DNA from: Prosthecobacter sp.
Lineage (GTDB): Bacteria; Verrucomicrobiota; Verrucomicrobiia; Verrucomicrobiales; Verrucomicrobiaceae
Length of the DNA: 64,000 nt
Reading direction: 5' to 3'
Assembly: GCA_019186985.1 (NCBI GenBank)
Contig: JABARQ010000001.1
Coordinates: 1 to 64,000, forward strand
Shown piece after piece: positions 1 to 64,000 of the stretch; within the stretch, counting starts at the first letter, position 1, and each line of letters opens with the position of its first letter. The position numbers were made by a program, and so were the translations under genes. The notes below the pieces were generated by a model. It ran no database searches. It saw only the letters and a list, made by a program, of their open reading frames with translations, and was not told the origin of the DNA.

Positions 1-1617
1 AGCAACACGCTGGCGGTGACGGCCTACGATTTGAAGGGCAACGCCTCCCTGACGGTGACGCGTACCTTCACCTTCACCCGTCGCTACAAGCTGACGGTGA
101 CGCGCACGGCCCCGGTGGCGCTGTCACTGGCTGGCACCCTGACGGTGGTGGCCACGCCCCGGACGGCGGCAACGGCTTTTGCGCCGGTGATTGCAACGGC
201 CAATCCGAAGGTGTCGCAGATCCTTCCCGGGGTTCCGGTGAAGCTGACCGCCCTGCCTCTGAAGGGCCATGTGTTCAGCCACTGGGCCTCGATGCCCGCC
301 GGTGCTACTGTGCTAGGCAATGTGTTGAACTTCACGATGCCTGCGCAGGACGTGGCGGCTGAGGCGGTGTTCGTGACCAACCTGTTCGCGGCCACGGCCG
401 GTGAAGGCAACAGCTTTTACGGCCTTCTGGCACCCTACGGCACGGCGGCGACGGGCAACAGCACGGTGGGCTGGTTCACGGGCACGATCGTGCCGGCCAG
501 CGGCAGCTTCTCCGGCCGGGTGATGATCGACGGGCTGAGCAAGGCCTTTGTTGGCACGTTCTATGGAGACGGCGGCATGTTCTTCACCCAGGGGTCGACG
601 AAGAACCGGACGATCAGCGTGGGCAGCCGCAGCATGACGCTGAGCATCGATAGCACGGGCATCAGCGTGGCGTTGAGCGAGGGTGCGGCCCAGGTGGTCG
701 GCGGCCTTGCGAAGCGTGCATACTACAGCAGCACCAGAACGGTGCCGGTGGCGATGCTCAACCGCAAGACGCGTGCGTCGCTGACGGCGAACGACCAGGG
801 GTTCTTCACGGTGGCGCTGCCCTCGAAGGTGCAGGTGCCCGCGAAGGACATGACGACGTATCCGCACGGGGACGGTTTTGGCTCGGTGACGCTGAGCAGC
901 CTGGGCGGCGTGACGATGGTGGGGACGCTGGCGGACGGGAGCACGTTCCTGGGCAGCAGCGGGCTGGTGAGCGTCGGCGGGTTCCCGGCGTATGCGCAGC
1001 TGGTGACGCCGGGAGCGGCGGTGACGGTGAAAGGCGGCAGCATCAGCGGTGAGCTGAGCGTGGACGTGGCGCAGGCGGACAGCGACGTGAGCGGCACGGA
1101 CCTGCTGTGGATCCGGCCTGCGGTGACGCAGATGGCGGGGACGACACCAAGCGCGAAGGCAACGCAGCTCTACACGGAAGGCTGGCCGACGGGCATCCGG
1201 GTGGATGCGGTGGGAGCGTTCTACGACAGGACGAAGGATGCGAGAACGGGCCTGGGTCTTGGTGCGGTGAATGCGACGACCGGGAACGGCGAGCTGGTGT
1301 TCTCGGGCGGGAAGCTGACTGCGGACGTGGAGGTGAGAGCGTTCAACATTGAGGCGGGAACGGCGTCGGCCACGAAGGTGACGAAGATCCCGGTGGCGAA
1401 CGGCACGTTCAGCCTGGCCGTGACGCAGGGTGTGGGACAGTTCAACGGGACGTTTACACCCAACTGGACGAACGCGGTGGCGGCGAAGCCGCTGTTCCGG
1501 GGAGTGCTGATCCAGAAGGGCGGCAACAAGGGAGGGTATGGCTACTTCATCAGCAACCGGAACGGGGATGTGGATCCGCAGGCGGGGCGGGTGACGCTGG
1601 GAGCGCCGGTGCCGTAA
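1..1617 (+). CDS. 3' part of a large secreted repeat protein (5' end outside window)
   Basis: The frame is already open at base 1, so this is the C-terminal part of a longer protein; the first usable start codon (GTG at 16) is not the true start. About 538 residues are visible. Near the beginning is one module resembling a divergent InlB B-repeat (Ala/Leu/Thr-rich, with a GHVFSHW core and FTMPAQD near its end). The remainder is Gly/Ser/Thr-rich beta-type sequence with recurring GxFxG(T/R) patterns, as in very large verrucomicrobial surface proteins. No membrane helix, PEP-CTERM tail or obvious catalytic motif is visible. Function is unknown; an adhesin or exoprotein role is inference from composition. 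A strong hairpin lies 86 bases after the stop. Confidence 0.75.
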   Translation, partial: SNTLAVTAYDLKGNASLTVTRTFTFTRRYKLTVTRTAPVALSLAGTLTVVATPRTAATAFAPVIATANPKVSQILPGVPVKLTALPLKGHVFSHWASMPAGATVLGNVLNFTMPAQDVAAEAVFVTNLFAATAGEGNSFYGLLAPYGTAATGNSTVGWFTGTIVPASGSFSGRVMIDGLSKAFVGTFYGDGGMFFTQGSTKNRTISVGSRSMTLSIDSTGISVALSEGAAQVVGGLAKRAYYSSTRTVPVAMLNRKTRASLTANDQGFFTVALPSKVQVPAKDMTTYPHGDGFGSVTLSSLGGVTMVGTLADGSTFLGSSGLVSVGGFPAYAQLVTPGAAVTVKGGSISGELSVDVAQADSDVSGTDLLWIRPAVTQMAGTTPSAKATQLYTEGWPTGIRVDAVGAFYDRTKDARTGLGLGAVNATTGNGELVFSGGKLTADVEVRAFNIEAGTASATKVTKIPVANGTFSLAVTQGVGQFNGTFTPNWTNAVAAKPLFRGVLIQKGGNKGGYGYFISNRNGDVDPQAGRVTLGAPVP

Positions 1618-1948
1618 GGCCTGGGAAGGATGACGGGGAGGGTCCCATCCCGAGGGACCTGACCCGATCAAGAGAGAGACAACCAAACTCGAGATGACAG
1701 CAGCGGCCTGTGGAGAACCCACAGGCCGCCTGCTTTGGAGGAGGAAGGGTGCGTAGACTGAAGTCCCATGCCGATTTCCCCGCCAGCGTGGCGTTTTGAT
1801 CATTGCCCCAGCGCCGGAGCACGGAGTTCCGACTCCGCTGCAGGGTGGTTTGGCCCTGCATCTTTTTCAGATGTCGTAATGCGATGACCCGAGGTTTTTC
1901 GTGCAGCTTGGAATGCGTGGCCGGTTAGGATCGTTTGACTGGCTGTTC
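1618..1948. other. intergenic region, 331 bases
   Basis: Apart from the hairpin at 1703-1729, nothing coding was recognised here. The region presumably carries the promoter of the downstream propeller gene. No convincing -35/-10 pair was identified. Confidence 0.5.
1703..1729 (+). terminator. strong GC hairpin, probable terminator
   Basis: An 11-bp perfect inverted repeat (GCGGCCTGTGG at 1703-1713 and its complement at 1719-1729) closes a 5-base loop. It follows the stop of the large secreted protein. There is no long T-tract after it, so it may be an RNA 3'-end stabiliser rather than a classical intrinsic terminator. Confidence 0.6.
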
Positions 1949-3187
1949 ATGAATTTCCGATTGTTTCTTTCCATTTTATTTTGGATCCAGGTGCTTGATG
2001 CTGCTGACTGGCCGCGCTGGCGTGGGCCGGATGGTGCGGGAGGCTGGAATCCTGGAGATGTTCCTGCCGATTTTGCCTCCAGGGAGCCTGAACGTCTTTG
2101 GAGGATCGGGATTGGGGCGGGTTTTGGCGGAGTGACGATGAGCGGCGACCAGGTGTATGTCATGGACCGCCCTGGCAAAGGGGCTGTGGGAAGTGAGCGT
2201 GTGGGGTGCTTCAAGGCCGGCTCTGGTGAGCAGGTCTGGCTGCATGAATGGTCGGCGGACTATGGGGACATGGAGTATGGCACAGGCCCAAGGGCTTCTG
2301 TCACGGTTCATGATGGCAGGGCCTATGCGCTTGGGGCGGCAGGCACGGCTGCGTGCCTGGATGCAGCGACGGGTGAGGTGCGGTGGCAGGTGGACACCGT
2401 CAGGGAATACGGGGCAAGGACGCCGACCTGGGGCTTTGCCGCATCGCCGGTCATCGACGGGCCACGCGTGCTGCTGCATGTGGGGGCGGGTGATGGTGGT
2501 TGTGTGCTGGCGCTGGACCGCCTGACTGGAAAGCTGGTCTGGCGCGGTGGGCCTGATCCGGCGGGCTACTGCACGCCTGAAGTGATCATTCATGAAGGGC
2601 TCAGGCGGCTGGTTGCCTGGGGGCCGGAACATGTTCAATGCCTGGACCCGGAATCTGGCGCGACCCTGTGGAGCTGGCCCTACAAGGTGACCTACGGGGT
2701 GAGCATCGCCCAGCCCCTTTACCGCGACGGCCTGCTGCTGGTCTCTGGCTACTGGCATGGAACCAAGGTCTTGAAACTTGGAAAATCACCGCAGGAAGTG
2801 TCGCTTGCCTGGGAGAACGAGAAGGACATGTGCGGGCTGATGTCGGCACCCTTGTTTAAGGATGGAGTGGCTTTCCTTCTGGACAAGAACAGGGGGCTGC
2901 AGGGGATTGAGCTGGCAACAGGGAGGCTGCTCTGGAGTGATGACAACAGGCTGACCCCCAAGGACAGGAATCCCCAGATGTCGCTTGTCTGGCTGCGTGA
3001 ATCCGATGGGCTGGCGAGCCTGCTGAATGCCAGTGGCGAACTGGTTCATATCCGGCTGGGTCGCGAAGGCGTTGAGGAGTTGGGACGTCACCAGATCATC
3101 GGCAAAACCTGGGCACATCCTGCTTTTTCAGGAAACAGGGTCTGGGCTCGTTCAGACACGGATTTGGTGGCCTGGAAGCTGTGGTGA
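1949..3187 (+). CDS. exported PQQ-type beta-propeller protein
   Basis: About 412 residues. The start at ATG 1949 gives MNFRLFLSILFWIQVLDAAD, a normal Sec signal peptide with probable cleavage after DAA; in-frame starts at 1901 and 1913 would add a polar stretch in front of it. The mature protein opens with WPRWRGPDGAG, the motif that begins many planctomycete and verrucomicrobial PQQ-like propeller proteins. Repeated blades with A/LDxxTGxxxW-type signatures follow (LDAATGEVRW, LDRLTGKLVW, LDPESGATLW, IELATGRLLW). Relatives belong to the BamB/quinoprotein propeller superfamily. No haem motif is present, so an enzymatic role is not established; a periplasmic binding or scaffold role is equally possible. 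Confidence 0.8.
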   Translation: MNFRLFLSILFWIQVLDAADWPRWRGPDGAGGWNPGDVPADFASREPERLWRIGIGAGFGGVTMSGDQVYVMDRPGKGAVGSERVGCFKAGSGEQVWLHEWSADYGDMEYGTGPRASVTVHDGRAYALGAAGTAACLDAATGEVRWQVDTVREYGARTPTWGFAASPVIDGPRVLLHVGAGDGGCVLALDRLTGKLVWRGGPDPAGYCTPEVIIHEGLRRLVAWGPEHVQCLDPESGATLWSWPYKVTYGVSIAQPLYRDGLLLVSGYWHGTKVLKLGKSPQEVSLAWENEKDMCGLMSAPLFKDGVAFLLDKNRGLQGIELATGRLLWSDDNRLTPKDRNPQMSLVWLRESDGLASLLNASGELVHIRLGREGVEELGRHQIIGKTWAHPAFSGNRVWARSDTDLVAWKLW

Positions 3188-3227
3188 GCCTTGAACGAGT
3201 GAGCTCACTGGTACTAGCCGAATTGAG

Positions 3228-3252
3228 TGGAATTTTCAGAATTAAAATTCCA
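3228..3252 (+). terminator. AT-rich hairpin after the propeller gene
   Basis: A perfect 9-bp inverted repeat (TGGAATTTT at 3228-3236 and AAAATTCCA at 3244-3252) encloses a 7-base loop, 41 bases after the stop at 3187. The arms contain runs of T and A, so it could act as a weak terminator; it could also be a binding site for the following gene. Confidence 0.45.
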
Positions 3253-3281
3253 GCCGACGTGAACTGAACAGTTGTGCGATG

Positions 3282-3323
3282 CTGATGGTTTATATATTTT
3301 AATAAATAATCATCAGAAACCAT
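3282..3323. promoter_or_regulatory. inverted repeats in AT-rich island upstream of methyltransferase gene
   Basis: The 187-base gap 3188-3374 is far more AT-rich than its surroundings. Nested inverted repeats lie in it: CTGATG (3282-3287) with CATCAG (3311-3316), and ATGGTTT (3285-3291) with AAACCAT (3317-3323). They flank a nearly pure A/T stretch (3291-3310) that could hold the promoter of the gene starting at 3375. The two pairings overlap and would be mutually exclusive. Confidence 0.35.
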
Positions 3324-3374
3324 TAGGTGATGGTGATATTTTAAAAATAGCGACCGTGACCGCTTTTCCCACTT

Positions 3375-4310
3375 ATGTTTTTCCTTGAGGCAACACTTCC
3401 TGTCCGGCGTGAGCCGCGTCTGTTGACGCAGTTTGATGAGCTTTTTCAGGACTTCATCGTCAAAGGAGGGCCGCTGCCACGAGAATATGGGGTTCTGAAC
3501 CGGGCGATCCGGCATCTTGGGGATGCTGTTCGCACCGGGTCGGTGAACCAGGGCGACGTGTCGGTGTATGTGCAGGACATCACCCACAGGCATCTGACAG
3601 GCACCATGCAGGCTGAGGCGATCGAGCGACAGTTTGGCTACAGCGGTGATTTTCAGATCATCGATCACATTTACATGCGTCATGTCTGTGCTGATCCGGA
3701 CAAGCGCCAGTGGGACCTTTTTTTCCATGCGCAGGCCGCACCTGTGGCGGTGAGGAATCGGAAGGCATATTTTCAGCAGCTCATGAACGACCGGCTTGCC
3801 GCGCAGCCCGGCCGTCTGGATCTGCTGAATGTGGCGAGCGGTCCATGCCGTGACCTGCGAGAATTCTTTCTCGATCAGCCGGATGCGCCGGTGTTTGTGG
3901 ACTGTGTGGACATGGATGCGAGGGCGGTTGACTATGGCAGCCGTCTTTGTTCGCCATGGCTGGACCGGATCGCCTTTCATCATCGGAACATCCTGAAGCA
4001 TGTGCCCGCCCGTGCTTATGACCTGGTCTGGTCGGCGGGATTGTTCGACTATTTGTCAGACCGGCTCTTTGTGCATCTTCTTGGCGTGCTGCTGAAGGTG
4101 GTGAAGCCGGGCGGGGAGGTGGTGATCGGCAACTTTTCCGACTTCAACCCAAGTCGTGACTTCATGGAGATCTTCGGGCATTGGAGCCTGCGGCATCGCA
4201 GCCGTGAAACGCTGCTGGCGCTTGCTGCGCAGGCTGGAGTTGCGGAGGATCAGGCCGAGGTGCGCTGGGAGCCGGAGGGAGTGAACTATTTCCTGCACCT
4301 CCGGCGTTGA
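3375..4310 (+). CDS. class I SAM-dependent methyltransferase
   Basis: 311 residues. A Rossmann-type methyltransferase occupies the C-terminal half: the SAM-binding motif I appears as LLNVASGPCRD, followed by the acidic motif VDMD, the YDLVWSAGLFDYL strand/helix and the post-motif KPGGEVVIGNF. The N-terminal ~130 residues form a helical region containing FGYSGDFQIIDHIY. From family knowledge, methyltransferases with such an N-terminal region include the PhcB-type enzymes that make 3-hydroxy fatty acid methyl ester signals; assignment to that group is a guess. No clear Shine-Dalgarno precedes ATG 3375. It sits alone behind an AT-rich island and converges on opgH with a 10-base gap. Confidence 0.75.
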   Translation: MFFLEATLPVRREPRLLTQFDELFQDFIVKGGPLPREYGVLNRAIRHLGDAVRTGSVNQGDVSVYVQDITHRHLTGTMQAEAIERQFGYSGDFQIIDHIYMRHVCADPDKRQWDLFFHAQAAPVAVRNRKAYFQQLMNDRLAAQPGRLDLLNVASGPCRDLREFFLDQPDAPVFVDCVDMDARAVDYGSRLCSPWLDRIAFHHRNILKHVPARAYDLVWSAGLFDYLSDRLFVHLLGVLLKVVKPGGEVVIGNFSDFNPSRDFMEIFGHWSLRHRSRETLLALAAQAGVAEDQAEVRWEPEGVNYFLHLRR

Positions 4311-4320
4311 GCCAGCCTCA

Positions 4321-6467
<2,147 letters not shown>

Positions 6468-6471
<4 letters not shown>

Positions 6472-7046
6472 GCGAGGAGGTGGTAAAGGTAGCCCAGCAC
6501 GCCTCCGACGATGCCGATGAGGATGGAATAACGAAGGATGGGATGACGGCCCAGGCGGTCGAAGGTGTCCTCGGCGACCTCGGAGACGATGCCGAGGTCC
6601 ATCTCACGGGGCGTCATGCGGCTGATGGTCATGCCGGGGCCGGAGGTGCGGATGGCGCTGCGCATGGCCTCCCGCATGTCCGGGGGGAGGTTTTCCTTGT
6701 CCAAAAAGAAGTTCGGCCAGCGCGAGGGGCCTCCGCTGAGGTGGAAGCCGAGCCTGCCTGCAGCCTCGATCTGGCTTTCCGTCAGGTTCATGTCGCTGTA
6801 GATCGCCGCCAGCCAGTCACGCATCATGAGGCGAGCCTGCTCGATGCTGTGCGTGGTGGGGGTGCGCGACGGATCCTTCTTGTGGGCGGCCGCAGCACGG
6901 CGGAGGGTTTCCAGGATGAGCTGGGTGCGGCGGATGCGGTTGTGAAGCTGGTAGGAGCGGAAGTAGTCGGCGAGGCGCGCATACGCCTCGTTCCATTCTT
7001 CCTCGGTGCCAGTCTCGGGGGCGAACTGAATGTTGACGGCTTCCAT
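6468..7046 (-). CDS. small single-pass membrane protein coupled to opgH
   Basis: 192 residues with no recognised family. The body is hydrophilic and helix-rich (residues 1-165), including a Pro/Arg-rich stretch. The C-terminus is one hydrophobic segment (about 170-191, YSILIGIVGGVLGYLYHLLA) that looks like a tail anchor with the bulk in the cytoplasm. The stop overlaps the opgH start by four bases, so the two are almost certainly one transcript. OpgG, the periplasmic partner in Proteobacteria, is a signal-peptide beta-sandwich protein, so this is not a divergent OpgG. A role in controlling or locating the glucosyltransferase is inference from coupling alone. Confidence 0.75.
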
Positions 7047-7193
7047 GAAGGCTCGGGATGAGCGCGCGGAGAATGCGCGGAATCCGCCTGCGTGGAAGCA
7101 GAATTTCAGAATGGATCACATTTGAGCGCAATTTTGCCTCCCGAAGCGGGGCTGCCAGGGGCATCTGTACTTGCTCGTGAGTTGGATGGCTCC

Positions 7194-8543
7194 TCAGATG
7201 GCCCAGCCTTCGCGGTAGGTCTTGGTGAGCAGCTTGTCGGCAGCCGGGTTGTTCTTGAAGGCAAGGGCCTCGGTGTCCCATTCCAGGGTGTTGGGCTTGA
7301 GCGGCCGGCCGGTGCGCTGGTCGATCTCCCCCACGGCGAGGCGGGTCGCCACATTGCCAAGCTGGACGGTTTCAGCCAGGGGGCCGGCGTAATCAAAACC
7401 ATCGCTGGTTTTTTCACCGCCAAGGCAGGCGTCCACCCAGCGGTGCCAGTGGCTCAGGCCCTTCTCCTTCGGATAGCTGAAGCCCTGGAACTTTTCCACG
7501 GGGTAAAGCCGGGGGCCTGCGACGTGGGCAAGCACCATGTTGCCTTCCTCACCGATGAAGAGCGAGCCGCTCTTGGGCAGGTCGAGGTTGTCGGGCATGC
7601 GGGCCGTCTTGCGGTCGGGACGCAGGCCGCCGTCCATCCAGGTGACCTTGAGGGTCTTGCCTGCGGTGAGCTCATTGCCTGGGAAGACGTACTCGATGGT
7701 TTCATGCGTCGGCCAGATCTGGTCATTCACGCCGCTGTTCTCCGCGGTGATGGTGAGCGGTGCGTGCAGTCCGAGGGCGGTGAAGACGGGGTCGAGAATG
7801 TGGCAGCCGAAGTCGCCCAGCGCCCCGCCGCCGAAGTCCTGCCAGTCGCGCCAGACGAAGGGATGATAGCAGGGGGCGTAGTCACGCATGGGGGCGACGC
7901 CGATCCAGAGGTCCCAGTTCACATGGGCCGGAACCGGGGCGCCCGGGGCGGGGGAGAGGCGCTTGTTGCGCTCGTTGCCGGTGACGGCCACCCAGGAGTA
8001 GACCTCCTTCACCTTGCCGATGGCGCCCTCCTTGATCAGGCGCGTGCCGAGGCGGTATTCGAGGTTGGAATGGATCTGGTTGCCCATCTGGGTCACCACT
8101 TTCGCCTTCGCGGCTTCAAGACGCATCTGGCGGGCCTCCCAGACGGTGTGGGCGAGAGGCTTCTGACAGTAGACATGCTTGCCCATCCTCATGGCGTCGA
8201 TGGCCACCTTGGCGTGCATGTGGTCGGGAATGCCGACGTTCACGGCATCGAACTTGTCGCCCAGCTTGGCGAACATCTCGCGGAAGTCGGTGAAGTGGGC
8301 CACGCCGGGGAAGTCGGCGTCCACCTTGTCAAAGCGGGTGCTGTCGATGTCACAGAAGCCGACATATTGAACCTTCTCATGACCGCCGATGTTCTTGATG
8401 TCGCTGAAGGCCATGCCGCTGGCACCGACCGAAACCACCTGGAGCTTCGAGTTGGGGCTGGCCGATCTGACGACGGCGGGGAAGGCGACGGTGCTGGCGG
8501 CGAGGGAGGCGGACTTGAGGAAGGAACGGCGGTCGGTGGGCAT
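7194..8543 (-). CDS. Tat-exported Gfo/Idh/MocA-family oxidoreductase
   Basis: 449 residues from ATG 8543. This start gives MPTDRRSFLKSASLAAST, a twin-arginine signal (RRSFLK) with cleavage near VVRSAS; the open frame extends upstream but would overlap the regulator gene. The Rossmann part begins at LQVVSVGASGMA and contains the family motif QKPLAHTVWEAR. The C-terminal alpha/beta domain includes the W-R-DWQDFGGGALGDFGCHILD segment typical of secreted PVC members. These enzymes oxidise or epimerise sugars and related polyols with bound NAD(P); the substrate here is unknown. It starts 35 bases after the stop of the AraC-type gene, in the same direction, suggesting co-transcription. Confidence 0.88.
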   Translation of the reverse strand: MPTDRRSFLKSASLAASTVAFPAVVRSASPNSKLQVVSVGASGMAFSDIKNIGGHEKVQYVGFCDIDSTRFDKVDADFPGVAHFTDFREMFAKLGDKFDAVNVGIPDHMHAKVAIDAMRMGKHVYCQKPLAHTVWEARQMRLEAAKAKVVTQMGNQIHSNLEYRLGTRLIKEGAIGKVKEVYSWVAVTGNERNKRLSPAPGAPVPAHVNWDLWIGVAPMRDYAPCYHPFVWRDWQDFGGGALGDFGCHILDPVFTALGLHAPLTITAENSGVNDQIWPTHETIEYVFPGNELTAGKTLKVTWMDGGLRPDRKTARMPDNLDLPKSGSLFIGEEGNMVLAHVAGPRLYPVEKFQGFSYPKEKGLSHWHRWVDACLGGEKTSDGFDYAGPLAETVQLGNVATRLAVGEIDQRTGRPLKPNTLEWDTEALAFKNNPAADKLLTKTYREGWAI

Positions 8544-8578
8544 GGTGACAGGACTACGCCGCGACGGCGCCGATCTTG

Positions 8579-9547
8579 TCAGTTTACCTGCGCCTGGCCC
8601 GAGCGGCTGCGGTGCTCGCTGGGCCGCCAGCCGATCCATTTCTTGAAGGTGTTGCTGAAGACAAAGGGGTTCTGATATCCTACGGTGTGGGAAACGGTCT
8701 CGATCTTCAGGTTCGTGGTGCTGAGAAGCTCGCAGGCCTTTTTCATGCGGAGCCAGGTGACGTGGTGCATGGGCGTTCGGCCCAGGGCCTTGCGGCAGAG
8801 GCGTCGCAGGTGCTCGGCGCTGACATGGGCCTGGTAGGCCAGTTCATCCAGGGTCCAGTCATGGCCGACATCGGCGGCGACCCTTTCCCAGAGACGCCAG
8901 AGGCGGTCGTCCTGCTGCCAGGGCTGGGCGAAGCGTTCGACGTAGTTCTGGACCAGCTCGACCCAGTGGAACATGGCGGCGGGCTTTGATTCATGGGCGG
9001 CCTCCTCGATCAGGCCCTCGATGGCCGCGTAAAGCGCCCTGCCGTTGAAGGCCGCCATGAGCGGCGAGCTGCTGCTGAGGATGGGCTGCTGGCCTGGGAT
9101 CTGTTCGTAGCGCACCCAGCAGCAGCGCCAGGGCCTGCCCTTCACCGCCTCGAAGGCGTTGACCATGAAGGGCGGCAGCGCCACGGCCATGCCGGGACCG
9201 CATTTCTGCCAGCGACCGTCCACCAGCACGCGACCCTCTCCGCTGAGGCAGGCGAGGAAATAGAGTCCGCCCTGGTGCATCCGCACAATTCGATAGGGGG
9301 CCGTGGCGGTCATGACGCCTGCATGGCAGATGCGGTGTGTCTTGAGGGTGCCGCAGACCGGCGCCCCTCGGATCCAGGGCCGGTTGTCATCCGCACCGGC
9401 CCTGACCACGCGGTACTCCGTCTCCGCCCCAAGGGTGTGGGTTTCGGATAGTTCCTGGATGGCGGCGGAGGGATGCACGGGGGGCGGTTTGCGGTTGTTT
9501 ACTGTTGAGGACTGTGGTTGACGCTGGTTTTTCCCAACCATTGTCAC
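8579..9547 (-). CDS. AraC-family transcriptional regulator
   Basis: Up to 322 residues. An AraC-type ligand-binding cupin spans roughly 75-165 (MHQGGLYFLACLSGEGRVLVDG is its core, with the CGPGMAVALPPF turn). A C-terminal double helix-turn-helix spans roughly 215-315: WTLDELAYQAHVSAEHLRRL is the first HTH and ETVSHTVGYQNPFVFSNTFKK the second. The first ~35 residues are low-complexity and lie over the probable divergent promoter, so the start at 9547 may be too early, but no better ATG is available before residue 80. It likely controls the oxidoreductase downstream and possibly the divergent gene at 9590. Confidence 0.85.
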   Translation of the reverse strand: MTMVGKNQRQPQSSTVNNRKPPPVHPSAAIQELSETHTLGAETEYRVVRAGADDNRPWIRGAPVCGTLKTHRICHAGVMTATAPYRIVRMHQGGLYFLACLSGEGRVLVDGRWQKCGPGMAVALPPFMVNAFEAVKGRPWRCCWVRYEQIPGQQPILSSSSPLMAAFNGRALYAAIEGLIEEAAHESKPAAMFHWVELVQNYVERFAQPWQQDDRLWRLWERVAADVGHDWTLDELAYQAHVSAEHLRRLCRKALGRTPMHHVTWLRMKKACELLSTTNLKIETVSHTVGYQNPFVFSNTFKKWIGWRPSEHRSRSGQAQVN

Positions 9548-9580
9548 CGACCGTCAACGATTGCCAACAACCGTCAACCA
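9516..9580. promoter_or_regulatory. candidate AraC-type operator with CCGTCAAC repeats
   Basis: Two direct copies of CCGTCAAC(G/C)A at 9551-9560 and 9571-9580 are exactly 20 bases apart, about two helical turns. A reverse copy (GGTTGACG, 9516-9523) lies further left. This lies between the AraC-type gene and the divergent gene at 9590. AraC-family proteins commonly bind direct half-sites about 21 bases apart, so this is a reasonable operator candidate. Confidence 0.45.
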
Positions 9581-9589
9581 TTCACTGCC

Positions 9590-10450
9590 ATGCCCAATCC
9601 CTGGACCGGAATCGGAAACCCCTACACGAAGCAGGAGGTCATCGACCGCCTGAAGGCGACGCTGGCGAAAGGCGAGCCCATCATCGCGGCCGGCGCCGGC
9701 ACGGGCATCAGCGCCAAGTTCATCGAGAAAGGCGGCGCGGACCTCATCATCATTTACAACAGCGGCCGCTACCGGATGATGGGGCACGGCTCCACCTGCG
9801 GGCTGATGGCCTACGGCGACGCCAACGCCGTGGCGATGGAGATCGGCGAGTACGAGGTGCTGCCCGTGGTGAAGGAGATCCCGGTGATCTGCGGAGTGCA
9901 TGCCACCGACCCGCGCCGCCGCATGTGGCACTGGCTGGGCCGCGTGAAGGAGATGGGATTCTCCGGCGTGAACAACTTTCCCACGCACACCATCGTGGAC
10001 GGTCACTTCCGCGGCGTGCTGGAGGAGACCGGCATGAGCGTGAAGAAGGAGTTCGAAATGATCGGCCTCGCCTCGCGCATGGACCTTTTCTCGATCGTCT
10101 ACGTGGCCACGCCCGAGGAGGCCATTGAGATGGCGAAGAACGGCGCGGACGCCATCATCGCGCACGTCGGCACCACCGTCGGCGGCAGCATCGGCGTGGT
10201 GAACGCCGTGGTGGACTGGGACTTCACCGTGAACCGCACCCAGGAGATCATCGACGCGGCGAAGAGCGTGAAGAAGGATGTCTTCACCCTGACGCATGGC
10301 GGCCCGATCAACACGCCGAAGGATGTGGAATACATCCTCAGCAAGACCACGGCGGACGGCTTTGTCGGTGCGTCGAGCCTGGAGCGCATGGGCGTGGAGG
10401 ACTCCCTGACAAGCCTGACGCGTGAGTTCAAGAAGGTGCCGAAGCCCTGA
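9590..10450 (+). CDS. phosphoenolpyruvate hydrolase-family TIM-barrel protein
   Basis: 286 residues from ATG 9590; the upstream in-frame extension lies in the regulatory region and was not used. The sequence matches the PEP-hydrolase-like family (PF09370): AKGEPIIAAGAGTGISAKF at the start, then DLIIIYNSGRYRMMGHGS, ICGVHATDPRR, GVNNFPTHTIVDG and HVGTTVGGSIG. The family is a TIM barrel related to PEP mutase/isocitrate lyase enzymes and often occurs with a Tm-1-like ATP-binding protein; that partner is absent here. Its reaction is poorly characterised, so PEP hydrolysis is only a family label. It is divergent from the AraC-type regulator. Confidence 0.85.
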   Translation: MPNPWTGIGNPYTKQEVIDRLKATLAKGEPIIAAGAGTGISAKFIEKGGADLIIIYNSGRYRMMGHGSTCGLMAYGDANAVAMEIGEYEVLPVVKEIPVICGVHATDPRRRMWHWLGRVKEMGFSGVNNFPTHTIVDGHFRGVLEETGMSVKKEFEMIGLASRMDLFSIVYVATPEEAIEMAKNGADAIIAHVGTTVGGSIGVVNAVVDWDFTVNRTQEIIDAAKSVKKDVFTLTHGGPINTPKDVEYILSKTTADGFVGASSLERMGVEDSLTSLTREFKKVPKP

Positions 10451-10494
10451 CGGGATGGATTGCCAGGACATGCGCCAGCCGTTAGACTGGTCGC

Positions 10495-10881
10495 ATGTCC
10501 GATCTCCTGTCCCTTGCCCAGGCGGTGGCCGAGGCCGCCTATGCGCCTTATTCCGGCTTTCAGGTCGGCTGTGCGCTGGAAACCGCCTCCGGCCAGATCC
10601 ACTCGGGCTGCAACGTCGAGAACGCCAGCCTTGGCCTGACGATTTGTGCGGAACGCAGCGCGATCTTCCGGGCCGTGGCCGAGGAGGGGCCGGGCATGAA
10701 GGTGGTGCGCCTGGCCGTGGCCTGCCTGGGGAATGAGTTTCCACCCTGCGGAGCCTGCCGCCAGGTCATCGCCGAGTTTTCGCTTTCTGGAGGCGCCACG
10801 GAAGTGACCTTCCTGCGTCAGGGACGCCCGGTCACCCTGACGCTGGCCCAGCTTCTGCCGGAGGCCTTTTCGCTGCCATGA
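10495..10881 (+). CDS. cdd: cytidine deaminase
   Basis: 128 residues, the normal length of the small tetrameric cytidine deaminases. The protein deaminates cytidine and deoxycytidine to uridine forms in pyrimidine salvage. The zinc site is complete: GCNVENASLG at 38-47, CAE at 51-53 (Cys ligand and catalytic Glu) and PCGACRQ at 84-90 (Cys85 and Cys88). The 3' end overlaps the start of the racemase-like gene by four bases. A nucleoside-type MFS transporter is encoded 1.7 kb further on, on the other strand, which fits a nucleoside salvage theme. Confidence 0.93.
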   Translation: MSDLLSLAQAVAEAAYAPYSGFQVGCALETASGQIHSGCNVENASLGLTICAERSAIFRAVAEEGPGMKVVRLAVACLGNEFPPCGACRQVIAEFSLSGGATEVTFLRQGRPVTLTLAQLLPEAFSLP

Positions 10882-12155
10882 AGACGCCCGTCATCCTGAC
10901 TGTTGCGGCCCTGGGCTGTGTCGCCGGCGCCACAGATTTGGTTGGGCATGCCGCTGCTCATCCTGATGGACGGGCAGCCTACGCCTTTGAGCATGGCGCC
11001 TATCGAAAGGATCTCGCCGGTCTGCCCATCGGCGTCTTTGACTCCGGCATCGGCGGCCTGACGGTGCTGGAGGCCCTGCTCAGCCTGGATGTGTTTCACA
11101 ATGACACGCTCCAGCCGGGGGGCGACGGACGACCTGATTTCGCCGACGAGCGCTTTCAATACTTCGGCGACCAGGCGAACATGCCCTATGGCAACTATTC
11201 CAGCGCGGGGCGCACCGGCTACCTGCGCGAGCTGATCCTGAAGGACGCCGTGTTCCTGCTCGGCAGGCGCTGGTTTGACCCGGGGACAAAAACCTTCCGG
11301 CATGACAAGCCGCCCGTGAAGGCCCTGGTCATCGCCTGCAACACGGCCACGGCCTACGGCATCGAGGACATCCGGGCGGCGTTGAAGGCCTGGAACCTTC
11401 CTGTCTTCGTCGTCGGCGTCGTGGAGGCCGGCGCGCGTGGCGTGCAGGCCGTGCATCGCGAAGGGGCCGTGGGCGTGCTGGCCACCGTCGGCACCTGCGC
11501 CAGCGGGGCCTATCCAAAAGCGATTGGCCAGACGCTCGGGCTGGCGGGCCGAGCCGTGCCGGTGGTCACCCAGCAGGGAAGCGCGAACCTCGCGGGTGTC
11601 ATCGAGGGTGATCCCTCGTTTCAGGAGACCGTGGCCGAGCGCTGCCGCCTGGATGTCCGCGCGCTGGTCGAGGCGCATCGACAAAGCGGGGTGACGGCGC
11701 CGCTGTCGACGCTGGTGCTTGGCTGCACGCATTTTCCGCTGGTGCAGCCGGACATTGACGCGGTCTTTCAGTCGCTGCTCCGCGAGCCCGGCCTCGCGGA
11801 GCTGATCGCTCCCCGCATGGAGTATGTGAATCCCGCCGAATGGACGGCGCGCGAGTTGTTTCGTGAACTGGCCAGGGCGGGGCTTCGTGGCGGGACGGGA
11901 AGCCGGCAGAAGGATCGTTTTTATCTTTCCATTCCCAACCCTCTGCGCAGCGACTTGCCGCTGACCCCGGATGGCGGTTTGGAGAAGGACTTCAAGTATT
12001 CCCGGCTTCCCGGGGAGCTTGGGCGCGAGGACACTGTCAATGTGCCGATGACACCGGAACGCATTCCGGAGACCACGCGCAAGCTGATTGAGAGCCGGCT
12101 GCCTCTGGTTTGGGGGAGGTTGAAATCCGAAGCTCGAAATTCGAAATCCGAATGA
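10878..12155 (+). CDS. glutamate/aspartate racemase-like protein with export signal
   Basis: 425 residues, far longer than cytoplasmic MurI (about 270). It carries every MurI hallmark: FDSGIGGLTV (54-63), YFGDQANMPYG (95-105), ACNTAT (153-158, first catalytic Cys154) and LGCTHFPL (281-288, second catalytic Cys283). It begins with MKTPVILTVAALGCVAGATD, which looks like a cleavable signal, has an insertion at about 70-93 between motif I and YFGD, and has ~100 extra C-terminal residues. The ATG overlaps the cdd stop (ATGA). The last ten codons read through a short intergenic-type repeat, so the original stop was probably lost or moved. A periplasmic role on D-amino acids or cell-wall fragments is inference. 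Confidence 0.8.
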   Translation: MKTPVILTVAALGCVAGATDLVGHAAAHPDGRAAYAFEHGAYRKDLAGLPIGVFDSGIGGLTVLEALLSLDVFHNDTLQPGGDGRPDFADERFQYFGDQANMPYGNYSSAGRTGYLRELILKDAVFLLGRRWFDPGTKTFRHDKPPVKALVIACNTATAYGIEDIRAALKAWNLPVFVVGVVEAGARGVQAVHREGAVGVLATVGTCASGAYPKAIGQTLGLAGRAVPVVTQQGSANLAGVIEGDPSFQETVAERCRLDVRALVEAHRQSGVTAPLSTLVLGCTHFPLVQPDIDAVFQSLLREPGLAELIAPRMEYVNPAEWTARELFRELARAGLRGGTGSRQKDRFYLSIPNPLRSDLPLTPDGGLEKDFKYSRLPGELGREDTVNVPMTPERIPETTRKLIESRLPLVWGRLKSEARNSKSE

Positions 12156-12190
12156 CGAGCCTGCTGCTTCGACATTCGGACTTCGGTTGT
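12121..12190 (+). repeat. short CGAA(A/T)TCCGAA-type simple repeat
   Basis: Degenerate copies of GAAATCCGAA and CGAAATTCGAA run from 12121 to about 12153, with complementary forms (CGACATTCGGACTTCGG) at 12169-12185. This low-complexity element is seen between genes in many PVC genomes. Here it supplies the last codons of the racemase-like gene. Confidence 0.5.
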
Positions 12191-12226
12191 TGATGAACCA
12201 GGTCAGGTGCAGGCGCCCGAGCCCCA

Positions 12227-12262
12227 CCCGTGAAACGGCTGAACGCGGGGTTCGGTCATGAC
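12227..12262 (+). repeat. dispersed repeat, copy A (degenerate)
   Basis: Shares a 16-base identical core (12246-12261, CGGGGTTCGGTCATGA) with copy B at 12528-12543, preceded by a diverged CACCCGTGAAACGGCTGAAC block that corresponds to CACCCGGAAAACGGTTGGAT of copy B. Confidence 0.5.
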
Positions 12263-12383
12263 AACGGATTGGCGATGGCTTCTCGCGTCCTTCCAGGACG
12301 CGGTGAAGGTTGAACGTGGATGTGGTGAACTGGTCCTGGGGTTCTCACTCGCTTTGCTCGTTTCACCCCAGGCTAATTTCTTT

Positions 12384-12398
12384 CGAGCCTCCGGCTCG
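12384..12398. repeat. small perfect hairpin CGAGCC-TCC-GGCTCG
   Basis: A 6-bp perfect stem with a 3-base loop, flanked by TTT and GGAGGAAA. It resembles the small stem-loops of REP-like intergenic elements, but no family was identified. Confidence 0.4.
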
Positions 12399-12490
12399 GA
12401 GGAAACCGAGGTGGATTGTTTTTTTGCCAAGCGAAAGCGGGTGGAGGCAAATGGGCATGACGCCGAGGCTGGGGAGGCGTCGGGCACATG

Positions 12491-12557
12491 GAAAACGCCT
12501 CCACCTCACCCGGAAAACGGTTGGATCCGGGGTTCGGTCATGAGGCCGGATTCACAG
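12491..12557 (+). repeat. dispersed repeat, copy B
   Basis: Contains a 21-base block (12500-12520) identical to 14011-14031 in copy C, then a GGTT-GATCC segment and the GTTCGGT core shared with both other copies. It lies just beyond the 3' end of the MFS transporter. Confidence 0.6.
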
Positions 12558-12588
12558 CCATGGTTGATCCATCCCGCGCAGGACAGGC

Positions 12589-13830
12589 TCAGTGCGAAAC
12601 CTCGGAGGGTGCGTCGAGCTCCTTCGGCGGCCAGAAGGCGACGACGAGGAGCACAGTGGCGGCAAGGGCGAGGCCGGTGGGCCAGAGGAAGAGCTCCTTG
12701 TAGTTCACGGTGCCGTCGGCGGCGGTCAGCCTGCCCTGCAGGGGGATGAAGAGCCACTTGGCGGCCAGGTCGCCAAGGCCGAGGACGAGCAGGTTGAAGA
12801 GTCCCTGGGCGCTGGAACGAACATCCTTCGGAAATGCGGCGTCGATGAAGATGTAGAGCGTGGCGAAGAAGAAGGCGTAGCAGATGCCGTGCAGCACCTG
12901 CACCATGATGATCATGGTCTGGTTCTGCGGCATGAAGGCGAAGACCGAGAAGCGTGCGGCATGGCCGAGAATGCCGAGGATCATCGTTGTCTTCCAGCCC
13001 ATGCGGGAGAGGAACCAGCCCAGCACCGCCATGGTGGCGATTTCGGCGATCTGGCCGATGCTCATCACGGGCATGATCCATTCAGGGGCGATGCCGACGA
13101 CCTTGCTTCCGAGGAATCCACCGGCCATCAGGAAGTAGCCGTTGTGGATGGTCGAATCGATGAAGGTCACGATGAAGAGCACCAGCAGGAAGGGCTTGCT
13201 GAGGAACCTGGCCGCCTTCAGCCAGGCAAAGCCGCCTTCACCGTCGGCGGCAGGTTTGGCGGGAGTGTGGGGCAGGCTGAGGCTGAACACGGCCAGGACG
13301 AGCGAGGAGACTCCTGAGATGACGAAGATGTAGCGGCTTGCAGCCACGGCCTCGGCGCCGCTTTTGCCCTGAAGGATGAAGTAAAGCGGCCAGGCGGCAA
13401 GGATCCAGCCTATGGTGCCGCCCATGCGCACCAGGCCAAACTCCTTCTGGGCATTCTTCAGATGGGTGAATGCGATGGAGTTCGAGACGGAGATGGTCGG
13501 CACATAAAGGAGGGAATGCACCAGCATCAGGCTGAAGAAGGTGGTGAAGTCCTTGGCCCAGAACATGCCCAGGATGGCGGCACCGCCGATCAAATGACTG
13601 AAGGCCATGAACTTCTCGGCGGCAAAGCTGCGGTCGGCGAACTGGTTGCTGAAGAAGATGCCCACCACGGAGGCGATGGCGAAGGCGCTGCCCACCCAGG
13701 TGATCTGCATGTCCGAAAAATTCAGCCCGTCCTTGCCCATGTAGCCCCAGATGAGAGGCAGCCAGGCCCCCCAGATGAAGAACTCGAGGACCATCATGAC
13801 GAACAGTTTCTTGGCGGCGGGTGATTTCAT
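12589..13830 (-). CDS. MFS nucleoside:H+ symporter-type transporter
   Basis: 413 residues from ATG 13830. Twelve hydrophobic segments can be traced, beginning at KKLFVMMVLEFFIWGAWLPL, a start typical of the NupG/XapB nucleoside:H+ symporter family. The RMGGTIGWILAAWPLYFIL segment after a cytoplasmic loop is another recognisable feature of that family. It would import nucleosides or related compounds through the inner membrane. The cytidine deaminase nearby fits this substrate class, but the two genes are convergent and not one operon. The gene is bracketed by copies B and C of a dispersed repeat. Confidence 0.82.
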   Translation of the reverse strand: MKSPAAKKLFVMMVLEFFIWGAWLPLIWGYMGKDGLNFSDMQITWVGSAFAIASVVGIFFSNQFADRSFAAEKFMAFSHLIGGAAILGMFWAKDFTTFFSLMLVHSLLYVPTISVSNSIAFTHLKNAQKEFGLVRMGGTIGWILAAWPLYFILQGKSGAEAVAASRYIFVISGVSSLVLAVFSLSLPHTPAKPAADGEGGFAWLKAARFLSKPFLLVLFIVTFIDSTIHNGYFLMAGGFLGSKVVGIAPEWIMPVMSIGQIAEIATMAVLGWFLSRMGWKTTMILGILGHAARFSVFAFMPQNQTMIIMVQVLHGICYAFFFATLYIFIDAAFPKDVRSSAQGLFNLLVLGLGDLAAKWLFIPLQGRLTAADGTVNYKELFLWPTGLALAATVLLVVAFWPPKELDAPSEVSH

Positions 13831-13945
13831 AAAATGCGGGCGGAGGCTAGGGACATACGGAAGCCGAGGCAAGGTTTAACATCCGGCTTTCGGGGGGCAT
13901 CCTCAGCGGCAGGGCTTTCGCATCCGGAGAGCGTGAGGCGTCTTG

Positions 13946-13982
13946 AAACAGGATTCACAGGATTGAAGGCCATCCTGTTTTT
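13946..13982 (+). terminator. AAACAGGAT hairpin with T-tail
   Basis: A 9-bp inverted repeat (AAACAGGAT 13946-13954; ATCCTGTTT 13972-13980) with a 17-base loop and a short T-run. The loop contains CACAGGATTGAAGG. This resembles the widespread ACAGGATTxACAGGATT intergenic element, so it may be a remnant of that element as well as, or instead of, a terminator. Confidence 0.45.
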
Positions 13983-14001
13983 ATGATGAATCCGGCGCTA
14001 G

Positions 14002-14070
14002 GAAAGCGCATCCACCTCACCCGGAAAACGGGTTGATCCTGTGTTCGGTGATGATGCCGGGTTCATAGAA
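14002..14070 (+). repeat. dispersed repeat, copy C
   Basis: Same order of blocks as copy B: GAAA-GCGC, a 21-base block identical to 12500-12520, GGTTGATCC, GTTCGGT and ATGATGCCGGGTTCA. It lies in the same orientation about 1.5 kb from copy B, with the transporter gene between them. Confidence 0.6.
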
Positions 14071-14153
14071 TCGGGTGAAACTTGGGATGAAGGCCAGGAA
14101 GCCTCCTTGTGCGACGCCCTTCATGCGTGGCCCAGCCGCGGCGTTGAAGGCCC

Positions 14154-15587
14154 TCAGGCCAGCAGGTCGCGGATCACATGGCCGTGCACGTCCGTGAGCC
14201 GGCGGTCGAGGCCGTTGTGTCGGACGGTGAGCTTTTCATGGTCGATGCCAAGCAGATGGAGAAGCGTGGCATGGATGTCGTAGCAGGTGGTCGGATTGGC
14301 GCGGTCGAGCGGCTTGTAGCCCCAGGCGTCGGATTCACCGGCCACGACACCGCCCTTGATGCCGCCGCCGCAGAGCCAGTTGGTGAAGACGTAGGGGTTG
14401 TGGTCGCGGCCCCTGCCTCCCTGGGTGCTGGGCATGCGGCCGAACTCGGTGGTCCAGAGGATGACCGTCTCCTCCAGAAGGCCGCGCTGTTTCAGGTCCT
14501 GAATGAGAGCTGAGACCGCCTTCGCCATGCCCCAGGCCAGCGGTCCGTGGTCGCGCTCGACATCCTCGTGCGAGTCCCAGTTGCGGCGCGGGAAGCCGTT
14601 GTCATTGCCGCTCCAGATCTGCACAAAGCGGACGCCGCGTTCGAGCAGGCGTCGTGCGGCGAGGCACTTGCGGCCCATGTAGTCGGCCTCCTCCTCCGGG
14701 TTGATCTCAGAGGGCCAGACCTTGCGGTGCTCCTGGATGCCGTACATCGACTTGATGTGCTCCGGCTCCCTGGAGATGTCGAGCGCCTCAGGGGCGGCGA
14801 GCTGCATGCGTGCGGCGAGTTCGTAGCTCTGGATGCGTGAATCAAGGCGTGTGTCCTCGGGGCGCAAGGCGGCGTGACTGCGGTTCATCTGCTCGAGCAG
14901 GGAGAAGCCTTCGCGGTCCGACCTGGCGCTGATGTAGCGGCCGTTCCTGTGCGGAAAAAGGTCGGCGATGGGTGTCTCGGCGCCGGGTTGGATGAGGGTG
15001 CCGGCGTGCTGGGAGGGCAGGAAGGCCGAGTCCCAGTTCTTGGGGCCGTTGGAGGCAAAGCCGCGGTGGTCGGGCAGCACGACGAAGGTGGGCAGGTTGT
15101 CACTGAGCGATCCAAGCGCGTAGCTGACCCAGCAGCCGACACCGGGGAAGCCGGGCAGGTTGAAGCCCGTGGCCTGGAGCAGTGTGCCCTGGGAATGCAC
15201 GCCGGTCTTGCCGACCATGTTATGAACGAAGGCCAGGTCATCGGCGCAGGCTCCGAGTGGGGCGACGGCGTCGCTGAGCCGTTTGCCACAGCGGCCGTAG
15301 GGTTTGAAATCCCAGACCGGCTTCTTCCAGGGGCCGAGCCCGTTTTGAAAAGCCTCCACCGCCTCGCCGAAGTCAGAGGGTTCGCCGTGATGCTTCACCA
15401 GCTCCGGCTTGTGGTCGAAGAGGTCGATGTGACTGGCCGCGCCCGCCATGAAGAGCTGGACCACGCGCTTTGCCCGGGGCACAACGACCTGGGAGCGGTG
15501 ACGGGTTTCCGCCGCCTGCAGGGAGGTGAAGGCCAGGGCTCCGAATCCCTGTCCGGTGGTCTGGAGAAGCTGGCGGCGGCTGAACAT
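14154..15587 (-). CDS. DUF1501 family protein, Tat-exported
   Basis: 477 residues. It begins MFSRRQLLQTTGQGFGALAF, a twin-arginine signal, and continues with the family pattern RAKRVVQLFMAGAASHIDLFDHKPEL, close to the alkaline-phosphatase/sulfatase metal-binding start. Later motifs include GVRFVQIWSGNDNGFPRRNWDSHEDV, LWTTEFGRMPSTQGGRGRDHNP and the C-terminal CYDIHATLLHLLGIDHEKLT, which are standard DUF1501 landmarks. The family sits in the sulfatase-like superfamily and is abundant in PVC bacteria, usually next to a DUF1549/DUF1553 cytochrome. That partner is not adjacent here. It starts 60 bases after lldP on the same strand. Confidence 0.88.
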   Translation of the reverse strand: MFSRRQLLQTTGQGFGALAFTSLQAAETRHRSQVVVPRAKRVVQLFMAGAASHIDLFDHKPELVKHHGEPSDFGEAVEAFQNGLGPWKKPVWDFKPYGRCGKRLSDAVAPLGACADDLAFVHNMVGKTGVHSQGTLLQATGFNLPGFPGVGCWVSYALGSLSDNLPTFVVLPDHRGFASNGPKNWDSAFLPSQHAGTLIQPGAETPIADLFPHRNGRYISARSDREGFSLLEQMNRSHAALRPEDTRLDSRIQSYELAARMQLAAPEALDISREPEHIKSMYGIQEHRKVWPSEINPEEEADYMGRKCLAARRLLERGVRFVQIWSGNDNGFPRRNWDSHEDVERDHGPLAWGMAKAVSALIQDLKQRGLLEETVILWTTEFGRMPSTQGGRGRDHNPYVFTNWLCGGGIKGGVVAGESDAWGYKPLDRANPTTCYDIHATLLHLLGIDHEKLTVRHNGLDRRLTDVHGHVIRDLLA

Positions 15588-15647
15588 GGCAAAGGCTGGG
15601 CCAGGGATACGCCGGACGCCAGCCGGGCCTTGTCACGCATTTGCGGC

Positions 15648-17261
15648 TCACTTCAGGACCAGCCAGGGCATCCAGAAGGACTGGGCCGCGACGAGCAGCC
15701 CCATGAGCACGGCGAGGATGACGCTGTGCCAGAAGACGCTGCGGAGCACGGTTCCGGCGTCCGGGCTGCCGGGATGGCCGCCCGTGGCCGTGCTGGCGAC
15801 GACGATGCTCTGGGCGTCGATCATCTTGCCCATGACACCGCCGCTGCTGTTGGCGGCGGCCATGTGAACGGGGGAGAGGCCGAGCTGGGCGGCGGTGACC
15901 TGCTGGAGGTTGCCGAACAAGACGTTCGATGACGTGTCGCTGCCGGTGAGGGCGACGCCGAGCCAGCCGATGATGGGCGAGAAGAAGGGGAAGAACACGC
16001 CGGTGGAGGCCATCATCAGGCCCAGGGTCGTGTCCGTGCCGCTGTAGCGGGTGACATAGCCGAGGGCGAGCATGAGGGAGATCGTCAGAAGGGACACGCG
16101 CAGCCTCCAGACCGTGACGGCGTACAGCCTGGCGATGCGCATGGGGCCGAGGCCGAGGCAGAAGCCTGCCAGCAAGCCGGCGAGCAGGGCGGCGGTGCCG
16201 GTGGCGGAAGCCAGGTTCAGCTTTAAGACGGCCTTCTCCAGCTCGGCGTGAGGGACGACCGGAGGCATCCTTTCCACGGCCCTGTGCAGCATGGGGACCT
16301 CGACCTCCAGGTTGAACAATTGGTTCAGCCCGGACTTCACCTGCGGCATGCCCCAAAGGAAGACCAGGGAGGTGAGGAAGACCCAGGGAAGCCAGGCCTT
16401 CCATGCGCCGGGAGAGGATGCCCGGGCGCGTGGCTCCTCCTCGACGTCCCCGGGTTTCCAGACCTTCATGAGCAGGATGAGCACCATCATGGAGGCGACC
16501 GCGCTGACAATGTCCACCAGCCAGGGGCCGTGGCAGTTGCTCATCACGAACTGCATCAGGCCGAAGCTGAGGCCGGTGGCCAGGCAGGCGGGCCAGACAC
16601 CGACCATGCCGCGCCAGCCGGCCTGGGCGGCGACAAGCCAGAAGGGCACGATGAGCGAGAACAGCGGAAGCTGCCTGCCGACCATGGAGCTGAGCTTGTG
16701 GAGGTCGAGGCCCGTGATGTCGGCCAGGGTGGTCAGCGGAGTTCCGAGCGAACCAAAGGCGACGGGGGCGGTGTTGCCGATGAGCGCGAGCTTGGCGGCT
16801 TCGAGCGGCTTGAAGCCGAGGCCGATCATGAGCGCCCCGGTGATGGCCACGGGCGCGCCAAAGCCGGCCGCGCCCTCGATGAAGGCGCCGAAGCTGAAGG
16901 CGATGAGCAGCGCCTGGATGCGTCGGTCACCGGATACTCCGGCGACCTGGCGCTGCAGCACGGCGAACTGCCCGGTCTCCACGCTGAGGTTGTAGACGAA
17001 CATGGCGTTCAGCACGATCCAGCCGATGGGGAACAGGCCGAAAACGGCGCCGTTCAAGGCGGCCATGCCGGCCAGGTGAGCGGGCATGTGATAGACGAAG
17101 ACCGCGATCAATGCCGCGACAAGAAGTCCGGCGAGGGCGGCGAGCTGGGCGCGCACATGCCAGAAGGCCAGCAGCCCGAGAAGCACCACGACCGGCAGCG
17201 CTGCGACGAGCGAGGAGAGGATCAGGTTGCCGAGAGGATCGTAGTTTTGAGACCAGGTCAT
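15648..17261 (-). CDS. lldP: L-lactate permease
   Basis: 537 residues, the normal LctP/LldP length, with about 12-14 membrane helices. It imports lactate (and often glycolate) with protons across the inner membrane. Recognisable family segments are AFSFGAFIEGAAGFGAPVAI, NTAPVAFGSLGTPLTTLA and the C-terminal half with SGTDTTLGLMMASTG, LGVALTGSDTSSNVLFGNLQ and AANSSGGVMGKMIDAQSIVVA. No lactate dehydrogenase or regulator (lldR, lutABC) is next to it. The same-strand DUF1501 gene follows by 60 bases. A 240-base spacer upstream holds a short intergenic repeat. Confidence 0.93.
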   Translation of the reverse strand: MTWSQNYDPLGNLILSSLVAALPVVVLLGLLAFWHVRAQLAALAGLLVAALIAVFVYHMPAHLAGMAALNGAVFGLFPIGWIVLNAMFVYNLSVETGQFAVLQRQVAGVSGDRRIQALLIAFSFGAFIEGAAGFGAPVAITGALMIGLGFKPLEAAKLALIGNTAPVAFGSLGTPLTTLADITGLDLHKLSSMVGRQLPLFSLIVPFWLVAAQAGWRGMVGVWPACLATGLSFGLMQFVMSNCHGPWLVDIVSAVASMMVLILLMKVWKPGDVEEEPRARASSPGAWKAWLPWVFLTSLVFLWGMPQVKSGLNQLFNLEVEVPMLHRAVERMPPVVPHAELEKAVLKLNLASATGTAALLAGLLAGFCLGLGPMRIARLYAVTVWRLRVSLLTISLMLALGYVTRYSGTDTTLGLMMASTGVFFPFFSPIIGWLGVALTGSDTSSNVLFGNLQQVTAAQLGLSPVHMAAANSSGGVMGKMIDAQSIVVASTATGGHPGSPDAGTVLRSVFWHSVILAVLMGLLVAAQSFWMPWLVLK

Positions 17262-17344
17262 GAAAGGGGCGGATATCCATCACGCTGGAGCCGGGCGCGG
17301 TGTTTCGCCAGGATGGAAGTTCAAGGCCGGGTCAAGCCGGGGGG

Positions 17345-17420
17345 AACCACTGTCGAATGTTCAATGTCCGGGCTCCAATGACCAAGGAATGTCCAATGGC
17401 GCAGGTTCAAGCCTGGTGGA
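17345..17420. repeat. short GTCCAATG-type intergenic repeat
   Basis: TGTCGAATGTTCAATGTCC and TCCAATGACCAAGGAATGTCC form a short degenerate repeat in the spacer 17262-17501. Low-complexity elements of this type occur between genes in several PVC genomes. No coding potential was recognised in the spacer. Confidence 0.4.
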
Positions 17421-17501
17421 GCGAGAGGGCAAACCCATCATGAGCTTCAGGTCGTGAACGCATGGGAAGGCTTGAACGTGCGGATGGAAGGATGCCGAGG
17501 T

Positions 17502-18464
17502 TCAAGGTTCTGGGAAGCCGTTCTTCAACAGGCTGTCGGGTGCGGGCGCCTCATGTTCGCCGGTGATTGTGACGCCGGTTGCCGGCCTTCCCTGCACGAA
17601 CTGCACGCGCTGTCCGATGTCGCCGCCGAAGCCCAGCCGGGTCAGCTTCAGCACCTCGATCCTGTCCTCGGCCCGCACGCCGATGCGGGTGTCGAAGATG
17701 GCGCAGTCCGTGACTGTGACATGGGCGCCGCCGCGCGGACCTGGGCCGCGGGCGCGGATGGCGATCTCGTTGTTCTGGAAGACACAGCCGCTGACTTCGG
17801 CGTCGACGTTCTCCTTCAGGTTGAGGGCGGCGACGTTGTCGATCTGCGCAGGCTGGTTCCAGCCGTGGAGGTGGCAGTTGCGGATGACAAGCTGGCAGCG
17901 CGGGCCGTCGGCCTTCACCTTGGTGTCGATGGCGTTTTCACCCGGTCGTTGTCCCGCCTTGAAGCCCGCCAGGTCGGATTCGAGGGGGCTGGTCCAGAGC
18001 GTGCAGTTTTCCACCACGATCCTGCCCGAGGACCTGCGGTCGGGGTCGAACTGGATGCAGTCGCCGGAGGGATGGGAGATGTCGCAGTTGCGGATGGTGA
18101 TGTCGGCCCAGCGTCCGGAGATGCCGTGGGCGTCCTGCTGGTTGTCGTAGGAGCCGTTGAGCAGGTGGTGGATGCGGCAGTTTTCGAGGGTGACGCGCGT
18201 GCCAAAGACACCCACGGCGTTGCCGCTGCTGTGGCGGATTTCGCAGTTGCGCAGGATGACGTCATCCGCCGTGATCTTGACCAGGTTGCCGCTTTTCCAG
18301 CCGCCGTCGATGACCAGGTTTTCATAGGTGCCTGGCCGGGTGATTTCGAGCCGGTCGAGCGTTTTGGCATCCGCAGGCGCGCCTGTTTTCCCCTGAACGC
18401 CGACCTGGGCCTGAAGGGCTGCGGGCAGGGTCAGGAAAAGGAGCAGCTTCAAGGAGGCGTTCAT
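17502..18464 (-). CDS. secreted right-handed beta-helix protein
   Basis: 320 residues with a clear Sec signal (MNASLKLLLFLTLPAALQAQ). The rest is a run of short strands typical of a right-handed parallel beta-helix (pectate lyase/NosD-like): VILRNCEIRHSSGNAVGV, VTLENCRIHHL, ITIRNCDISHPSGDCI, IVVENCTLW and VTVTDCAIFDTRIGV. Asn-Cys ladders recur at each turn. No pectate-lyase catalytic or calcium motif was recognised, so polysaccharide binding or cleavage is inferred from the fold only. The ATG overlaps the stop of the upstream squalene-cyclase-like gene (ATGA at 18461-18464), so the two are translationally coupled. Confidence 0.8.
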   Translation of the reverse strand: MNASLKLLLFLTLPAALQAQVGVQGKTGAPADAKTLDRLEITRPGTYENLVIDGGWKSGNLVKITADDVILRNCEIRHSSGNAVGVFGTRVTLENCRIHHLLNGSYDNQQDAHGISGRWADITIRNCDISHPSGDCIQFDPDRRSSGRIVVENCTLWTSPLESDLAGFKAGQRPGENAIDTKVKADGPRCQLVIRNCHLHGWNQPAQIDNVAALNLKENVDAEVSGCVFQNNEIAIRARGPGPRGGAHVTVTDCAIFDTRIGVRAEDRIEVLKLTRLGFGGDIGQRVQFVQGRPATGVTITGEHEAPAPDSLLKNGFPEP

Positions 18465-19417
18465 CGGCGGGCGGGCGGGGGTTGTTCAAGCCTGGGAGGA
18501 ACCTCCAGAAGGCCGATCACGGCCCAGCAGGTGCCCCAGTAGGTGGCGGTTTTGCTGACCTTGTTGTTATCCCTGGCCCGGGTGCTGGGAACGGCCCAGG
18601 AACCGTCGGGCTGCTGGGTCCTGCGGAGGAAGTCGACGGCACGTTTTCGTGCAGGATCATCAGCCGTCATGCCGGAGCGGGCGAGGGCGTAAAGGGCGAG
18701 GCCGGTGCCAAAGGCGTCGCCGGGGGCGTCGACGAGCCAGCCCCAGCTCCCATCCTCATGCTGGAACTTGAGCAGGGTTTCACGCAGGACCGGACTGTCA
18801 GGCTGGAGCAGCAGCCGCTGGGCATGCCATTCCGTGCTTCTGCCGGCTGCGGCTGATGCAAGAAATTGTCGGGCACGCGTCAGGACTCCGTCGGGCAGCG
18901 GATCGCCGCCGAGGCCGTTCAGGGCTAGCAGCACCCATTGCGTGGTGACCTCGTGGGTTTCACGGGCGGGTCGTTTGCCGAGCGGCAGCTGACCGCCGGC
19001 CTTCCAGGAGCCGTCGGGCTGCTGGTTTTTCAGGAGCTGCCTGCGGAAGTCATCCTTCCAGGTGGCGGCACCCTCCTCGCTGCCGAGCAGCAGGGAGGTC
19101 ATCGTGTCGATGTTGGCGGCGGACACCTTGTCGACACCCTCCTTGTCACCGGTCTTGTTCCAGTGCCGCCAGTCCGCAGCCCAGGGTGTCCAGTCGGAGG
19201 TTGGCCTGTGCTCGGTGTCCAAGCCAGTCCTGGCCGCGCGGTTCAGGCTCCAGAGCATGCCGGGGACCTGATGGCAGCTCGCGCACTGGCGGTCCTCGAT
19301 CCAGGCCAGGCCTTTGTCCCTGATGAAGGGCAGGCTGCGGGCGGCGATGTCCCAGGGTTCATCCGCGCCGGCCTCCGGCAGGCAGAGAAGCAGAAGCAGT
19401 GCGGGCAGTGCTTTCAT
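18461..19417 (-). CDS. secreted squalene-cyclase-like (alpha/alpha barrel) protein with CxxCH
   Basis: About 318 residues from ATG 19417 (an upstream start at 19444 is possible). The signal peptide MKALPALLLLLCLPEAGADE is clear. A single CASCH motif follows near residue 45 in WIEDRQCASCHQVPGMLWSL, a segment known from PVC proteins that join a haem-like CxxCH to a prenyltransferase/squalene-oxidase repeat domain. The remainder holds QW-type repeats: QQPDGSWKAGG, FQHEDGSWGWLVD and TQQPDGSWAVPS. The catalytic DxDD of hopene cyclases is not seen, so terpene cyclisation is unlikely. Function is unknown. Confidence 0.78.
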   Translation of the reverse strand: MKALPALLLLLCLPEAGADEPWDIAARSLPFIRDKGLAWIEDRQCASCHQVPGMLWSLNRAARTGLDTEHRPTSDWTPWAADWRHWNKTGDKEGVDKVSAANIDTMTSLLLGSEEGAATWKDDFRRQLLKNQQPDGSWKAGGQLPLGKRPARETHEVTTQWVLLALNGLGGDPLPDGVLTRARQFLASAAAGRSTEWHAQRLLLQPDSPVLRETLLKFQHEDGSWGWLVDAPGDAFGTGLALYALARSGMTADDPARKRAVDFLRRTQQPDGSWAVPSTRARDNNKVSKTATYWGTCWAVIGLLEVPPRLEQPPPARR

Positions 19418-19587
19418 GGCGGCAGTCAGGGCTAACGTTCTCACCGGGGCTGTTTTTCCTGAATCTGATCAAGGACGGCGCGGTGATCCTCATTTACAGG
19501 GACACGTCCCTGCCGTTTCCTGTCTCGTATCCGGAGGATGCCACCGGCTCTGCGGATTGTGACAAGCCCCTGCCTGACCTCATGTTG

Positions 19588-21018
19588 ATGAAAACGCCGC
19601 CGCCCCTGAAAATGCGTGTCTGTCTGATGTCCTTGCTTGCGGTCGCCGCCGGGCTTTCCTCATGCACCCTGGGGCCTGACTTCAAGCTGCCTGAGCTGAA
19701 GCTGGGCAAGGGCTGGAGAAGCCAGGCCGACGTCAGCGACCTGCCGCTGCCGGATGAATGGTGGACACTTTATCGCAGCCCGGCCTTGAGCCGGCTTGTC
19801 GAACAGGCGCTGACGAACAACCAGGACCTGGCCGGGGCTCTGGCGCGTGTGGAGACCGCGCGTGCCATGACCGGGGTGGAAAAGTCCTCCTGGCTGCCGC
19901 AGTTCGGCATGCAGAACGCCATGACGCTGGAGCGTGTCTCCGGCAGCAGCTTCGGCGCAAACCTGCCGGCGGGCATACCCCTGCCCAACCTTGAGCGTGA
20001 CCGCCATCAGGGCTTCCTGACGCTGAACTACGAGGTTGACCTCTGGGGCAGGGTCCGGCGTTCGGTTGAGGCGGCGAAGGCGCGGGAAGGCGCTGCGGCC
20101 GAGCAGCTGGCCGCCCGTCGTCTGGTGGTGGCCGCCGAGGTCGCACGCACCTGCTTCCTGGTCGCCTCCCTGGACGCCCAGCGCCAGATCCTGAGGGAGA
20201 CGATTGCGCTGCGCGAGGAGGCCTTGAAGCTTCAGCAAAGCCGGTTTGAAGGCGGGCTGGCGAACGAAATGGATGTCGCAAGGGCACGCACCGAACTGGC
20301 CCTGGCCGGCAATGACCAGGTGGCGGTGCAGAGGCAGCGTGACAACGCGGTGAACGCGCTGGCCCTGCTCTGTGGCAGCGCACCCGCCGACTTCAGGCTG
20401 CCTTCAGGCCTTGGCCTGCCGGGCCTGCCCCGCGTCGGTCCGGGCGTGCCGAGCATGCTCCTCCAGCGGCGTCCTGATCTGCGTGCCGCCGAACAAAACC
20501 TGCGGGAGGCCAACGCCGGCATCGGGGTGGCGAAGGCGGCGTTTTATCCAAGCTTTACGCTGGTCGGCAGCGGCGGCATCGAGAGCATCGGGGCGGAGGA
20601 CTTCCTCGACTGGAAGAACAAGGCGGGCACCTTCGGGCCGCAGCTCACCGTTCCGCTTTTCCAGGGCGGCAGGCTGCGCGGCAACCTGCGCGCCGCCTAC
20701 GCCCGGCATGACGAAAGCGTGGCCGCCTATCGTCAGGCGCTGCTGACCGCGCTCCAGGAGGTGGAGAACGCCATGGTCGATGTAAACGCCTACGGCGCCC
20801 AGCGTCGTCATGTGGACGCCGCGATCAAGGCGGCGCAGGAGACCAGCCGGCTGGCGCGGCTGCGCTACGACAAGGGACTGGCCAGCTATTTTGAGGTGGT
20901 GGACGCCGACCGCACGGTGCTCAACACGCGCCTGCTCCAGGCGCAGCTCGACGGCCAGAGGCTCGCCGCCAGCGTGCAGCTGATCCGTTCGCTGGGCGGC
21001 GGCTGGGCGGCGAAGTGA
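19588..21018 (+). CDS. RND efflux outer-membrane factor lipoprotein, NodT/OprM type
   Basis: 476 residues from ATG 19588 (ATG 19612 also possible; both give a good signal). The signal ends in the lipobox LSSC, after which CTLGPDFKLPEL matches the conserved CxxGPDYxxP start of OprM/NodT-type proteins. The body shows the duplicated outer-membrane-factor repeats: NNQDLAGALARVETARA, NEMDVARARTELALA, LLQRRPDLRAAEQNLREANAGIGVAKAAFYPSF and LARLRYDKGLASYFEVVDADRTVLNTRL. It would form the trimeric outer-membrane channel for a tripartite efflux pump. No membrane-fusion or RND pump gene is next to it. Confidence 0.92.
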   Translation: MKTPPPLKMRVCLMSLLAVAAGLSSCTLGPDFKLPELKLGKGWRSQADVSDLPLPDEWWTLYRSPALSRLVEQALTNNQDLAGALARVETARAMTGVEKSSWLPQFGMQNAMTLERVSGSSFGANLPAGIPLPNLERDRHQGFLTLNYEVDLWGRVRRSVEAAKAREGAAAEQLAARRLVVAAEVARTCFLVASLDAQRQILRETIALREEALKLQQSRFEGGLANEMDVARARTELALAGNDQVAVQRQRDNAVNALALLCGSAPADFRLPSGLGLPGLPRVGPGVPSMLLQRRPDLRAAEQNLREANAGIGVAKAAFYPSFTLVGSGGIESIGAEDFLDWKNKAGTFGPQLTVPLFQGGRLRGNLRAAYARHDESVAAYRQALLTALQEVENAMVDVNAYGAQRRHVDAAIKAAQETSRLARLRYDKGLASYFEVVDADRTVLNTRLLQAQLDGQRLAASVQLIRSLGGGWAAK

Positions 21019-21073
21019 GGTGGGAGGAGCGGCGGGCATTGACCCTGAACATGCAGTTGGATAGGCTGGCCGG

Positions 21074-22990
21074 GTGAAAAGCCTCATCCGCCATCTGTTG
21101 CCACCGGCTTCCGCCCTGGTGGTCGTGGTCATCCTTGCATGGCAGGCGCCGAGGACGCAGCCGCAGGGCCGCGGACTCCAGCGGGCGCCTTTGGAAGCTC
21201 TTCAGGAAAACCAGGCGGCCAGGGCTTCAGGAACGTCGGATCCGGCGCCGCCCAGGCGTGTCTTCCCAATGGAAAACCCCTCCTCGCAGGATGCTTCGGA
21301 ACGGGCTCTGGCGAGGGGCCATGTGGTTCAGGAACGTCTGCTGCCTACACCCACCGCAGGGCGCTGGCAGCGTGAGCGTCTGGTGCGTTCGGACATCCAG
21401 GAACGACTGCTGCTTGTTCGGGAGGACTGGCAGGATGATGCGGCTGCCGGGCGCTGGCTGATCCGAGGCCGCAGCATCCACCTGGCCGACCAGATGATCG
21501 TGAGGGTCCGGGAAGGCGTGCGCCGGGACAGGCTTCAGGCGGAGCTTGGTGCCGCGGGCATGAGCCTGCTGAAGGCGGTCGCGAAGGACCTCTACACCGT
21601 CAGGATCGCGGGCGGGCTGGATTCGCATGAACGGGCCCTGGCGGCGTTTAACGAAATGCGTGACCTGGTGCGGGAGGCGGAGCCGGACGGCGTGGGCTTT
21701 GGGGCGGGGATGCCGGATGACAGCAGCTTCTCCGTGCAGTGGGGGCATCACAACACCGGCCAGTCGGGAGGCGCCGTGGACGCCGACGTCGATGCGCCGG
21801 AGTTCTGGGACCTCCTGGAAGCCACGCCGGGGCTGGTGGTGGCGGTTCTCGACTCGGGGCTGAACATGACGCATCCGGACCTGCTCGGGCTTGCCTGGGC
21901 CCATGCTGGCGAGACGGCGGGCGACGGCATCGACAACGACGGCAACGGCCGTGTGGATGACGTGAACGGCTGGGACTTTGTGAACGGTGACAACAATCCC
22001 ACGGATGATCACGGCCATGGATCAAACGTCACCGGCATCATCGCGGCGACGCGCAACAATTCGACCGGCGTCGCCGGCATGATCGGAGGTGTGAAGGTGG
22101 TGGTCTGCAAGATCCTCAATGCCAGCAACTCCGGGCTGACCTCCAACCTGATCGCCGCCACCACCTATGCCCGGCTGCTTGGCGTGCCGGTGATGAACCT
22201 TTCCCTGCAGAACTATCCGTTCAGCAGCAGCCTGAACACCGAGTTCACGGCCTGCCAGACGGCGGGCATCCTTCTGAGCATCTGCGCCGGCAACCAGGGG
22301 GTGGACAACGACGTCACGCCCAATTATCCGAGCTGCTACACGCACGACAACATCATCGCCGTCGGCAATCATGACCGCTCGGACGCCCGCTATTCAGGGT
22401 CAAATTATGGCGATGTCAGCGTGGATCTTTTTGCGCCGGGAACGAGCATCCTTTCGCCTGTGCTGGGGACGGCGTACACCAATTACACGGGAACATCCCA
22501 GGCCACGCCCTATGTCACGGCCGTGGCCCTGGCGATCAAGCATCTGAACCCTTCCTGGCAGGCTGCTGAGATCAAGAACAGCATCCTTGCATCGGTGGTC
22601 ACGCGCCCGGCCTATGGAGGCGTCTGCCTGACCGGAGGACGCCTGAACGCCGTCACCGCCCTGTCTCATGCCGTGCGTCAGCTGCCGCTGCGCGACAGCG
22701 ATGAAGATGGTTATTCCAACCTCATGGAGTATGCCGTCGGCACGCGCCTGGACTCCGCCCATGTCCGGCCTCAGATCAGCCTGGGCATGGCGGGAGGATA
22801 CTTCAGGGCCGCGGTCTCCTTCACCTCCCGTCCGGACGTGTCGCTGGAGGTGCAGCGTTCGGAGGATCTGGGGAACTGGCAGTCCTCCGGAGTCACCGGC
22901 TTCAGCAGCGGCTCGGTGACCGAGGGCGGCATTCCGGAGGATGGCTCGCTGGGGAGCTATCTGCGCATCCGGGCGGTGGCCGCTCCTTGA
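21074..22990 (+). CDS. secreted subtilisin-like (S8) serine protease
   Basis: 638 residues starting at GTG 21074, with an N-terminal signal/anchor (about 10-24). A long Arg/Glu-rich prodomain follows to about 200. The catalytic triad is intact: Asp260 in VVAVLDSGLNMTHPDL, His315 in DDHGHGSNVTGIIAA and Ser475 in YTGTSQATPYVTAVAL, with the oxyanion Asn407 in SICAGNQG. The histidine motif (HGSNVTG for HGTHVAG) and serine motif (GTSQATP for GTSMATP) are variant. A C-terminal ~120-residue beta domain (from LRDSDEDGYSNLMEYAVGT) of a type common in verrucomicrobial exoproteins follows, probably for attachment or substrate binding. Confidence 0.9.
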   Translation: MKSLIRHLLPPASALVVVVILAWQAPRTQPQGRGLQRAPLEALQENQAARASGTSDPAPPRRVFPMENPSSQDASERALARGHVVQERLLPTPTAGRWQRERLVRSDIQERLLLVREDWQDDAAAGRWLIRGRSIHLADQMIVRVREGVRRDRLQAELGAAGMSLLKAVAKDLYTVRIAGGLDSHERALAAFNEMRDLVREAEPDGVGFGAGMPDDSSFSVQWGHHNTGQSGGAVDADVDAPEFWDLLEATPGLVVAVLDSGLNMTHPDLLGLAWAHAGETAGDGIDNDGNGRVDDVNGWDFVNGDNNPTDDHGHGSNVTGIIAATRNNSTGVAGMIGGVKVVVCKILNASNSGLTSNLIAATTYARLLGVPVMNLSLQNYPFSSSLNTEFTACQTAGILLSICAGNQGVDNDVTPNYPSCYTHDNIIAVGNHDRSDARYSGSNYGDVSVDLFAPGTSILSPVLGTAYTNYTGTSQATPYVTAVALAIKHLNPSWQAAEIKNSILASVVTRPAYGGVCLTGGRLNAVTALSHAVRQLPLRDSDEDGYSNLMEYAVGTRLDSAHVRPQISLGMAGGYFRAAVSFTSRPDVSLEVQRSEDLGNWQSSGVTGFSSGSVTEGGIPEDGSLGSYLRIRAVAAP

Positions 22991-23023
22991 GCCAAAGGAT
23001 AAGGTGAGAATTTTGCCTTTGGC
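22991..23023 (+). terminator. hairpin directly after the protease stop
   Basis: An 8-bp perfect inverted repeat (GCCAAAGG 22991-22998; CCTTTGGC 23016-23023) with a 17-base loop begins at the base after the protease stop codon. There is no T-tail after it, so efficiency is uncertain. Confidence 0.4.
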
Positions 23024-23053
23024 GAAGCCGCTTGATGTGTCATGCTCAAGGGC

Positions 23054-23275
23054 ATGCAAGATGATCCGGCGGACGAATGGCAGGAGTGGTTCCGAATGGG
23101 ACCGCTTGAGCGCTGGAATGAAAGCATGAAACTGTGGGCGCAGTATCTCGCCCAAGGAGGCAGCCTTGATCCCGAACCCGATTCACAAAGTCCTTTCAAT
23201 TTTCCAGAGCTGCAAGGTTCGCGCCCTGTTGATGGGCGGTCAGGCCTGCGTGTTTTACGGCGGGGCGGAGTTTAG
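23054..23275 (+). CDS. small acidic protein upstream of and overlapping a nucleotidyltransferase
   Basis: 73 residues from ATG 23054. The N-terminal half is a Trp-rich amphipathic helix (ADEWQEWFRMGPLERWNES), followed by LAQGGSLDPEPDSQSP and a C-terminal Gly/Arg-rich tail. From memory, small proteins with the GGSLDPEPDxQSP pattern recur directly before this type of nucleotidyltransferase, which supports it being real; this could not be searched here. Its last ~110 bases overlap the start of the downstream gene in another frame, and they contain that gene's ribosome binding site. It may be the partner or antidote of the nucleotidyltransferase; that is inference. Confidence 0.6.
   Translation: MQDDPADEWQEWFRMGPLERWNESMKLWAQYLAQGGSLDPEPDSQSPFNFPELQGSRPVDGRSGLRVLRRGGV
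23154..23160 (+). promoter_or_regulatory. strong ribosome binding site AAGGAGG
   Basis: AAGGAGG lies five bases before TTG 23166 and inside the small upstream gene. It fixes the TTG as the start of the nucleotidyltransferase and indicates that the two frames are both translated. Confidence 0.65.
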
Positions 23276-23903
23276 CCGCGACACTGACTTTGCAATCCTG
23301 GCGGACGAAGCCAACCTTCTCTGTCTCAATGAGGCGGTCCGCGCCCTCCATGCGGAGGTCATTGCAGTGCCACCATTTTCCATGCAGCACCTCCTCCGCG
23401 GACATGCCGTACATTTCCGTTGCCAGCATCCCGAGGCAAAGGGAATGCGAATCGATGTGATGGCGAAAATGAGAGGTGTCGCAGGCTTCGATTTTCTTTG
23501 GGAACGTCGCACCACCCTCGAAGGTGCTGATGGTACCCTCTATGATCTCATGTCTCTGCCCGATCTTGTGCAGGCCAAGAAAACCCAGCGAGACAAAGAC
23601 TGGCCGATGATCAGGCGACTGATCGAAGCTGATCACGTCGCCTGCCAGACAGTGCCGAATCACTTGCAGCTTCAGTTCTGGCTGGCTGAGGCCCGTACGC
23701 CTGAATTGCTGATTGAACTGGCCCGTTTGTATCCTGATGAAGCCAAAGCCGCCTCCAGTCGACCTGCCGTGGCCGCAGCAATTTTGGGAGATGAATCGAA
23801 TGTTCAATCAGCTCTTGATGTGGAAGAACGAGCCGAACGTCTAGCCGATAAAGCCTATTGGGAACCCCTGAAGCGTGAGTTGGAGCAGATGAGGCGTGCC
23901 TGA
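23166..23903 (+). CDS. nucleotidyltransferase-fold protein of the AbiEii/MNT type
   Basis: 245 residues, starting at TTG 23166 behind AAGGAGG. The nucleotidyltransferase core is near the N-terminus: LLMGGQACVFYGG (GG at 24-25) then FSRDTDFAILAD (36-47). The second acidic residue of the usual DxD is Ala43 here, so polymerising activity is uncertain. Later segments include VHFRCQHPEAKGMRIDVMAKMRG and LPDLVQAKKTQRDKDWPMIRRL, shared with toxin-type and DUF6036-like relatives. Base composition is less GC-rich than the neighbours, suggesting acquisition by transfer. A toxin-antitoxin or abortive-infection role is possible but not shown. Confidence 0.78.
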   Translation: MIPNPIHKVLSIFQSCKVRALLMGGQACVFYGGAEFSRDTDFAILADEANLLCLNEAVRALHAEVIAVPPFSMQHLLRGHAVHFRCQHPEAKGMRIDVMAKMRGVAGFDFLWERRTTLEGADGTLYDLMSLPDLVQAKKTQRDKDWPMIRRLIEADHVACQTVPNHLQLQFWLAEARTPELLIELARLYPDEAKAASSRPAVAAAILGDESNVQSALDVEERAERLADKAYWEPLKRELEQMRRA

Positions 23904-23917
23904 AGAAGGCCTTCCAA

Positions 23918-26900
23918 TCACTTCCCGAGCAGGAAGGCGATGAGGTCGCTCATCTGCTCCTTGGTGATGGCGGCCTCAAGGCCGTCGGGCATGAGGGTGC
24001 GGTCGAGGGACTTCATCTGGCGGATGGCGCTGCGTGGCAGGGTCTCCTTCAGGCCGCCCATCATGGCGAGCACGATGGCGTCGGAAGTTTCATTTTGAAT
24101 GAGGCCGCTGAGGCTGCGGCCGTCGGTGGTGTCCACCTGGTAGGCGCTCCAGCGGGCTTCAAACATGCGGTTGGGGTCGAGGATGTCGGCGACCAGGGCC
24201 TCCGGGGGCTTGACCTTCACGTCGGAGAGCGGCGGGCCGACGTCGACACCGAGCTGGCCGTGCTTGTGGCAGGTGATGCAGATGGTGGCGAAGACCTGCT
24301 GGCCCTTTTTGGCGTCGCCCGGCTTTTTGGCGGCTTCGAGGTAGGCGGTGACAACTCCGGCGCGGTTGCTGTTCGCCTCGCCGAAGAGCTTCTTGGCGAG
24401 ATCGGTCATCTCGCCGCTGCCGCGCTGGTAGCGCCAGCGGGTTTCGACATCGACCCAGGCGGTGGGGAACTCGCCCTTTTCCATGCGCTTGAAGAGGTCG
24501 AGCGCGGTGGTGGCGTTGGCGGTGAGGATGGGGACGAGGTCGCGCTTCAGGGCCGGGCCGGCCTTGGGAAGCAGATCATAGATCAGCGGGGCGGTGTTGG
24601 TGGCGCTGAACTTTTTCAGCAGGGCCACGGTGGCGGTGGTGAGTTCGGCGGGCTGGGGGGAGGTGAGGAGGCTTTTCACCACGGGTTCGACGGCGGTCCA
24701 TTTGCGGGAGGCGAGCAGCGGCAGCACGGCGAGGCGCTGGTCGATGGGGGCGGCGGAGTCGGAGATGATGGCGTCGATCCTGGATTGAAGGGCGGTGATT
24801 TCCGTGGCGGCGTCATCGTGTCCCTTGGGGAGTTTGGCGAGGCCCTGGAGCAGGGCGGGTTTCCACCAGAGAAGCTGGCCGGGCTGCTTTTTCAGAAGGG
24901 TCAGCAGAGCCGCGATGTCGTCAGCCTTGCCATCGGCCAGCGAACCGGCGGCGAAGGTGCGGAGGGTCTGGCTCCTTGTGTCGGAGTAGCTGGCAAAGAA
25001 GCTGTCGCCCAGTCGGCTGAGGACATGGCCCATTTTGCCTGCGGACACGGAGGCGGTCATTTTTGCCATCCAAGGGTCATCGGCGTGCTGGGTGAGGATT
25101 CCGGCAAGCTCGCTGGAGTCGGTGAGGGTCGGGATCTTCAGGAAGAGGGCGCGATCGGCGTGCTCGGCGGGAAGGCTTGCAAAAGGCTTGAGGTGGTTCA
25201 GGCCGGCAGGCGATGCTCCTGCGGTGACGGGCTGAAGCTTGCGTCCGCCCTTGGGCACGATGCGCCAGATGCGGCCATGGTTTTCGCCCTGACGCATGTC
25301 GTGGGTCTTGACGAACTCCTCGGGGAAGAATCGGGCGTGGTCGATCCAGCGGCGGTAGATGTCGCAGATGTAGATGGCACCGTCGGGGCCGGTGGTGAAG
25401 TTGACGGGGCGGCTCCATTCGTCGCTGCTGCGGAAGAACTCGGTGCGTTCACCGACGCGCACCGCCTTCAGGGAGGCGCCGTTCGGCTCGATCCTGTAGC
25501 GGGTGACGAGCTGGCCGGTGGGATCAGGAACAAACACATTGTTACGCAGTTCTGCCATGAGGGAGCCGCGGTAGACGCCCAGGCCGGAACAAGCGGTGTT
25601 TGTGCCGGCGTGGGCGTCTGCCGTGGTGTGGGTGATCTGCAGCGGATAGACGCGGGTCTCGGCGCCGAAGGGGGCGATGTCCTCATGCACCTGGGTGATG
25701 CCGGCGTGGGGATTGCGCAGCATGGCCTCGTAGGGCATGACGGTGAACATGAGCGGGTTGCGGTTGGAGCAGTAGAAGTGGTGGCCCCAGTCGTCGAAGG
25801 CGCCGCCATACTGGCCCTTGCCGCCGGTGGGGGTGATTTCGCCGGTCTTCGGGTTCCACTTGAAGTTGGAGCCTGGGACTCCGACCACCTTCGCCGGGGC
25901 GTCGGCGGGGTAGATCTCCCTCGCGTCGAGGCCGTTGTTGAAATGCACGCAGCCGTCGGGACCCCAGCGCGGGGCGCTGACCTGGAGCTGGCTGTGCTTC
26001 GGGTTGAAGCCGCGGATGAGAGGTTTCACGAGGTCGGCCTTGTTGTCGCCGTCGGTGTCCTTGAGGAAGAGGATCTGGCTGCGTGTGGTGGCGATGAGGC
26101 CACCGTCATGGGGCAGGAGTCCCTGCACGTTGTCCATGTGGTCGGCAAAGGTGACCGCCTTGTCCATGCGGCCGTCACCGTCTTCATCGGTGAGGAGCTG
26201 GATGCGGGAGAGCCAGGGGTCGCCGGGGTTCGGCGGGCCGAGCGGGTAGTCGCGCATGTCGGCGACAAACAGGCGGCCCTGGTCGTCCCAGGTGACTTCA
26301 ACGGGGTCGAGCACGAGTGGTTCGGTGGCGACGATCTGGGCTTCATAGGGGCCGTCGATCTGGATGCGCTTCAGGGATTCCTCAGGCGTAAGCGGCTTGT
26401 CCTGGCCGTCGCGCACGGCGCCGATGTCACTGCCGCCACTGGCCTGGATGGCGGACCACTTTTCCTTGAACTCGCCGAGCGGGTAGAGCTCGTAACGGCG
26501 CACGATCATTTCGGCACCCTCGGTCTGGAGGAGGATTTTGCCCTGGCTCGGCTTGCAGTCGAAGGCCTCGTTCACCATCGCGCCGTTGACGAAGTACTGC
26601 AGCGTGTCGCCCCTGGCGATGACCTCGAGGCGGTTCCATTCGCCGCTGGGGCTTTCGACGTCGTCCTTGCCGCGGAAGCCGATCTTGTCGGCCCAGTCCT
26701 CGTCACGGCCCTTCCAGTTGATGCGTCCCTTGGTCACGGTCTGGCGGGGTTCGCCCTTCCTCCAGATCTTTTCCTTGTCACGGTCGAGCGCGATCTCGGC
26801 GGAGAGGCTGGTGGTCAGCTCGGTGCCGTCGGCGAGCTTGGGGGAGAGCACGAGGATGTCGCCGACGCCGCCTTCGATGATCTGGGCCTCGATGCTGGCC

Positions 26901-27274
26901 ATCCAGGTGTCACCGTAGGCGCCGTGCGGGCCGTAGGCGTGGAGCAGGATGCCGTTGTCCTTGGCGGCCTTTTCTCGCTTGCCCCAGGTCTTCGTGCCCC
27001 ATTTGAACTCGATGACGAGATGGTAGTCGCGGTAGTCCTGCTTGGTGGCGACGTAGCCGTAGCCGCGGCCGGAGATGTTGAAGGTGCCGTCCTTGGCGAA
27101 GGTCCAGATGTCCCTGGGGGCGTCGTGGAAGTCGGCCTTGGGGTTGACGTGGTATTCCACATTGCCGGATTTGATGACCTCCAGCAGGTCGATTTTTTTC
27201 GTCACCGGGTCGGCGGCGGCCAGGGTGCTGGCGGAGCACAGGGCGAGTAGGGATAGAATGTTGGGCAGGCGCAT
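23918..27274 (-). CDS. DUF1080 plus PVC-type haem-binding propeller/cytochrome protein
   Basis: About 1118 residues from ATG 27274 with a Sec signal (MRLPNILSLLALCSASTLAA). Domain order: a DUF1080 (3-keto-disaccharide hydrolase-like) lectin-fold domain at about 25-270; a PVC membrane-bound dehydrogenase-type beta-propeller at about 300-690 (VEVTWDDQGRLFVADMRDYPLG, LLTDEDGDGRMDKAVTFADHMDNVQGL, NFTTGPDGAIYICDIY); a helical HEAT-like stretch; and a C-terminal cytochrome c domain with CITCH near 999-1003. Proteins of this layout are typical of PVC bacteria and probably oxidise or cleave sugars in the periplasm. It is divergent from the DUF1549/DUF1553 cytochrome gene at 27460. Confidence 0.88.
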   Translation of the reverse strand: MRLPNILSLLALCSASTLAAADPVTKKIDLLEVIKSGNVEYHVNPKADFHDAPRDIWTFAKDGTFNISGRGYGYVATKQDYRDYHLVIEFKWGTKTWGKREKAAKDNGILLHAYGPHGAYGDTWMASIEAQIIEGGVGDILVLSPKLADGTELTTSLSAEIALDRDKEKIWRKGEPRQTVTKGRINWKGRDEDWADKIGFRGKDDVESPSGEWNRLEVIARGDTLQYFVNGAMVNEAFDCKPSQGKILLQTEGAEMIVRRYELYPLGEFKEKWSAIQASGGSDIGAVRDGQDKPLTPEESLKRIQIDGPYEAQIVATEPLVLDPVEVTWDDQGRLFVADMRDYPLGPPNPGDPWLSRIQLLTDEDGDGRMDKAVTFADHMDNVQGLLPHDGGLIATTRSQILFLKDTDGDNKADLVKPLIRGFNPKHSQLQVSAPRWGPDGCVHFNNGLDAREIYPADAPAKVVGVPGSNFKWNPKTGEITPTGGKGQYGGAFDDWGHHFYCSNRNPLMFTVMPYEAMLRNPHAGITQVHEDIAPFGAETRVYPLQITHTTADAHAGTNTACSGLGVYRGSLMAELRNNVFVPDPTGQLVTRYRIEPNGASLKAVRVGERTEFFRSSDEWSRPVNFTTGPDGAIYICDIYRRWIDHARFFPEEFVKTHDMRQGENHGRIWRIVPKGGRKLQPVTAGASPAGLNHLKPFASLPAEHADRALFLKIPTLTDSSELAGILTQHADDPWMAKMTASVSAGKMGHVLSRLGDSFFASYSDTRSQTLRTFAAGSLADGKADDIAALLTLLKKQPGQLLWWKPALLQGLAKLPKGHDDAATEITALQSRIDAIISDSAAPIDQRLAVLPLLASRKWTAVEPVVKSLLTSPQPAELTTATVALLKKFSATNTAPLIYDLLPKAGPALKRDLVPILTANATTALDLFKRMEKGEFPTAWVDVETRWRYQRGSGEMTDLAKKLFGEANSNRAGVVTAYLEAAKKPGDAKKGQQVFATICITCHKHGQLGVDVGPPLSDVKVKPPEALVADILDPNRMFEARWSAYQVDTTDGRSLSGLIQNETSDAIVLAMMGGLKETLPRSAIRQMKSLDRTLMPDGLEAAITKEQMSDLIAFLLGK

Positions 27275-27459
27275 GATGGGGAAGAGAGACAATCAGAATA
27301 CGGTTGGACTGAAGGCAGCATTACGGGGGAGGTCTGGATCATGCCCCATGCAGGGAGGTCGAGTTTAGGTGCTTTGGTGACGGAAGGCCGTCAGGATAGT
27401 GCAAAACCGCAGCAGGCATGCGTTGTGGCGTGGAGCGTTTTTTCAGGACATTGGCCCCC
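27275..27459. promoter_or_regulatory. divergent promoter region between the two large cytochrome genes
   Basis: 185 bases with no gene. The DUF1080/haem gene leaves on the minus strand and the DUF1549/DUF1553 gene on the plus strand, so both promoters must lie here. No convincing -35/-10 pair or operator was identified. Confidence 0.4.
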
Positions 27460-30420
27460 ATGTTCTCCAAAGTCTTCCTTGCCGGTCTTCTCATCTCTGC
27501 CGCTCAGGCCGAGCCGGTGAACTTCAGCCGTGAAGTGCTGCCCGTCCTGTCGGACAACTGCCTGAGCTGCCATGGCCAGGATGAAGGGCATCGGAAGGCG
27601 GACCTTCGACTGGACACGCGCGAGGGTGCCCTGGCAGTGATCAAGCCGGGAAGGCCGGAGGCGAGCGACTTCATCGCGCGGCTGGTCACCGGCGACGAGG
27701 ATGAAATCATGCCGCCGCCGAAGTCGCACAAGCCGCCGTTGAAGGAGGACCAGGTGGCTTTGCTGAAGCGCTGGGTGAGCGAAGGGGCCGTCTGGGGCAG
27801 GCACTGGTCCCTGGAGAAGCCGGTGAAGGCGGAGGTGCAGGGCCATCCGGTGGATCATTTTGTGAAGCAGCGCCTGGCAAAGGAGGGCTTGAAAATGTCC
27901 CCGCCTGCGCCTGAGCACACGCTTCAAAGGCGGCTGAGCTTCGACCTTGCCGGCCTGCCTCCCGCAGGCGTGATGAAGGGCGACTGGAACAGCCGGATCG
28001 ACGCGTTGCTGGCATCTCCGCATTTCGGGGAGAGGATGGCGATGTGGTGGCTGGACGTGGCGCGTTATTCCGACACGGACGGTTTTCAATCCGACGCCAC
28101 GCGGACAAACTGGCCCTGGCGGGACTGGGTGGTGGATTCGTTCAACGCGAACAAGCCCTTTGACCAGTTCACGCTGGAGCAGTTTGCGGGAGATCTTCTG
28201 CCGGGGGCCACGCCTGAGCAGAAGCTGGCGACCTGCTTTCACCGCAACCACATGACCAACGGCGAAGGCGGGCGCGACAAGGAGGAGTCGCGCATCGATT
28301 ATGTGATTGACCGTGTCAACACGATTGGTTCGGCCTGGCTGGGGCTGACGCTGGGCTGCACGCAGTGTCATTCGCACAAGTTCGACCCGATCAAGCAGAC
28401 GGATTACTATGCGATGAACGCCTTCTTCAACAGCATCGACGAGGATGGCGCGGCAGGCACCGCGGCCAAGCCTTACCTGGGCTATCAGTCGCCCCGGGCA
28501 GAGCGTGCCGTGAAGGAGGCCCAGGCGCTGGTGGATCAGCGCAGGCCGGTGGAGTTGGAGGCGAGGAAGGCTGCGGAAAAGCCGTTTGAGGACTGGCTGA
28601 AGGCGAGGAAGGTGGAGGCGGTGCCGGCTTTCAAGGCCTGGCATGTGCTGCGTGGTGCCGTCGAATCGCAGGAAGGAACCCGGCTTGTGCAGGGGGAGGA
28701 CGGCAGCGTGGTGGCATCCGGCCCGAACCCGAAGCAGGATGACTACCGGCTCATCACCTCGCTGCGTCTGCCGCGCCTGAGCGGTCTGAAGCTGGAGGTG
28801 CTGCCGGAGGGTGGTGTGCTTTCGCGGGGCAGGATGGGTGAGTTCATCCTCACGGACATCAAGGTGCAGGTCCGCCGCAAGGGCAGCTCGCAGGTCCGGG
28901 ATGTTGTCGTGGCGGGTGCGGTGGCGGATTTTGAGGCAGGGAAGGGGGCAGTGCGTGAATACGGGGCGGTGAAGGGCACGCTGGATGATGACCCGCGCAA
29001 CGGCTGGACGACACGGGGTGCCGCGAAGGACAGGCCGCATGTGGCGGTGTATGAGCTGAAGGAGCCGCTGGTGATGGAGGAGGATGAGGAACTGATCTTC
29101 GAACTGCGTCATCGCTCCACTGACGGAGACGCCAACATCGCCCGCTTCAGGCTGTCAGCCACGGACCAGCGTGGCCCGGCCGTGCGCAGCCTGGACACGG
29201 CGCCGCTGGAGCTGCTGGCGCGGGCGGGAAAGCTGGATGCTGCGCTGCGCGGGCGGTTGTTTGCCCAGTTCATCGAGGATCATGGGCCTTATCAGGAGGC
29301 GAGGGCGTCGCTGGCGAGGGCGGAGTCGCAGCTCAAGGAGGTCAAGGCCGCCGCCGGGAAGCTGAACGTCATGGTTCTGGCCGAACGAAAAGTGCCGAGG
29401 GAGACGCATGTGCTCGTGCGCGGAGTCTGGGACAAGAAGGGGGACAAGGTGATGCAGGGCGTGCCGGAGGCCGTCGCGCCCTGGCCCGCCGGGGTGGCCC
29501 GTGACCGCATCGGCCTGGCGAAATGGATCACCTCCAGGGACAACCCTTTGACCGCCCGGGTGTTTGTGAACCATGTCTGGCAGATGCTTTTCGGGGCGGG
29601 GCTGGTGCGCACGCCGGATGACTTCGGCCTGCAGGGGCAGCGTCCCACGCATCCCGAGCTGCTGGACTGGCTGGCGGTCGACTTCATGGACCATGGATGG
29701 GACATCAAGCACCTGGTCAAGGTGATCGTCAGCAGCGAGGCTTATCGTCAGGACAGCAGCGTGTCCGCCTCGCTTCTAGCCCGCGATCCGGACAACCGCC
29801 TGCTAGCCCGGGGGGCGCGTTTCCGGCTGCCGAGCTGGATGCTGCGTGATGCTGCGTTGAGCATGTCGGGACTGCTTAATCCTGCGCTGGGAGGTCCGCC
29901 GGTGAGACCGTTCCAGCCCGAGGGTGTCTGGGAGGAGATCTTCATGGGACGGTTCACCTATGAGCCCAGTGAAGGGGCGGCTCAGTTCCGGAGGACCTTG
30001 TATGCCTTCTGGAGGCGCAGCATCGCGCCGACCTTCCTTTTTGACAGCGCCCAGCGTCGTGTGTGCGAGGTCGGCATGACGCGCACGAACACACCGCTGC
30101 AGGCGCTGACCCTGCTGAATGACCGCACCATCTTCACCGCCGCGCTTGAACTGGCGGGACAGGTGAAGGCGCTGCCGGATGATGAGGCCTTGTCCAGGAT
30201 GCATGAGCAGGTTCTTTCAAGGAAGCCGTCGCAGTCCGAGCTGGCTGTTCTGAATCGGGAGATGCAGCGTGCCAGCCAATACTACCGCGAGCATCCGGAG
30301 CAGGCGGCGGCTTACCTTGGCAGGACACCGGGTGATTCAGCGAAGCAGGCCAGGCTCGCAGCCGCCTGCCTGGTGGCGACCTTGATCCTGAATCTCGACG
30401 AGGCGATCACGCATGAGTGA
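27460..30420 (+). CDS. PSD1-type planctomycete cytochrome c with DUF1549 and DUF1553
   Basis: 986 residues from ATG 27460, giving MFSKVFLAGLLISAAQAEPV as signal. The mature N-terminus carries a cytochrome c-type motif, CLSCH at 34-38, inside NFSREVLPVLSDNCLSCHGQDEGH. DUF1549 follows (HPVDHFVKQRLAKEGL, LSFDLAGLPPA, WLDVARYSDTDGFQSD) and then a beta-rich middle region. DUF1553 is C-terminal (GLAKWITSRDNPLTARVFVN, RPTHPELLDWLAVDFMDHGW, RTNTPLQALTLLND). The usual ending is conserved (LNLDEAITHE). These proteins normally sit before a DUF1501 gene; here a thioredoxin gene follows instead. Their redox role is inferred from haem and family context. Confidence 0.9.
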   Translation: MFSKVFLAGLLISAAQAEPVNFSREVLPVLSDNCLSCHGQDEGHRKADLRLDTREGALAVIKPGRPEASDFIARLVTGDEDEIMPPPKSHKPPLKEDQVALLKRWVSEGAVWGRHWSLEKPVKAEVQGHPVDHFVKQRLAKEGLKMSPPAPEHTLQRRLSFDLAGLPPAGVMKGDWNSRIDALLASPHFGERMAMWWLDVARYSDTDGFQSDATRTNWPWRDWVVDSFNANKPFDQFTLEQFAGDLLPGATPEQKLATCFHRNHMTNGEGGRDKEESRIDYVIDRVNTIGSAWLGLTLGCTQCHSHKFDPIKQTDYYAMNAFFNSIDEDGAAGTAAKPYLGYQSPRAERAVKEAQALVDQRRPVELEARKAAEKPFEDWLKARKVEAVPAFKAWHVLRGAVESQEGTRLVQGEDGSVVASGPNPKQDDYRLITSLRLPRLSGLKLEVLPEGGVLSRGRMGEFILTDIKVQVRRKGSSQVRDVVVAGAVADFEAGKGAVREYGAVKGTLDDDPRNGWTTRGAAKDRPHVAVYELKEPLVMEEDEELIFELRHRSTDGDANIARFRLSATDQRGPAVRSLDTAPLELLARAGKLDAALRGRLFAQFIEDHGPYQEARASLARAESQLKEVKAAAGKLNVMVLAERKVPRETHVLVRGVWDKKGDKVMQGVPEAVAPWPAGVARDRIGLAKWITSRDNPLTARVFVNHVWQMLFGAGLVRTPDDFGLQGQRPTHPELLDWLAVDFMDHGWDIKHLVKVIVSSEAYRQDSSVSASLLARDPDNRLLARGARFRLPSWMLRDAALSMSGLLNPALGGPPVRPFQPEGVWEEIFMGRFTYEPSEGAAQFRRTLYAFWRRSIAPTFLFDSAQRRVCEVGMTRTNTPLQALTLLNDRTIFTAALELAGQVKALPDDEALSRMHEQVLSRKPSQSELAVLNREMQRASQYYREHPEQAAAYLGRTPGDSAKQARLAAACLVATLILNLDEAITHE

Positions 30421-30439
30421 AGCGGATGATCAGGGAAGG

Positions 30440-30469
30440 TTGATATTCAGGTTTTTTGTCTAATATTTA
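30440..30469 (+). promoter_or_regulatory. candidate sigma70-type promoter
   Basis: TTGATA at 30440-30445 and TATTTA at 30464-30469 are separated by 18 bases in an AT-rich patch after the PSD1 stop. It is positioned to drive the thioredoxin gene (ATG 30516). Confidence 0.35.
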
Positions 30470-30515
30470 TAAAAATGATGGTTGGCATGGATGGAACTTT
30501 GGAAAGAGTATCCTC

Positions 30516-30914
30516 ATGAATCTGGGGAAGCTTGGCCTTTGGATAATCTACCTTTTTGTATTATGGGCGGGCTGGATTGTCTTCGACATGACCCGACCCA
30601 CTGGTGGCACGCGCGCCGTGACTTCGGGGGCGCTGGCCGTGGTTGGGACTACGGCGCTGCCGGTGCTGGTGGAGTTTTATGCAGACTGGTGCGGCCCCTG
30701 CCGAGTGGTGGGACCGGTGGTGCAGTCGCTGGCGGAGGACCTGAAAGGCCGGGCGATGGTGCTGCGGGTAAATGTGGACAGCGAGACGGCGGCCGCGCGT
30801 GACCATGGTGTCCGCAGCATTCCGACCTTCATCGCCTTCAGGAACGGCCGGGAGACGGCCCGCGAGGTGGGGGCGATCCCGAGGGAGCGGATGTTGCGGC
30901 TTCTGGGCCTGTGA
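30516..30914 (+). CDS. membrane-anchored thioredoxin
   Basis: 132 residues from ATG 30516, which has GGAAAGAG seven bases upstream; a longer frame from TTG 30456 was rejected. Residues 7-23 form one membrane helix (LWIIYLFVLWAGWIVFD). A complete thioredoxin fold follows: VLVEFYADWCGPCRVVGPVV with the redox WCGPC at 58-62, then VNVDSETAAARDHGVRSIPTFIAFRNG with the cis-proline in SIPT. With the N-terminus in the cytoplasm the active site would face the periplasm, but the positive-inside rule is not decisive here. Haem proteins upstream need reduced cysteines for maturation, so a link to cytochrome assembly is possible. Confidence 0.88.
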   Translation: MNLGKLGLWIIYLFVLWAGWIVFDMTRPTGGTRAVTSGALAVVGTTALPVLVEFYADWCGPCRVVGPVVQSLAEDLKGRAMVLRVNVDSETAAARDHGVRSIPTFIAFRNGRETAREVGAIPRERMLRLLGL

Positions 30915-30934
30915 AGCCTTTCTTGGCGGCGGTC

Positions 30935-31861
30935 TCAGGGAACCGGCTCACCTGAATCGTAGGTCCACTTCAGGAGCTGGTTGTCCCGGATGTAGGCGTG
31001 GCTGCTGACATCCATGGGGCCGAACAAAGTATTGGTGGCATAGGTGACGTCGATCACCCAGGTCGGCCTGCCGTCGAGCGTCTCCGAGCGAGGGATGCTC
31101 CAGTGGCTGACCTTCTGGGGGTCCACGTCGGTGACCCGGCCTGTGGAGATGACGGCGAGCAGCAGGTTGTAGCTGCCATCGGGATTCTGCACAGGCTTGC
31201 CGTCGGCGCCAAAGTTCACGCCCTGGCCGTTGGACAGGGTGCTGTTATCCCTGCCGGGCGTGGAGATGCGGGTCTTGGCGTTGATCCAGGCCTGCCGTGC
31301 CTGGGCGATGCGTGCCTCCTTCCATTTGGCGTAGCTGACCTGGATCTGGTCAGGAAAGTCCGTGTCGGTGACGGCGATGACTCCCCGGGCGGGTGAAGTG
31401 GCGGTGGGTGCGATGGTTAGGCTGCCGTTGTCGGAGGAGAGCGCCTGGGCGGTGGCCCCTGCCCGAAGTGTCGAGCCTCCGACGGACATCTTGACCTCGA
31501 CATCCTTTTTCAGGACGACATTCCTCGGAAACGCCTGGGGTGGGATGAAGGTCCAGTTTTTGGTGACCTGCTCAGCGGTGGGGATGGCTGGGGGGGTGAA
31601 CTCATTCTGAGGAAGCCTGGGAATGGTCGGCTGCCAGTCATCCTTTTTGGAGGTTTCCTTCGGCTGGCCTGTGGAGGAGGTCCCCGCTGTCGTCTGGGGG
31701 CCGTCGTCTTCGATGACATGACCGGGCAGAGCAGATTTTGCTGCCGCCGCAGGCCGGGGGCCTTTTTCGAAGACGACACGTTCCCAGGGACGGGCAAGAT
31801 AATAGTCGTAGGCGAGGAAGAGGGTTCCAAGAATGAGCAGAGTGTAGAAAAGGGATTTCAT
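30935..31861 (-). CDS. uncharacterised exported or anchored protein
   Basis: 308 residues from ATG 31861; the extension to 32059 runs over the desaturase start and was not used. One N-terminal hydrophobic segment (MKSLFYTLLILGTLFLAYDYY) is a signal or anchor. A Pro/Thr/Ser/Lys-rich linker covers about 30-100. A globular part follows with VVLKKDVEVKMSVGGSTLRAGATAQALSSDNGSLTI, a KWKEARIAQARQAWINAKTR helix, and a C-terminal SETLDGRPTWVIDVTYATNT beta sheet. The sequence does not match a family that can be named. The gene is convergent with the thioredoxin gene and divergent from the desaturase gene. Confidence 0.75.
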   Translation of the reverse strand: MKSLFYTLLILGTLFLAYDYYLARPWERVVFEKGPRPAAAAKSALPGHVIEDDGPQTTAGTSSTGQPKETSKKDDWQPTIPRLPQNEFTPPAIPTAEQVTKNWTFIPPQAFPRNVVLKKDVEVKMSVGGSTLRAGATAQALSSDNGSLTIAPTATSPARGVIAVTDTDFPDQIQVSYAKWKEARIAQARQAWINAKTRISTPGRDNSTLSNGQGVNFGADGKPVQNPDGSYNLLLAVISTGRVTDVDPQKVSHWSIPRSETLDGRPTWVIDVTYATNTLFGPMDVSSHAYIRDNQLLKWTYDSGEPVP

Positions 31862-31893
31862 GAGGGGGCGTAATGCTGTGCTGTTTCCTAAGA

Positions 31894-31911
31894 GAGGCAA
31901 TGGTTTGCCTC
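31894..31911. repeat. small inverted repeat in divergent spacer
   Basis: GAGGCAA (31894-31900) and TTGCCTC (31905-31911) form a perfect 7-bp stem with a 4-base loop in the 190-base spacer between the anchored protein and the desaturase gene. It may be an operator for either gene. Confidence 0.35.
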
Positions 31912-32051
31912 GAAAGACCTTATCGCTTTCACTGATTAGCCAGGAAGGCGCTGCATGTGACAATTCTGGCAGGCTGTTCCTGCATCCAGGGGTTGATTCC
32001 TGCTCGCGAACAGCTATAAGCGCGTCCCCCAACCTTTTGCCGTAGCTTCTC

Positions 32052-32894
32052 GTGCCCAAGACCGTCGCCGCCTCCTACACCAGTCCCGGAGCCCTGCTCT
32101 TCTTCACCATCCATGTCGCCGCGCTCCTTGCGGTGTTCATGGTCAGGCCTGACGCCACCAGCCTCATCCTTTGCGGATCCCTCTTCCTGATCCGCAAGTT
32201 TGGCATCACAGGCGGATACCACCGTTACTTTTCACACCGTTCCTTCAAGACCTCGCGCTGGTTCCAGTTTGTGCTGGCCTGGCTGGGGGGGATGGCGGCG
32301 CAGAAGGGGGCGCTCTGGTGGGCGGCTCATCACCGCCATCATCATCAGCACTCCGACCAGCCGGATGACATCCATTCCGTCAAGCAGCACGGGTTTTACT
32401 GGGCGCATCTGGGCTGGATCCTGGCTCCGGACTACAGCGACTATGACGTGAAGCGTGTGAAGGATCTGACGAAGTATCCGGAGCTGGTCTTCATCGACAA
32501 GTATCACTACATCCCGCCGGCTCTGCTCGCCCTGGCCTGCTATCTGATCGGCGGTTCGTCCGGCCTCCTGTGGGGCTTTTGCGTCAGCACCGTGATCCTC
32601 TACCACACGACCTTTGCCATCAACTCCTTCTGCCACCTGCTCGGCCGCCGCCGCTATGAGACGGGTGAGTCGAGCAAGAACTCCTTCATCCTGGCCATCC
32701 TGACCCTGGGGGAGGGCTGGCACAACAACCACCACTACTACCCGCACTGCGCCCGCCAGGGCTTCTTCTGGTGGGAGATCGACCCAACCTATTATGTGCT
32801 CAAGCTGCTGAAGCTTGTTGGCATCGTCCATGAGATCAAGGAACCGACGAAACGTGTCCTGGACGGGCGTGAGGCGACGGCGGCCCTGGGCTGA
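32052..32894 (+). CDS. acyl-CoA/fatty acid delta-9-type desaturase
   Basis: 280 residues, starting at GTG 32052 because the first helix begins at residue 12 and no ATG precedes it. It introduces a double bond into acyl chains at the membrane with O2 and an electron donor. All three iron-binding histidine boxes are present: HRYFSH (57-62), HHRHHH (92-97) and HNNHH near 224, plus the conserved HYIPPALL and GEGWHNNHHYYP surroundings. Hydrophobic segments flank the boxes as expected for a four-helix membrane desaturase. No rubredoxin or ferredoxin reductase gene is adjacent. It shares a spacer with a divergent protein of unknown function. Confidence 0.93.
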   Translation: MPKTVAASYTSPGALLFFTIHVAALLAVFMVRPDATSLILCGSLFLIRKFGITGGYHRYFSHRSFKTSRWFQFVLAWLGGMAAQKGALWWAAHHRHHHQHSDQPDDIHSVKQHGFYWAHLGWILAPDYSDYDVKRVKDLTKYPELVFIDKYHYIPPALLALACYLIGGSSGLLWGFCVSTVILYHTTFAINSFCHLLGRRRYETGESSKNSFILAILTLGEGWHNNHHYYPHCARQGFFWWEIDPTYYVLKLLKLVGIVHEIKEPTKRVLDGREATAALG

Positions 32895-32906
32895 GCCTTT
32901 CGGACC

Positions 32907-33800
32907 TCAGTGGGTCAGGGCGTAAAAGAGGATGTTGATCCCGAGGGGGTAGGCGTACTTTTCCGAGAACTCCCGGAAGTACCAGGGATCCGTGCCCTCC
33001 TCCTCCCAGCCGTCCCCGAGGTCGGTGTTGTGGCAGATGATCATGACGATGCGCTTTTTATCATCGTAAACCGCCCGGTAGTGGGGAGTCTGGGCGTCCC
33101 AGCGTTCGAAGGTGACGCCCTGCTCACGCCCCGCCATGGCATGGCCGACGCTGGGGATCTGGGGCTTCACCCTGAGGGGGAAGACCATGTGGAAGATTTC
33201 ATGCTCGACTGGCAGCTCGACGGGTTCACGATCGGGAAAGACCTGCTTCAGGGCGCTGTGGAAGACGTCCCACTCCTCCTCGCCCCAGAAGTCATCGACC
33301 ATGACGAAGCCGCCGTTGAGCATGTAGTCGCGCAGGGTCCTGGCCTCCTCGTCCGTGAGGGCGATGTTGCCGGGTTCGATCATGTAGATGAAGGGGTGAT
33401 GGCGCAGCTGATCGGGCACGATGTCCACGATGGCTCCCTTCGGGCTGACCTGGAGGGAGGTGAGCTGCTGAAGGCGGTAGGAGAAGTTCAGGTCGGCGTC
33501 CGGGTAGTCGGTCGCCCATTTGCCTGGGCCGCGGTAGCGCCCCCAGCGGCCGCCCTCCGAGTTGAAGCGGAGGCGGGCAAAGACAAACACGTCGTTAGGC
33601 AGCTCCCTGGAGACCGGCCAGGTGGGGAAGTCCGTGAACTGTCCCCGGCCCGCCTCACGCGGATCCTCGGGGACGCTGCCGTCCTGGATGCCGAAGTTCG
33701 TGGGGGAACCCTGCGTGTCAGCCAGCCCGTCGGCCGCCCAGACTGCGACCGCCAGAGCGGCGAGGGCGGGGAGGGCGGGGAGCAGAAGGGCGTGTTTCAT
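32907..33800 (-). CDS. DUF4159 domain protein, exported
   Basis: 297 residues with a Sec signal (MKHALLLPALPALAALAVAVWA). The mature protein matches DUF4159: FVFARLRFNSEGGRWGRYRG at the start, WATDYPDADLNFSYRLQQLTSL, then HPFIYMIEPGNIALTDEEARTLRDYMLNGGFVMVDDFWGE and IVMIICHNTDLGDGWEEEG near the end. The fold is glutaminase-I-like (class I GATase-like) but a catalytic Cys-His-Glu set is not obvious. In PVC bacteria it often accompanies MoxR-type and BatA-type genes; those are absent here. It follows the tsaE gene on the same strand after a 78-base gap and may be the last gene of that transcript. Confidence 0.88.
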   Translation of the reverse strand: MKHALLLPALPALAALAVAVWAADGLADTQGSPTNFGIQDGSVPEDPREAGRGQFTDFPTWPVSRELPNDVFVFARLRFNSEGGRWGRYRGPGKWATDYPDADLNFSYRLQQLTSLQVSPKGAIVDIVPDQLRHHPFIYMIEPGNIALTDEEARTLRDYMLNGGFVMVDDFWGEEEWDVFHSALKQVFPDREPVELPVEHEIFHMVFPLRVKPQIPSVGHAMAGREQGVTFERWDAQTPHYRAVYDDKKRIVMIICHNTDLGDGWEEEGTDPWYFREFSEKYAYPLGINILFYALTH

Positions 33801-33878
33801 GGGCCGTGTGAGATCACAAACGATGCCAGCCTGGGCGGCTCTTCATCAACGTGGTGAAGCCCTGGAAGGTTGCAGGCT

Positions 33879-34298
33879 TCAGGGGCTGTCCTTTTCGATG
33901 ACTTCACGGGCGCCGTCCGGCTGCAGGGTGAACTGAAACCAGCGCGTGCCTGCGGGCAGCAGCTCCGGGAAAAGGTCCGCCCATTCGACGATGACGACGC
34001 CGGGTTCGTCGAGGATTTCGTCCCAGCCCAGGGTCAGCACCTCGCCAGAATGCTCCATGCGGTAAAAGTCGAAGTGAAACACCGGCAGGCGTCCGTCGGT
34101 GTATTCATGGACAAGGGTGAAGGTGGGGCTGGTGACATCTGCGTGCGAGCCGAGGCCGGCGACGATGCCCTTGGTGGCCTGGGTTTTTCCGGCGCCGAGC
34201 TGGCCGCAGAGGGCGATGACATCACCCGCCTTCAGGGTTCCGGCCAGTGCGAGGCCCCATTCCCTTGTGTCATCGGCGCTGGAAAGGCGGGTGCTCAT
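33879..34298 (-). CDS. tsaE: tRNA threonylcarbamoyladenosine ATPase TsaE
   Basis: 139 residues, the normal TsaE length. TsaE is the ATPase needed with TsaB and TsaD for t6A modification of ANN-decoding tRNAs. The P-loop is GQLGAGKTQATKGI (32-45), followed by the family motifs SPTFTLVHEY (57-66) and FHFDFYRME (74-82), and the Walker-B-like VVIVEWADLFPE. Its ATG overlaps the stop of thiL (ATGA at 34295-34298). TsaB and TsaD are not nearby. The overlap places it in an operon with thiL and the CPBP protease. Confidence 0.94.
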   Translation of the reverse strand: MSTRLSSADDTREWGLALAGTLKAGDVIALCGQLGAGKTQATKGIVAGLGSHADVTSPTFTLVHEYTDGRLPVFHFDFYRMEHSGEVLTLGWDEILDEPGVVIVEWADLFPELLPAGTRWFQFTLQPDGAREVIEKDSP

Positions 34299-35188
34299 TT
34301 CAGGAAGTGATCCCAGCCGCCGTGAAGGTCGAGGTTTCGTTGGGCTGCATCGGCCAGCATGTGGCCGATGAGGGTCATGCGCACCTTGGGAAAGGAGCGG
34401 TTGAAGGCGGCGGCTGTCTTTTCTGCGGTTCGGGCGGGCAGGGTGAGGAGCAGTTCGTAATCCTCACCGTCATTCAGGGCCTGGGCGATGGTGCAGCCGG
34501 GGCTGCGGGGCAGGGCGGCGTGCTGGAGTTCGAAGCCGAGGCCGCTGGCATCGGCGAGGCGGGGCAGGTCCTTGGCAAGGCCGTCGCTGATGTCCATCAT
34601 GGCGTTGATGCGGGCGTTTTGGGCCAGCCAATGCGCCTCCTTGAGCCGGGGTTGAAACTTGAGATGCCTGCCACGGATGGAGCCGCCGAGCCGCCCGGTG
34701 ACGGCGATGAAGTCGCCGGCGGAGGCTGCGGCGCGGGTGAGACGGCATGGGTGTGGGAGGGTGCCTGACATGCTGATCGTGAGGATGAGCTGGCCGCCCC
34801 GGGAAGTTTCACCGCCGACGATGCGGACGCCGTGTTCGCGTGCGATTTTCTCCATGCCCTGGTAAAGGTCCAGGATGCGCTTCACCTGGGTGGAGACGGG
34901 GGCGATGAGGGTGACCAGGGCATGGCGCGGAGTGGCGGCCATGGCGGCGAAGTCACTGAGGACACGGGCGACGGCCTTGCGTCCGACCAGCCTGGCCGGA
35001 GTGTCGAAGGTGAAATGGACGCCTTCGACGATGGTGTCAGTCTTGAGCACGAGGGCCTGGCCGCGGGCCGGTCCCTGGACCACGGCACAGTCATCGCCGG
35101 GGCCGATCAGGACGGATTTGTCCGAATGAAGTCGGCCGGTGATCCTGCGGACAAGGGCGTCCTCGCCGATGTCTGCCAGGGTCTTCAT
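34295..35188 (-). CDS. thiL: thiamine-monophosphate kinase
   Basis: 297 residues from ATG 35188. It phosphorylates thiamine monophosphate to thiamine diphosphate with ATP, the last step of cofactor synthesis. Motifs of the ThiL/PurM superfamily are clear: IGPGDDCAVV near 31-40 (metal and ATP), KTDTIVEGVHF, VVGGETSRGGQLILTIS-like segment at about 135-155, MDISDGLAKDLPRLADASG and a C-terminal GEDYELLLTLP. The start overlaps the CPBP stop (ATGA at 35185-35188) and its stop overlaps tsaE, so three genes are tightly coupled. Confidence 0.93.
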   Translation of the reverse strand: MKTLADIGEDALVRRITGRLHSDKSVLIGPGDDCAVVQGPARGQALVLKTDTIVEGVHFTFDTPARLVGRKAVARVLSDFAAMAATPRHALVTLIAPVSTQVKRILDLYQGMEKIAREHGVRIVGGETSRGGQLILTISMSGTLPHPCRLTRAAASAGDFIAVTGRLGGSIRGRHLKFQPRLKEAHWLAQNARINAMMDISDGLAKDLPRLADASGLGFELQHAALPRSPGCTIAQALNDGEDYELLLTLPARTAEKTAAAFNRSFPKVRMTLIGHMLADAAQRNLDLHGGWDHFLK

Positions 35189-36030
35189 GGCTGGAGTTCC
35201 GGGAAGAGGGCCATCACGATGAGGCTGGAGGCGTTGAAGAGGCCGTGCATGACCATGGGAAGGAGCAGGCTGCCGGTCATTTCGTACATGGCGCAGAAGA
35301 GCAGGGCCAGCAGCGCCAGGGGGAAGAGCGTGCCGACATGAAGGTGGACGAGGGCGAAGAGCAGCGAGGAGCAGAGGGCGGCGTAGATGCCGTCGGTGTA
35401 GCGTTTGAGCACGCCGTAGATGAAGCCGCGGAAGATGGTTTCCTCCACCAGCGGGGCGATGATGGCCGCCGAGATGGCAAGCATGACCTTGGCCGTGTGG
35501 TCCTTGGAAGAGCGGAAGGCCTCCGCCACATCCTGGCCGCCGAGGTCGGGCCAGAATCCCTTCATCCACTCGTGCATGCCGTAGGCGCTGCCATTGACCA
35601 GGACCAGCATGGGAATGAACATCAGCATTCCAAGGCCCAGGGCCTTGAACAGGCCGATGCGACGCAGGCCGAAGAGGTCCGCAGGGCTGAGGCCGCGCAT
35701 GAACCGTAGGTAGATCAGCAGTCCGACGCAGATGCCAAGCTGGACCACGATGCCGGCCAGCGTGCCCGCCAGGGTGAGTTCAGTCGGCGCCTTGGGGGAA
35801 TCTGCTGGCGTCACGGCGACGCCCTGCAGGCCGCCGAGGAGAAGGATGGCGATGGCGGCGACAATGACCGCGTCAGTCGAGAGGTAGGCCCCTGCCTGGA
35901 CACGGCCGACGGAGGTTGCGGACCGGGGCAGGAGCAGGCGCAGCATCTGGTAGCAGATGACGCCAAACAGCAGGGCCAGCCAGGCCAGGAGGGCGGTGTC
36001 GCGCAATACGCCGAGGGTGGGGGCATCCAT
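35185..36030 (-). CDS. CPBP-family intramembrane metalloprotease
   Basis: 281 residues from ATG 36030; the upstream extension is basic low-complexity sequence. About seven hydrophobic segments are visible. The CPBP/Rce1 signature is complete: PLVEETIFRGFIYGVL (glutamate pair and Arg), FALVHLHVGTL (His) and the third motif MHGLFNASSLI (His/Asn). Members cleave prenylated or small hydrophobic peptides within the membrane; bacterial substrates are mostly unknown. It begins 20 bases after the preceding membrane-protein gene and overlaps thiL by four bases. Confidence 0.9.
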   Translation of the reverse strand: MDAPTLGVLRDTALLAWLALLFGVICYQMLRLLLPRSATSVGRVQAGAYLSTDAVIVAAIAILLLGGLQGVAVTPADSPKAPTELTLAGTLAGIVVQLGICVGLLIYLRFMRGLSPADLFGLRRIGLFKALGLGMLMFIPMLVLVNGSAYGMHEWMKGFWPDLGGQDVAEAFRSSKDHTAKVMLAISAAIIAPLVEETIFRGFIYGVLKRYTDGIYAALCSSLLFALVHLHVGTLFPLALLALLFCAMYEMTGSLLLPMVMHGLFNASSLIVMALFPELQP

Positions 36031-36050
36031 GGGGCAAACAAACGATACGA

Positions 36051-37388
36051 TCAGATTCTGCGGGCCTCGGTGACATCCAGGGCCGTGATTTTCCAGGCGT
36101 TTCCGACGGCGGAGACGGTGACGTGCGCCTTGTAGCGGTTGACCCTCGTGTGCGTGTGCCCCCAGTGGCCGACATTGCCAAGGGCGGTCCACTGGCACTC
36201 GGTGACGAATCCGCCGCCACCCTCGCGCGGGGTCACGTTCATGACATCGGCGCTGAATTCGCTGATGGAAACACGTGCGCCTTCGCGGCCGTCGAGCGTC
36301 AGGGCCTCGATGGTCTCCAGGTACAGCTTGCGCAGAAGCTCCCCGTCAACGCTGCGGGCGAGCACGTCGTAGATGTCGGATTCGCTGCGGCGGTCGAAGG
36401 CCCGGTAGACGTTGCGGAGGAGAGGCGTCAGGATTTCCTCGGCCTGTTTTTTCTCACGGATCACCGGCACCTGGGGGCCGCCGGCAATCTGGATGTTCAC
36501 CATGGGCCAGGTCAGCACAGCTCCGAGAAGCCAGGTGAGGGCGAAGGGCAGGGCGCCGCCTGGAAGGCCACGGCCACGCATCCTGACGAAAATGAAGAAA
36601 GTGATGCCGATGAGCAGCCAGATCATCGTGGCCAGCGGCAGGACGGTCGGCGGCACAACGATGATTTCGGGGATGGCCGCCAGCGGAGGCGGCATGGGCA
36701 GGCGGCCCTGGCTTTTCCAGGAGACCTTGGGAAGGTAGGCGTTCATCTCCATGTCCTCGGACCTGGGGCCGAAGAAGACGCGGATGGGCAGCTTCTGAAT
36801 GTCGGCGATGAAACCGCGCCACTCGACGATGATCTCGTCAGGCACCGGCGGGGTGGCGAACTCCCACATGAATCCAAACATGGCTTCCTCAGCCTTCAGC
36901 CTCTCCCCGGGCTGTGTCGGCAGGGTGGCGCCGGGCCTGCCCTTGATGATGGAGATGCCCGTCAGCGTGCCGTCGAGCTTGATGCCGCCGACGCCAAGCC
37001 GGCACCAGCCCTCGACCTGCTTGCGCACGGACTTGATGGCGGTCTGCTGGGCGGTGTCATCGAGAAGGGCCGGCGCTTGTTCCGCAGGGTTGAGCCAGTG
37101 GAGCAGGCGCGGAGCGTCGATCAGGAATTCAAAGCGTGTCTGAAACGCGTCCACGTAAAGATAACCCTGGGCCACACTGCCCAGGGGGGCGGCGGGGGGC
37201 GGTGTGACGGCAGGCGGTGGAGCCTCCGCAGGTGATGGAGGTGGTGAGCCTGCGGCAGGCTGTGGCGCCGTTGCGGCAGGCTGTGGATTCAGGCCTGCCG
37301 CCTTTTTCAACAGGTCACGCGAGTCAAGCTGGATGGTCTGGGCGGATGCCGGCAGGCTCAGGATGAAGGTGCTGAGTGCCACCAGCAT
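36051..37388 (-). CDS. uncharacterised exported membrane protein with Pro-rich linker
   Basis: About 445 residues from ATG 37388 (an upstream start at 37454 would overlap the oxidoreductase gene). A Sec signal (MLVALSTFILSLPASAQ) is followed by a Pro/Ala-rich linker at about 35-70. A soluble domain of ~170 residues follows. Two membrane helices come next (about 235-258 and 267-288), then a C-terminal cytoplasmic-type helical/beta domain with RAFDRRSESDIYDVLARSVDGELLRKLYLETIEALTLD. No family was recognised. It lies between the Gfo/Idh/MocA gene and the CPBP protease gene in one strand-consistent run. Confidence 0.75.
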   Translation of the reverse strand: MLVALSTFILSLPASAQTIQLDSRDLLKKAAGLNPQPAATAPQPAAGSPPPSPAEAPPPAVTPPPAAPLGSVAQGYLYVDAFQTRFEFLIDAPRLLHWLNPAEQAPALLDDTAQQTAIKSVRKQVEGWCRLGVGGIKLDGTLTGISIIKGRPGATLPTQPGERLKAEEAMFGFMWEFATPPVPDEIIVEWRGFIADIQKLPIRVFFGPRSEDMEMNAYLPKVSWKSQGRLPMPPPLAAIPEIIVVPPTVLPLATMIWLLIGITFFIFVRMRGRGLPGGALPFALTWLLGAVLTWPMVNIQIAGGPQVPVIREKKQAEEILTPLLRNVYRAFDRRSESDIYDVLARSVDGELLRKLYLETIEALTLDGREGARVSISEFSADVMNVTPREGGGGFVTECQWTALGNVGHWGHTHTRVNRYKAHVTVSAVGNAWKITALDVTEARRI

Positions 37389-37429
37389 CCACGCTGGCGG
37401 CTTCAGGCTGTGGATGAGGGGGATTCCAG

Positions 37430-38851
37430 TCACAGCACCCAGGGTTTGCGCCATTCCTTGGACAGCAGTTTCGAGGCGGCCTTGTTGCCTTCGATCGTTT
37501 CAGTCTGCGGGCTCCATTTGAGGGAGCTGCTGTCCGTACGAAGGGCGATGTTGGCGAGGTGGGCGATGGAGATGCTGCGGTGGCTGACCTCGATCGGCGT
37601 GGCGGTGGCCCTGCCGTCGTAGATGCAGCCCAGGAAGTTGTCGGTGTGGTCCTTGCTTTCGTAGAGGTGCAGTTCGTTAGGCCCGACCTTCTCGCGCAGG
37701 ATGGCGGGGTCGCTGGCCATGATCTTGCCTCGGTTCACGTAGATCCACTTGCCGGCGTCGCCTTCAAACAGGATGCCGACATGGTCGAAGGGCTTCTTGG
37801 CGTTGCCGGCCTGGACGGCCGCCTCGACCTCGGGCATGAGCCTGTGGTCGGGGCTGGCGACGTGCATGAGCACGCCGTTTTCGTAGAGGCACTCGAAGTT
37901 GAAGGCGGTGGCGGTGTTGTAGAGGGCGTTCTTGTCGAGGGTGCCGGAGATGTTCTTCATCTCCACCGGGCCGGTGTTTTCGGTGCCTATGCCCCACTGG
38001 GCGATGTCGATGTGGTGCGCTCCGAAGTCGGTGATCATGCCTCCGGAGAAGGCGAAGTTGTGACGCCAGTTGAGAGGCAGCAGGGCGGGGCGGTAGTCGA
38101 TCTGCTCCGCCGGGCCGAGCCACATTTCGTAGTCGAAGTCGGCGGGCACGGGGGCCACGGCCGTCTGGTCGGCCATGCCGTTCCAGTTGGAATGTCCGCC
38201 GGGAAGGCCGACGCGTACGCGCCTGAGCCTGCCGAGGCGTTCGTTGCGGACGAGTTCGCAGGCCATGCGGAAGTAGATGTCGCTGCGCTGCTGGCTGCCG
38301 GTCTGCCAGGTGACGCCGGCCTTGGTGACCTCGTCGGTCATGCGGCGGCCTTCGCCGATGTTCAGGGCGAGGGGCTTCTGGCCGTAGATGTGCTTGCCCT
38401 TGCGTGCGGCGTAGATGGCCAGATAGGCATGCCAGTGGTCGGGGGTGGAGACCTGCACGGCGTCGAGGTCCTCCTTGTCGATCATCTCACGGAAGTCCGC
38501 ATAGGAAGTGCAGCCGCGCGAGGGCTTGCTGGCGGCCTTTGAATAGTGCGCGTCGATGATCTTGCGGCCGGCCTCACGGCCTCCGGTCTCCTTGCCGTCG
38601 TAGCCGTAGTGGCCGTATTCCTTCATCGGATCGGCCACGGAGATGACCTGGCATTTGTCGTTGTTGAGGAAGGAGGGCGTCCAGTCGCCGGCGATGGTTC
38701 CCCAGCCGATGCACCCGACGGTGATGCGTTCGGAGGGCGCCGGGCGGCCGGGGGCGCCGAACACGGAGCGTGGAACGATCATCGGGAAGCCCAGGGCGGC
38801 GGCGCCGGTGGCGAGGAGCTGACGGCGTGAGGAAAGGGGGATTTTTTTCAT
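37430..38851 (-). CDS. Tat-exported Gfo/Idh/MocA-family oxidoreductase (second copy)
   Basis: 473 residues. The signal is KKIPLSSRRQLLATGAAALG, a twin-arginine type with cleavage near VFGAPG. The Rossmann start is ITVGCIGWGTIAGDW, and the family motif appears as GQKPLALNIGEGRRM. The C-terminal domain contains WRHNFAFSGGMITDFGAHHIDIAQWGIG. It is similar in layout to the protein at 7194-8543 but clearly not a recent duplicate. Exported members of this family are very numerous in PVC bacteria and act on sugars outside the cytoplasm; the substrate is unknown. Confidence 0.88.
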   Translation of the reverse strand: MKKIPLSSRRQLLATGAAALGFPMIVPRSVFGAPGRPAPSERITVGCIGWGTIAGDWTPSFLNNDKCQVISVADPMKEYGHYGYDGKETGGREAGRKIIDAHYSKAASKPSRGCTSYADFREMIDKEDLDAVQVSTPDHWHAYLAIYAARKGKHIYGQKPLALNIGEGRRMTDEVTKAGVTWQTGSQQRSDIYFRMACELVRNERLGRLRRVRVGLPGGHSNWNGMADQTAVAPVPADFDYEMWLGPAEQIDYRPALLPLNWRHNFAFSGGMITDFGAHHIDIAQWGIGTENTGPVEMKNISGTLDKNALYNTATAFNFECLYENGVLMHVASPDHRLMPEVEAAVQAGNAKKPFDHVGILFEGDAGKWIYVNRGKIMASDPAILREKVGPNELHLYESKDHTDNFLGCIYDGRATATPIEVSHRSISIAHLANIALRTDSSSLKWSPQTETIEGNKAASKLLSKEWRKPWVL

Positions 38852-38958
38852 GGCGGCGAAGCGCCAGTCTAGCGGCGGCGGGGCTGGCGCGGCAACCCGG
38901 GAGTTGAGGAAGTTTTGAGCTGATGAACTTCGCCTTCATGAGGCTGTCGGACAGGCAA

Positions 38959-38975
38959 GGTAACAGGTTGTTACC
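38959..38975. promoter_or_regulatory. palindrome GGTAACA-GGT-TGTTACC
   Basis: A perfect 7-bp inverted repeat with a 3-base spacer sits 80 bases upstream of the repeat-protein start and 108 bases upstream of the divergent oxidoreductase start. Its symmetry suits a dimeric regulator; no family is assigned. Confidence 0.4.
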
Positions 38976-39054
38976 AAAAGGCGGTCTTTGTGAATGCCAG
39001 GAACCTGAGGCGCATGGATCATCCGGGTGTTCCATCCAACAAACATCCAACAAC

Positions 39055-40548
39055 ATGAAACCCAACTTTCGAACACTCGTGCTGCTTGCCGCCTCCGCCG
39101 CCGCCATGGCTTTTTCGCCTGCTGCAGCCGCCGTCACAGCCATCCGCGACCTGGACAAGGACGGCATTGCAAACGGTTCCGATCCGGATGTCGACAACGA
39201 CGGTCTGCTGAACGGCGTTGACCCGAACGTGGACGGTGGCACGGCCTTGTCAGGTCCGCTCGCGGGCAGGCATGTCGGGGATCGTCTGAACAATGACAGC
39301 CCTGCGGAGCTGGACATGGATGATGACGGCCTGAAGGATGACGCACTGGCTGAAAATGACATCGATGGTGACGGGCTGGCTGATGATTCACCCGACGAAA
39401 ATGACATTGATGGCGACGGGCGGCCTGATGATTCAGTGTCGGAGGATGACATTGATGGTGACGGACGGAAGGACGACTCCGCCGCCGAGCTGGACATGGA
39501 TGGCGATGGCAGGGCCGATGATTCAGCCTCGGAGGACGATGTGGATGGTGACGGCAGGCAGGACGACTCAGCCGACGAACTGGATGTGGATGGTGACGGC
39601 CGGAATGATGATGCCGCCGGTGAGCTGGACATGGACGGCGATGGCAGGGCGGATGACTCGGTTCTGGAGAAAGACATCGATGGCGACGGGCTGGCGGATG
39701 ATTCACCTGACGAGGATGACATCGACGGTGACGGCCTTGCGGATGACAGTCCTTCCGAGTCGGACGTGGATGGGGATGGCCGTGCGGATGATTCGACCGG
39801 CGAGAAAGACGTGGATGGCGACGGCCTGTCCGATGACTCCAGCCTTGAGACGGACATGGATGGCGACGGATTGTCCGATGATTCCCCTGATGAGCTGGAC
39901 ATTGATGGAGACGGCCTTGCGGATGATTCCCCTGATGAACTGGACATCGACGGTGACAGCCGGGCCGATGATGCGGTGTCAGAGCTGGACATCGACGGCG
40001 ATGGAAAGGCGGACACCGCGCCCGATGAGGATGACATCGACGGCGATGGCAGGCTCGATGACGACCTGGAGGAGGATGACTGCGATGGTGATGGCAGGAG
40101 CGATGTCGAGGATGATGATGAAGACGGTGACGGCCGCGTCCGCGCCAAGGATGATGACGACGACGGAGACGGCACTGCAGATGACGACGATGACAACGGC
40201 GGAGTGGTCGTGCTTCCGCCTCTTCAGGTTGGGGATGGCGCCGCGCCTGCAAGCCTCGGCCTGCTGGTGCGCGTGAGCAAAAACACCACGGAGGGGCCCG
40301 ATGCCATCACCTTCAGCAGTGCGACCCAGGGCCAGGTGCAGGAGGCTGACGAAGAAAGTCCGGACCTGTTTACCTTCAGTTACACGTCGGGCGGATCTGA
40401 GGGCCGGCTGCGCCTCACCTTCAAGCCAGGGCGTTATGACGAGTACACGCTCGACTTTTCCAGCGGTCGCTTTACCAGGCAGGAGTATGACCGAGGCGTC
40501 CTGAAGGACTCTGACTTTGGCAGCTTCGACCTTGGCGCCGCCCCGTGA
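39055..40548 (+). CDS. exported Asp-rich repeat protein, 18 near-identical 15-residue units
   Basis: 497 residues from ATG 39055, giving the signal MKPNFRTLVLLAASAAAMAF. After a short lead with two thrombospondin-3-like segments (RDLDKDGIANGSDPDVDNDG), residues ~81-350 are 18 copies of a 15-residue unit of the form D-S-x-x-E-x-D-x-D-G-D-G-x-x-D. A few irregular Asp-rich units follow. Each unit has a DxDGDG calcium-binding loop like those of EF-hand, dockerin and TSP3 repeats. The last ~110 residues form a beta domain (LLVRVSKNTTEGPDAITFSS to FGSFDLGAAP) with no repeats. A calcium-binding extracellular spacer or matrix protein is the natural inference. The partner of the C-terminal domain is unknown. 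Confidence 0.8.
   Translation: MKPNFRTLVLLAASAAAMAFSPAAAAVTAIRDLDKDGIANGSDPDVDNDGLLNGVDPNVDGGTALSGPLAGRHVGDRLNNDSPAELDMDDDGLKDDALAENDIDGDGLADDSPDENDIDGDGRPDDSVSEDDIDGDGRKDDSAAELDMDGDGRADDSASEDDVDGDGRQDDSADELDVDGDGRNDDAAGELDMDGDGRADDSVLEKDIDGDGLADDSPDEDDIDGDGLADDSPSESDVDGDGRADDSTGEKDVDGDGLSDDSSLETDMDGDGLSDDSPDELDIDGDGLADDSPDELDIDGDSRADDAVSELDIDGDGKADTAPDEDDIDGDGRLDDDLEEDDCDGDGRSDVEDDDEDGDGRVRAKDDDDDGDGTADDDDDNGGVVVLPPLQVGDGAAPASLGLLVRVSKNTTEGPDAITFSSATQGQVQEADEESPDLFTFSYTSGGSEGRLRLTFKPGRYDEYTLDFSSGRFTRQEYDRGVLKDSDFGSFDLGAAP
39295..40104 (+). repeat. tandem array, 18 units of 45 bp, coding
   Basis: Eighteen consecutive units of 45 bp fill exactly 810 bp within the Asp-rich protein gene. Units differ by synonymous and conservative changes. 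The core GA(T/C)GG(T/C/A)GA(T/C)GG is near-invariant, while the two preceding residues vary. The period is exact, without frame-changing insertions. Confidence 0.8.
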
Positions 40549-40577
40549 GCAGCATGCCCTGAACCCTGGATTTTCTC

Positions 40578-41987
40578 ATGACAGCCTTCGGGTTAAAACG
40601 AGCAGTTCCCGCAGTTGCCGTACTGGTGCTGCTTTCATGGGTTTCTGTCCGTTTCTGGAAGAAGGCTCCTGAACTGGGTGAGGCTTCTTCTCCAGCCCGG
40701 CCTGCCAGTCATGGGCTTCTGCCGGCGGGGGCTGTGCGGGAAGGACTTGATTTGGCAGGAACGGCATCGTCAGGCCAGCGGGCTGATTTTGTGTCTATTC
40801 TTCAATCCCAGGATGCCGGGCTTCGCAGGCAGGGCCTGGGTGAAGAGGGCAGACGGCTTGGCCTTGCTGCCCCAGCCCAGGGCTGGGCGATGCTGGGGCG
40901 GATCACCGGGCTGGCCGACCGTGAGTGCTTTGCCACAGCCCTGCTGAGGGAATGGGCGATGAAGGATCCTCAGGCAGCCCTGAGCGCCTGCTCCGGCCTC
41001 GCTGCTGGAGAACTCAGGGCGATGGCCTATGCGGCGGCCCTGGGGGGCTGGGCTCACAAGTCGCCTGTTGAGGCTGCCGACTGGTCGGTGCGGCATCTGG
41101 TTGGAAGCAATCGACGTTCGGCCATCGGGGAGGTTGTCCGGACGTGGGCGCAATCAGAACCCGAGGCTGCTGCAAGATGGGCTTTGAGCCAGTCGGGATC
41201 AGTCAGCGGAAGGGTCGCCATCCAGGAGGTGATGAGGTATTGGGCTGGCAACGACCCTGAGGCGGGGGCCGAGTGGGCGGCAAAACAGCCGGCAGGGCCG
41301 TTTCAGCAGGCTGCCCTGGAAGCCGTCATGAGCGAATGGGCCGACCAGTTTCCAGAAAAGGCGGCGGCCTGGGTGATGAAAACGCCCGGAGCATCCCTGT
41401 TCGCCCCTGAAGTTGCCGCCCAATGGGCCAAGGCTGACCCGGGGGCGGCGGCTGAATGGGCCGGCGGGATCAAGGACACGTCGTTGCGTTCCGAACTGCT
41501 GCCGGTGATTACCGCCACCTGGGCGGCTTCGGATCCTGAGGCGGCGGCGGCATGGGTTGCTGGAGTTCAAGACGCCGAAGAGCGGATTGCAGGACAGGCG
41601 GCCATCGCTCAGGCATGGGCTGAAGATGACCCGTCAGCCTGTCTCGACTGGGTGCAAAAGCTGCCGTCTGACGAGACGCAACTTAAGTTAGGTGATGCGG
41701 CGTTCGGGGCCTGGGCCGGTGCCTCGGCAGACACGCTCGCCGCCTGGCTGCAAAAGCAGAAGGAAGGGGCGCTCAAGGACAGGGGGCTGGTCAGGCTGGC
41801 GGAAGCCTGGGCCTCGGATCAGCCGCAGGCCGCCCTGCAGGCCGCCCTGGCGGTCCACGATGCCGGCTTTGCCCGGGAGGCGGCCGTTCAGGTGTACAAT
41901 GACTGGAAATCGCGCGATCCCCGGGCTGCGGCGCAGTGGCTTGCAGGCCAGCCCAGTCTAGCGTCCTTTCTCAATCCGGGGTTGTGA
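40578..41987 (+). CDS. membrane-anchored protein of W-DP-AAAxW helical repeats
   Basis: 469 residues. It begins with a single hydrophobic segment (residues 10-22) that acts as an anchor or uncleaved signal. Residues ~115-460 contain eleven helical repeats of about 32-36 residues, each carrying a variant of W(A)xxDPxAAAxW: TWAQSEPEAAARW, YWAGNDPEAGAEW, QWAKADPGAAAEW, TWAASDPEAAAAW, AWAEDDPSACLDW and others. Such Trp/Asp-Pro helical repeats are recurrent in Verrucomicrobia and resemble HEAT/TPR solenoids, but no family name can be assigned with certainty. A protein-binding role is inferred. It starts 29 bases after the stop of the Asp-rich repeat gene, so the two may be co-transcribed. Confidence 0.78.
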   Translation: MTAFGLKRAVPAVAVLVLLSWVSVRFWKKAPELGEASSPARPASHGLLPAGAVREGLDLAGTASSGQRADFVSILQSQDAGLRRQGLGEEGRRLGLAAPAQGWAMLGRITGLADRECFATALLREWAMKDPQAALSACSGLAAGELRAMAYAAALGGWAHKSPVEAADWSVRHLVGSNRRSAIGEVVRTWAQSEPEAAARWALSQSGSVSGRVAIQEVMRYWAGNDPEAGAEWAAKQPAGPFQQAALEAVMSEWADQFPEKAAAWVMKTPGASLFAPEVAAQWAKADPGAAAEWAGGIKDTSLRSELLPVITATWAASDPEAAAAWVAGVQDAEERIAGQAAIAQAWAEDDPSACLDWVQKLPSDETQLKLGDAAFGAWAGASADTLAAWLQKQKEGALKDRGLVRLAEAWASDQPQAALQAALAVHDAGFAREAAVQVYNDWKSRDPRAAAQWLAGQPSLASFLNPGL

Positions 41988-42031
41988 TTTGTCTGGAAGT
42001 TTTGTCGGCCTGCGGCTCGTATTTCTGCGCC

Positions 42032-43330
42032 ATGCTACGCCACCTTCCAGCCACCCTCATGCTTACCACACTTCTTGTTGGCGAAGACTTCGCCGAAGCC
42101 CAGCAGAAGACCGCGAACTACGACGAGTCGAAGATCGTCCCCTACACGCTTCCGGCCCTTTTGAAGAGCTCCGACGGCAGGGACGTCAGCACGGCGGAAG
42201 AATGGGTGAAGGCGCGCAGGCCCGAGGTGCTGGCGCTGTTTGAGCAGCATGTGTACGGACGCACTCCCGATCCCAAGGCCTGGGGCCGGGTCGAGTTCAA
42301 GGTGACCCAGGTGAAGAAGGACGCCCTGGGGGGACGGGCCACGCGCAAGTTGATTCATATCTCCCTTCCGGAGCATCCCTCCTGGCAGGGCATGGAGGTG
42401 ATGCTCTACACGCCCAACGGCCGCAGCGGTCCGGCGCCCTGCTTTGTCGGTCCCAGCTTCGGCGGCAATCATGCGGTCAGCACGGAGGCGGACGTGCCGC
42501 TCTCCACCCGCTGGATGCGGCCGAGCAAGGAGAAGCACATCGTGGACAACCGGGCGACCGAGGCAAGCCGGGGCAACGAGAGCAGCCGCTGGCCGCTGGA
42601 GATGATCCTCGACCAGGGCTTCGCCGTGGCGACTTATTATTATGGCGACATCGAGCCTGACCATGCCGACGGCTGGAAGGATGGCCTGAGGGCGGTCCTC
42701 AGCCCCCAGGGGGCTGCGACGGAGTGGAAGGACGGGCAGTGGGGGGCGATTGGTGCCTGGGCCTGGGGCTTGAGCCGGATCGCGGACTACCTGGAGACCG
42801 ACGCCGACGTCGATGCGAAGCACCTGGCAGTGATCGGGCATTCCAGGCTGGGCAAGACCTCTCTGTGGGCCGGCGCCCAGGACGTCCGGTTTGGCGTCGT
42901 CATCTCCAACAATTCGGGGGAAGGCGGGGCGGCGATCATGCGGCGCAACTTTGGCGAGACCACGGCCGTCATCACCAAGGCCTTCCCGCACTGGTTCACC
43001 CGCACCTACGCCGGTTACGCCAACAACGAGGCCGCCTGTCCGATCGACAAGCACATGCTGATCGCCCTGGCGGCGCCGCGTCCGATTTACATCGCCAGCG
43101 CCGTCGAGGACGAATGGGCGGACCCGAAGGGCGAGTTCCTCTCCGGCCTGAACGCCCAGCCGGTGTATGATTTGTTCGGCAAAAAAGGCCTGGGCGTGAA
43201 GGACCAGCCTGGGATCGACCAGCCCGTCGGGGACGCCGTCGGCTATCACGTCCGCACCGGCAAGCATGACGTCACCTCCTACGACTGGGAGCAGTACCTG
43301 AAGTTTGTGGCGCGGCATTTTGGGCGCTGA
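42032..43330 (+). CDS. CE15-type glucuronoyl esterase
   Basis: 432 residues from ATG 42032. A short signal is likely (MLRHLPATLMLTTLLVG). The alpha/beta-hydrolase matches bacterial carbohydrate esterase family 15: the nucleophile motif is LAVIGHSRLGKTSLWAGA, preceded by WGAIGAWAWGLSRIADYL and followed by ISNNSGEGGAAIMRRNFGET. The catalytic acid lies in YIASAVEDEWADP and the histidine in RTGKHDVTSYDW. These enzymes cleave the ester between lignin alcohols and glucuronoxylan. The protein would work with exported polysaccharide enzymes, though no xylanase is in the window. Confidence 0.88.
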   Translation: MLRHLPATLMLTTLLVGEDFAEAQQKTANYDESKIVPYTLPALLKSSDGRDVSTAEEWVKARRPEVLALFEQHVYGRTPDPKAWGRVEFKVTQVKKDALGGRATRKLIHISLPEHPSWQGMEVMLYTPNGRSGPAPCFVGPSFGGNHAVSTEADVPLSTRWMRPSKEKHIVDNRATEASRGNESSRWPLEMILDQGFAVATYYYGDIEPDHADGWKDGLRAVLSPQGAATEWKDGQWGAIGAWAWGLSRIADYLETDADVDAKHLAVIGHSRLGKTSLWAGAQDVRFGVVISNNSGEGGAAIMRRNFGETTAVITKAFPHWFTRTYAGYANNEAACPIDKHMLIALAAPRPIYIASAVEDEWADPKGEFLSGLNAQPVYDLFGKKGLGVKDQPGIDQPVGDAVGYHVRTGKHDVTSYDWEQYLKFVARHFGR

Positions 43331-43457
43331 TGCTGAGCTGACTCTGGATCTACAGATGAAATGAGTCATGCCGCGCCGGCAATGATGCTGCTGGCGCCTT
43401 GATTCGATTGTGGCGATTCGGCGCCCTGGCAGTCTTTGACGCAACCTCAAGGGATGC

Positions 43458-44537
43458 CTAAACCGCCTTCACCGCCCACCTGAGCTTCGCGGGACTTGAG
43501 CGTGGGTTGGCGCGCTGCTCTTCGGGGCTGGGGCGGAGGACGTCGGCGGAGATCTGGCTGTAAAGGCCGGAGCGCTCGCCTTCCTGGAAGGCCTTCTTCA
43601 CCCGCCGGTCCTCGCCGGAATGGAAGGTGAGGAAGGCGGCCCGTCCTCCGGGCTTGAGGGCGCCGGGAAGCGCTCGGAGGAGGGCTTCGAGGGCGCCGAA
43701 CTCCTCGTTGACGGCGATGCGGATGGCCTGGAAGACACGGCGCACGCAGGTTTCGGCCTCCTCAGGCTTCATGCGGTCGGGCAGGGCTTCCCGAACACAC
43801 TGGGCGAGCGCGCGTGTGCTGCGCAGCGGATTCTGGCGCTGCTGCTGCCAGATGCGCTGGGCGATCTGGGCGGCGTGCAGTTCATCCCCGTTTTCATGCA
43901 GAAGATCGGCCAGCTGGTCTTTGGCGATGCCAGCGAGGAACTGGGCGGCGGACTGACCACGCCGGGGGTTCATGCGCATGTCCAGCGGACCGTCCTGCTT
44001 GAACGTGAAGCCGCGCGCCGGGTTGTCGATCTGCATGGAGGAGAGGCCGAGGTCGGCAAAGATCATGTCAGCCCCGTCATGCCAGCCCAGGTCGGCAAGG
44101 GCGCGCGCGAGTCCGGCAAAGTTGGTTCGGCGCGTGGTGAAGCCCTGCTCCGTCATGCCTGCGGTGCGCAGGCGAGCCTCGGTGCGCACGATCTCGACGG
44201 GGTCGGCATCCAGGCTGAGAAGGTGGCCGCCAGGCTGCACCGCCAGCCAGAGGGCGCGGCTGTGGCCGCCATAACCCAGGGTGCAGTCGACCGCACGCTG
44301 GCCGGGCAGCGGCTTCAGGCAGGCGAGCACCTCGGCCACCATGATGGGCACATGCTGCCCTGCGGGCGTTTTGCCAGACGCGAGCACTTTGGCGACTTCA
44401 TCCGGGTAGCGGTCGGCGTTCAGCTCCTTGTATTTGTCCTGAAAGCGGCGCGGATTTTTGCCGCTGTAGCGCGGGCGGCGCTTGTGGACCACGGGCGCGG
44501 CGGACCCGGCAGGCGTGGGTTCAGTCTCCGAGTTCAT
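43458..44537 (-). CDS. rsmH: 16S rRNA C1402 N4-methyltransferase
   Basis: 359 residues including an N-terminal extension of about 60 residues rich in Arg/Lys/Pro that is longer than the usual MraW. It methylates the N4 of cytosine 1402 in 16S rRNA. Motifs: HVPIMVAEVLACLKP at the start, DCTLGYGGHSRAL (SAM motif I), DADP, DLGLSSMQIDNPARGFTFKQDGPLDMRMNP, and the late AAFLTFHSGEDRRVKKAF with GED in place of the more usual SLED. Other dcw-cluster genes (mraZ, ftsL, ftsI) are not adjacent. The start overlaps the preceding MazG-like gene by 17 bases. Confidence 0.93.
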   Translation of the reverse strand: MNSETEPTPAGSAAPVVHKRRPRYSGKNPRRFQDKYKELNADRYPDEVAKVLASGKTPAGQHVPIMVAEVLACLKPLPGQRAVDCTLGYGGHSRALWLAVQPGGHLLSLDADPVEIVRTEARLRTAGMTEQGFTTRRTNFAGLARALADLGWHDGADMIFADLGLSSMQIDNPARGFTFKQDGPLDMRMNPRRGQSAAQFLAGIAKDQLADLLHENGDELHAAQIAQRIWQQQRQNPLRSTRALAQCVREALPDRMKPEEAETCVRRVFQAIRIAVNEEFGALEALLRALPGALKPGGRAAFLTFHSGEDRRVKKAFQEGERSGLYSQISADVLRPSPEEQRANPRSSPAKLRWAVKAV

Positions 44538-44871
44538 GGTACTTCAGGTTGTTGCCGCGCGCCTTGTCGGCGGGGTAGCGGATTTCGTTGCGGTCGAGCT
44601 TGGCCTGCACTGCCTGGGCGAGGGAGATGCCGAGGTTGTCCGCAAGCTCAAAGAGCAGGATGGCGACATCAGCGATCTCATCCGTGATTTCAGCACGTTT
44701 GTCCCGCAGGACCTGCGGGATCTGATCGGGCTGCTTCCAGACGAAGTGCTGCAGGAGCTCTCCAGCCTCCGCCACGATGGCGACGGCCATGTCCTTGGGA
44801 TTGTGAAACTGCTGCCAGTCACGCGCATCGCGGAAGGCGCCGATGCGCTGGGTGAGGGCTTCGATGGTCAT
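44521..44871 (-). CDS. MazG-like nucleotide pyrophosphohydrolase (dCTPase type)
   Basis: 116 residues from ATG 44871. It matches the short MazG-like/RS21-C6 family (relatives of human DCTPP1): RDARDWQQFHNPKDMAVAIVAEAGELLQHFVW with the metal-binding EAGEL helix, and the second motif EITDEIADVAILLFELAD. Members hydrolyse non-canonical or dCTP-type nucleotides to monophosphates and clean the nucleotide pool. It overlaps rsmH by 17 bases, so the two are one transcript. The longer upstream frame to 45000 is not supported. Confidence 0.9.
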   Translation of the reverse strand: MTIEALTQRIGAFRDARDWQQFHNPKDMAVAIVAEAGELLQHFVWKQPDQIPQVLRDKRAEITDEIADVAILLFELADNLGISLAQAVQAKLDRNEIRYPADKARGNNLKYHELGD

Positions 44872-45041
44872 GGCGGCACGGATGCGGCCTGCCCGGGGCT
44901 TTGGCAATGCCAGCTTCCCCGGTTTTTGCCGGCGCGGCCGGCCCGCCCAACCCGCAGGGCGGCTGGCGGTGTCAAAACCCTCGTTTGCCAAAAAGGCCAA
45001 ACCTGCTAGCCTCCGCGCCCCCCTCCCCCAGACAGACCCTC

Positions 45042-46895
45042 ATGACGCCTCCCTCCAAGATCCGGAACATCGCCATCATCGCGCACGTTGACCATGGCAA
45101 GACCACCCTCGTGGACAGCCTGCTGCGCGCCAGCGGCAACTTCCGCGAAAACCAGGCCATCGCCGAGCGCGCCATGGACAGCATGGACCTTGAGCGTGAG
45201 AAGGGCATCACCATCAAGGCCAAGAACACCTCGGTCCACTGGAACGACCACATCATCAACATCGTGGACACCCCCGGTCACGCCGACTTCGGCGGCGAGG
45301 TGGAGCGCGTGATGAAGATGGTGGACGGCGTGATGCTGGTCGTGGACGCCTATGAAGGCCCCCAGGCGCAGACCCGTTTCGTGCTGAAGAAGGCCATGCA
45401 GCAGGGCATCAAGCCCATCGTGCTGATCAACAAGATGGACCGCCCGCACATCAAGCCGGCGGAGGTTCATGACAAGGTGCTGGAACTTCTCATGGAGCTG
45501 GACGCCACCGAGGACCAGTTCAACGCCCCCTTCGTCTACGGCAGCGCCCGTGCCGGCTGGGTCAGCGACAGCCCCGAGGGCGAGCAGAAGGACATGACCT
45601 TCCTCCTGGAACAGATCGTCAAGCACATCCCGGCCCCGAAGGCGGAGCTTGAGGGCAGCTTTGAGATGCTCGTTTCCAACATCGACTGGGACAACTTTGT
45701 CGGTCGTGTGGCCATCGGCAAGGTCACCCGCGGCACCGTGAAGCTGGGAGACCGCGTGTTCCTGCTCGGCAAGACCCCGGATGAGAAGCCGAAGGCGATC
45801 AAGGTGACGAAGGTGTTTCAGTACACCACCCTGACGACCAGCGACTCCGTGGAAGGCGGCGCCGGTGACATCGTCGGCATCTCCGGCTTTGAAGACGTGG
45901 ACATCGGCCAGACCGTGGCCGGCAGCGCGGACGCCCCCTCCCTGCCGTTTGTGGCCATCGACCCGCCGACCATTGTGATGCAGTTCGCCGTCAATGACGG
46001 CCCCCTGGCCGGGCGCGAGGGCGACCACGTCACCTCCCGCAAGATCCGCGACCGCCTGGACCGCGAGCAGAAGATGAACGTCACCATCTCCGTGTCCGAC
46101 ACGGACCTGGCCGGCGTGTTTGATGTGAGCGCCCGCGGTGCCATGCAGATCGCCATCCTCGTCGAGCAGATGCGCCGTGAGGGTTTTGAGGTGCTGGTCT
46201 CCCGCCCGATGGTGATCACCCGCAAGGAGGGTGATGTGCTGATGGAGCCGTTTGAAACCCTTTATGTGGACGTGCCGGACGACTACCTCGGCGGTGTCAT
46301 GAAGACGATCAGCGAGCGCAAGGGCCGCATCGAGGACATGAGCGCCCATGGCGGCCGCACCAGCCTCCAGGCCTACATCCCGACCCGCGGCCTCATCGGC
46401 TTTGAGTTCGAGCTCATGAACCTGACGAGCGGTCACGGCATCCACAGCCATCTCTTCCGCGAGTACGCCCCTCATGCCGGTCACATGCAGACCCGCAACA
46501 CCGGCACCCTGGTCTCCTCTGAGTCTGGCGAGGCCACCGGCTACGCGCTCGACACCATCCAGGAGCGCGGCAAGCTTTTCATCACCGCCGGCGACCAGGT
46601 TTATGAAGGCATGATCGTTGGTGAAAACCCGCGCACGGACGACCTGCCGGTCAATCCCTGCCGCAGCAAGCAGCTCACCAACTTCCGCGCGGCCGGCAGT
46701 GACAAGGGCATCCAGCTCACCCCGCCGATCAGGTTCGGCCTGGAGCGTGCCATTGAGTACATCGCCCCTGATGAACTGGTGGAGGCGACGCCGAAGAGCA
46801 TCCGCCTGCGCAAGCGCATCCTCGACTCCAACGTCCGCCTGCGTGAGCGCAAGCGCCTGGAGGCCGAGATGGAGGCGATGGAACAGGCGGCGTGA
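45042..46895 (+). CDS. typA: ribosome-associated GTPase TypA/BipA
   Basis: 617 residues from ATG 45042, the normal length. TypA/BipA is a translation-factor-type GTPase involved in 50S subunit assembly and stress response. Motifs: [17 protein letters not shown] (G1), [14 protein letters not shown] (G2), [16 protein letters not shown] (G3), INKMDRP (G4) and a weak G5. The EF-G-like domain III and the BipA-specific C-terminal domain ([19 protein letters not shown], near residues 540-565) are complete. The gene is divergent from the MazG-like gene across a 170-base spacer. Confidence 0.96.
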
Positions 46896-46921
46896 CATTG
46901 TCCCCCTCCGGGGAGTAGTCT

Positions 46922-46948
46922 GTGCAAATACCGGCGTATTTCGCACAA
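46922..46948 (+). terminator. bulged hairpin after typA
   Basis: TGTGC-AAATAC (46922-46932) pairs with GTATTT-C-GCACA (46937-46948) around a 4-base loop with one bulged C. It may end the typA transcript or form part of the copper-ATPase leader. Confidence 0.45.
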
Positions 46949-46952
46949 GCAC

Positions 46953-46980
46953 GGGCAAGCAGCCGACCCTGCCTGCCCGG
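46953..46980 (+). promoter_or_regulatory. GC hairpin in leader of the copper ATPase
   Basis: CGGGCAAGCAG (46953-46963) pairs with CTGCCTGCCCG (46970-46980), 11 bp with one A-C mismatch and a 6-base loop, ending 13 bases before ATG 46994. It would occupy the ribosome-binding region and could limit translation. Confidence 0.4.
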
Positions 46981-46993
46981 ATGATCCCCACAG

Positions 46994-49348
46994 ATGTCCA
47001 ACACCACCTGCAAGCACTGCGGCTCACCCGTCCCTGCCAACCGTCACGACGGCTTCTGCTGCGCGGGCTGCGTTTATGTGTTCGATCTTCTGCATCAGCA
47101 GGGCCTGGATCATTTCTATGACCTCAAGGGCGGCCTGTCGCTGCCGCCGGTGTCACCGCAGAGCCTGCGTGAGCGGGACTATGAATGGCTTGCGCGGCTC
47201 GGCCAGGTCACCCAGCCTCCGGGAGAGCTTAGGCTGGCCCTTCAGGGCATCTCCTGCGTGGGCTGCGTGTGGCTGATTGAAAAGGTCTTCTCCCGGCATC
47301 CCGGCGGCTTCCGGGTGAACGTGGACGTGGTGCATGGCGAGATGGTGGTGAACTACGATCCGGCCGCCTTTGACCCGGTCGCCTTTGCCCGGGATTTGCA
47401 GGCTTTTGGTTATCTCGTCGGCCCTCCGCACGAAGGCGGTGAAAGGAAGCAGGCCTCGGGCCTGGAGCGCCGCATGGGGGTCTGCGGGGCCTTTGCGATG
47501 AACGCCATGGCCTTCAGCCTGCCCGCCTATTTCGGCATGCCGCCGGAATTTGCCTTTGCGGGCTGGTTTGACATGATCGCCGCCGTCTCCGCCACGCTGG
47601 CGATGCTGGTGGGCGGCAGTTATTTCATCGAGAAGGCCTGGCGCAGCCTGGGCGCCGGCGCTCTGCACATCGACACGCCCATCGCGCTGGGCATCATCGC
47701 CGCCTATGCCGGTTCCATGGGCGGCTGGGTGGCCGGGGTGCAGGGGCTGAAGTACTTCGACTTCGTCGCCATCTTCATCTTCCTGATGCTGGTCGGCCGC
47801 TGGGCCCAGCAGGCGGCGGTGGAGCGCAACCGGCGCAAGCTGATGCGTGACACGTCCATTCCTGAAACCGTGACCGTGGTGGATGCGGAAAGGCCCCAGG
47901 CCCTGAGCGTTCTGAAACCCGGCACGCGCTTCATCATCAAGCCAGCCCAGTCGATACCGGTCGCCTGCCGGCTGATCAGCCCTCAGGCCTCGGTCAGCCT
48001 GGAATGGATCAATGGGGAAAGCGAATCTCAGCGTCGTGAAGAAGGCCAGATGCTGCCCTCGGGCGCGCTTAACATCGGCCTGAAGCCCCTGGAGGCCGAG
48101 GCGCTGGAAAGCTGGCAGGACAGCACGCTGAGGAAGCTGCTGGAGGCACGCAGGCCGGGTGAGTTTCGTGACCGCAGCCTGGAACGGCTGCTGCGCTGGT
48201 ATCTGGCGGTCGTGGTGGTGGTCGGCTTTGGCGGAGCCGTGTGGTGGCTGGCACAGGGATCAAGCCTTGCCGAGGCCCTGCAGGTGATGATTTCCATCTT
48301 CGTCGTCTCCTGTCCCTGTGCGCTTGGCGTGGCGGTGCCGCTGGCGGAGGAGCTGGCGGCTTCACGCGCCGAGAAGCTCGGTGTCTTCGTGCGCACGCTG
48401 GCCTTGTGGAAACGTTTGTTACGCGTGCGCCGGGCGGTCTTTGACAAAACCGGCACCCTGACGCTGGAGAACCCGGTGCTGGACAATGGGGACGCCCTGA
48501 AAAGCCTGGATCCGACGGCATTAAAGGCGCTGCGCACGCTGGTCACGGGCAACCTGCACCCGGTGAGCCGGAGCCTGTTTGACGCCGTGGGGCCCGGCGG
48601 ACTTCTGTCCGGCCAGGAGGTGCATGAGATCATCGGCCACGGTCTGGAGTTTCAGGATGAAGCCGGTGTGAGGTGGTCGCTCGGCAGGGGGGAAGGCGCG
48701 GATGCCCTGCTCAGCCGGGACGGTGCCGTGCTGGCCGGCTTCCGCTTCCATGACCAGCTTCGCGCCGAGTCGGTGGATGAAGTCAACGCGCTGTGGAGGC
48801 AGGGGGTGGCGGTGCATGTGCTGAGCGGTGACCGTGAGATCAAGGTGGCCGGAATCGCCGCGCAGCTTGGGCTCGATTACCAGCACTGGGAGGGGGCGAT
48901 GACGCCCGAACAAAAAGCGGAATGGGTGCGCGAGCACGACCATGACGACACGCTCTACATCGGTGACGGCGCAAACGACAGCCTGGCCTTTGACGCGGCG
49001 CTCTGCGCCGGCAGCCCGGTGACGGGAAGGAGTTTCCTGGAGCAGAAGGCGGACTTTTTCTTCCTGGGTCACAGCCTGCGTTTTGTCAGCGGACTGATCC
49101 ATGTGGCCCGCATTCACCGCCGTGCCACGCGCCGGGTCTTTGCCTTCTCGGTCATGTACAACCTCGCCACGGTGATCGCTGGTCTGATGGGACACCTGAG
49201 CCCGCTGGCCGCCGCGATCCTGATGCCGTTGAGCTCGGTGGTGACGCTGAGCCTGGTGGCCCTGACCTTTGGCCGTGCAGAAAAAAGGGCGTTGGAGGCG
49301 AGGCCGCCGGAATCCTCGGTCGGCCAGGCCCTGCCTGCGGCGGGCTGA
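46994..49348 (+). CDS. CcoI/FixI-type copper-translocating P-type ATPase
   Basis: 784 residues. N-terminal Cys pairs (CKHCG at 6-10, CCAGC at 22-26) form a metal-binding domain, then an HMA domain with GISCVGCVWLIE (C88, C91), characteristic of CcoI/FixI proteins that deliver copper to cbb3-type oxidase. Helices follow, with the membrane metal site SCPCALGVAVP (CPC at 440-442), the phosphorylation site DKTGTLT (Asp484), HP motif GNLHPVSR, SGDRE and GDGANDSLAF. The actuator motif normally TGES is NGES here (Asn340), and the following ESxP is changed. No ccoN/O/P/G or ccoS gene is adjacent. Confidence 0.9.
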   Translation: MSNTTCKHCGSPVPANRHDGFCCAGCVYVFDLLHQQGLDHFYDLKGGLSLPPVSPQSLRERDYEWLARLGQVTQPPGELRLALQGISCVGCVWLIEKVFSRHPGGFRVNVDVVHGEMVVNYDPAAFDPVAFARDLQAFGYLVGPPHEGGERKQASGLERRMGVCGAFAMNAMAFSLPAYFGMPPEFAFAGWFDMIAAVSATLAMLVGGSYFIEKAWRSLGAGALHIDTPIALGIIAAYAGSMGGWVAGVQGLKYFDFVAIFIFLMLVGRWAQQAAVERNRRKLMRDTSIPETVTVVDAERPQALSVLKPGTRFIIKPAQSIPVACRLISPQASVSLEWINGESESQRREEGQMLPSGALNIGLKPLEAEALESWQDSTLRKLLEARRPGEFRDRSLERLLRWYLAVVVVVGFGGAVWWLAQGSSLAEALQVMISIFVVSCPCALGVAVPLAEELAASRAEKLGVFVRTLALWKRLLRVRRAVFDKTGTLTLENPVLDNGDALKSLDPTALKALRTLVTGNLHPVSRSLFDAVGPGGLLSGQEVHEIIGHGLEFQDEAGVRWSLGRGEGADALLSRDGAVLAGFRFHDQLRAESVDEVNALWRQGVAVHVLSGDREIKVAGIAAQLGLDYQHWEGAMTPEQKAEWVREHDHDDTLYIGDGANDSLAFDAALCAGSPVTGRSFLEQKADFFFLGHSLRFVSGLIHVARIHRRATRRVFAFSVMYNLATVIAGLMGHLSPLAAAILMPLSSVVTLSLVALTFGRAEKRALEARPPESSVGQALPAAG

Positions 49349-49786
49349 TCACCTGACCCGCTTCATTTCAAAGGTGCCCTTGTCCTTGGCGCACTGGTAG
49401 CAGGCGCTGAAGGAGTCCCCCTTCACGGTGCCGCAGTAGGTGTAGCGGCCACCCGCCCAGTCAGGCATGTCATGCTGGCCGGTGAAGGTGGAGGAGTCCT
49501 TCTTCACAGTGACCCGGTGGTCGGCACGATAGGCGCCGCTGAAGATGCGGGCCCAGGTGGCATGGTAGTGGAAGGAGTGGTTGCCCTCCTTGTTCTTCAC
49601 CGGGCCGACGACGCAGCGCAGGCTGCCGTGGTGGCCGTTGACGTCGCTTTTCCAGGTGCCCTGCCAGGCGCCTTCGACGCCGGATTTGGGGCCGTCCCTC
49701 CGGGCCGCGCGCCATTCGCGGTTGAAGGACATGGAGCAGGAGGAAAGGCAGATGACGGCCAGGGCGAGGGAGAGGAACCGGATCAT
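49349..49786 (-). CDS. small lipoprotein with beta-rich domain
   Basis: 145 residues from ATG 49786. The signal MIRFLSLALAVICLSSC ends in a lipobox (LSSC). The mature protein is a small beta-type domain: GVEGAWQGTWKSDVNGHHGSLRCVV, NHSFHYHATWARIFSGAYRADH and ending KGTFEMKR. A Cys-x-x-Cys near the end (CYQC) may form a disulfide. The C-terminal stop abuts the ATPase stop, so the two genes converge with no gap. Function unknown; extension of the frame to 49945 is not supported. Confidence 0.78.
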   Translation of the reverse strand: MIRFLSLALAVICLSSCSMSFNREWRAARRDGPKSGVEGAWQGTWKSDVNGHHGSLRCVVGPVKNKEGNHSFHYHATWARIFSGAYRADHRVTVKKDSSTFTGQHDMPDWAGGRYTYCGTVKGDSFSACYQCAKDKGTFEMKRVR

Positions 49787-49826
49787 GAGGTGACGCTTAA
49801 CGCTCCTGGGCCGCCGTTTTTTTCTC

Positions 49827-50798
49827 TCAGCAGACGGTAAGGCCGCGGGAGCGCATGTCGCGGAACCATTCGACATACTTCGGCACGCCCTGGGCGATGG
49901 TGGTGGTGGGCTTGAAGTTGAGCTGGCGGCTGGCCTTGCTGACATCGGCCGAGGTGAGCGGGACGTCGCCGGGCTGGTCGGGAAGCTGGTTGATCTGCGC
50001 CTTGCGTCCGACGGCGGACTCGATGGTGGCGATGAGGTCGTTGAGCGTCACGGTCTGCGAACCGCCGAGGTTGAAGATGTCGCAGATGGGTCCGGAACGG
50101 TGGTTCAGGGCGCCGATGATGCCGTCCACGATGTCGCTGATGAAGGTGTAGTCGCGTGCGGTGGTGCCGTCGCCATATTTGTCGATGGGCAGGCCGTCCT
50201 CGATCAGGCGGGTGAACTTGGAGATGGCGAGGTCGGGCCGCTGGCGCGGGCCATAGACGGTGAAGAAGCGCAGGCTGATCGTCCTGATGCCGTAGAGGTG
50301 GCTGTAGTTGGAGCACATCTGCTCGCCGGCCATCTTGGTCATGGCGTAGGGGCTGATGGTCTGGAGAATGGGGTCCTCCTCGCTGAAGGGGACCTTTTTG
50401 TTCACTCCATAGACGGAGGAGCTGCTGGCGAAGACAAAGTGCCCGCAGCCGGTGCGGCGCGCGGCTTCCAGGAGGTTGAAGGTGCCCTTGATGTTGGTGT
50501 CGATGTAAAGCTCGGGCTGGGCGATGGAGGGGCGGACGCCGGCGCGCGCGGCAAGGTGGATGACGGCGTCGAAGCGGCCTTCTTCGAAGGACTTGCCGAC
50601 CAGGGCGGTGTCGGTCAGCTCGCCTTCAATCACCTCGGCCCTGCCTGCCAAGGCGGCCACGTTGGCACGCTTGATGGCGGGGTTGTAGTAGTCGTTGAAG
50701 CTGTCGAGGATCGTCACCTGATGGCCGCCTGAGGCGAGCAGGCGTTCGACTGTGTGGGAACCGATGAAACCGGCGCCGCCGGTGACGAGGATGTTCAT
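49827..50798 (-). CDS. NAD-dependent sugar-nucleotide epimerase (UDP-glucuronate 4-epimerase-like)
   Basis: 323 residues from ATG 50798. Extended short-chain dehydrogenase with GGAGFIGSHTVERLL (NAD-binding), DSFNDYYNPAIKRANV (typical of UDP-glucuronate 4-epimerases), HLAARAGVRPSI, the SSSSVYG serine and the catalytic SPYAMTKMAGE (Tyr and Lys). GTTARDYTFISDIVDGII and the C-terminal region match the same subgroup. It would interconvert UDP-glucuronate and UDP-galacturonate for surface polysaccharide. Its 3' neighbour is a lipoprotein gene 40 bases away on the same strand. Confidence 0.92.
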   Translation of the reverse strand: MNILVTGGAGFIGSHTVERLLASGGHQVTILDSFNDYYNPAIKRANVAALAGRAEVIEGELTDTALVGKSFEEGRFDAVIHLAARAGVRPSIAQPELYIDTNIKGTFNLLEAARRTGCGHFVFASSSSVYGVNKKVPFSEEDPILQTISPYAMTKMAGEQMCSNYSHLYGIRTISLRFFTVYGPRQRPDLAISKFTRLIEDGLPIDKYGDGTTARDYTFISDIVDGIIGALNHRSGPICDIFNLGGSQTVTLNDLIATIESAVGRKAQINQLPDQPGDVPLTSADVSKASRQLNFKPTTTIAQGVPKYVEWFRDMRSRGLTVC

Positions 50799-50881
50799 GG
50801 GAACTGAGGCTGGGTAGGTGAATGGGTACGCAACCCCAGCCAAACGATGTTTGCAACCCACGATGCCGTTCCGGGGCGGAC

Positions 50882-51943
50882 TTATTTTGCCTTGAGCAGG
50901 TCCATTTCGCAGTCGGCATCGGCCGGAACGGGCTGGCCGACCTCCTCGACTGGGTGGGTGTAAAGGTATTTCCAGACGTCCTCGTGGGCGAAGCTGCCAT
51001 CGGCGTTTTTCACCGAGGCACCGCCGGGGGTGACGCTGGAGTGCGCGCGTTTTTCATCGCCCTTGACGTCTCCATCGGTGATCAGCCGGCGGCTGTTGCC
51101 GTAAGGGGGCTTGGCCTTGTCCACATTGACGACGGGGCCGAACTCCGCGAGGCCGAGCATCTGCCAGGAGCGGCAGTAGTGGTCGCCGGTCCAGCCGCTG
51201 TCGAGGACGTGGCTGAATCCGAAGAAACGGTTGGCCGGCGTGGCGGAGGGCAGGGACTGCCAGGCTTGATGCTGGTCACGCGGGCCGCAGAGCATGACCA
51301 CACGGTCCACGCGCTGATGCTTGGCAAAGCGGGCGGAGGTGGTGCTGCCATGGGAGGAGCCGGAGATGATGACCCGGTCCCAGCGGATGCCCCTGCCGTC
51401 GTCGGTGATGAAATGCTCCCAGCGTCCCTGGGGGTTTTCCTTCGCGAGCCACTTCACGAACTGGTAGGCGCGCTCCATCATGCCGTCCGGTTTCGGAATG
51501 CTGACGGCCGGGCTGAAGTCCTCGCCTGTGGCGGCCTCAAGACGGATGTCGCCGAGGTGATTCACGGCGTCCGGCGCGGGCTCCCTGCCGAACTTGCCGA
51601 ACCAACTGTTTGCGTAATGCACCTGGATGGCGTGCAGGCCGTAGCTGTTGAGGCGTTCGAACAGGCCGCCGTTGTGGCCCATGAGCCAGATGACCAGCCT
51701 GCCGCGCGGGGCGACACGGGTGTCCACCGCCGCATTCTCCTCGTCGGCGGGCCGGCCTTTCTTCTCAAACACGAAGTCGATCTCGGGATGCTCCCTGGCG
51801 CGTGGGTCGATGACGCTGGCGCGGGCCTTGAGCAGGTGGCGCCGGGGGCTTGGGTCGGAGAACTTCAGCGTCTCCTCGGCGCTGGCGCAGCCCAGGCTGA
51901 GGCTGGCGAGGAGCAGGGGGAGTGTCTTGGTGATCATGATCAT
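50882..51943 (-). CDS. exported alpha/beta-hydrolase, BPSS1187-like
   Basis: 353 residues from ATG 51943. A weak lipobox-type signal (LLASLSLGC) suggests a lipoprotein. It has the features of the BPSS1187-type hydrolase family: GRLVIWLMGHNGGLFERLNSYGLHAI, then the nucleophile elbow VIISGSSHGSTTSARFAKH and the long GPRDQHQAWQSLPSATPANRFFGFSH segment. The catalytic residues beyond the serine were not fixed. Substrate unknown; esterase activity on an acylated polymer is inference. The ATG overlaps the ispE stop (ATGA at 51940-51943), so translation is coupled to an essential gene. Confidence 0.78.
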   Translation of the reverse strand: MIMITKTLPLLLASLSLGCASAEETLKFSDPSPRRHLLKARASVIDPRAREHPEIDFVFEKKGRPADEENAAVDTRVAPRGRLVIWLMGHNGGLFERLNSYGLHAIQVHYANSWFGKFGREPAPDAVNHLGDIRLEAATGEDFSPAVSIPKPDGMMERAYQFVKWLAKENPQGRWEHFITDDGRGIRWDRVIISGSSHGSTTSARFAKHQRVDRVVMLCGPRDQHQAWQSLPSATPANRFFGFSHVLDSGWTGDHYCRSWQMLGLAEFGPVVNVDKAKPPYGNSRRLITDGDVKGDEKRAHSSVTPGGASVKNADGSFAHEDVWKYLYTHPVEEVGQPVPADADCEMDLLKAK

Positions 51944-52821
51944 GAGGGCTGGGAGGAGAGGGTATGGGTGGCCCGAACCCAGGAGGTTTCGCCACAGTAG
52001 TCCCGGGCTTCCCGCGCGAGGGCGGCGGCCTCGATGTCGGTGCCGGTGATGGCGAACAGGGTGGAGCCGGAGCCGGACATGAGGGCTGCACGCACGCTGC
52101 CGTGGTCGAGCAGCCAGTTTTTCAGGGTGGGAAGCAGGAGATGCTTCTGGAAGACGGGCCGTTCCAGGTGGTTGACCATGCTTCCCCAGGGGCAGATCTG
52201 CGGGGCATAGGGTACGCCGGAGAGTTCCTGGGAGGCGGACCAGTTTTTGTAGGCCCAGGGCGTGGGGATGGGGAAGGGCGGCTTGATGAGCACCAGCGGC
52301 AGCCGCCACGGAAAGTCGACGGGCACGACCTTTTCGCCCCGGCCCGTGCCGTCCGCCGCCGCCGTGTCGAGCAGGAAGCAGGGCACGTCGGAGCCGATGG
52401 AGGCGGCGATTTCGAGCAGGGCCTCCATGGACAGCGGGTTGTCGAGCAGTTGGTTGGCGGCCTTGAGCACCGTCGCGGCGTTGCTGCTGCCTCCGCCGAG
52501 GCCTGCTCCGTGCGGGATGCGTTTCTCCAGATGGATGACCCATCCGCAGCTGACGCCCGCCCGTGCCTCAAAGGCCTTGAGCGCCTTGATGGCGAGGTTG
52601 GAGTCGTCGGTCGGAATGCCGGGCACGTTGCAGGTCAGCCGGATGCCGTCCGAAGCATCGGCCAGGGTCAGGCCGACCGTGTCGGCGACGCCCACCTTCA
52701 CCAGCCGGGTTTCGACCTCATGGAATCCGTCTTCACGCCTGCCCAGGATGCGCAGCCAGAGGTTGACCTTGGCGTGGGAGGGCAGTTCGAGGGAGGCGGC
52801 GGGCATTGATGGAGACGTCAT
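51940..52821 (-). CDS. ispE: 4-diphosphocytidyl-2-C-methyl-D-erythritol kinase
   Basis: 293 residues. It phosphorylates CDP-ME at the 2-hydroxyl in the MEP isoprenoid pathway. GHMP-kinase motifs are clear: SHAKVNLWLRILGRREDGFHEV at the start, the ATP-binding PHGAGLGGGSSNAATVLKA (about 103-121), SDVPCFLL, and the third motif AALMSGSGSTLFAI near the end. It overlaps the following hydrolase gene. A carrier-condensation protein gene lies 74 bases upstream on the same strand. Confidence 0.95.
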   Translation of the reverse strand: MTSPSMPAASLELPSHAKVNLWLRILGRREDGFHEVETRLVKVGVADTVGLTLADASDGIRLTCNVPGIPTDDSNLAIKALKAFEARAGVSCGWVIHLEKRIPHGAGLGGGSSNAATVLKAANQLLDNPLSMEALLEIAASIGSDVPCFLLDTAAADGTGRGEKVVPVDFPWRLPLVLIKPPFPIPTPWAYKNWSASQELSGVPYAPQICPWGSMVNHLERPVFQKHLLLPTLKNWLLDHGSVRAALMSGSGSTLFAITGTDIEAAALAREARDYCGETSWVRATHTLSSQPS

Positions 52822-52895
52822 TTAAGCCGCCTGAGGCGGGCGGTGGGAACATGAAAAACGAAAAAATTCCCGCCTGGGCAGGGCGCTGCGGCGGG

Positions 52896-54623
52896 TCACG
52901 CGGCGCCGAGGTCCTTCATCAGGCGGTCGATGAAGATGCCGCGCTCGCCTTCGGTCATCGTGCCTTCGCGCCAGCAGAGGGTCAGCACGAGGCGGCCGTT
53001 CTTTTCGTTGGCGAAGACGCCGGTGCCGGGAGGGTCGGAGAAGCTGGGGACGTGGTAGGCATTGGTCACGGCGGCTCCGGCGAAGCGTGTGAGCTCGGGC
53101 GCGAAGACGCCGGTGTTGCTGTGGTAGAAGGAGCTGAACTTGCCCTTCATGTGGAAGTTGATGAAGAACATGTGCAGCCAGGGCGGCATCGGGCGCATCA
53201 TCCACATCAGGTCGCGGAAGGCGTCGCCGATCTTCTCCTTGATGAAGCGGGTGTGCTGCTGGTGCAGCGATCCCGCCGCAGCCTCCAGGGTGCCGAGCTC
53301 GGCGGCGAGGAGGTTGCAGAAGAACATGGTGAGGTGGTTCTGGAACAACGGGCCGCGCGTGCCCTTTTTCCGCACCTGGACGGGCACGCAGCACATGAGT
53401 GACTCGGGTCTGACACCGCGGTGCTCGAAGACGGCCTCGTGGGCGCGCATCGCGCAGGCGAGGTGGAAGGGCATGTTGATCAGCGGGCCGCAGATGCCGG
53501 CGCTGCGGCGGGCGGCCTCCTGCGTCTGCGCTTCCGTCAGCGTGAGGACCTGGAAATGCGCCCGCCCTTCGGAAAGCTTCTTGGACCCGAGGGCTTCAAA
53601 GGGCTTGGCCATCACCTGGTCAAAGAAGGCGGGCATGACCTTCGCGGTCTTCCAGCGCTCTCCCCAGCCGCGCGGATCCGCCAGGTCGGTCAGGTCAAAG
53701 GCGGGCACGGGCTCGCCGCCGCCGCCTAACAAACGGTTCAGTTCGACGAGGAAGAACTCGGCGCCGATGCCGTCCATGATGAGGTGGCTCCAGGAGAAGA
53801 CGAAGACGCAGGAGCCGTCGGCCTTTTCCACAAGGTCAAAGCGGACGTTCATCCAGCCTTCGTCCTGCTGCGGCAGGGAGGTGTTGATGATGTCGTCGAG
53901 CTGGGTCTGAAGGTCGGCAAACTCGCGGGCGCCATGGCCGGCGAGCCGGCCCGGGGAGCCGGTCTGGGACCAAAGGTGCAGTTCCAGGGGCTGCGGCCGG
54001 CCGGCCGGCTCCCAGCGCGGCAGGGAAAGCAGGGAGGGCTGGCGCAGCCGTGCGGTGAAGATCGGGAAGGGAAAGCGCTCAGGCAGCTCAAGCAGCAGCT
54101 TTTTCAGCGCGGCCACGTCCGGGATCCTGTCGAGCTCGATGAAGGAGTGGGCGATGTGGCCGCCCTGGCCGGCCTTGCGCAGCATCTCGTCAAAGGCGTG
54201 CGTGAAGAAGTCACAGTCACGCAGGGGCAGGGTGGCAAGGCGTTCGGCGGGTTTCGGCTCCGGGGGCGGTGATGCCTGCGCTTCAGCAGGCGGGGCGGGT
54301 TCCGAAACCACAGGCGTTGCGGCAGCGTCCGCCGGCTGCGGCCCGCCGGCTTCCTCGGGCAGCACTTCGTAACCCTGGGTCACCAAAAGTGCTCCAATGG
54401 CCCTGGCGTTCCTGAAGTTGGCCCGCGAGACGCTGCCGACGGGGATTGCGCAGCCGAAATGCTCCTCCAGGAGCAGGAGAAGCTGCATGATGGCCATGGA
54501 ATCCAGCCCGGCTTCAAACAGGTCCGAGGTGACGGTGAAACCCGGAGGTGTTTGCAGAACCTCATTGCGGACGAGGTCCAGGACACGGATTTCGAGCTGG
54601 GAGAGTGATTCTTGAGCAGGCAT
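52896..54623 (-). CDS. stand-alone acyl-carrier/condensation-domain protein
   Basis: 575 residues with two parts. Residues 5-85 are an acyl/peptidyl-carrier domain with a Ser42 attachment site in LFEAGLDSMAIMQLLLLLEEHFG. A Pro/Ala/Glu-rich linker covers about 88-130. Residues 131-575 form a condensation-type (chloramphenicol acetyltransferase fold) domain: SHLIMDGIGAEFF at 279-291 is the HHxxxDG motif with the first His replaced by Ser, retaining His280 and Asp284. Its C-terminal half contains FHLACAMRAHEAVF and VPVQVRKKGTRGP, and it also resembles wax-ester-synthase/PapA-type acyltransferases. There is no adenylation, ketosynthase or thioesterase domain and no biosynthetic cluster near it. 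It may transfer an acyl group held on its own carrier domain. Confidence 0.82.
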   Translation of the reverse strand: MPAQESLSQLEIRVLDLVRNEVLQTPPGFTVTSDLFEAGLDSMAIMQLLLLLEEHFGCAIPVGSVSRANFRNARAIGALLVTQGYEVLPEEAGGPQPADAAATPVVSEPAPPAEAQASPPPEPKPAERLATLPLRDCDFFTHAFDEMLRKAGQGGHIAHSFIELDRIPDVAALKKLLLELPERFPFPIFTARLRQPSLLSLPRWEPAGRPQPLELHLWSQTGSPGRLAGHGAREFADLQTQLDDIINTSLPQQDEGWMNVRFDLVEKADGSCVFVFSWSHLIMDGIGAEFFLVELNRLLGGGGEPVPAFDLTDLADPRGWGERWKTAKVMPAFFDQVMAKPFEALGSKKLSEGRAHFQVLTLTEAQTQEAARRSAGICGPLINMPFHLACAMRAHEAVFEHRGVRPESLMCCVPVQVRKKGTRGPLFQNHLTMFFCNLLAAELGTLEAAAGSLHQQHTRFIKEKIGDAFRDLMWMMRPMPPWLHMFFINFHMKGKFSSFYHSNTGVFAPELTRFAGAAVTNAYHVPSFSDPPGTGVFANEKNGRLVLTLCWREGTMTEGERGIFIDRLMKDLGAA

Positions 54624-54774
54624 CAGGGGGAACCCAAAGGGCGGGCGATAGTAGGGGAGGCGAAGGGGTGGTCAAGCAGCCTCGTCATCGTGACAAATGA
54701 AGGTGGAGCCTTGCCAATCATCAGGCCATCAGGTGGTGTAGGCAGGCGCGTCAGCTTCTGTTAAATACTTAGTT

Positions 54775-54804
54775 ATTATCAAATTTATAATAAAACTTGA
54801 TAAT
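54775..54804 (+). promoter_or_regulatory. promoter with perfect -10 flanked by an inverted repeat
   Basis: TATAAT at 54786-54791 sits between ATTATCAA (54775-54782) and TTGATAAT (54797-54804), an 8-bp perfect inverted repeat with a 14-base spacer. The arms are centred about two helical turns apart, suggesting a repressor site over the -10. The -35 is weak. Confidence 0.5.
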
Positions 54805-54823
54805 TTGCTTCACTTGAAGCAAA
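54804..54823 (+). promoter_or_regulatory. perfect hairpin in the leader before the start codon
   Basis: TTTGCTTC (54804-54811) and GAAGCAAA (54816-54823) form an 8-bp perfect stem with a 4-base loop, ending six bases before ATG 54830. It covers the position of the ribosome binding site; no Shine-Dalgarno is otherwise apparent. Confidence 0.5.
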
Positions 54824-54829
54824 ATCACT

Positions 54830-56209
54830 ATGTTCATGCTGCTGTTCCATCCCATCCGGCTGCGCTTGATGATCGCCCTCCTGCTTCTGCTGGTGGCCGG
54901 ACAGGCGCGTTCCAAGGCCGACATCATCGGCGACTGGAACGACTATGCCCTGACTGCAGCGCGTGATGGAGGGCTGCTCACGCCGGAGATGTCCCGGAAC
55001 ATGGCGATGCTTCACACCTCCATCTACAACGCGGTGGAGGGCATTGCCGGAAACTACAGCTTGTATGTCCACGGCACCTATTCCGGGCCTTCGGGAAGCG
55101 CCGTGACGGGGGCTTCGATGCAGGCTGCCGCCTCTGCCGCCGCCTACACCATCATGGCGGACCTCTACCCCGGCATGATGGGGGATTTTGCCAGCCTTTA
55201 TTCAACCCAGCTGAGCTCCCTGGCTGATGATCAGGCCAAGGTGGACGGCATCAACTTCGGCACGCTTGTGGCCAATGACATCCTGAACTGGCGGACGAAT
55301 GACGGCGCCTCGGACGCCTCCAATCCGCTGCTTTACACGCCGCTGGGCTCGGCCGGTCACTGGGCGCCGACCAGCCCGACCTATGATGATGCCGCGCTGC
55401 CCGGCTGGGGCAGTGTCAGCACCTTCGCCGCCGCGAACGTCAACACCTACACAGGCAGCCTGGGCATGAGCAATTCCAGCTACCTGACCACTCCCGGCTA
55501 CACGGCGGACTACAACCTGGTGAAGGACATCGGCTCCGCCACCAGCGGCACCCGGACCACGGAGCAGACGGATGCCGCCCTCTTCTGGGAGGGCGCACCC
55601 GGCACCATCACCAACATCGGCCTCTGGAACAAGGTCGCCGCCGGCATCATCAGCGGCCAGTCGCTCGGCCTGGCGGACAGCGCCCGGCTTTATGCCGCCC
55701 TGAACGTGGCGCTGGCGGATGCTGCCATCGTCGCCTGGGACACCAAGTTTGAGGTGGATCTCTGGAGCCCCGAGACGGCGATCCAGAACGGGGCTTCCGA
55801 CGGCAATGGCGACACGGCCGGCAACCCCGCCTGGCAGCCGCTGCTGACCTCGCCCAACTCCCCGTCCTACTTCGCCGAGCAGGCCGTCTTTGGCGGCGCA
55901 GCCTCGGGCATCCTCGAGTCCTTTGCGGGAACCAATTATGCGTTCACGCTCGACAGCGACACGGACGGCGACGGCTTCACGGACATCACGCTGAACTTCA
56001 GCTCCCTGGCCGCCGCGCGTGACATGGCGATGCTGAGCGGCCTCTGGGGAGGCTCCTATTTTGAAAAGTCGGTGATCGACAGCGCCGCGACGGGCGATCA
56101 GCTCGCCGCGCTGGTTCTGGGCAGCCAGTTCGCCGCCGTGCCTGAGCCCGGAAGCATGGTGCTGCTGGCCATGGCCGGCCTGGCCGGACTGCTCCGACGT
56201 CGCCGGTGA
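54830..56209 (+). CDS. PEP-CTERM protein, probably inactive vanadium haloperoxidase homologue
   Basis: 459 residues with a signal (about 10-29) and a C-terminal sorting tag ([23 protein letters not shown]). The body has the fold and motif spacing of bacterial vanadium-dependent haloperoxidases/PAP2-like enzymes ([13 protein letters not shown] near 60-72; [17 protein letters not shown] at 303-319). All active-site residues are changed: the Arg of the first motif (K...RP) is Ser313; the PSGH motif reads FAEQ at 348-351, losing the catalytic His; and the third motif SRxYGGIH reads SGLWGGSY (403-410), losing Arg and His. Only Lys306 remains. It may have become a structural or binding protein displayed at the surface. 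It precedes a DUF1501 gene by 47 bases. Confidence 0.8.
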
Positions 56210-56256
56210 CGGATAGCCGGGGCCGGGAAGGCGCGTTAAAGCATCCTTCTTCTCCC

Positions 56257-57723
56257 ATGTCACCCGCCCTTGAACATCACCTCCAGCAGACACGCCGTCA
56301 GTTCTTCGGTCAGTTTGGGCTGCGTGCCGGCAGCATTGCCCTGGCATCCTTGATGGGCAGGGAGATGGCCGCAGGGGCTCCGGCGCCGGGCATGGTGCAT
56401 CCGCCGCTCCCCGGCATGCCGCATTTCGCCCCCAGGGCAAAGCGCCTCATCTACCTGCACATGAACGGCGCGCCTTCGCAGCTCGACCTGTGGGACCACA
56501 AGCCGCAGCTCCGGGCCTATTTTGACAAGGACCTGCCCGAGAGCGTGCGCAACGGGCAGCGCATCACCACGATGACGAGCGGCCAGGCCCGCCTGCCGGT
56601 GGCGCCGTCGATGTTCAAGTTCCAGCAGCACGGAAGGAGCGGCATGTGGGCCAGCGAGCTGCTCAGGCATACTTCGAAGATCGTCGATGACATCGCGCTC
56701 ATCAAAACGGTGCACACCAGCGCCATCAACCATGATCCGGCCTGCACCTTTGTGATGACGGGCAGTGAAGTGCCGGGCAAGGCCAGCATCGGCTCCTGGC
56801 TCGCCTACGGCCTGGGCAGCGAAAGCAACGACCTGCCGGGCTTCGTGGTCTTCACCCCCAGCTTTCCGGCGGCCAGCCAGGCCCAGGCCCTGTTCACCCG
56901 CATGTGGAGCAGCGGCTTCCTGCCCAGCCGTTTCACCGGCGTCGCCCTGCGCGGCCAGGGGGATCCGGTGCTTTATGTGAAGAATCCTCCCGGCGTGGAC
57001 CCGGGGGACCGCCGCACGATGCTGAACGCGCTGGGCCGGCTCAACGAGATCAACCATGCACGAATCGGCGATCCGGAAATCCAGACCCGCATCGCCAATT
57101 ATGAGATGGCCTTCCGCATGCAGGCCAGCGTGCCGGAGCTGACGGACCTCGCCAGGGAAAGCAAGGCCACCCTGGAGATGTACGGCCCGGACGTGCATCG
57201 CGCCGGAAGCTTCACCCACAGCGCCATCCTCGCTCGGCGGCTCATCGAGCGCGGCACCCGTGTCGTGCAGATCCTTCACCGCGGCTGGGACCAGCATAAC
57301 AACCTGCCGCGGCTGCTGCGCGGGCAGATCGAGGACACCGACCAGGCGACTGCGGCGCTGATCATGGACCTGAAGCAGCGCGGGCTGCTCAACGACACCC
57401 TGGTCGTCTGGGGCGGCGAATTCGGCCGCACCGTTTACTCCCAGGGAACCCTCACCCAGGACAACTACGGGCGCGACCATCATCCGCGCAACTTCTGCAT
57501 GTGGATGGCCGGCGCAGGCGTGCGTGGCGGAACGGTTTACGGCGAGACGGACGACTTCAGCTACAACATCGTGAAGGATCCGGTGCACATCAACGACCTG
57601 AACGCCACGATCCTCCACCTCATGGGCATCGACCACACGCGCTTCAGCTTCAAGTTCCAGGGCCTCGACCAGCGCCTGACGGGCGTGGAGGAGCATCATC
57701 CGGTCAAGGCGGTGCTGGCCTGA
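56257..57723 (+). CDS. DUF1501 family protein (second copy)
   Basis: 488 residues from ATG 56257. Near the start is [21 protein letters not shown], a twin-arginine signal. The family landmarks are [120 protein letters not shown] and [23 protein letters not shown]. It is clearly distinct from the protein at 14154-15587, of the form usually paired with PSD1/DUF1553 cytochromes; none is adjacent here. Confidence 0.9.
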
Positions 57724-57786
57724 TCCGCCCAGGATTCCGATTCGCCGGGAAAAGGAGGCGGGCGGCCCGCGTATTGAAGGACTGCC

Positions 57787-59805
57787 ATGCCCATTTCACG
57801 CCTTTTGTTGCCGCTTGCCCTTGCCTCCGCCGTCTCCGCGGCGGATGTCCGCCTCCAGCCCCTCAAGGACCTGGACGGTTACTTCCCCTTCAGCCCGCCG
57901 TCCTCGCTCAGCGAATGGGAGCAGCGCCGCGAGCAGGTGCGGCGTCAGATCCTGGTCTCGCAGGGCCTCTGGCCGATGCCGACCAAGACGCCGCTGAACG
58001 CCGTGGTGCACGGCCGGGTCGAGGGGGACGGCTTCACGGTCGAGAAGGTGTACTTTGAGAGCGCGCCCGGCTTTTACGTCACGGGCAGCCTGTGGAAGCC
58101 GAAGGTCATCAAGGGCAGGGTGCCGGGGGTGATGTTCGCCCACGGCCACTGGCAGGACGCCCGGCTTTCCCTGGGCGACCCCGCGAAGGTGCGCCAGGAG
58201 ATTGCCATCGGCGCGGAACGCTTTGAAAAGGGCGGTCGCAGCATCTTCCAGTCGCTCTGCGTGCAGCTCGCCCGCATGGGATGCATCGTCTGGCAGTGGG
58301 ACATGCTGAGCGACTCCGACTCGAAGCAGATCCCGCGCGAGGTGGTGCATCGTTTTGACAAGCAGCGGCCGGAGATGAACACGACCGAAAACTGGGGCCT
58401 GTTCAGCCCGCAGGCCGAGGCGAACCTGCAGTCCATCATGGGCCTGCAGACCTGGAACGCCGTGCGTGGACTGGACTTTTTGTTAAGCCTGCCGGAGGTC
58501 GACCCGGAGCGCACGGCGATCACCGGGGCGAGCGGCGGCGGCACGCAGACCATGCTGCTGGCGGCCATTGACGACCGCATCAGGCTGTCCTTTCCCTGCG
58601 TGATGGTCAGCACCTCCATGCAGGGCGGCTGCACCTGTGAAAACGCCAGCCTGCTGCGCATCGGCACGGGCAACGTCGAGTTTGCCGGACTCTTCGCCCC
58701 GAAGCCGCAGGGCATGAACACGGCCAACGACTGGACCAAGGAGATGGCGACCAAGGGCTTCCCCGACCTTCAGAAGCTTTACGCCACCTACGGGAAGAAG
58801 GACGATGTCTTCCTGCTTCGCGGGGAGCACTTCCAGCACAACTACAACGCCGTCACCCGCAGCGCCTTCTACACCTTCCTCAACAAGCACTTCAAGCTGG
58901 GCTTCGAGGCGCCGGTGATCGAGCGGGACTACGATCCGCTGCCGCCGGAAAAGCTGAGCGTCTGGGATGAACAGCACCCGGCGCCGAAGGCGGCGGACCC
59001 TGAGTTTGAGCGGCGGCTGCTGAAATACTTCACGGAGGACTCGGCGCGGAGGCTGAAGGAGGAGGGAGCTGAAGTGCTGAGGCAGGGAGTCGAGACCATC
59101 ATCGGCCGTGCTTATGACCAGGCGGGTGAGGTGGAGTGGACGCTGGCGGACAAGCAGGACCGCGGCGGCCACCTGGAGATGACAGGCACGCTGGTCAACA
59201 AGACCCATGGCGAGGAGACGGCCGTGACCTGGCTTTATCCGAAGCAGTGGAACGGCCGTGTGGTGGTCTGGCTGGATGACGCGGGCCGTGCCGGCCTGAA
59301 GAACGGGGATGTCAGCGCGCTCGTCGCAGGCGGTGCGGCGGTGGTCGGCGCGGACCTTCTGCTTCAGGGCGGCGAGCCGGTGAGGCAGGCCCGGGTGGTG
59401 AAGAACCCGCGCGAGTTTGCTGGTTACACCTTTGGTTATAACCACGCCCTGTTCGCACAGCGCACCCATGACGTGCTGAGCCTCGTCAGCTTCCTGCGCA
59501 ACGCCAGGGTGGGCTCGCATCCCAGCCCGAAGGCGGTCTGCCTGGCGGCCCTGGGGCCCCAGGCCGGCCCGGTGGCTCTCGCCGCCCGAGCCCTGGCGGG
59601 GAAGGCGGTCGACCGTGCGGCGGTGGACACGCACGGCTTCCGCTTCGGCAGGGTGCTGGACTACCGAGATCCGATGTTCCTGCCCGGCGGTGCGAAGTAT
59701 GGTGACGTTCCCGGGCTGATTGAGCTGAACGGCCCGCTGCCACTCTGGGTTCGTGGTGAGGGCAAGGATCCCCAGGCGGCGCCCGCTTCCTGGCTGCTCG
59801 AATAG
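57787..59805 (+). CDS. secreted double alpha/beta-hydrolase (acetyl xylan esterase-like)
   Basis: 672 residues with a signal (MPISRLLLPLALASAVSAAD). The N-terminal two-thirds is an alpha/beta-hydrolase: GVMFAHGHW, GCIVWQWDMLSDSDS, and the nucleophile elbow TAITGASGGGTQTMLLAAIDDR, then GEHFQHNYN, which probably contains the catalytic His. A second, shorter hydrolase-like region follows from about residue 440, with GRVVVWLDDAGRAGL, but it lacks a clear nucleophile. The layout matches a group of PVC proteins annotated as acetylxylan esterase-like. Substrate not determined. It lies 63 bases after the DUF1501 gene and 16 bases before the next esterase gene, one apparent operon. Confidence 0.82.
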   Translation: MPISRLLLPLALASAVSAADVRLQPLKDLDGYFPFSPPSSLSEWEQRREQVRRQILVSQGLWPMPTKTPLNAVVHGRVEGDGFTVEKVYFESAPGFYVTGSLWKPKVIKGRVPGVMFAHGHWQDARLSLGDPAKVRQEIAIGAERFEKGGRSIFQSLCVQLARMGCIVWQWDMLSDSDSKQIPREVVHRFDKQRPEMNTTENWGLFSPQAEANLQSIMGLQTWNAVRGLDFLLSLPEVDPERTAITGASGGGTQTMLLAAIDDRIRLSFPCVMVSTSMQGGCTCENASLLRIGTGNVEFAGLFAPKPQGMNTANDWTKEMATKGFPDLQKLYATYGKKDDVFLLRGEHFQHNYNAVTRSAFYTFLNKHFKLGFEAPVIERDYDPLPPEKLSVWDEQHPAPKAADPEFERRLLKYFTEDSARRLKEEGAEVLRQGVETIIGRAYDQAGEVEWTLADKQDRGGHLEMTGTLVNKTHGEETAVTWLYPKQWNGRVVVWLDDAGRAGLKNGDVSALVAGGAAVVGADLLLQGGEPVRQARVVKNPREFAGYTFGYNHALFAQRTHDVLSLVSFLRNARVGSHPSPKAVCLAALGPQAGPVALAARALAGKAVDRAAVDTHGFRFGRVLDYRDPMFLPGGAKYGDVPGLIELNGPLPLWVRGEGKDPQAAPASWLLE

Positions 59806-59821
59806 CCTCAGACTGCCAATC

Positions 59822-60601
59822 ATGAAGCGTCTGCTCCTTTTTCTCGCCCTCTGCGGTCTTGCCCCGGCTCAGGAAATCAAGCTTCCGGCCAGCGAGAACT
59901 TCCATCTCTTCCTGCTCGTCGGTCAGTCCAACATGGCCGGACGAGGCGTCGTGGAGGAGCAGGACAAGGCCCCTCTGCCTCGCGTGCTGATGCTGGGCAA
60001 GGACGGGCGCTGGACGGCGGCGGTGGATCCGATGCACTTTGACAAGCCAAGCGCGGGTGTCGGCCTGGGCCGCAGCTTTGCCAAGGTGCTGGCCGAGAAG
60101 GAGCCCGGGGTGACGATCGGCCTGATTCCCTGTGCTGTCGGCGGGTCGCCGATCGACTCGTGGAAGCCGGGAGTGTTCTATCCTCCAACCAAGAGTCATC
60201 CCTGGGATGACATGGTGAAGCGGGCGGTGCCCGCGCTTTCGGTGGGCGTCTTGAAGGGCATCCTCTGGCATCAGGGCGAATCTGACTGCAAGCCGGAGCT
60301 GGCCGGGGCCTATGAGGCCAAGCTGCATGACCTGGTGCGCCGGATGCGTGAACTGCTGAAGTCACCCCAGGTGCCGTTCATCGCCGGGCAGATGGGGCGT
60401 TTTCCCGACGTGCCCTGGACGCCGGAGATCGAAACCGTGGACCGTGCCCATCAAACTTTGCCGGGGAAGGTGCCCGGCTGCGCCTTTGTCAGCGCCGAGG
60501 GGCTGAACCACAAGGGTGACAAGATCCATTTTGACTCGCCATCCTATCGTGAGCTTGGCAGGCGATACGCCGAGGCCTGGCTGAAGCCGTCCAGGCCTTG
60601 A
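59822..60601 (+). CDS. sialate O-acetylesterase-like (SASA) SGNH esterase
   Basis: 259 residues from ATG 59822, with the signal MKRLLLFLALCGLAPAQ. The SGNH blocks are clear: FLLVGQSNMAGRG (block I, Ser36), IPCAVGGSPIDSW (block II Gly), GILWHQGESDCK (block III region) and the late GDKIHFDSPSYRELGRRYA supplying the catalytic Asp/His. Members remove acetyl groups from sialic acids or from plant and algal polysaccharides; in PVC bacteria the latter is more likely. It is the last gene of a co-directional series with the DUF1501 and hydrolase genes and converges on the next gene with only one base between. Confidence 0.88.
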   Translation: MKRLLLFLALCGLAPAQEIKLPASENFHLFLLVGQSNMAGRGVVEEQDKAPLPRVLMLGKDGRWTAAVDPMHFDKPSAGVGLGRSFAKVLAEKEPGVTIGLIPCAVGGSPIDSWKPGVFYPPTKSHPWDDMVKRAVPALSVGVLKGILWHQGESDCKPELAGAYEAKLHDLVRRMRELLKSPQVPFIAGQMGRFPDVPWTPEIETVDRAHQTLPGKVPGCAFVSAEGLNHKGDKIHFDSPSYRELGRRYAEAWLKPSRP

Positions 60602-60602
60602 G

Positions 60603-61178
60603 TCAAACGACGCGCGGCAGCACCTCGACAACGTCGGCGAGCACACGGCCGGAGCCGTGGCGCAGCTCGTTGCAGCGGCCGAACAAAATCTGCCCGCTGG
60701 TGGCGCCGAGCAGCTCGGCCAGCCTCTGGTCCACCGCGATGCGGAAATAGCCGCGCGGATGGCTGCTGTGCGGCACCTGGTGGCGTTCCAGGATCGCCCC
60801 GAAGGGCACGCGGCCTTCCAGCACCAGCTGCTGGGCCTCCTCGGGCAGGAGGTCGAGGTGAATGCCGATGGCCCCGAACTCGATGGGCTTGCCGTCGCTG
60901 CGCCGGTGCAGCACCGAGGCACGAACGAGGTAGTTGCCGATGCGGGCGCGGGCCGCCACATCCAGGTCGATGTCGCAGCCGTGATAATCGCGCAGATGCG
61001 GCGTCATGTCGCGGTCATGCACGAGCAGGAAGCGCTCCTGCTCGGCCAGTCCGTCGGGTTCGACAAAAGTCACGCGCGGGCGTGTGCTGCCGATGCCGTA
61101 AAAGAAGATCAGCGGAGCCAGGATGTCTTCGTCTTGTCGGGGGGCCTCGTTCATCACCTCGGGAAAGCTGGAATTCAT
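60603..61178 (-). CDS. chorismate-lyase-like (UbiC/UTRA-fold) protein
   Basis: 191 residues. The region 75-190 resembles the UbiC fold: NYLVRASVLHRRSDGKPIEFGAIGIHLDLLPEEA, then VPFGAILERHQVP and the C-terminal ILFGRCNELRHGSGRVLADVVEVLP, which fits the Arg...Glu ending of chorismate lyases. Similarity is weak and the N-terminal ~60 residues are extra, so pyruvate elimination from chorismate is only one possibility; a ligand-binding role is another. It lies 28 bases downstream of the radical SAM gene on the same strand, suggesting a shared pathway. Confidence 0.6.
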   Translation of the reverse strand: MNSSFPEVMNEAPRQDEDILAPLIFFYGIGSTRPRVTFVEPDGLAEQERFLLVHDRDMTPHLRDYHGCDIDLDVAARARIGNYLVRASVLHRRSDGKPIEFGAIGIHLDLLPEEAQQLVLEGRVPFGAILERHQVPHSSHPRGYFRIAVDQRLAELLGATSGQILFGRCNELRHGSGRVLADVVEVLPRVV

Positions 61179-61206
61179 CGTTCAGTCATTCGCAATCCGT
61201 CATTCC

Positions 61207-62553
61207 TCAGGTGTAACGGGCGTACTGGCGGTGCTGGGGCAGGAAGAAGTCATGCAGCAGCCTGTCCACCTGCAGCAGGCCGTCGCGGCTGAAGGTGACA
61301 TCATCGTTGGTCAGGTTGACCCATCCCTCCGCGGCCAGTCGCTCAAGCTGGGTGGCGAAGAACTGGCGTGGATGGATGCCGAACTTTTCCTGGTAGTAGG
61401 CGAACTCGCTGCGGCCGAGCTTCATCTTGAGGATGAACTCGCGCACGAAGCGCTCCTCGTGGCTGGTTTCATAGGCGCGGAAGATGGGCAGCCTGCCGGC
61501 GTCCACGGCCTGCATGTAGGGGCCGACATCAGCCTGGTTCTGATAATGCACGCCGCCCAGGTGGCCGAAGGAGGCCACGCCGCAGCTCAGCAGGTCGGAG
61601 CCCTCCCAGAGCGCGTCGCGGTACACGAACTTGATGCGCTGCGGATCCTTCACGACGGTGTAGGCGCTGGTGACGGTGTAGCCTGCCTTGACGAATTCAT
61701 CGAAGGCATAACTGACCCAGCGGCGCTTGGTGGGCCAGTCGGCGACGGGGGCGGTGACCTTGCCCTCGGCCTTCATCTGCTGATAGATGGTGGTGTTGTA
61801 GGGAACCTCCATCTGGTAGATGGTCACGGCGTCGGGGCCGAGGTCGATGGCCTTCTGCACGCAGACCTTCCAGTTTTCCTCGGTCTCGTTCATCATGCCG
61901 GCGATGAGGTCGATGTTGATGTGCTCGAAGCCGAGCGTCCGGGCGAAGCGGTAGGCCTTGTCGATCTCGCCGCTGCGATGGGCGCGGCCGTTGGACTCGA
62001 GGATGTGGTCGTCGAAGTTTTCCACGCCCAGGCTGAGGCGGGTGACGCCGACCTCGCGGATGCCGGAGAGCTTGACCTCGTTGAGCGTTCCGGGTTCGGC
62101 CTCGAAGGCCACCTCGGCGGCGCCCTCCCAGCTCACCAGGTCCTTCATGCGGCTGGTCAGGTCGCGCAGCTGGGGCACGCTGAGGTAGCTGGGCGTGCCG
62201 CCGCCGAAATAGACGAAGTGAGCCTTGCGGCCCTGGATGTAGGGCGTGGAGGCATAGCGCTCCATCTCACGCATTCCTGCGTCGATGTAGGCCTTGATCT
62301 CCTGGGCGTTCTTGTCGGTGTAGACCTTGAAGTAGCAGAAGTGGCAGCGTTTGCGGCAGAAGGGGATGTGGAAGTAGATGCCCAGCGGCACGTCCTGCGG
62401 GGCCGGACGCTGCATCACGGCCTCCACGGCGGGCACCTGCTCCGGCTTCCAGAAGGAGAAGGGGGGATAGTTGGAGACGAAGTAGTTTCCAGCCTCGGTC
62501 TTTTCAGGCTGCTTGTTCGTCGCTGGCTGGGGGGCTTCCAGGGTGTTGGACAT
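61207..62553 (-). CDS. HemN/coproporphyrinogen-oxidase-like radical SAM protein
   Basis: 448 residues from ATG 62553. The radical SAM cluster site is IPFCRKRCHFCYFKVY (Cys66, Cys70, Cys73), followed by the family FVYFGGGTPSYLS and EAEPGTL, then RLSLGVENFDDHILESNGR and INIDLIAGMMNETEENW. The C-terminal ~150 residues include the HemN-type domain (FGHLGGVHYQNQADVGPYM, ERFVREFILKMKLG). Relatives are coproporphyrinogen dehydrogenases, HemW and haem-handling HutW proteins; sequence reading alone does not separate these. Its partner gene is the UbiC-like one, which points away from simple haem synthesis and towards a small-molecule or cofactor step. Confidence 0.85.
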   Translation of the reverse strand: MSNTLEAPQPATNKQPEKTEAGNYFVSNYPPFSFWKPEQVPAVEAVMQRPAPQDVPLGIYFHIPFCRKRCHFCYFKVYTDKNAQEIKAYIDAGMREMERYASTPYIQGRKAHFVYFGGGTPSYLSVPQLRDLTSRMKDLVSWEGAAEVAFEAEPGTLNEVKLSGIREVGVTRLSLGVENFDDHILESNGRAHRSGEIDKAYRFARTLGFEHINIDLIAGMMNETEENWKVCVQKAIDLGPDAVTIYQMEVPYNTTIYQQMKAEGKVTAPVADWPTKRRWVSYAFDEFVKAGYTVTSAYTVVKDPQRIKFVYRDALWEGSDLLSCGVASFGHLGGVHYQNQADVGPYMQAVDAGRLPIFRAYETSHEERFVREFILKMKLGRSEFAYYQEKFGIHPRQFFATQLERLAAEGWVNLTNDDVTFSRDGLLQVDRLLHDFFLPQHRQYARYT

Positions 62554-62630
62554 GGCGAAAATGGGAACGGTTGCCACAGCCTAGTTCTGCCGCGAAAAAG
62601 CGCCAGCGGGGAAAGCTCCGGGACGATCCC

Positions 62631-64000
62631 TCAGTCGTTCAGCAGCAGCCTTAGGAAATCGCCGTCACGAAACCTGGCGTTGCTGCCAAGGCGGACGATG
62701 ACCAGATCCTGAGATGGGATGACGTAAAGCCGCTGATAGCCGCTGCCGATGCAGGCGATGAGGTCGGGCGGAGCGTCCCGACCGATGCAGACGCGGCCCC
62801 AGGACTGCCTGTCCCAGTCCAGTTCGAGCTGATCCTCGATGTCAATTTCACGCGGGTGCAGCCTGTCGGCCGCGCGGTTGTTCCAGAAACCGAAGCTGTA
62901 GGCGGTGTTGGCATCCGAGCCAGCAAGCAGGGGCTGGAGGGATTCATGCTTCAGCACGGGCGCTCCATCACGCAGCAGGCAGGTTCCGAGCTTCGCCCAT
63001 TGCCCGGCGGTCATGATGAAACCTGCGGCAAGCAGAGGGTTGCCGGCTGCGTCGGGCAGGTACCGCTGAGGGCCGAGGCCAAGGGGCCGAAGCACGCGGC
63101 GTTCAAGGTACCGGGTGGGTGACTCCCCGCGCCTTCCTCCGGACAGCCTCCGCTTCAGCACTTCATGGAAGACCTGGAGCTGGCTGGGGCCGTAGATGAA
63201 GCGTTTGCCGGGCGTGGCGGCCATGGGGCGTTTCAAGGCCATCTGGTTGCGGTCTTCCAGCCCGTCCTCATGGATGGTTAGGCCACGCTCCAGTCCTCCG
63301 GTGAAGTTGAGCAGCTGATGCAGGGTCACCCGGCTGCGCCGTTTGTCCTCACGCCATTCCTTCACGGTGTCGGCGACGGGTTCATCGAGCTTGATGACGC
63401 CGTCCTCCACCGCCGCCATGGCGGCCAGTCCCCAGAAGCCCTTGGTGCCGCTGAAGATGCGGTGTGGCTGGGCGCGTGCCCCGCCCTTGCCATGGTTCTC
63501 ATGGATGATCTTCCCATGCTGCCGGATGAGGAGGGAACTGGTGCGGCGTTCCTCGGCATAGTGGGCCGCAGCCTTCAGGGCGGCGGGTTTCAGAAAGACG
63601 GGTTCGGGCCTGCTGGCACAGGCCGGCAGCGCGAGGCCAGCACCGCCAAGCCCAAGCCATGCCAGCATGCGCCGACGGGTGGCCAGCTTGCCGATGCGTC
63701 CGCGCATGTCACGCTCGGCGTCGTCGCACAGGCTTTTCAGCATGTCGGGGCTGATCCAGCCCGCACCGAAGGCGGTGATGGTTTCACGGACCAGGCCGTC
63801 CGCGGAGGCCACCTGCATGCTGCGCTCCCCGGCGTACCTGGCGACGAGCTTTTCGATCAGGTCATCCGCGGTATGTCCGGCGTCGGCAAAGATGATCTGC
63901 AGGCCCTCGGGTTCACGCTCCTCGGTGACTCTGGCGGTGGTGCCGTCAAAGACCACGACCACCTGCATGCCGCTCATGTCCTGCAGATGCCGCAGGCGCT
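62631..64000 (-). CDS. NYN (YacP-type) domain fused to a lipoprotein beta-lactamase-like serine hydrolase (5' end outside window)
   Basis: The frame is open to base 64000, so the start is outside. Counting from Met at 63977: residues 1-90 resemble the C-terminal two-thirds of a YacP-type NYN/PIN-like RNase (VVVVFDGTT, GHTADDLIEKLV, ASADGLVRETITAFGAGWIS), directly preceded by in-frame RLRHLQD as expected for that domain. Without a stop, residues 91-120 (MRGRIGKLATRRRMLAWLGL onward to LPAC) form a twin-arginine/lipoprotein signal ending at Cys120. Residues 125-448 are a class-C-type beta-lactamase-family serine hydrolase with SGTK at 176-179 and YGP as the second motif. Either this is a true fusion or an internal start at 63707 produces the lipoprotein. 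Confidence 0.65.
   Translation of the reverse strand, partial: RLRHLQDMSGMQVVVVFDGTTARVTEEREPEGLQIIFADAGHTADDLIEKLVARYAGERSMQVASADGLVRETITAFGAGWISPDMLKSLCDDAERDMRGRIGKLATRRRMLAWLGLGGAGLALPACASRPEPVFLKPAALKAAAHYAEERRTSSLLIRQHGKIIHENHGKGGARAQPHRIFSGTKGFWGLAAMAAVEDGVIKLDEPVADTVKEWREDKRRSRVTLHQLLNFTGGLERGLTIHEDGLEDRNQMALKRPMAATPGKRFIYGPSQLQVFHEVLKRRLSGGRRGESPTRYLERRVLRPLGLGPQRYLPDAAGNPLLAAGFIMTAGQWAKLGTCLLRDGAPVLKHESLQPLLAGSDANTAYSFGFWNNRAADRLHPREIDIEDQLELDWDRQSWGRVCIGRDAPPDLIACIGSGYQRLYVIPSQDLVIVRLGSNARFRDGDFLRLLLND

Follow-up and report, generated by a model that had tools for sequence, protein, structure and literature searches.

A vanadium haloperoxidase homologue from a Prosthecobacter genome belongs to a PEP-CTERM clade that has lost the vanadate site and gained an acidic loop

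The gene at positions 54830-56209 (plus strand) of the window, i.e. the whole 64,000-nucleotide stretch of Prosthecobacter sp. DNA that was analysed, encodes a homologue of the vanadium haloperoxidases (VHPOs) in which six of the seven vanadate-site positions have been replaced. The vanadate site has been lost throughout an entire clade rather than in this gene alone, and members of this clade have gained an acidic, EF-hand-like loop. The combination of a lost metal site, a loop that likely binds calcium and a tag for display suggests an enzyme that has turned into a structural or binding protein. We consider it probable that the gene product is a pseudoenzyme of VHPO descent, exapted as a protein of the surface or matrix that is sorted by an exosortase and stabilised by calcium.

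The preliminary description of this DNA had called the gene intact, and the ATG-to-TGA frame was indeed open from end to end, encoding 459 residues (the coordinates include the stop codon). Read from the sequence, residues 1-30 (54830-54919, plus strand) form a probable signal peptide, in which a hydrophobic N-terminus, helical from residue 8 to residue 24 in the AlphaFold2 (AF2) model, precedes an RSKA end directly before D31. Residues 436-459 (56135-56206, plus strand) form a PEP-CTERM sorting tag consisting of VPEPG, a hydrophobic helix and RRRR. This tag had been described as complete, which agrees with its matches above cut-off to PF07589 in Pfam (E = 4.3e-5, and 8.8e-6 in the genome search) and to TIGR02595 in NCBIfam. 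Besides the tag, Pfam gave a weak DUF6851 stretch below cut-off, and NCBIfam otherwise returned only PEP-CTERM-type models. The VPEP residues were invariant in the 34 clade rows that were aligned, 25 of which matched PF07589 at E <= 1. Two exosortase genes (PF09721) scored above cut-off in the same genome. At least one exosortase was found in all 68 genomes of the window's family (Verrucomicrobiaceae), and the presence of the enzyme is therefore non-discriminating.

Comparison with solved structures using phmmer matched residues 140-430 of the protein to the bacterial VHPO 4cit with E = 2.6e-18, and gave a match of about 1e-7 to the Curvularia chloroperoxidase, bearing out a homology that had at first been proposed from motif spacing. 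The alignment to 4cit ran through the motif stretches, including WDEKYRSNLIRPET and PSYFAEQ, with SRMYGGIHY of 4cit facing SGLWGGSYF of the window protein. The KxxxxxWRP motif corresponds to K306 followed by W312-S313-P314, the PSGH-type motif to F348-A349-E350-Q351 and the SRxYGGIH motif to S403-G404-L405-W406-G407-G408-S409-Y410; the substitutions reported beforehand (Ser313 for the motif Arg, FAEQ for PSGH and SGLWGGSY for SRxYGGIH) were exact in the alignments. In Curvularia numbering, Arg360 is replaced by S313 (55766-55768, plus strand), Ser402-Gly403-His404 by A349-E350-Q351 (55874-55882, plus strand), Arg490 by G404 (56039-56041, plus strand) and His496, the axial vanadate ligand, by Y410 (56057-56059, plus strand). 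Gly403 is counted here with the others as an active-site position of the Curvularia enzyme. K306 (55745-55747, plus strand), the equivalent of Lys353, is the sole vanadate-site residue left, as had been noted, the equivalents of the other six being S, A, E, Q, G and Y. The roles of these residues, Gly403 apart, are those given in the accessible text of PMC10278073.

The window protein is predicted to have a full-length VHPO fold. Its AF2 model, computed from an alignment with 58 relatives, had a mean pLDDT of 93.9 and a pTM of 0.90, and its top Foldseek matches were 4usz (E = 9.6e-18) and 4cit (E = 3.4e-17). Structural alignment with VIA-align placed the iodoperoxidase entries 4cit and 4usz over the whole length of the model (Z 48.0 and 47.9, rmsd 2.5, 392 and 395 residues respectively, 22% identity). 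Lower scores went to the chloroperoxidases, XhnO11 and NapH3 (Z 32.6-35.0), and lower ones still to acid phosphatases and the bromoperoxidases of algae (about 12-15). For L080, which belongs to the clade's other large subclade, the model had a pLDDT of 89.5 and gave Z 47 to the same VHPO entries. As the input alignments contained intact VHPOs, the AF2 fold is not independent of the homology, and the models of both proteins serve as tests of foldability and not as fresh evidence of homology. Structure prediction followed by a structural search had been proposed as a check on the fold, and the best solved matches that it returned were VHPOs. Chance resemblance to VHPOs was ruled out by the phmmer match together with the structural matches. 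Despite the shared fold, 4cit retains K, R, SGH and SRMYGGIH, whereas the window protein retains only the Lys and has in addition a DxDGDGxxD loop and a PEP-CTERM tail. The vanadium chloroperoxidase of Curvularia inaequalis (1vnc and mutants) likewise has the same fold as the model (Z about 34, 392 residues) but is catalytically competent; to our knowledge it is also longer and has no PEP-CTERM tag.

The PAP2 profile (PF01569) in Pfam had no match at E <= 1 to the window protein or to any of 34 clade members, and matched both intact sister paralogues tested (L002, 1.9e-13; L036, 8.4e-13). Since all 34 members escape PAP2 in Pfam, the label PEP-CTERM protein is probably all that the clade receives in annotation. 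NCBIfam gave a haloperoxidase name to none of the three degenerate and three intact members tested, and so cannot separate the two groups.

A match to the window protein was present in 49 of 96 genomes (its own and those of relatives). Five rows that were broken, partial or too distant (L031, L064, L034, L066 and L053) had been left out beforehand, and a set of 141 rows was reduced to 106 by dropping 23 rows of at least 98.5% identity (mostly the same genome represented twice) and 12 that were long or fragmentary. Of these 106 rows, 35 lacked both His residues (i.e. were degenerate), 68 had His404, Arg490 and His496, and three lacked His404 only. Within the 68 rows classed as intact, 59 had all seven residues and nine differed at the Ser or Gly of PSGH. 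The rows with Arg490 and His496 kept and His404 missing (L125, L128 and L129) came from Steroidobacter, Luteitalea and Asanoa records.

Before trees were built, the columns that cover the motifs, the loop, the signal and the tag were removed. The 35 degenerate rows formed one clade in the tree of 106 rows (SH-aLRT 97) and also in a 74-row tree (support 97/91), in which it was recovered in 96% of 200 bootstrap trees. All but one of the degenerate rows came from Verrucomicrobiaceae, spanning six genus codes, and the remaining row (L090) was assigned only to Verrucomicrobiota; carriers of the gene include Brevifollis gellanilyticus and Prosthecobacter MAGs. The sister of the clade consists of intact PEP-CTERM VHPOs from the window's family and from another family of the order. 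One of these (L002, C13:72530-73960) lies in the same genome as the window gene and has all of the catalytic residues; it is apparently a surface-sorted halogenating enzyme in a verrucomicrobium. The intact PEP-CTERM VHPOs (L002 and 15 others) resemble the window protein in having the same tag and about 32-36% identity to it, but differ in having the K, R, S, G, H, R, H set and no EF-hand-like loop. In the largest subclade most loci share their own neighbourhood, with clusters in up to 17 of 23 loci, antisense ORFs included; this supports vertical descent and gives no clue to function. The degenerate genes in two MAGs labelled Akkermansia muciniphila (L071 and L093) were at least 98.5% identical to genes in the window's genus, which suggests that these MAGs are mislabelled.

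Among 15 loci from the order, taken from the stronger matches, 13 keep His404, Arg490 and His496; the other two, L210 and a locus from the window's family (L216), are degenerate. All 14 loci from outside the order, found in a 387-genome sample of the phylum at E 1e-60 or better, keep K, R, His404, Arg490 and His496. L210, a PEP-CTERM protein from another family of the order (genome G106), has A, R, S, A, N, G and Q at the seven positions. The best tree placed L210 outside the degenerate clade, and a single clade including it was not rejected by the AU test (p 0.188). L210 is possibly an independent loss, one loss and two losses both being compatible with these results.

Within the degenerate clade Gly403, His404, Arg490 and His496 were kept in none of the 35 rows, Lys353 was kept in 11, Arg360 in 28 and Ser402 in 24. 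The first four losses are thus fixed across the PEP-CTERM-tagged homologues, a point that an alignment of the group had been proposed to check. The preliminary description had stated that every catalytic motif was destroyed; this is true of the window gene and its nearest kin, to which the wording is best limited, because outside the window's subgroup Arg360 and Ser402 are mostly kept. Their retention also indicates that the old site is not wholly free to drift. In total, 18 columns conserved in intact VHPOs were lost in the clade, eight of them within the three motif stretches (303, 306, 350-352, 404, 409 and 410) and ten outside the motifs (51, 198, 207, 209, 249, 262, 263, 265, 288 and 341). 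W36, R155, D158, R242, W253, D297, W312, P314 and W335 were invariant in all 34 aligned clade rows.

The residues that have taken the place of the catalytic ones vary by subclade: position 351 is G, Q, S, T, V or N, position 410 is Q, S, D, Y or E, and position 306 is K, S, A, I, Q, D or M. The loss of the original residues together with this variation argues against a new conserved active site within the old one. Intact Lys, Arg or His residues at other positions had also been considered beforehand. No His, Cys or Lys column was common to at least 32 of the 35 degenerate rows (the best His column reached 14), so that no replacement active site is apparent, and relocation of the catalytic residues was ruled out on the same count. 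It is hardly credible that the protein is an ordinary active VHPO with its catalytic residues misaligned or elsewhere, for which only the VHPO fold speaks, since the motifs align to 4cit as expected, Gly, His, Arg and His of that enzyme face E, Q, G and Y, and the clade has no conserved His, whereas the axial His binds vanadate in all known VHPOs according to the accessible text of PMC11871015.

The main rival to the pseudoenzyme explanation is continued enzymatic activity, in which a remodelled VHPO site would catalyse a reaction that does not depend on vanadate, in the manner of the non-halogenating NapH3- or MarH2-like homologues. NapH3 (8cxl) is a structural relative of the window model (Z 34.0) whose PDB title gives a rearrangement activity, i.e. 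a VHPO fold with changed chemistry and hence a precedent for repurposing, and a preprint (PMC12871659), in its accessible parts, treats NapH3- and MarH2-like proteins as close non-halogenase homologues of VHPOs. The frequent retention of Arg360 and Ser402 points in the same direction, and the fold and the purifying selection described below would also fit a new activity that is sited elsewhere in the protein or that does without His. However, NapH3 is still catalytic, acting in napyradiomycin biosynthesis (according to the references of PMC12871659), whereas the window clade has no conserved site chemistry: positions 351, 410 and 306 differ between subclades, no column of His, Cys or Lys spans the clade, and acidic columns found in at least 32 of the 35 degenerate rows and in few or none of 16 sister rows were limited to D227 and those of the loop. 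We therefore regard a surviving enzymatic activity as unlikely and favour the pseudoenzyme explanation.

The acidic loop, D377-T-D-G-D-G-F-T-D385 (55958-55984, plus strand), is specific to the degenerate clade. The AF2 model puts it in a beta hairpin, formed by strands 372-376 and 386-390, that separates the two C-terminal motifs whose catalytic residues are gone. The pattern D-x-[DN]-G-[DN]-G-x-x-[DN] was found in 32 of the 35 degenerate rows, in none of 19 intact sister rows, which comprise the 16 from the family and three further ones from the order, and in none of 19 other intact rows; L210 also lacks it. Asp was present at columns 377, 381 and 385 in 34, 32 and 33 of the 35 degenerate rows, and in none of the 16 sister rows. 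The three members that miss the pattern have a shortened loop (L008), a partial one (L051) or two longer D-x-N-x-D-G loops (L038). No curated EF-hand or dockerin profile matched the window protein, and of 34 members only L038, with one of its two loops, touched Dockerin_1, below cut-off (E = 0.066). As a DxDGDGxxD loop was gained in 32 of 35 degenerate rows, it is likely, judging from its sequence, that the loop binds calcium, although short DxDGDG motifs can instead be structural turns.

The preliminary description had proposed a dN/dS comparison of close relatives, and this pointed to purifying selection. By the Nei-Gojobori method, dN/dS ranged from 0.079 to 0.259 in the 22 closest degenerate pairs (of 280 with dS under 1.5) and from 0.055 to 0.298 in the 22 closest intact sister pairs (of 47 with dS under 1.5), the pairs not being independent and L090 having been left out. 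The window gene and its nearest relative differed with dS 1.09 and dN 0.27, and the neighbouring DUF1501 gene from the same two genomes with dS 0.99 and dN 0.058; at approximately equal dS, the window gene is therefore evolving faster than its neighbour. Such a combination of constraint and rapid change as this gene displays is common in surface proteins. Among 59 genomes of the genus and family, 33 had an unbroken degenerate gene, three had a broken or partial copy (G010, G024 and G025) and 23 had none, indicating that the gene is dispensable in places, although some of the absences may be false because several of the assemblies are incomplete. The unbroken copies span six genus codes and are 36-66% identical to the window copy. 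An assembly or frameshift artefact was ruled out, given the 33 genomes with unbroken genes against three with broken or partial ones.

It is very improbable that the gene is in slow, functionless decay, caught in the course of pseudogenisation before frameshifts have appeared. Such decay would be consistent with the broken or partial copies in three of the 36 genus or family genomes that have the gene, and with the high dN relative to the neighbouring gene, but 33 of the 36 copies are unbroken over a deep divergence, dN/dS is low in the closest pairs, the tag and an upstream element are conserved, and a loop has been gained. The gene instead fits the description of a pseudoenzyme: its catalytic residues are lost, its frame is unbroken, it is under purifying selection and the losses are fixed across the clade.

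The upstream element is a 17-bp near-palindrome, TTATCAAATTTATAATA, which lies 37 bp before the start codon (54776-54792, plus strand) and has a weight-matrix score of 14.4. Its consensus is TTATGGTAATTATARTA, found 7-47 bp before the start codons of degenerate genes. The weight matrix scored 9.7-19.0 in each of 34 degenerate upstream regions, which were its training set; as it was trained on these regions, the independent figure is that of a loose regular expression, which matched 20 of the 34 regions compared with 0.07 in shuffles. Among 15 intact sister upstream regions, which were not used for training, eight scored above 9 (95th percentile of shuffles, 3.6) and two matched the regular expression. 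These sets omit one of the 35 degenerate genes, L033, whose start codon is uncertain, and one sister gene, L045, which lies at a contig end. In the 64-kb window a score of at least 9 occurred, on both strands, only at 54776-54792, compared with a shuffled mean of 0.0. The window's own genome has 13 other sites within three mismatches of the consensus compared with none for the reversed pattern, and three of these 13 sit 8-25 bp before PEP-CTERM genes, two of them in the opposite orientation. In this genome TTATGGTAATTATARTA-like sites also precede several large ORFs whose N-termini look, by eye, like those of exported proteins; L148, L155 and L158 are among the loci with this candidate regulon element. 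A promoter of the gene's own had been claimed previously, and sigma-70-like consensus matches are enriched in 54600-56300 (four on the two strands compared with 0.3 expected), but the conserved 17-bp element is better evidence for it. In the accessible text of Haft and co-workers (PMC1569441), many PEP-CTERM genes have upstream regions that fall outside the proteobacterial motif described there.

The presence of an intact sister paralogue (L002) in the same genome, together with element scores above 9 upstream of eight of the 15 intact sister genes, would be consistent with the degenerate protein being a regulatory partner of the intact PEP-CTERM haloperoxidase, acting in a heterodimer or as a decoy, a relationship that exists between certain pseudoenzymes and their active paralogues. 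However, an intact sister was detected in 16 of the 59 genomes, only 11 genomes had both genes and in 22 the degenerate gene occurred alone (Fisher p = 0.26), in a set that includes several incomplete assemblies. An obligate partner role is unlikely because 22 of the 33 genomes with an unbroken degenerate gene have no detected intact sister, and we consider a partner role of any kind quite improbable.

Downstream of the window gene, 47 bp after its stop codon, lies a gene for a DUF1501 protein (56257-57723, plus strand, likely start ATG 56257; PF07394, E = 4.3e-144), with which it is possibly co-transcribed. Among 50 loci with flanks of up to 5 kb, only that of the nearest relative (L068/L003, one genome) likewise had a DUF1501 gene next to it (92% identical), and a conserved operon with DUF1501 was ruled out on this basis. 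Elsewhere in the window, the minus strand encodes a 575-residue protein (52896-54623) in which a phosphopantetheine carrier domain (PF00550, E = 7e-9) occupies the N-terminal part; its remainder has a weak wax ester synthase-type match below the NCBIfam cut-off and contains an SHLIMDG stretch. A radical SAM protein (PF04055) adjoins a 191-residue protein at 60603-62577 on the minus strand, and the latter had no Pfam match at E 0.01.

The explanation that we favour can be set out as a sequence of events. The window gene would be a pseudoenzyme paralogue of a PEP-CTERM VHPO, produced by an old duplication in the line of Verrucomicrobiaceae, after which the vanadate site would have been dismantled while a sturdy helical scaffold and the sorting tag were retained; no member now has the axial or the acid-base His, Arg490 or the glycine of PSGH. 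The acidic DxDGDGxxD loop would have become fixed in the hairpin that separates the two lost C-terminal motifs. The protein would be exported and its PEP-CTERM tail processed by an exosortase, leaving a globule with the VHPO fold on the cell or in its exopolysaccharide matrix, where it would most likely serve as a structural or ligand-binding component that is stabilised by calcium and carries out no peroxidase chemistry. This reading agrees with the non-catalytic role at the surface proposed in the preliminary description. The homology, the clade-wide losses beside a conserved scaffold, the purifying selection, the gained loop motif and the presence of exosortases are shown and the fold is predicted, whereas inactivity, calcium binding, location and role are inferred. 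A more specific version is that calcium replaced vanadate as the cofactor and that an adhesive or structural function replaced catalysis, perhaps with a regulon element shared with surface proteins; this version is tentative, and we would not yet back it as it stands.

VHPO homologues that do not halogenate, such as NapH3 and MarH2, are already known, as are PEP-CTERM proteins. Among the matches listed in searches of the open-licence literature, no report joined haloperoxidase with PEP-CTERM, or with pseudoenzymes or the loss of catalytic residues, and within the reach of these searches no description was found there of a clade of VHPO pseudoenzymes that has gained an acidic loop. According to the accessible text of Haft and co-workers (PMC1569441), PEP-CTERM proteins have little homology to known proteins, and the results presented here give them one clear evolutionary source, the VHPOs. 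The system in which an intact and a dead paralogue carry the same tag, paired in 11 of 59 genomes, offers a probe of the function of surface VHPOs and of how an enzyme becomes a matrix protein.
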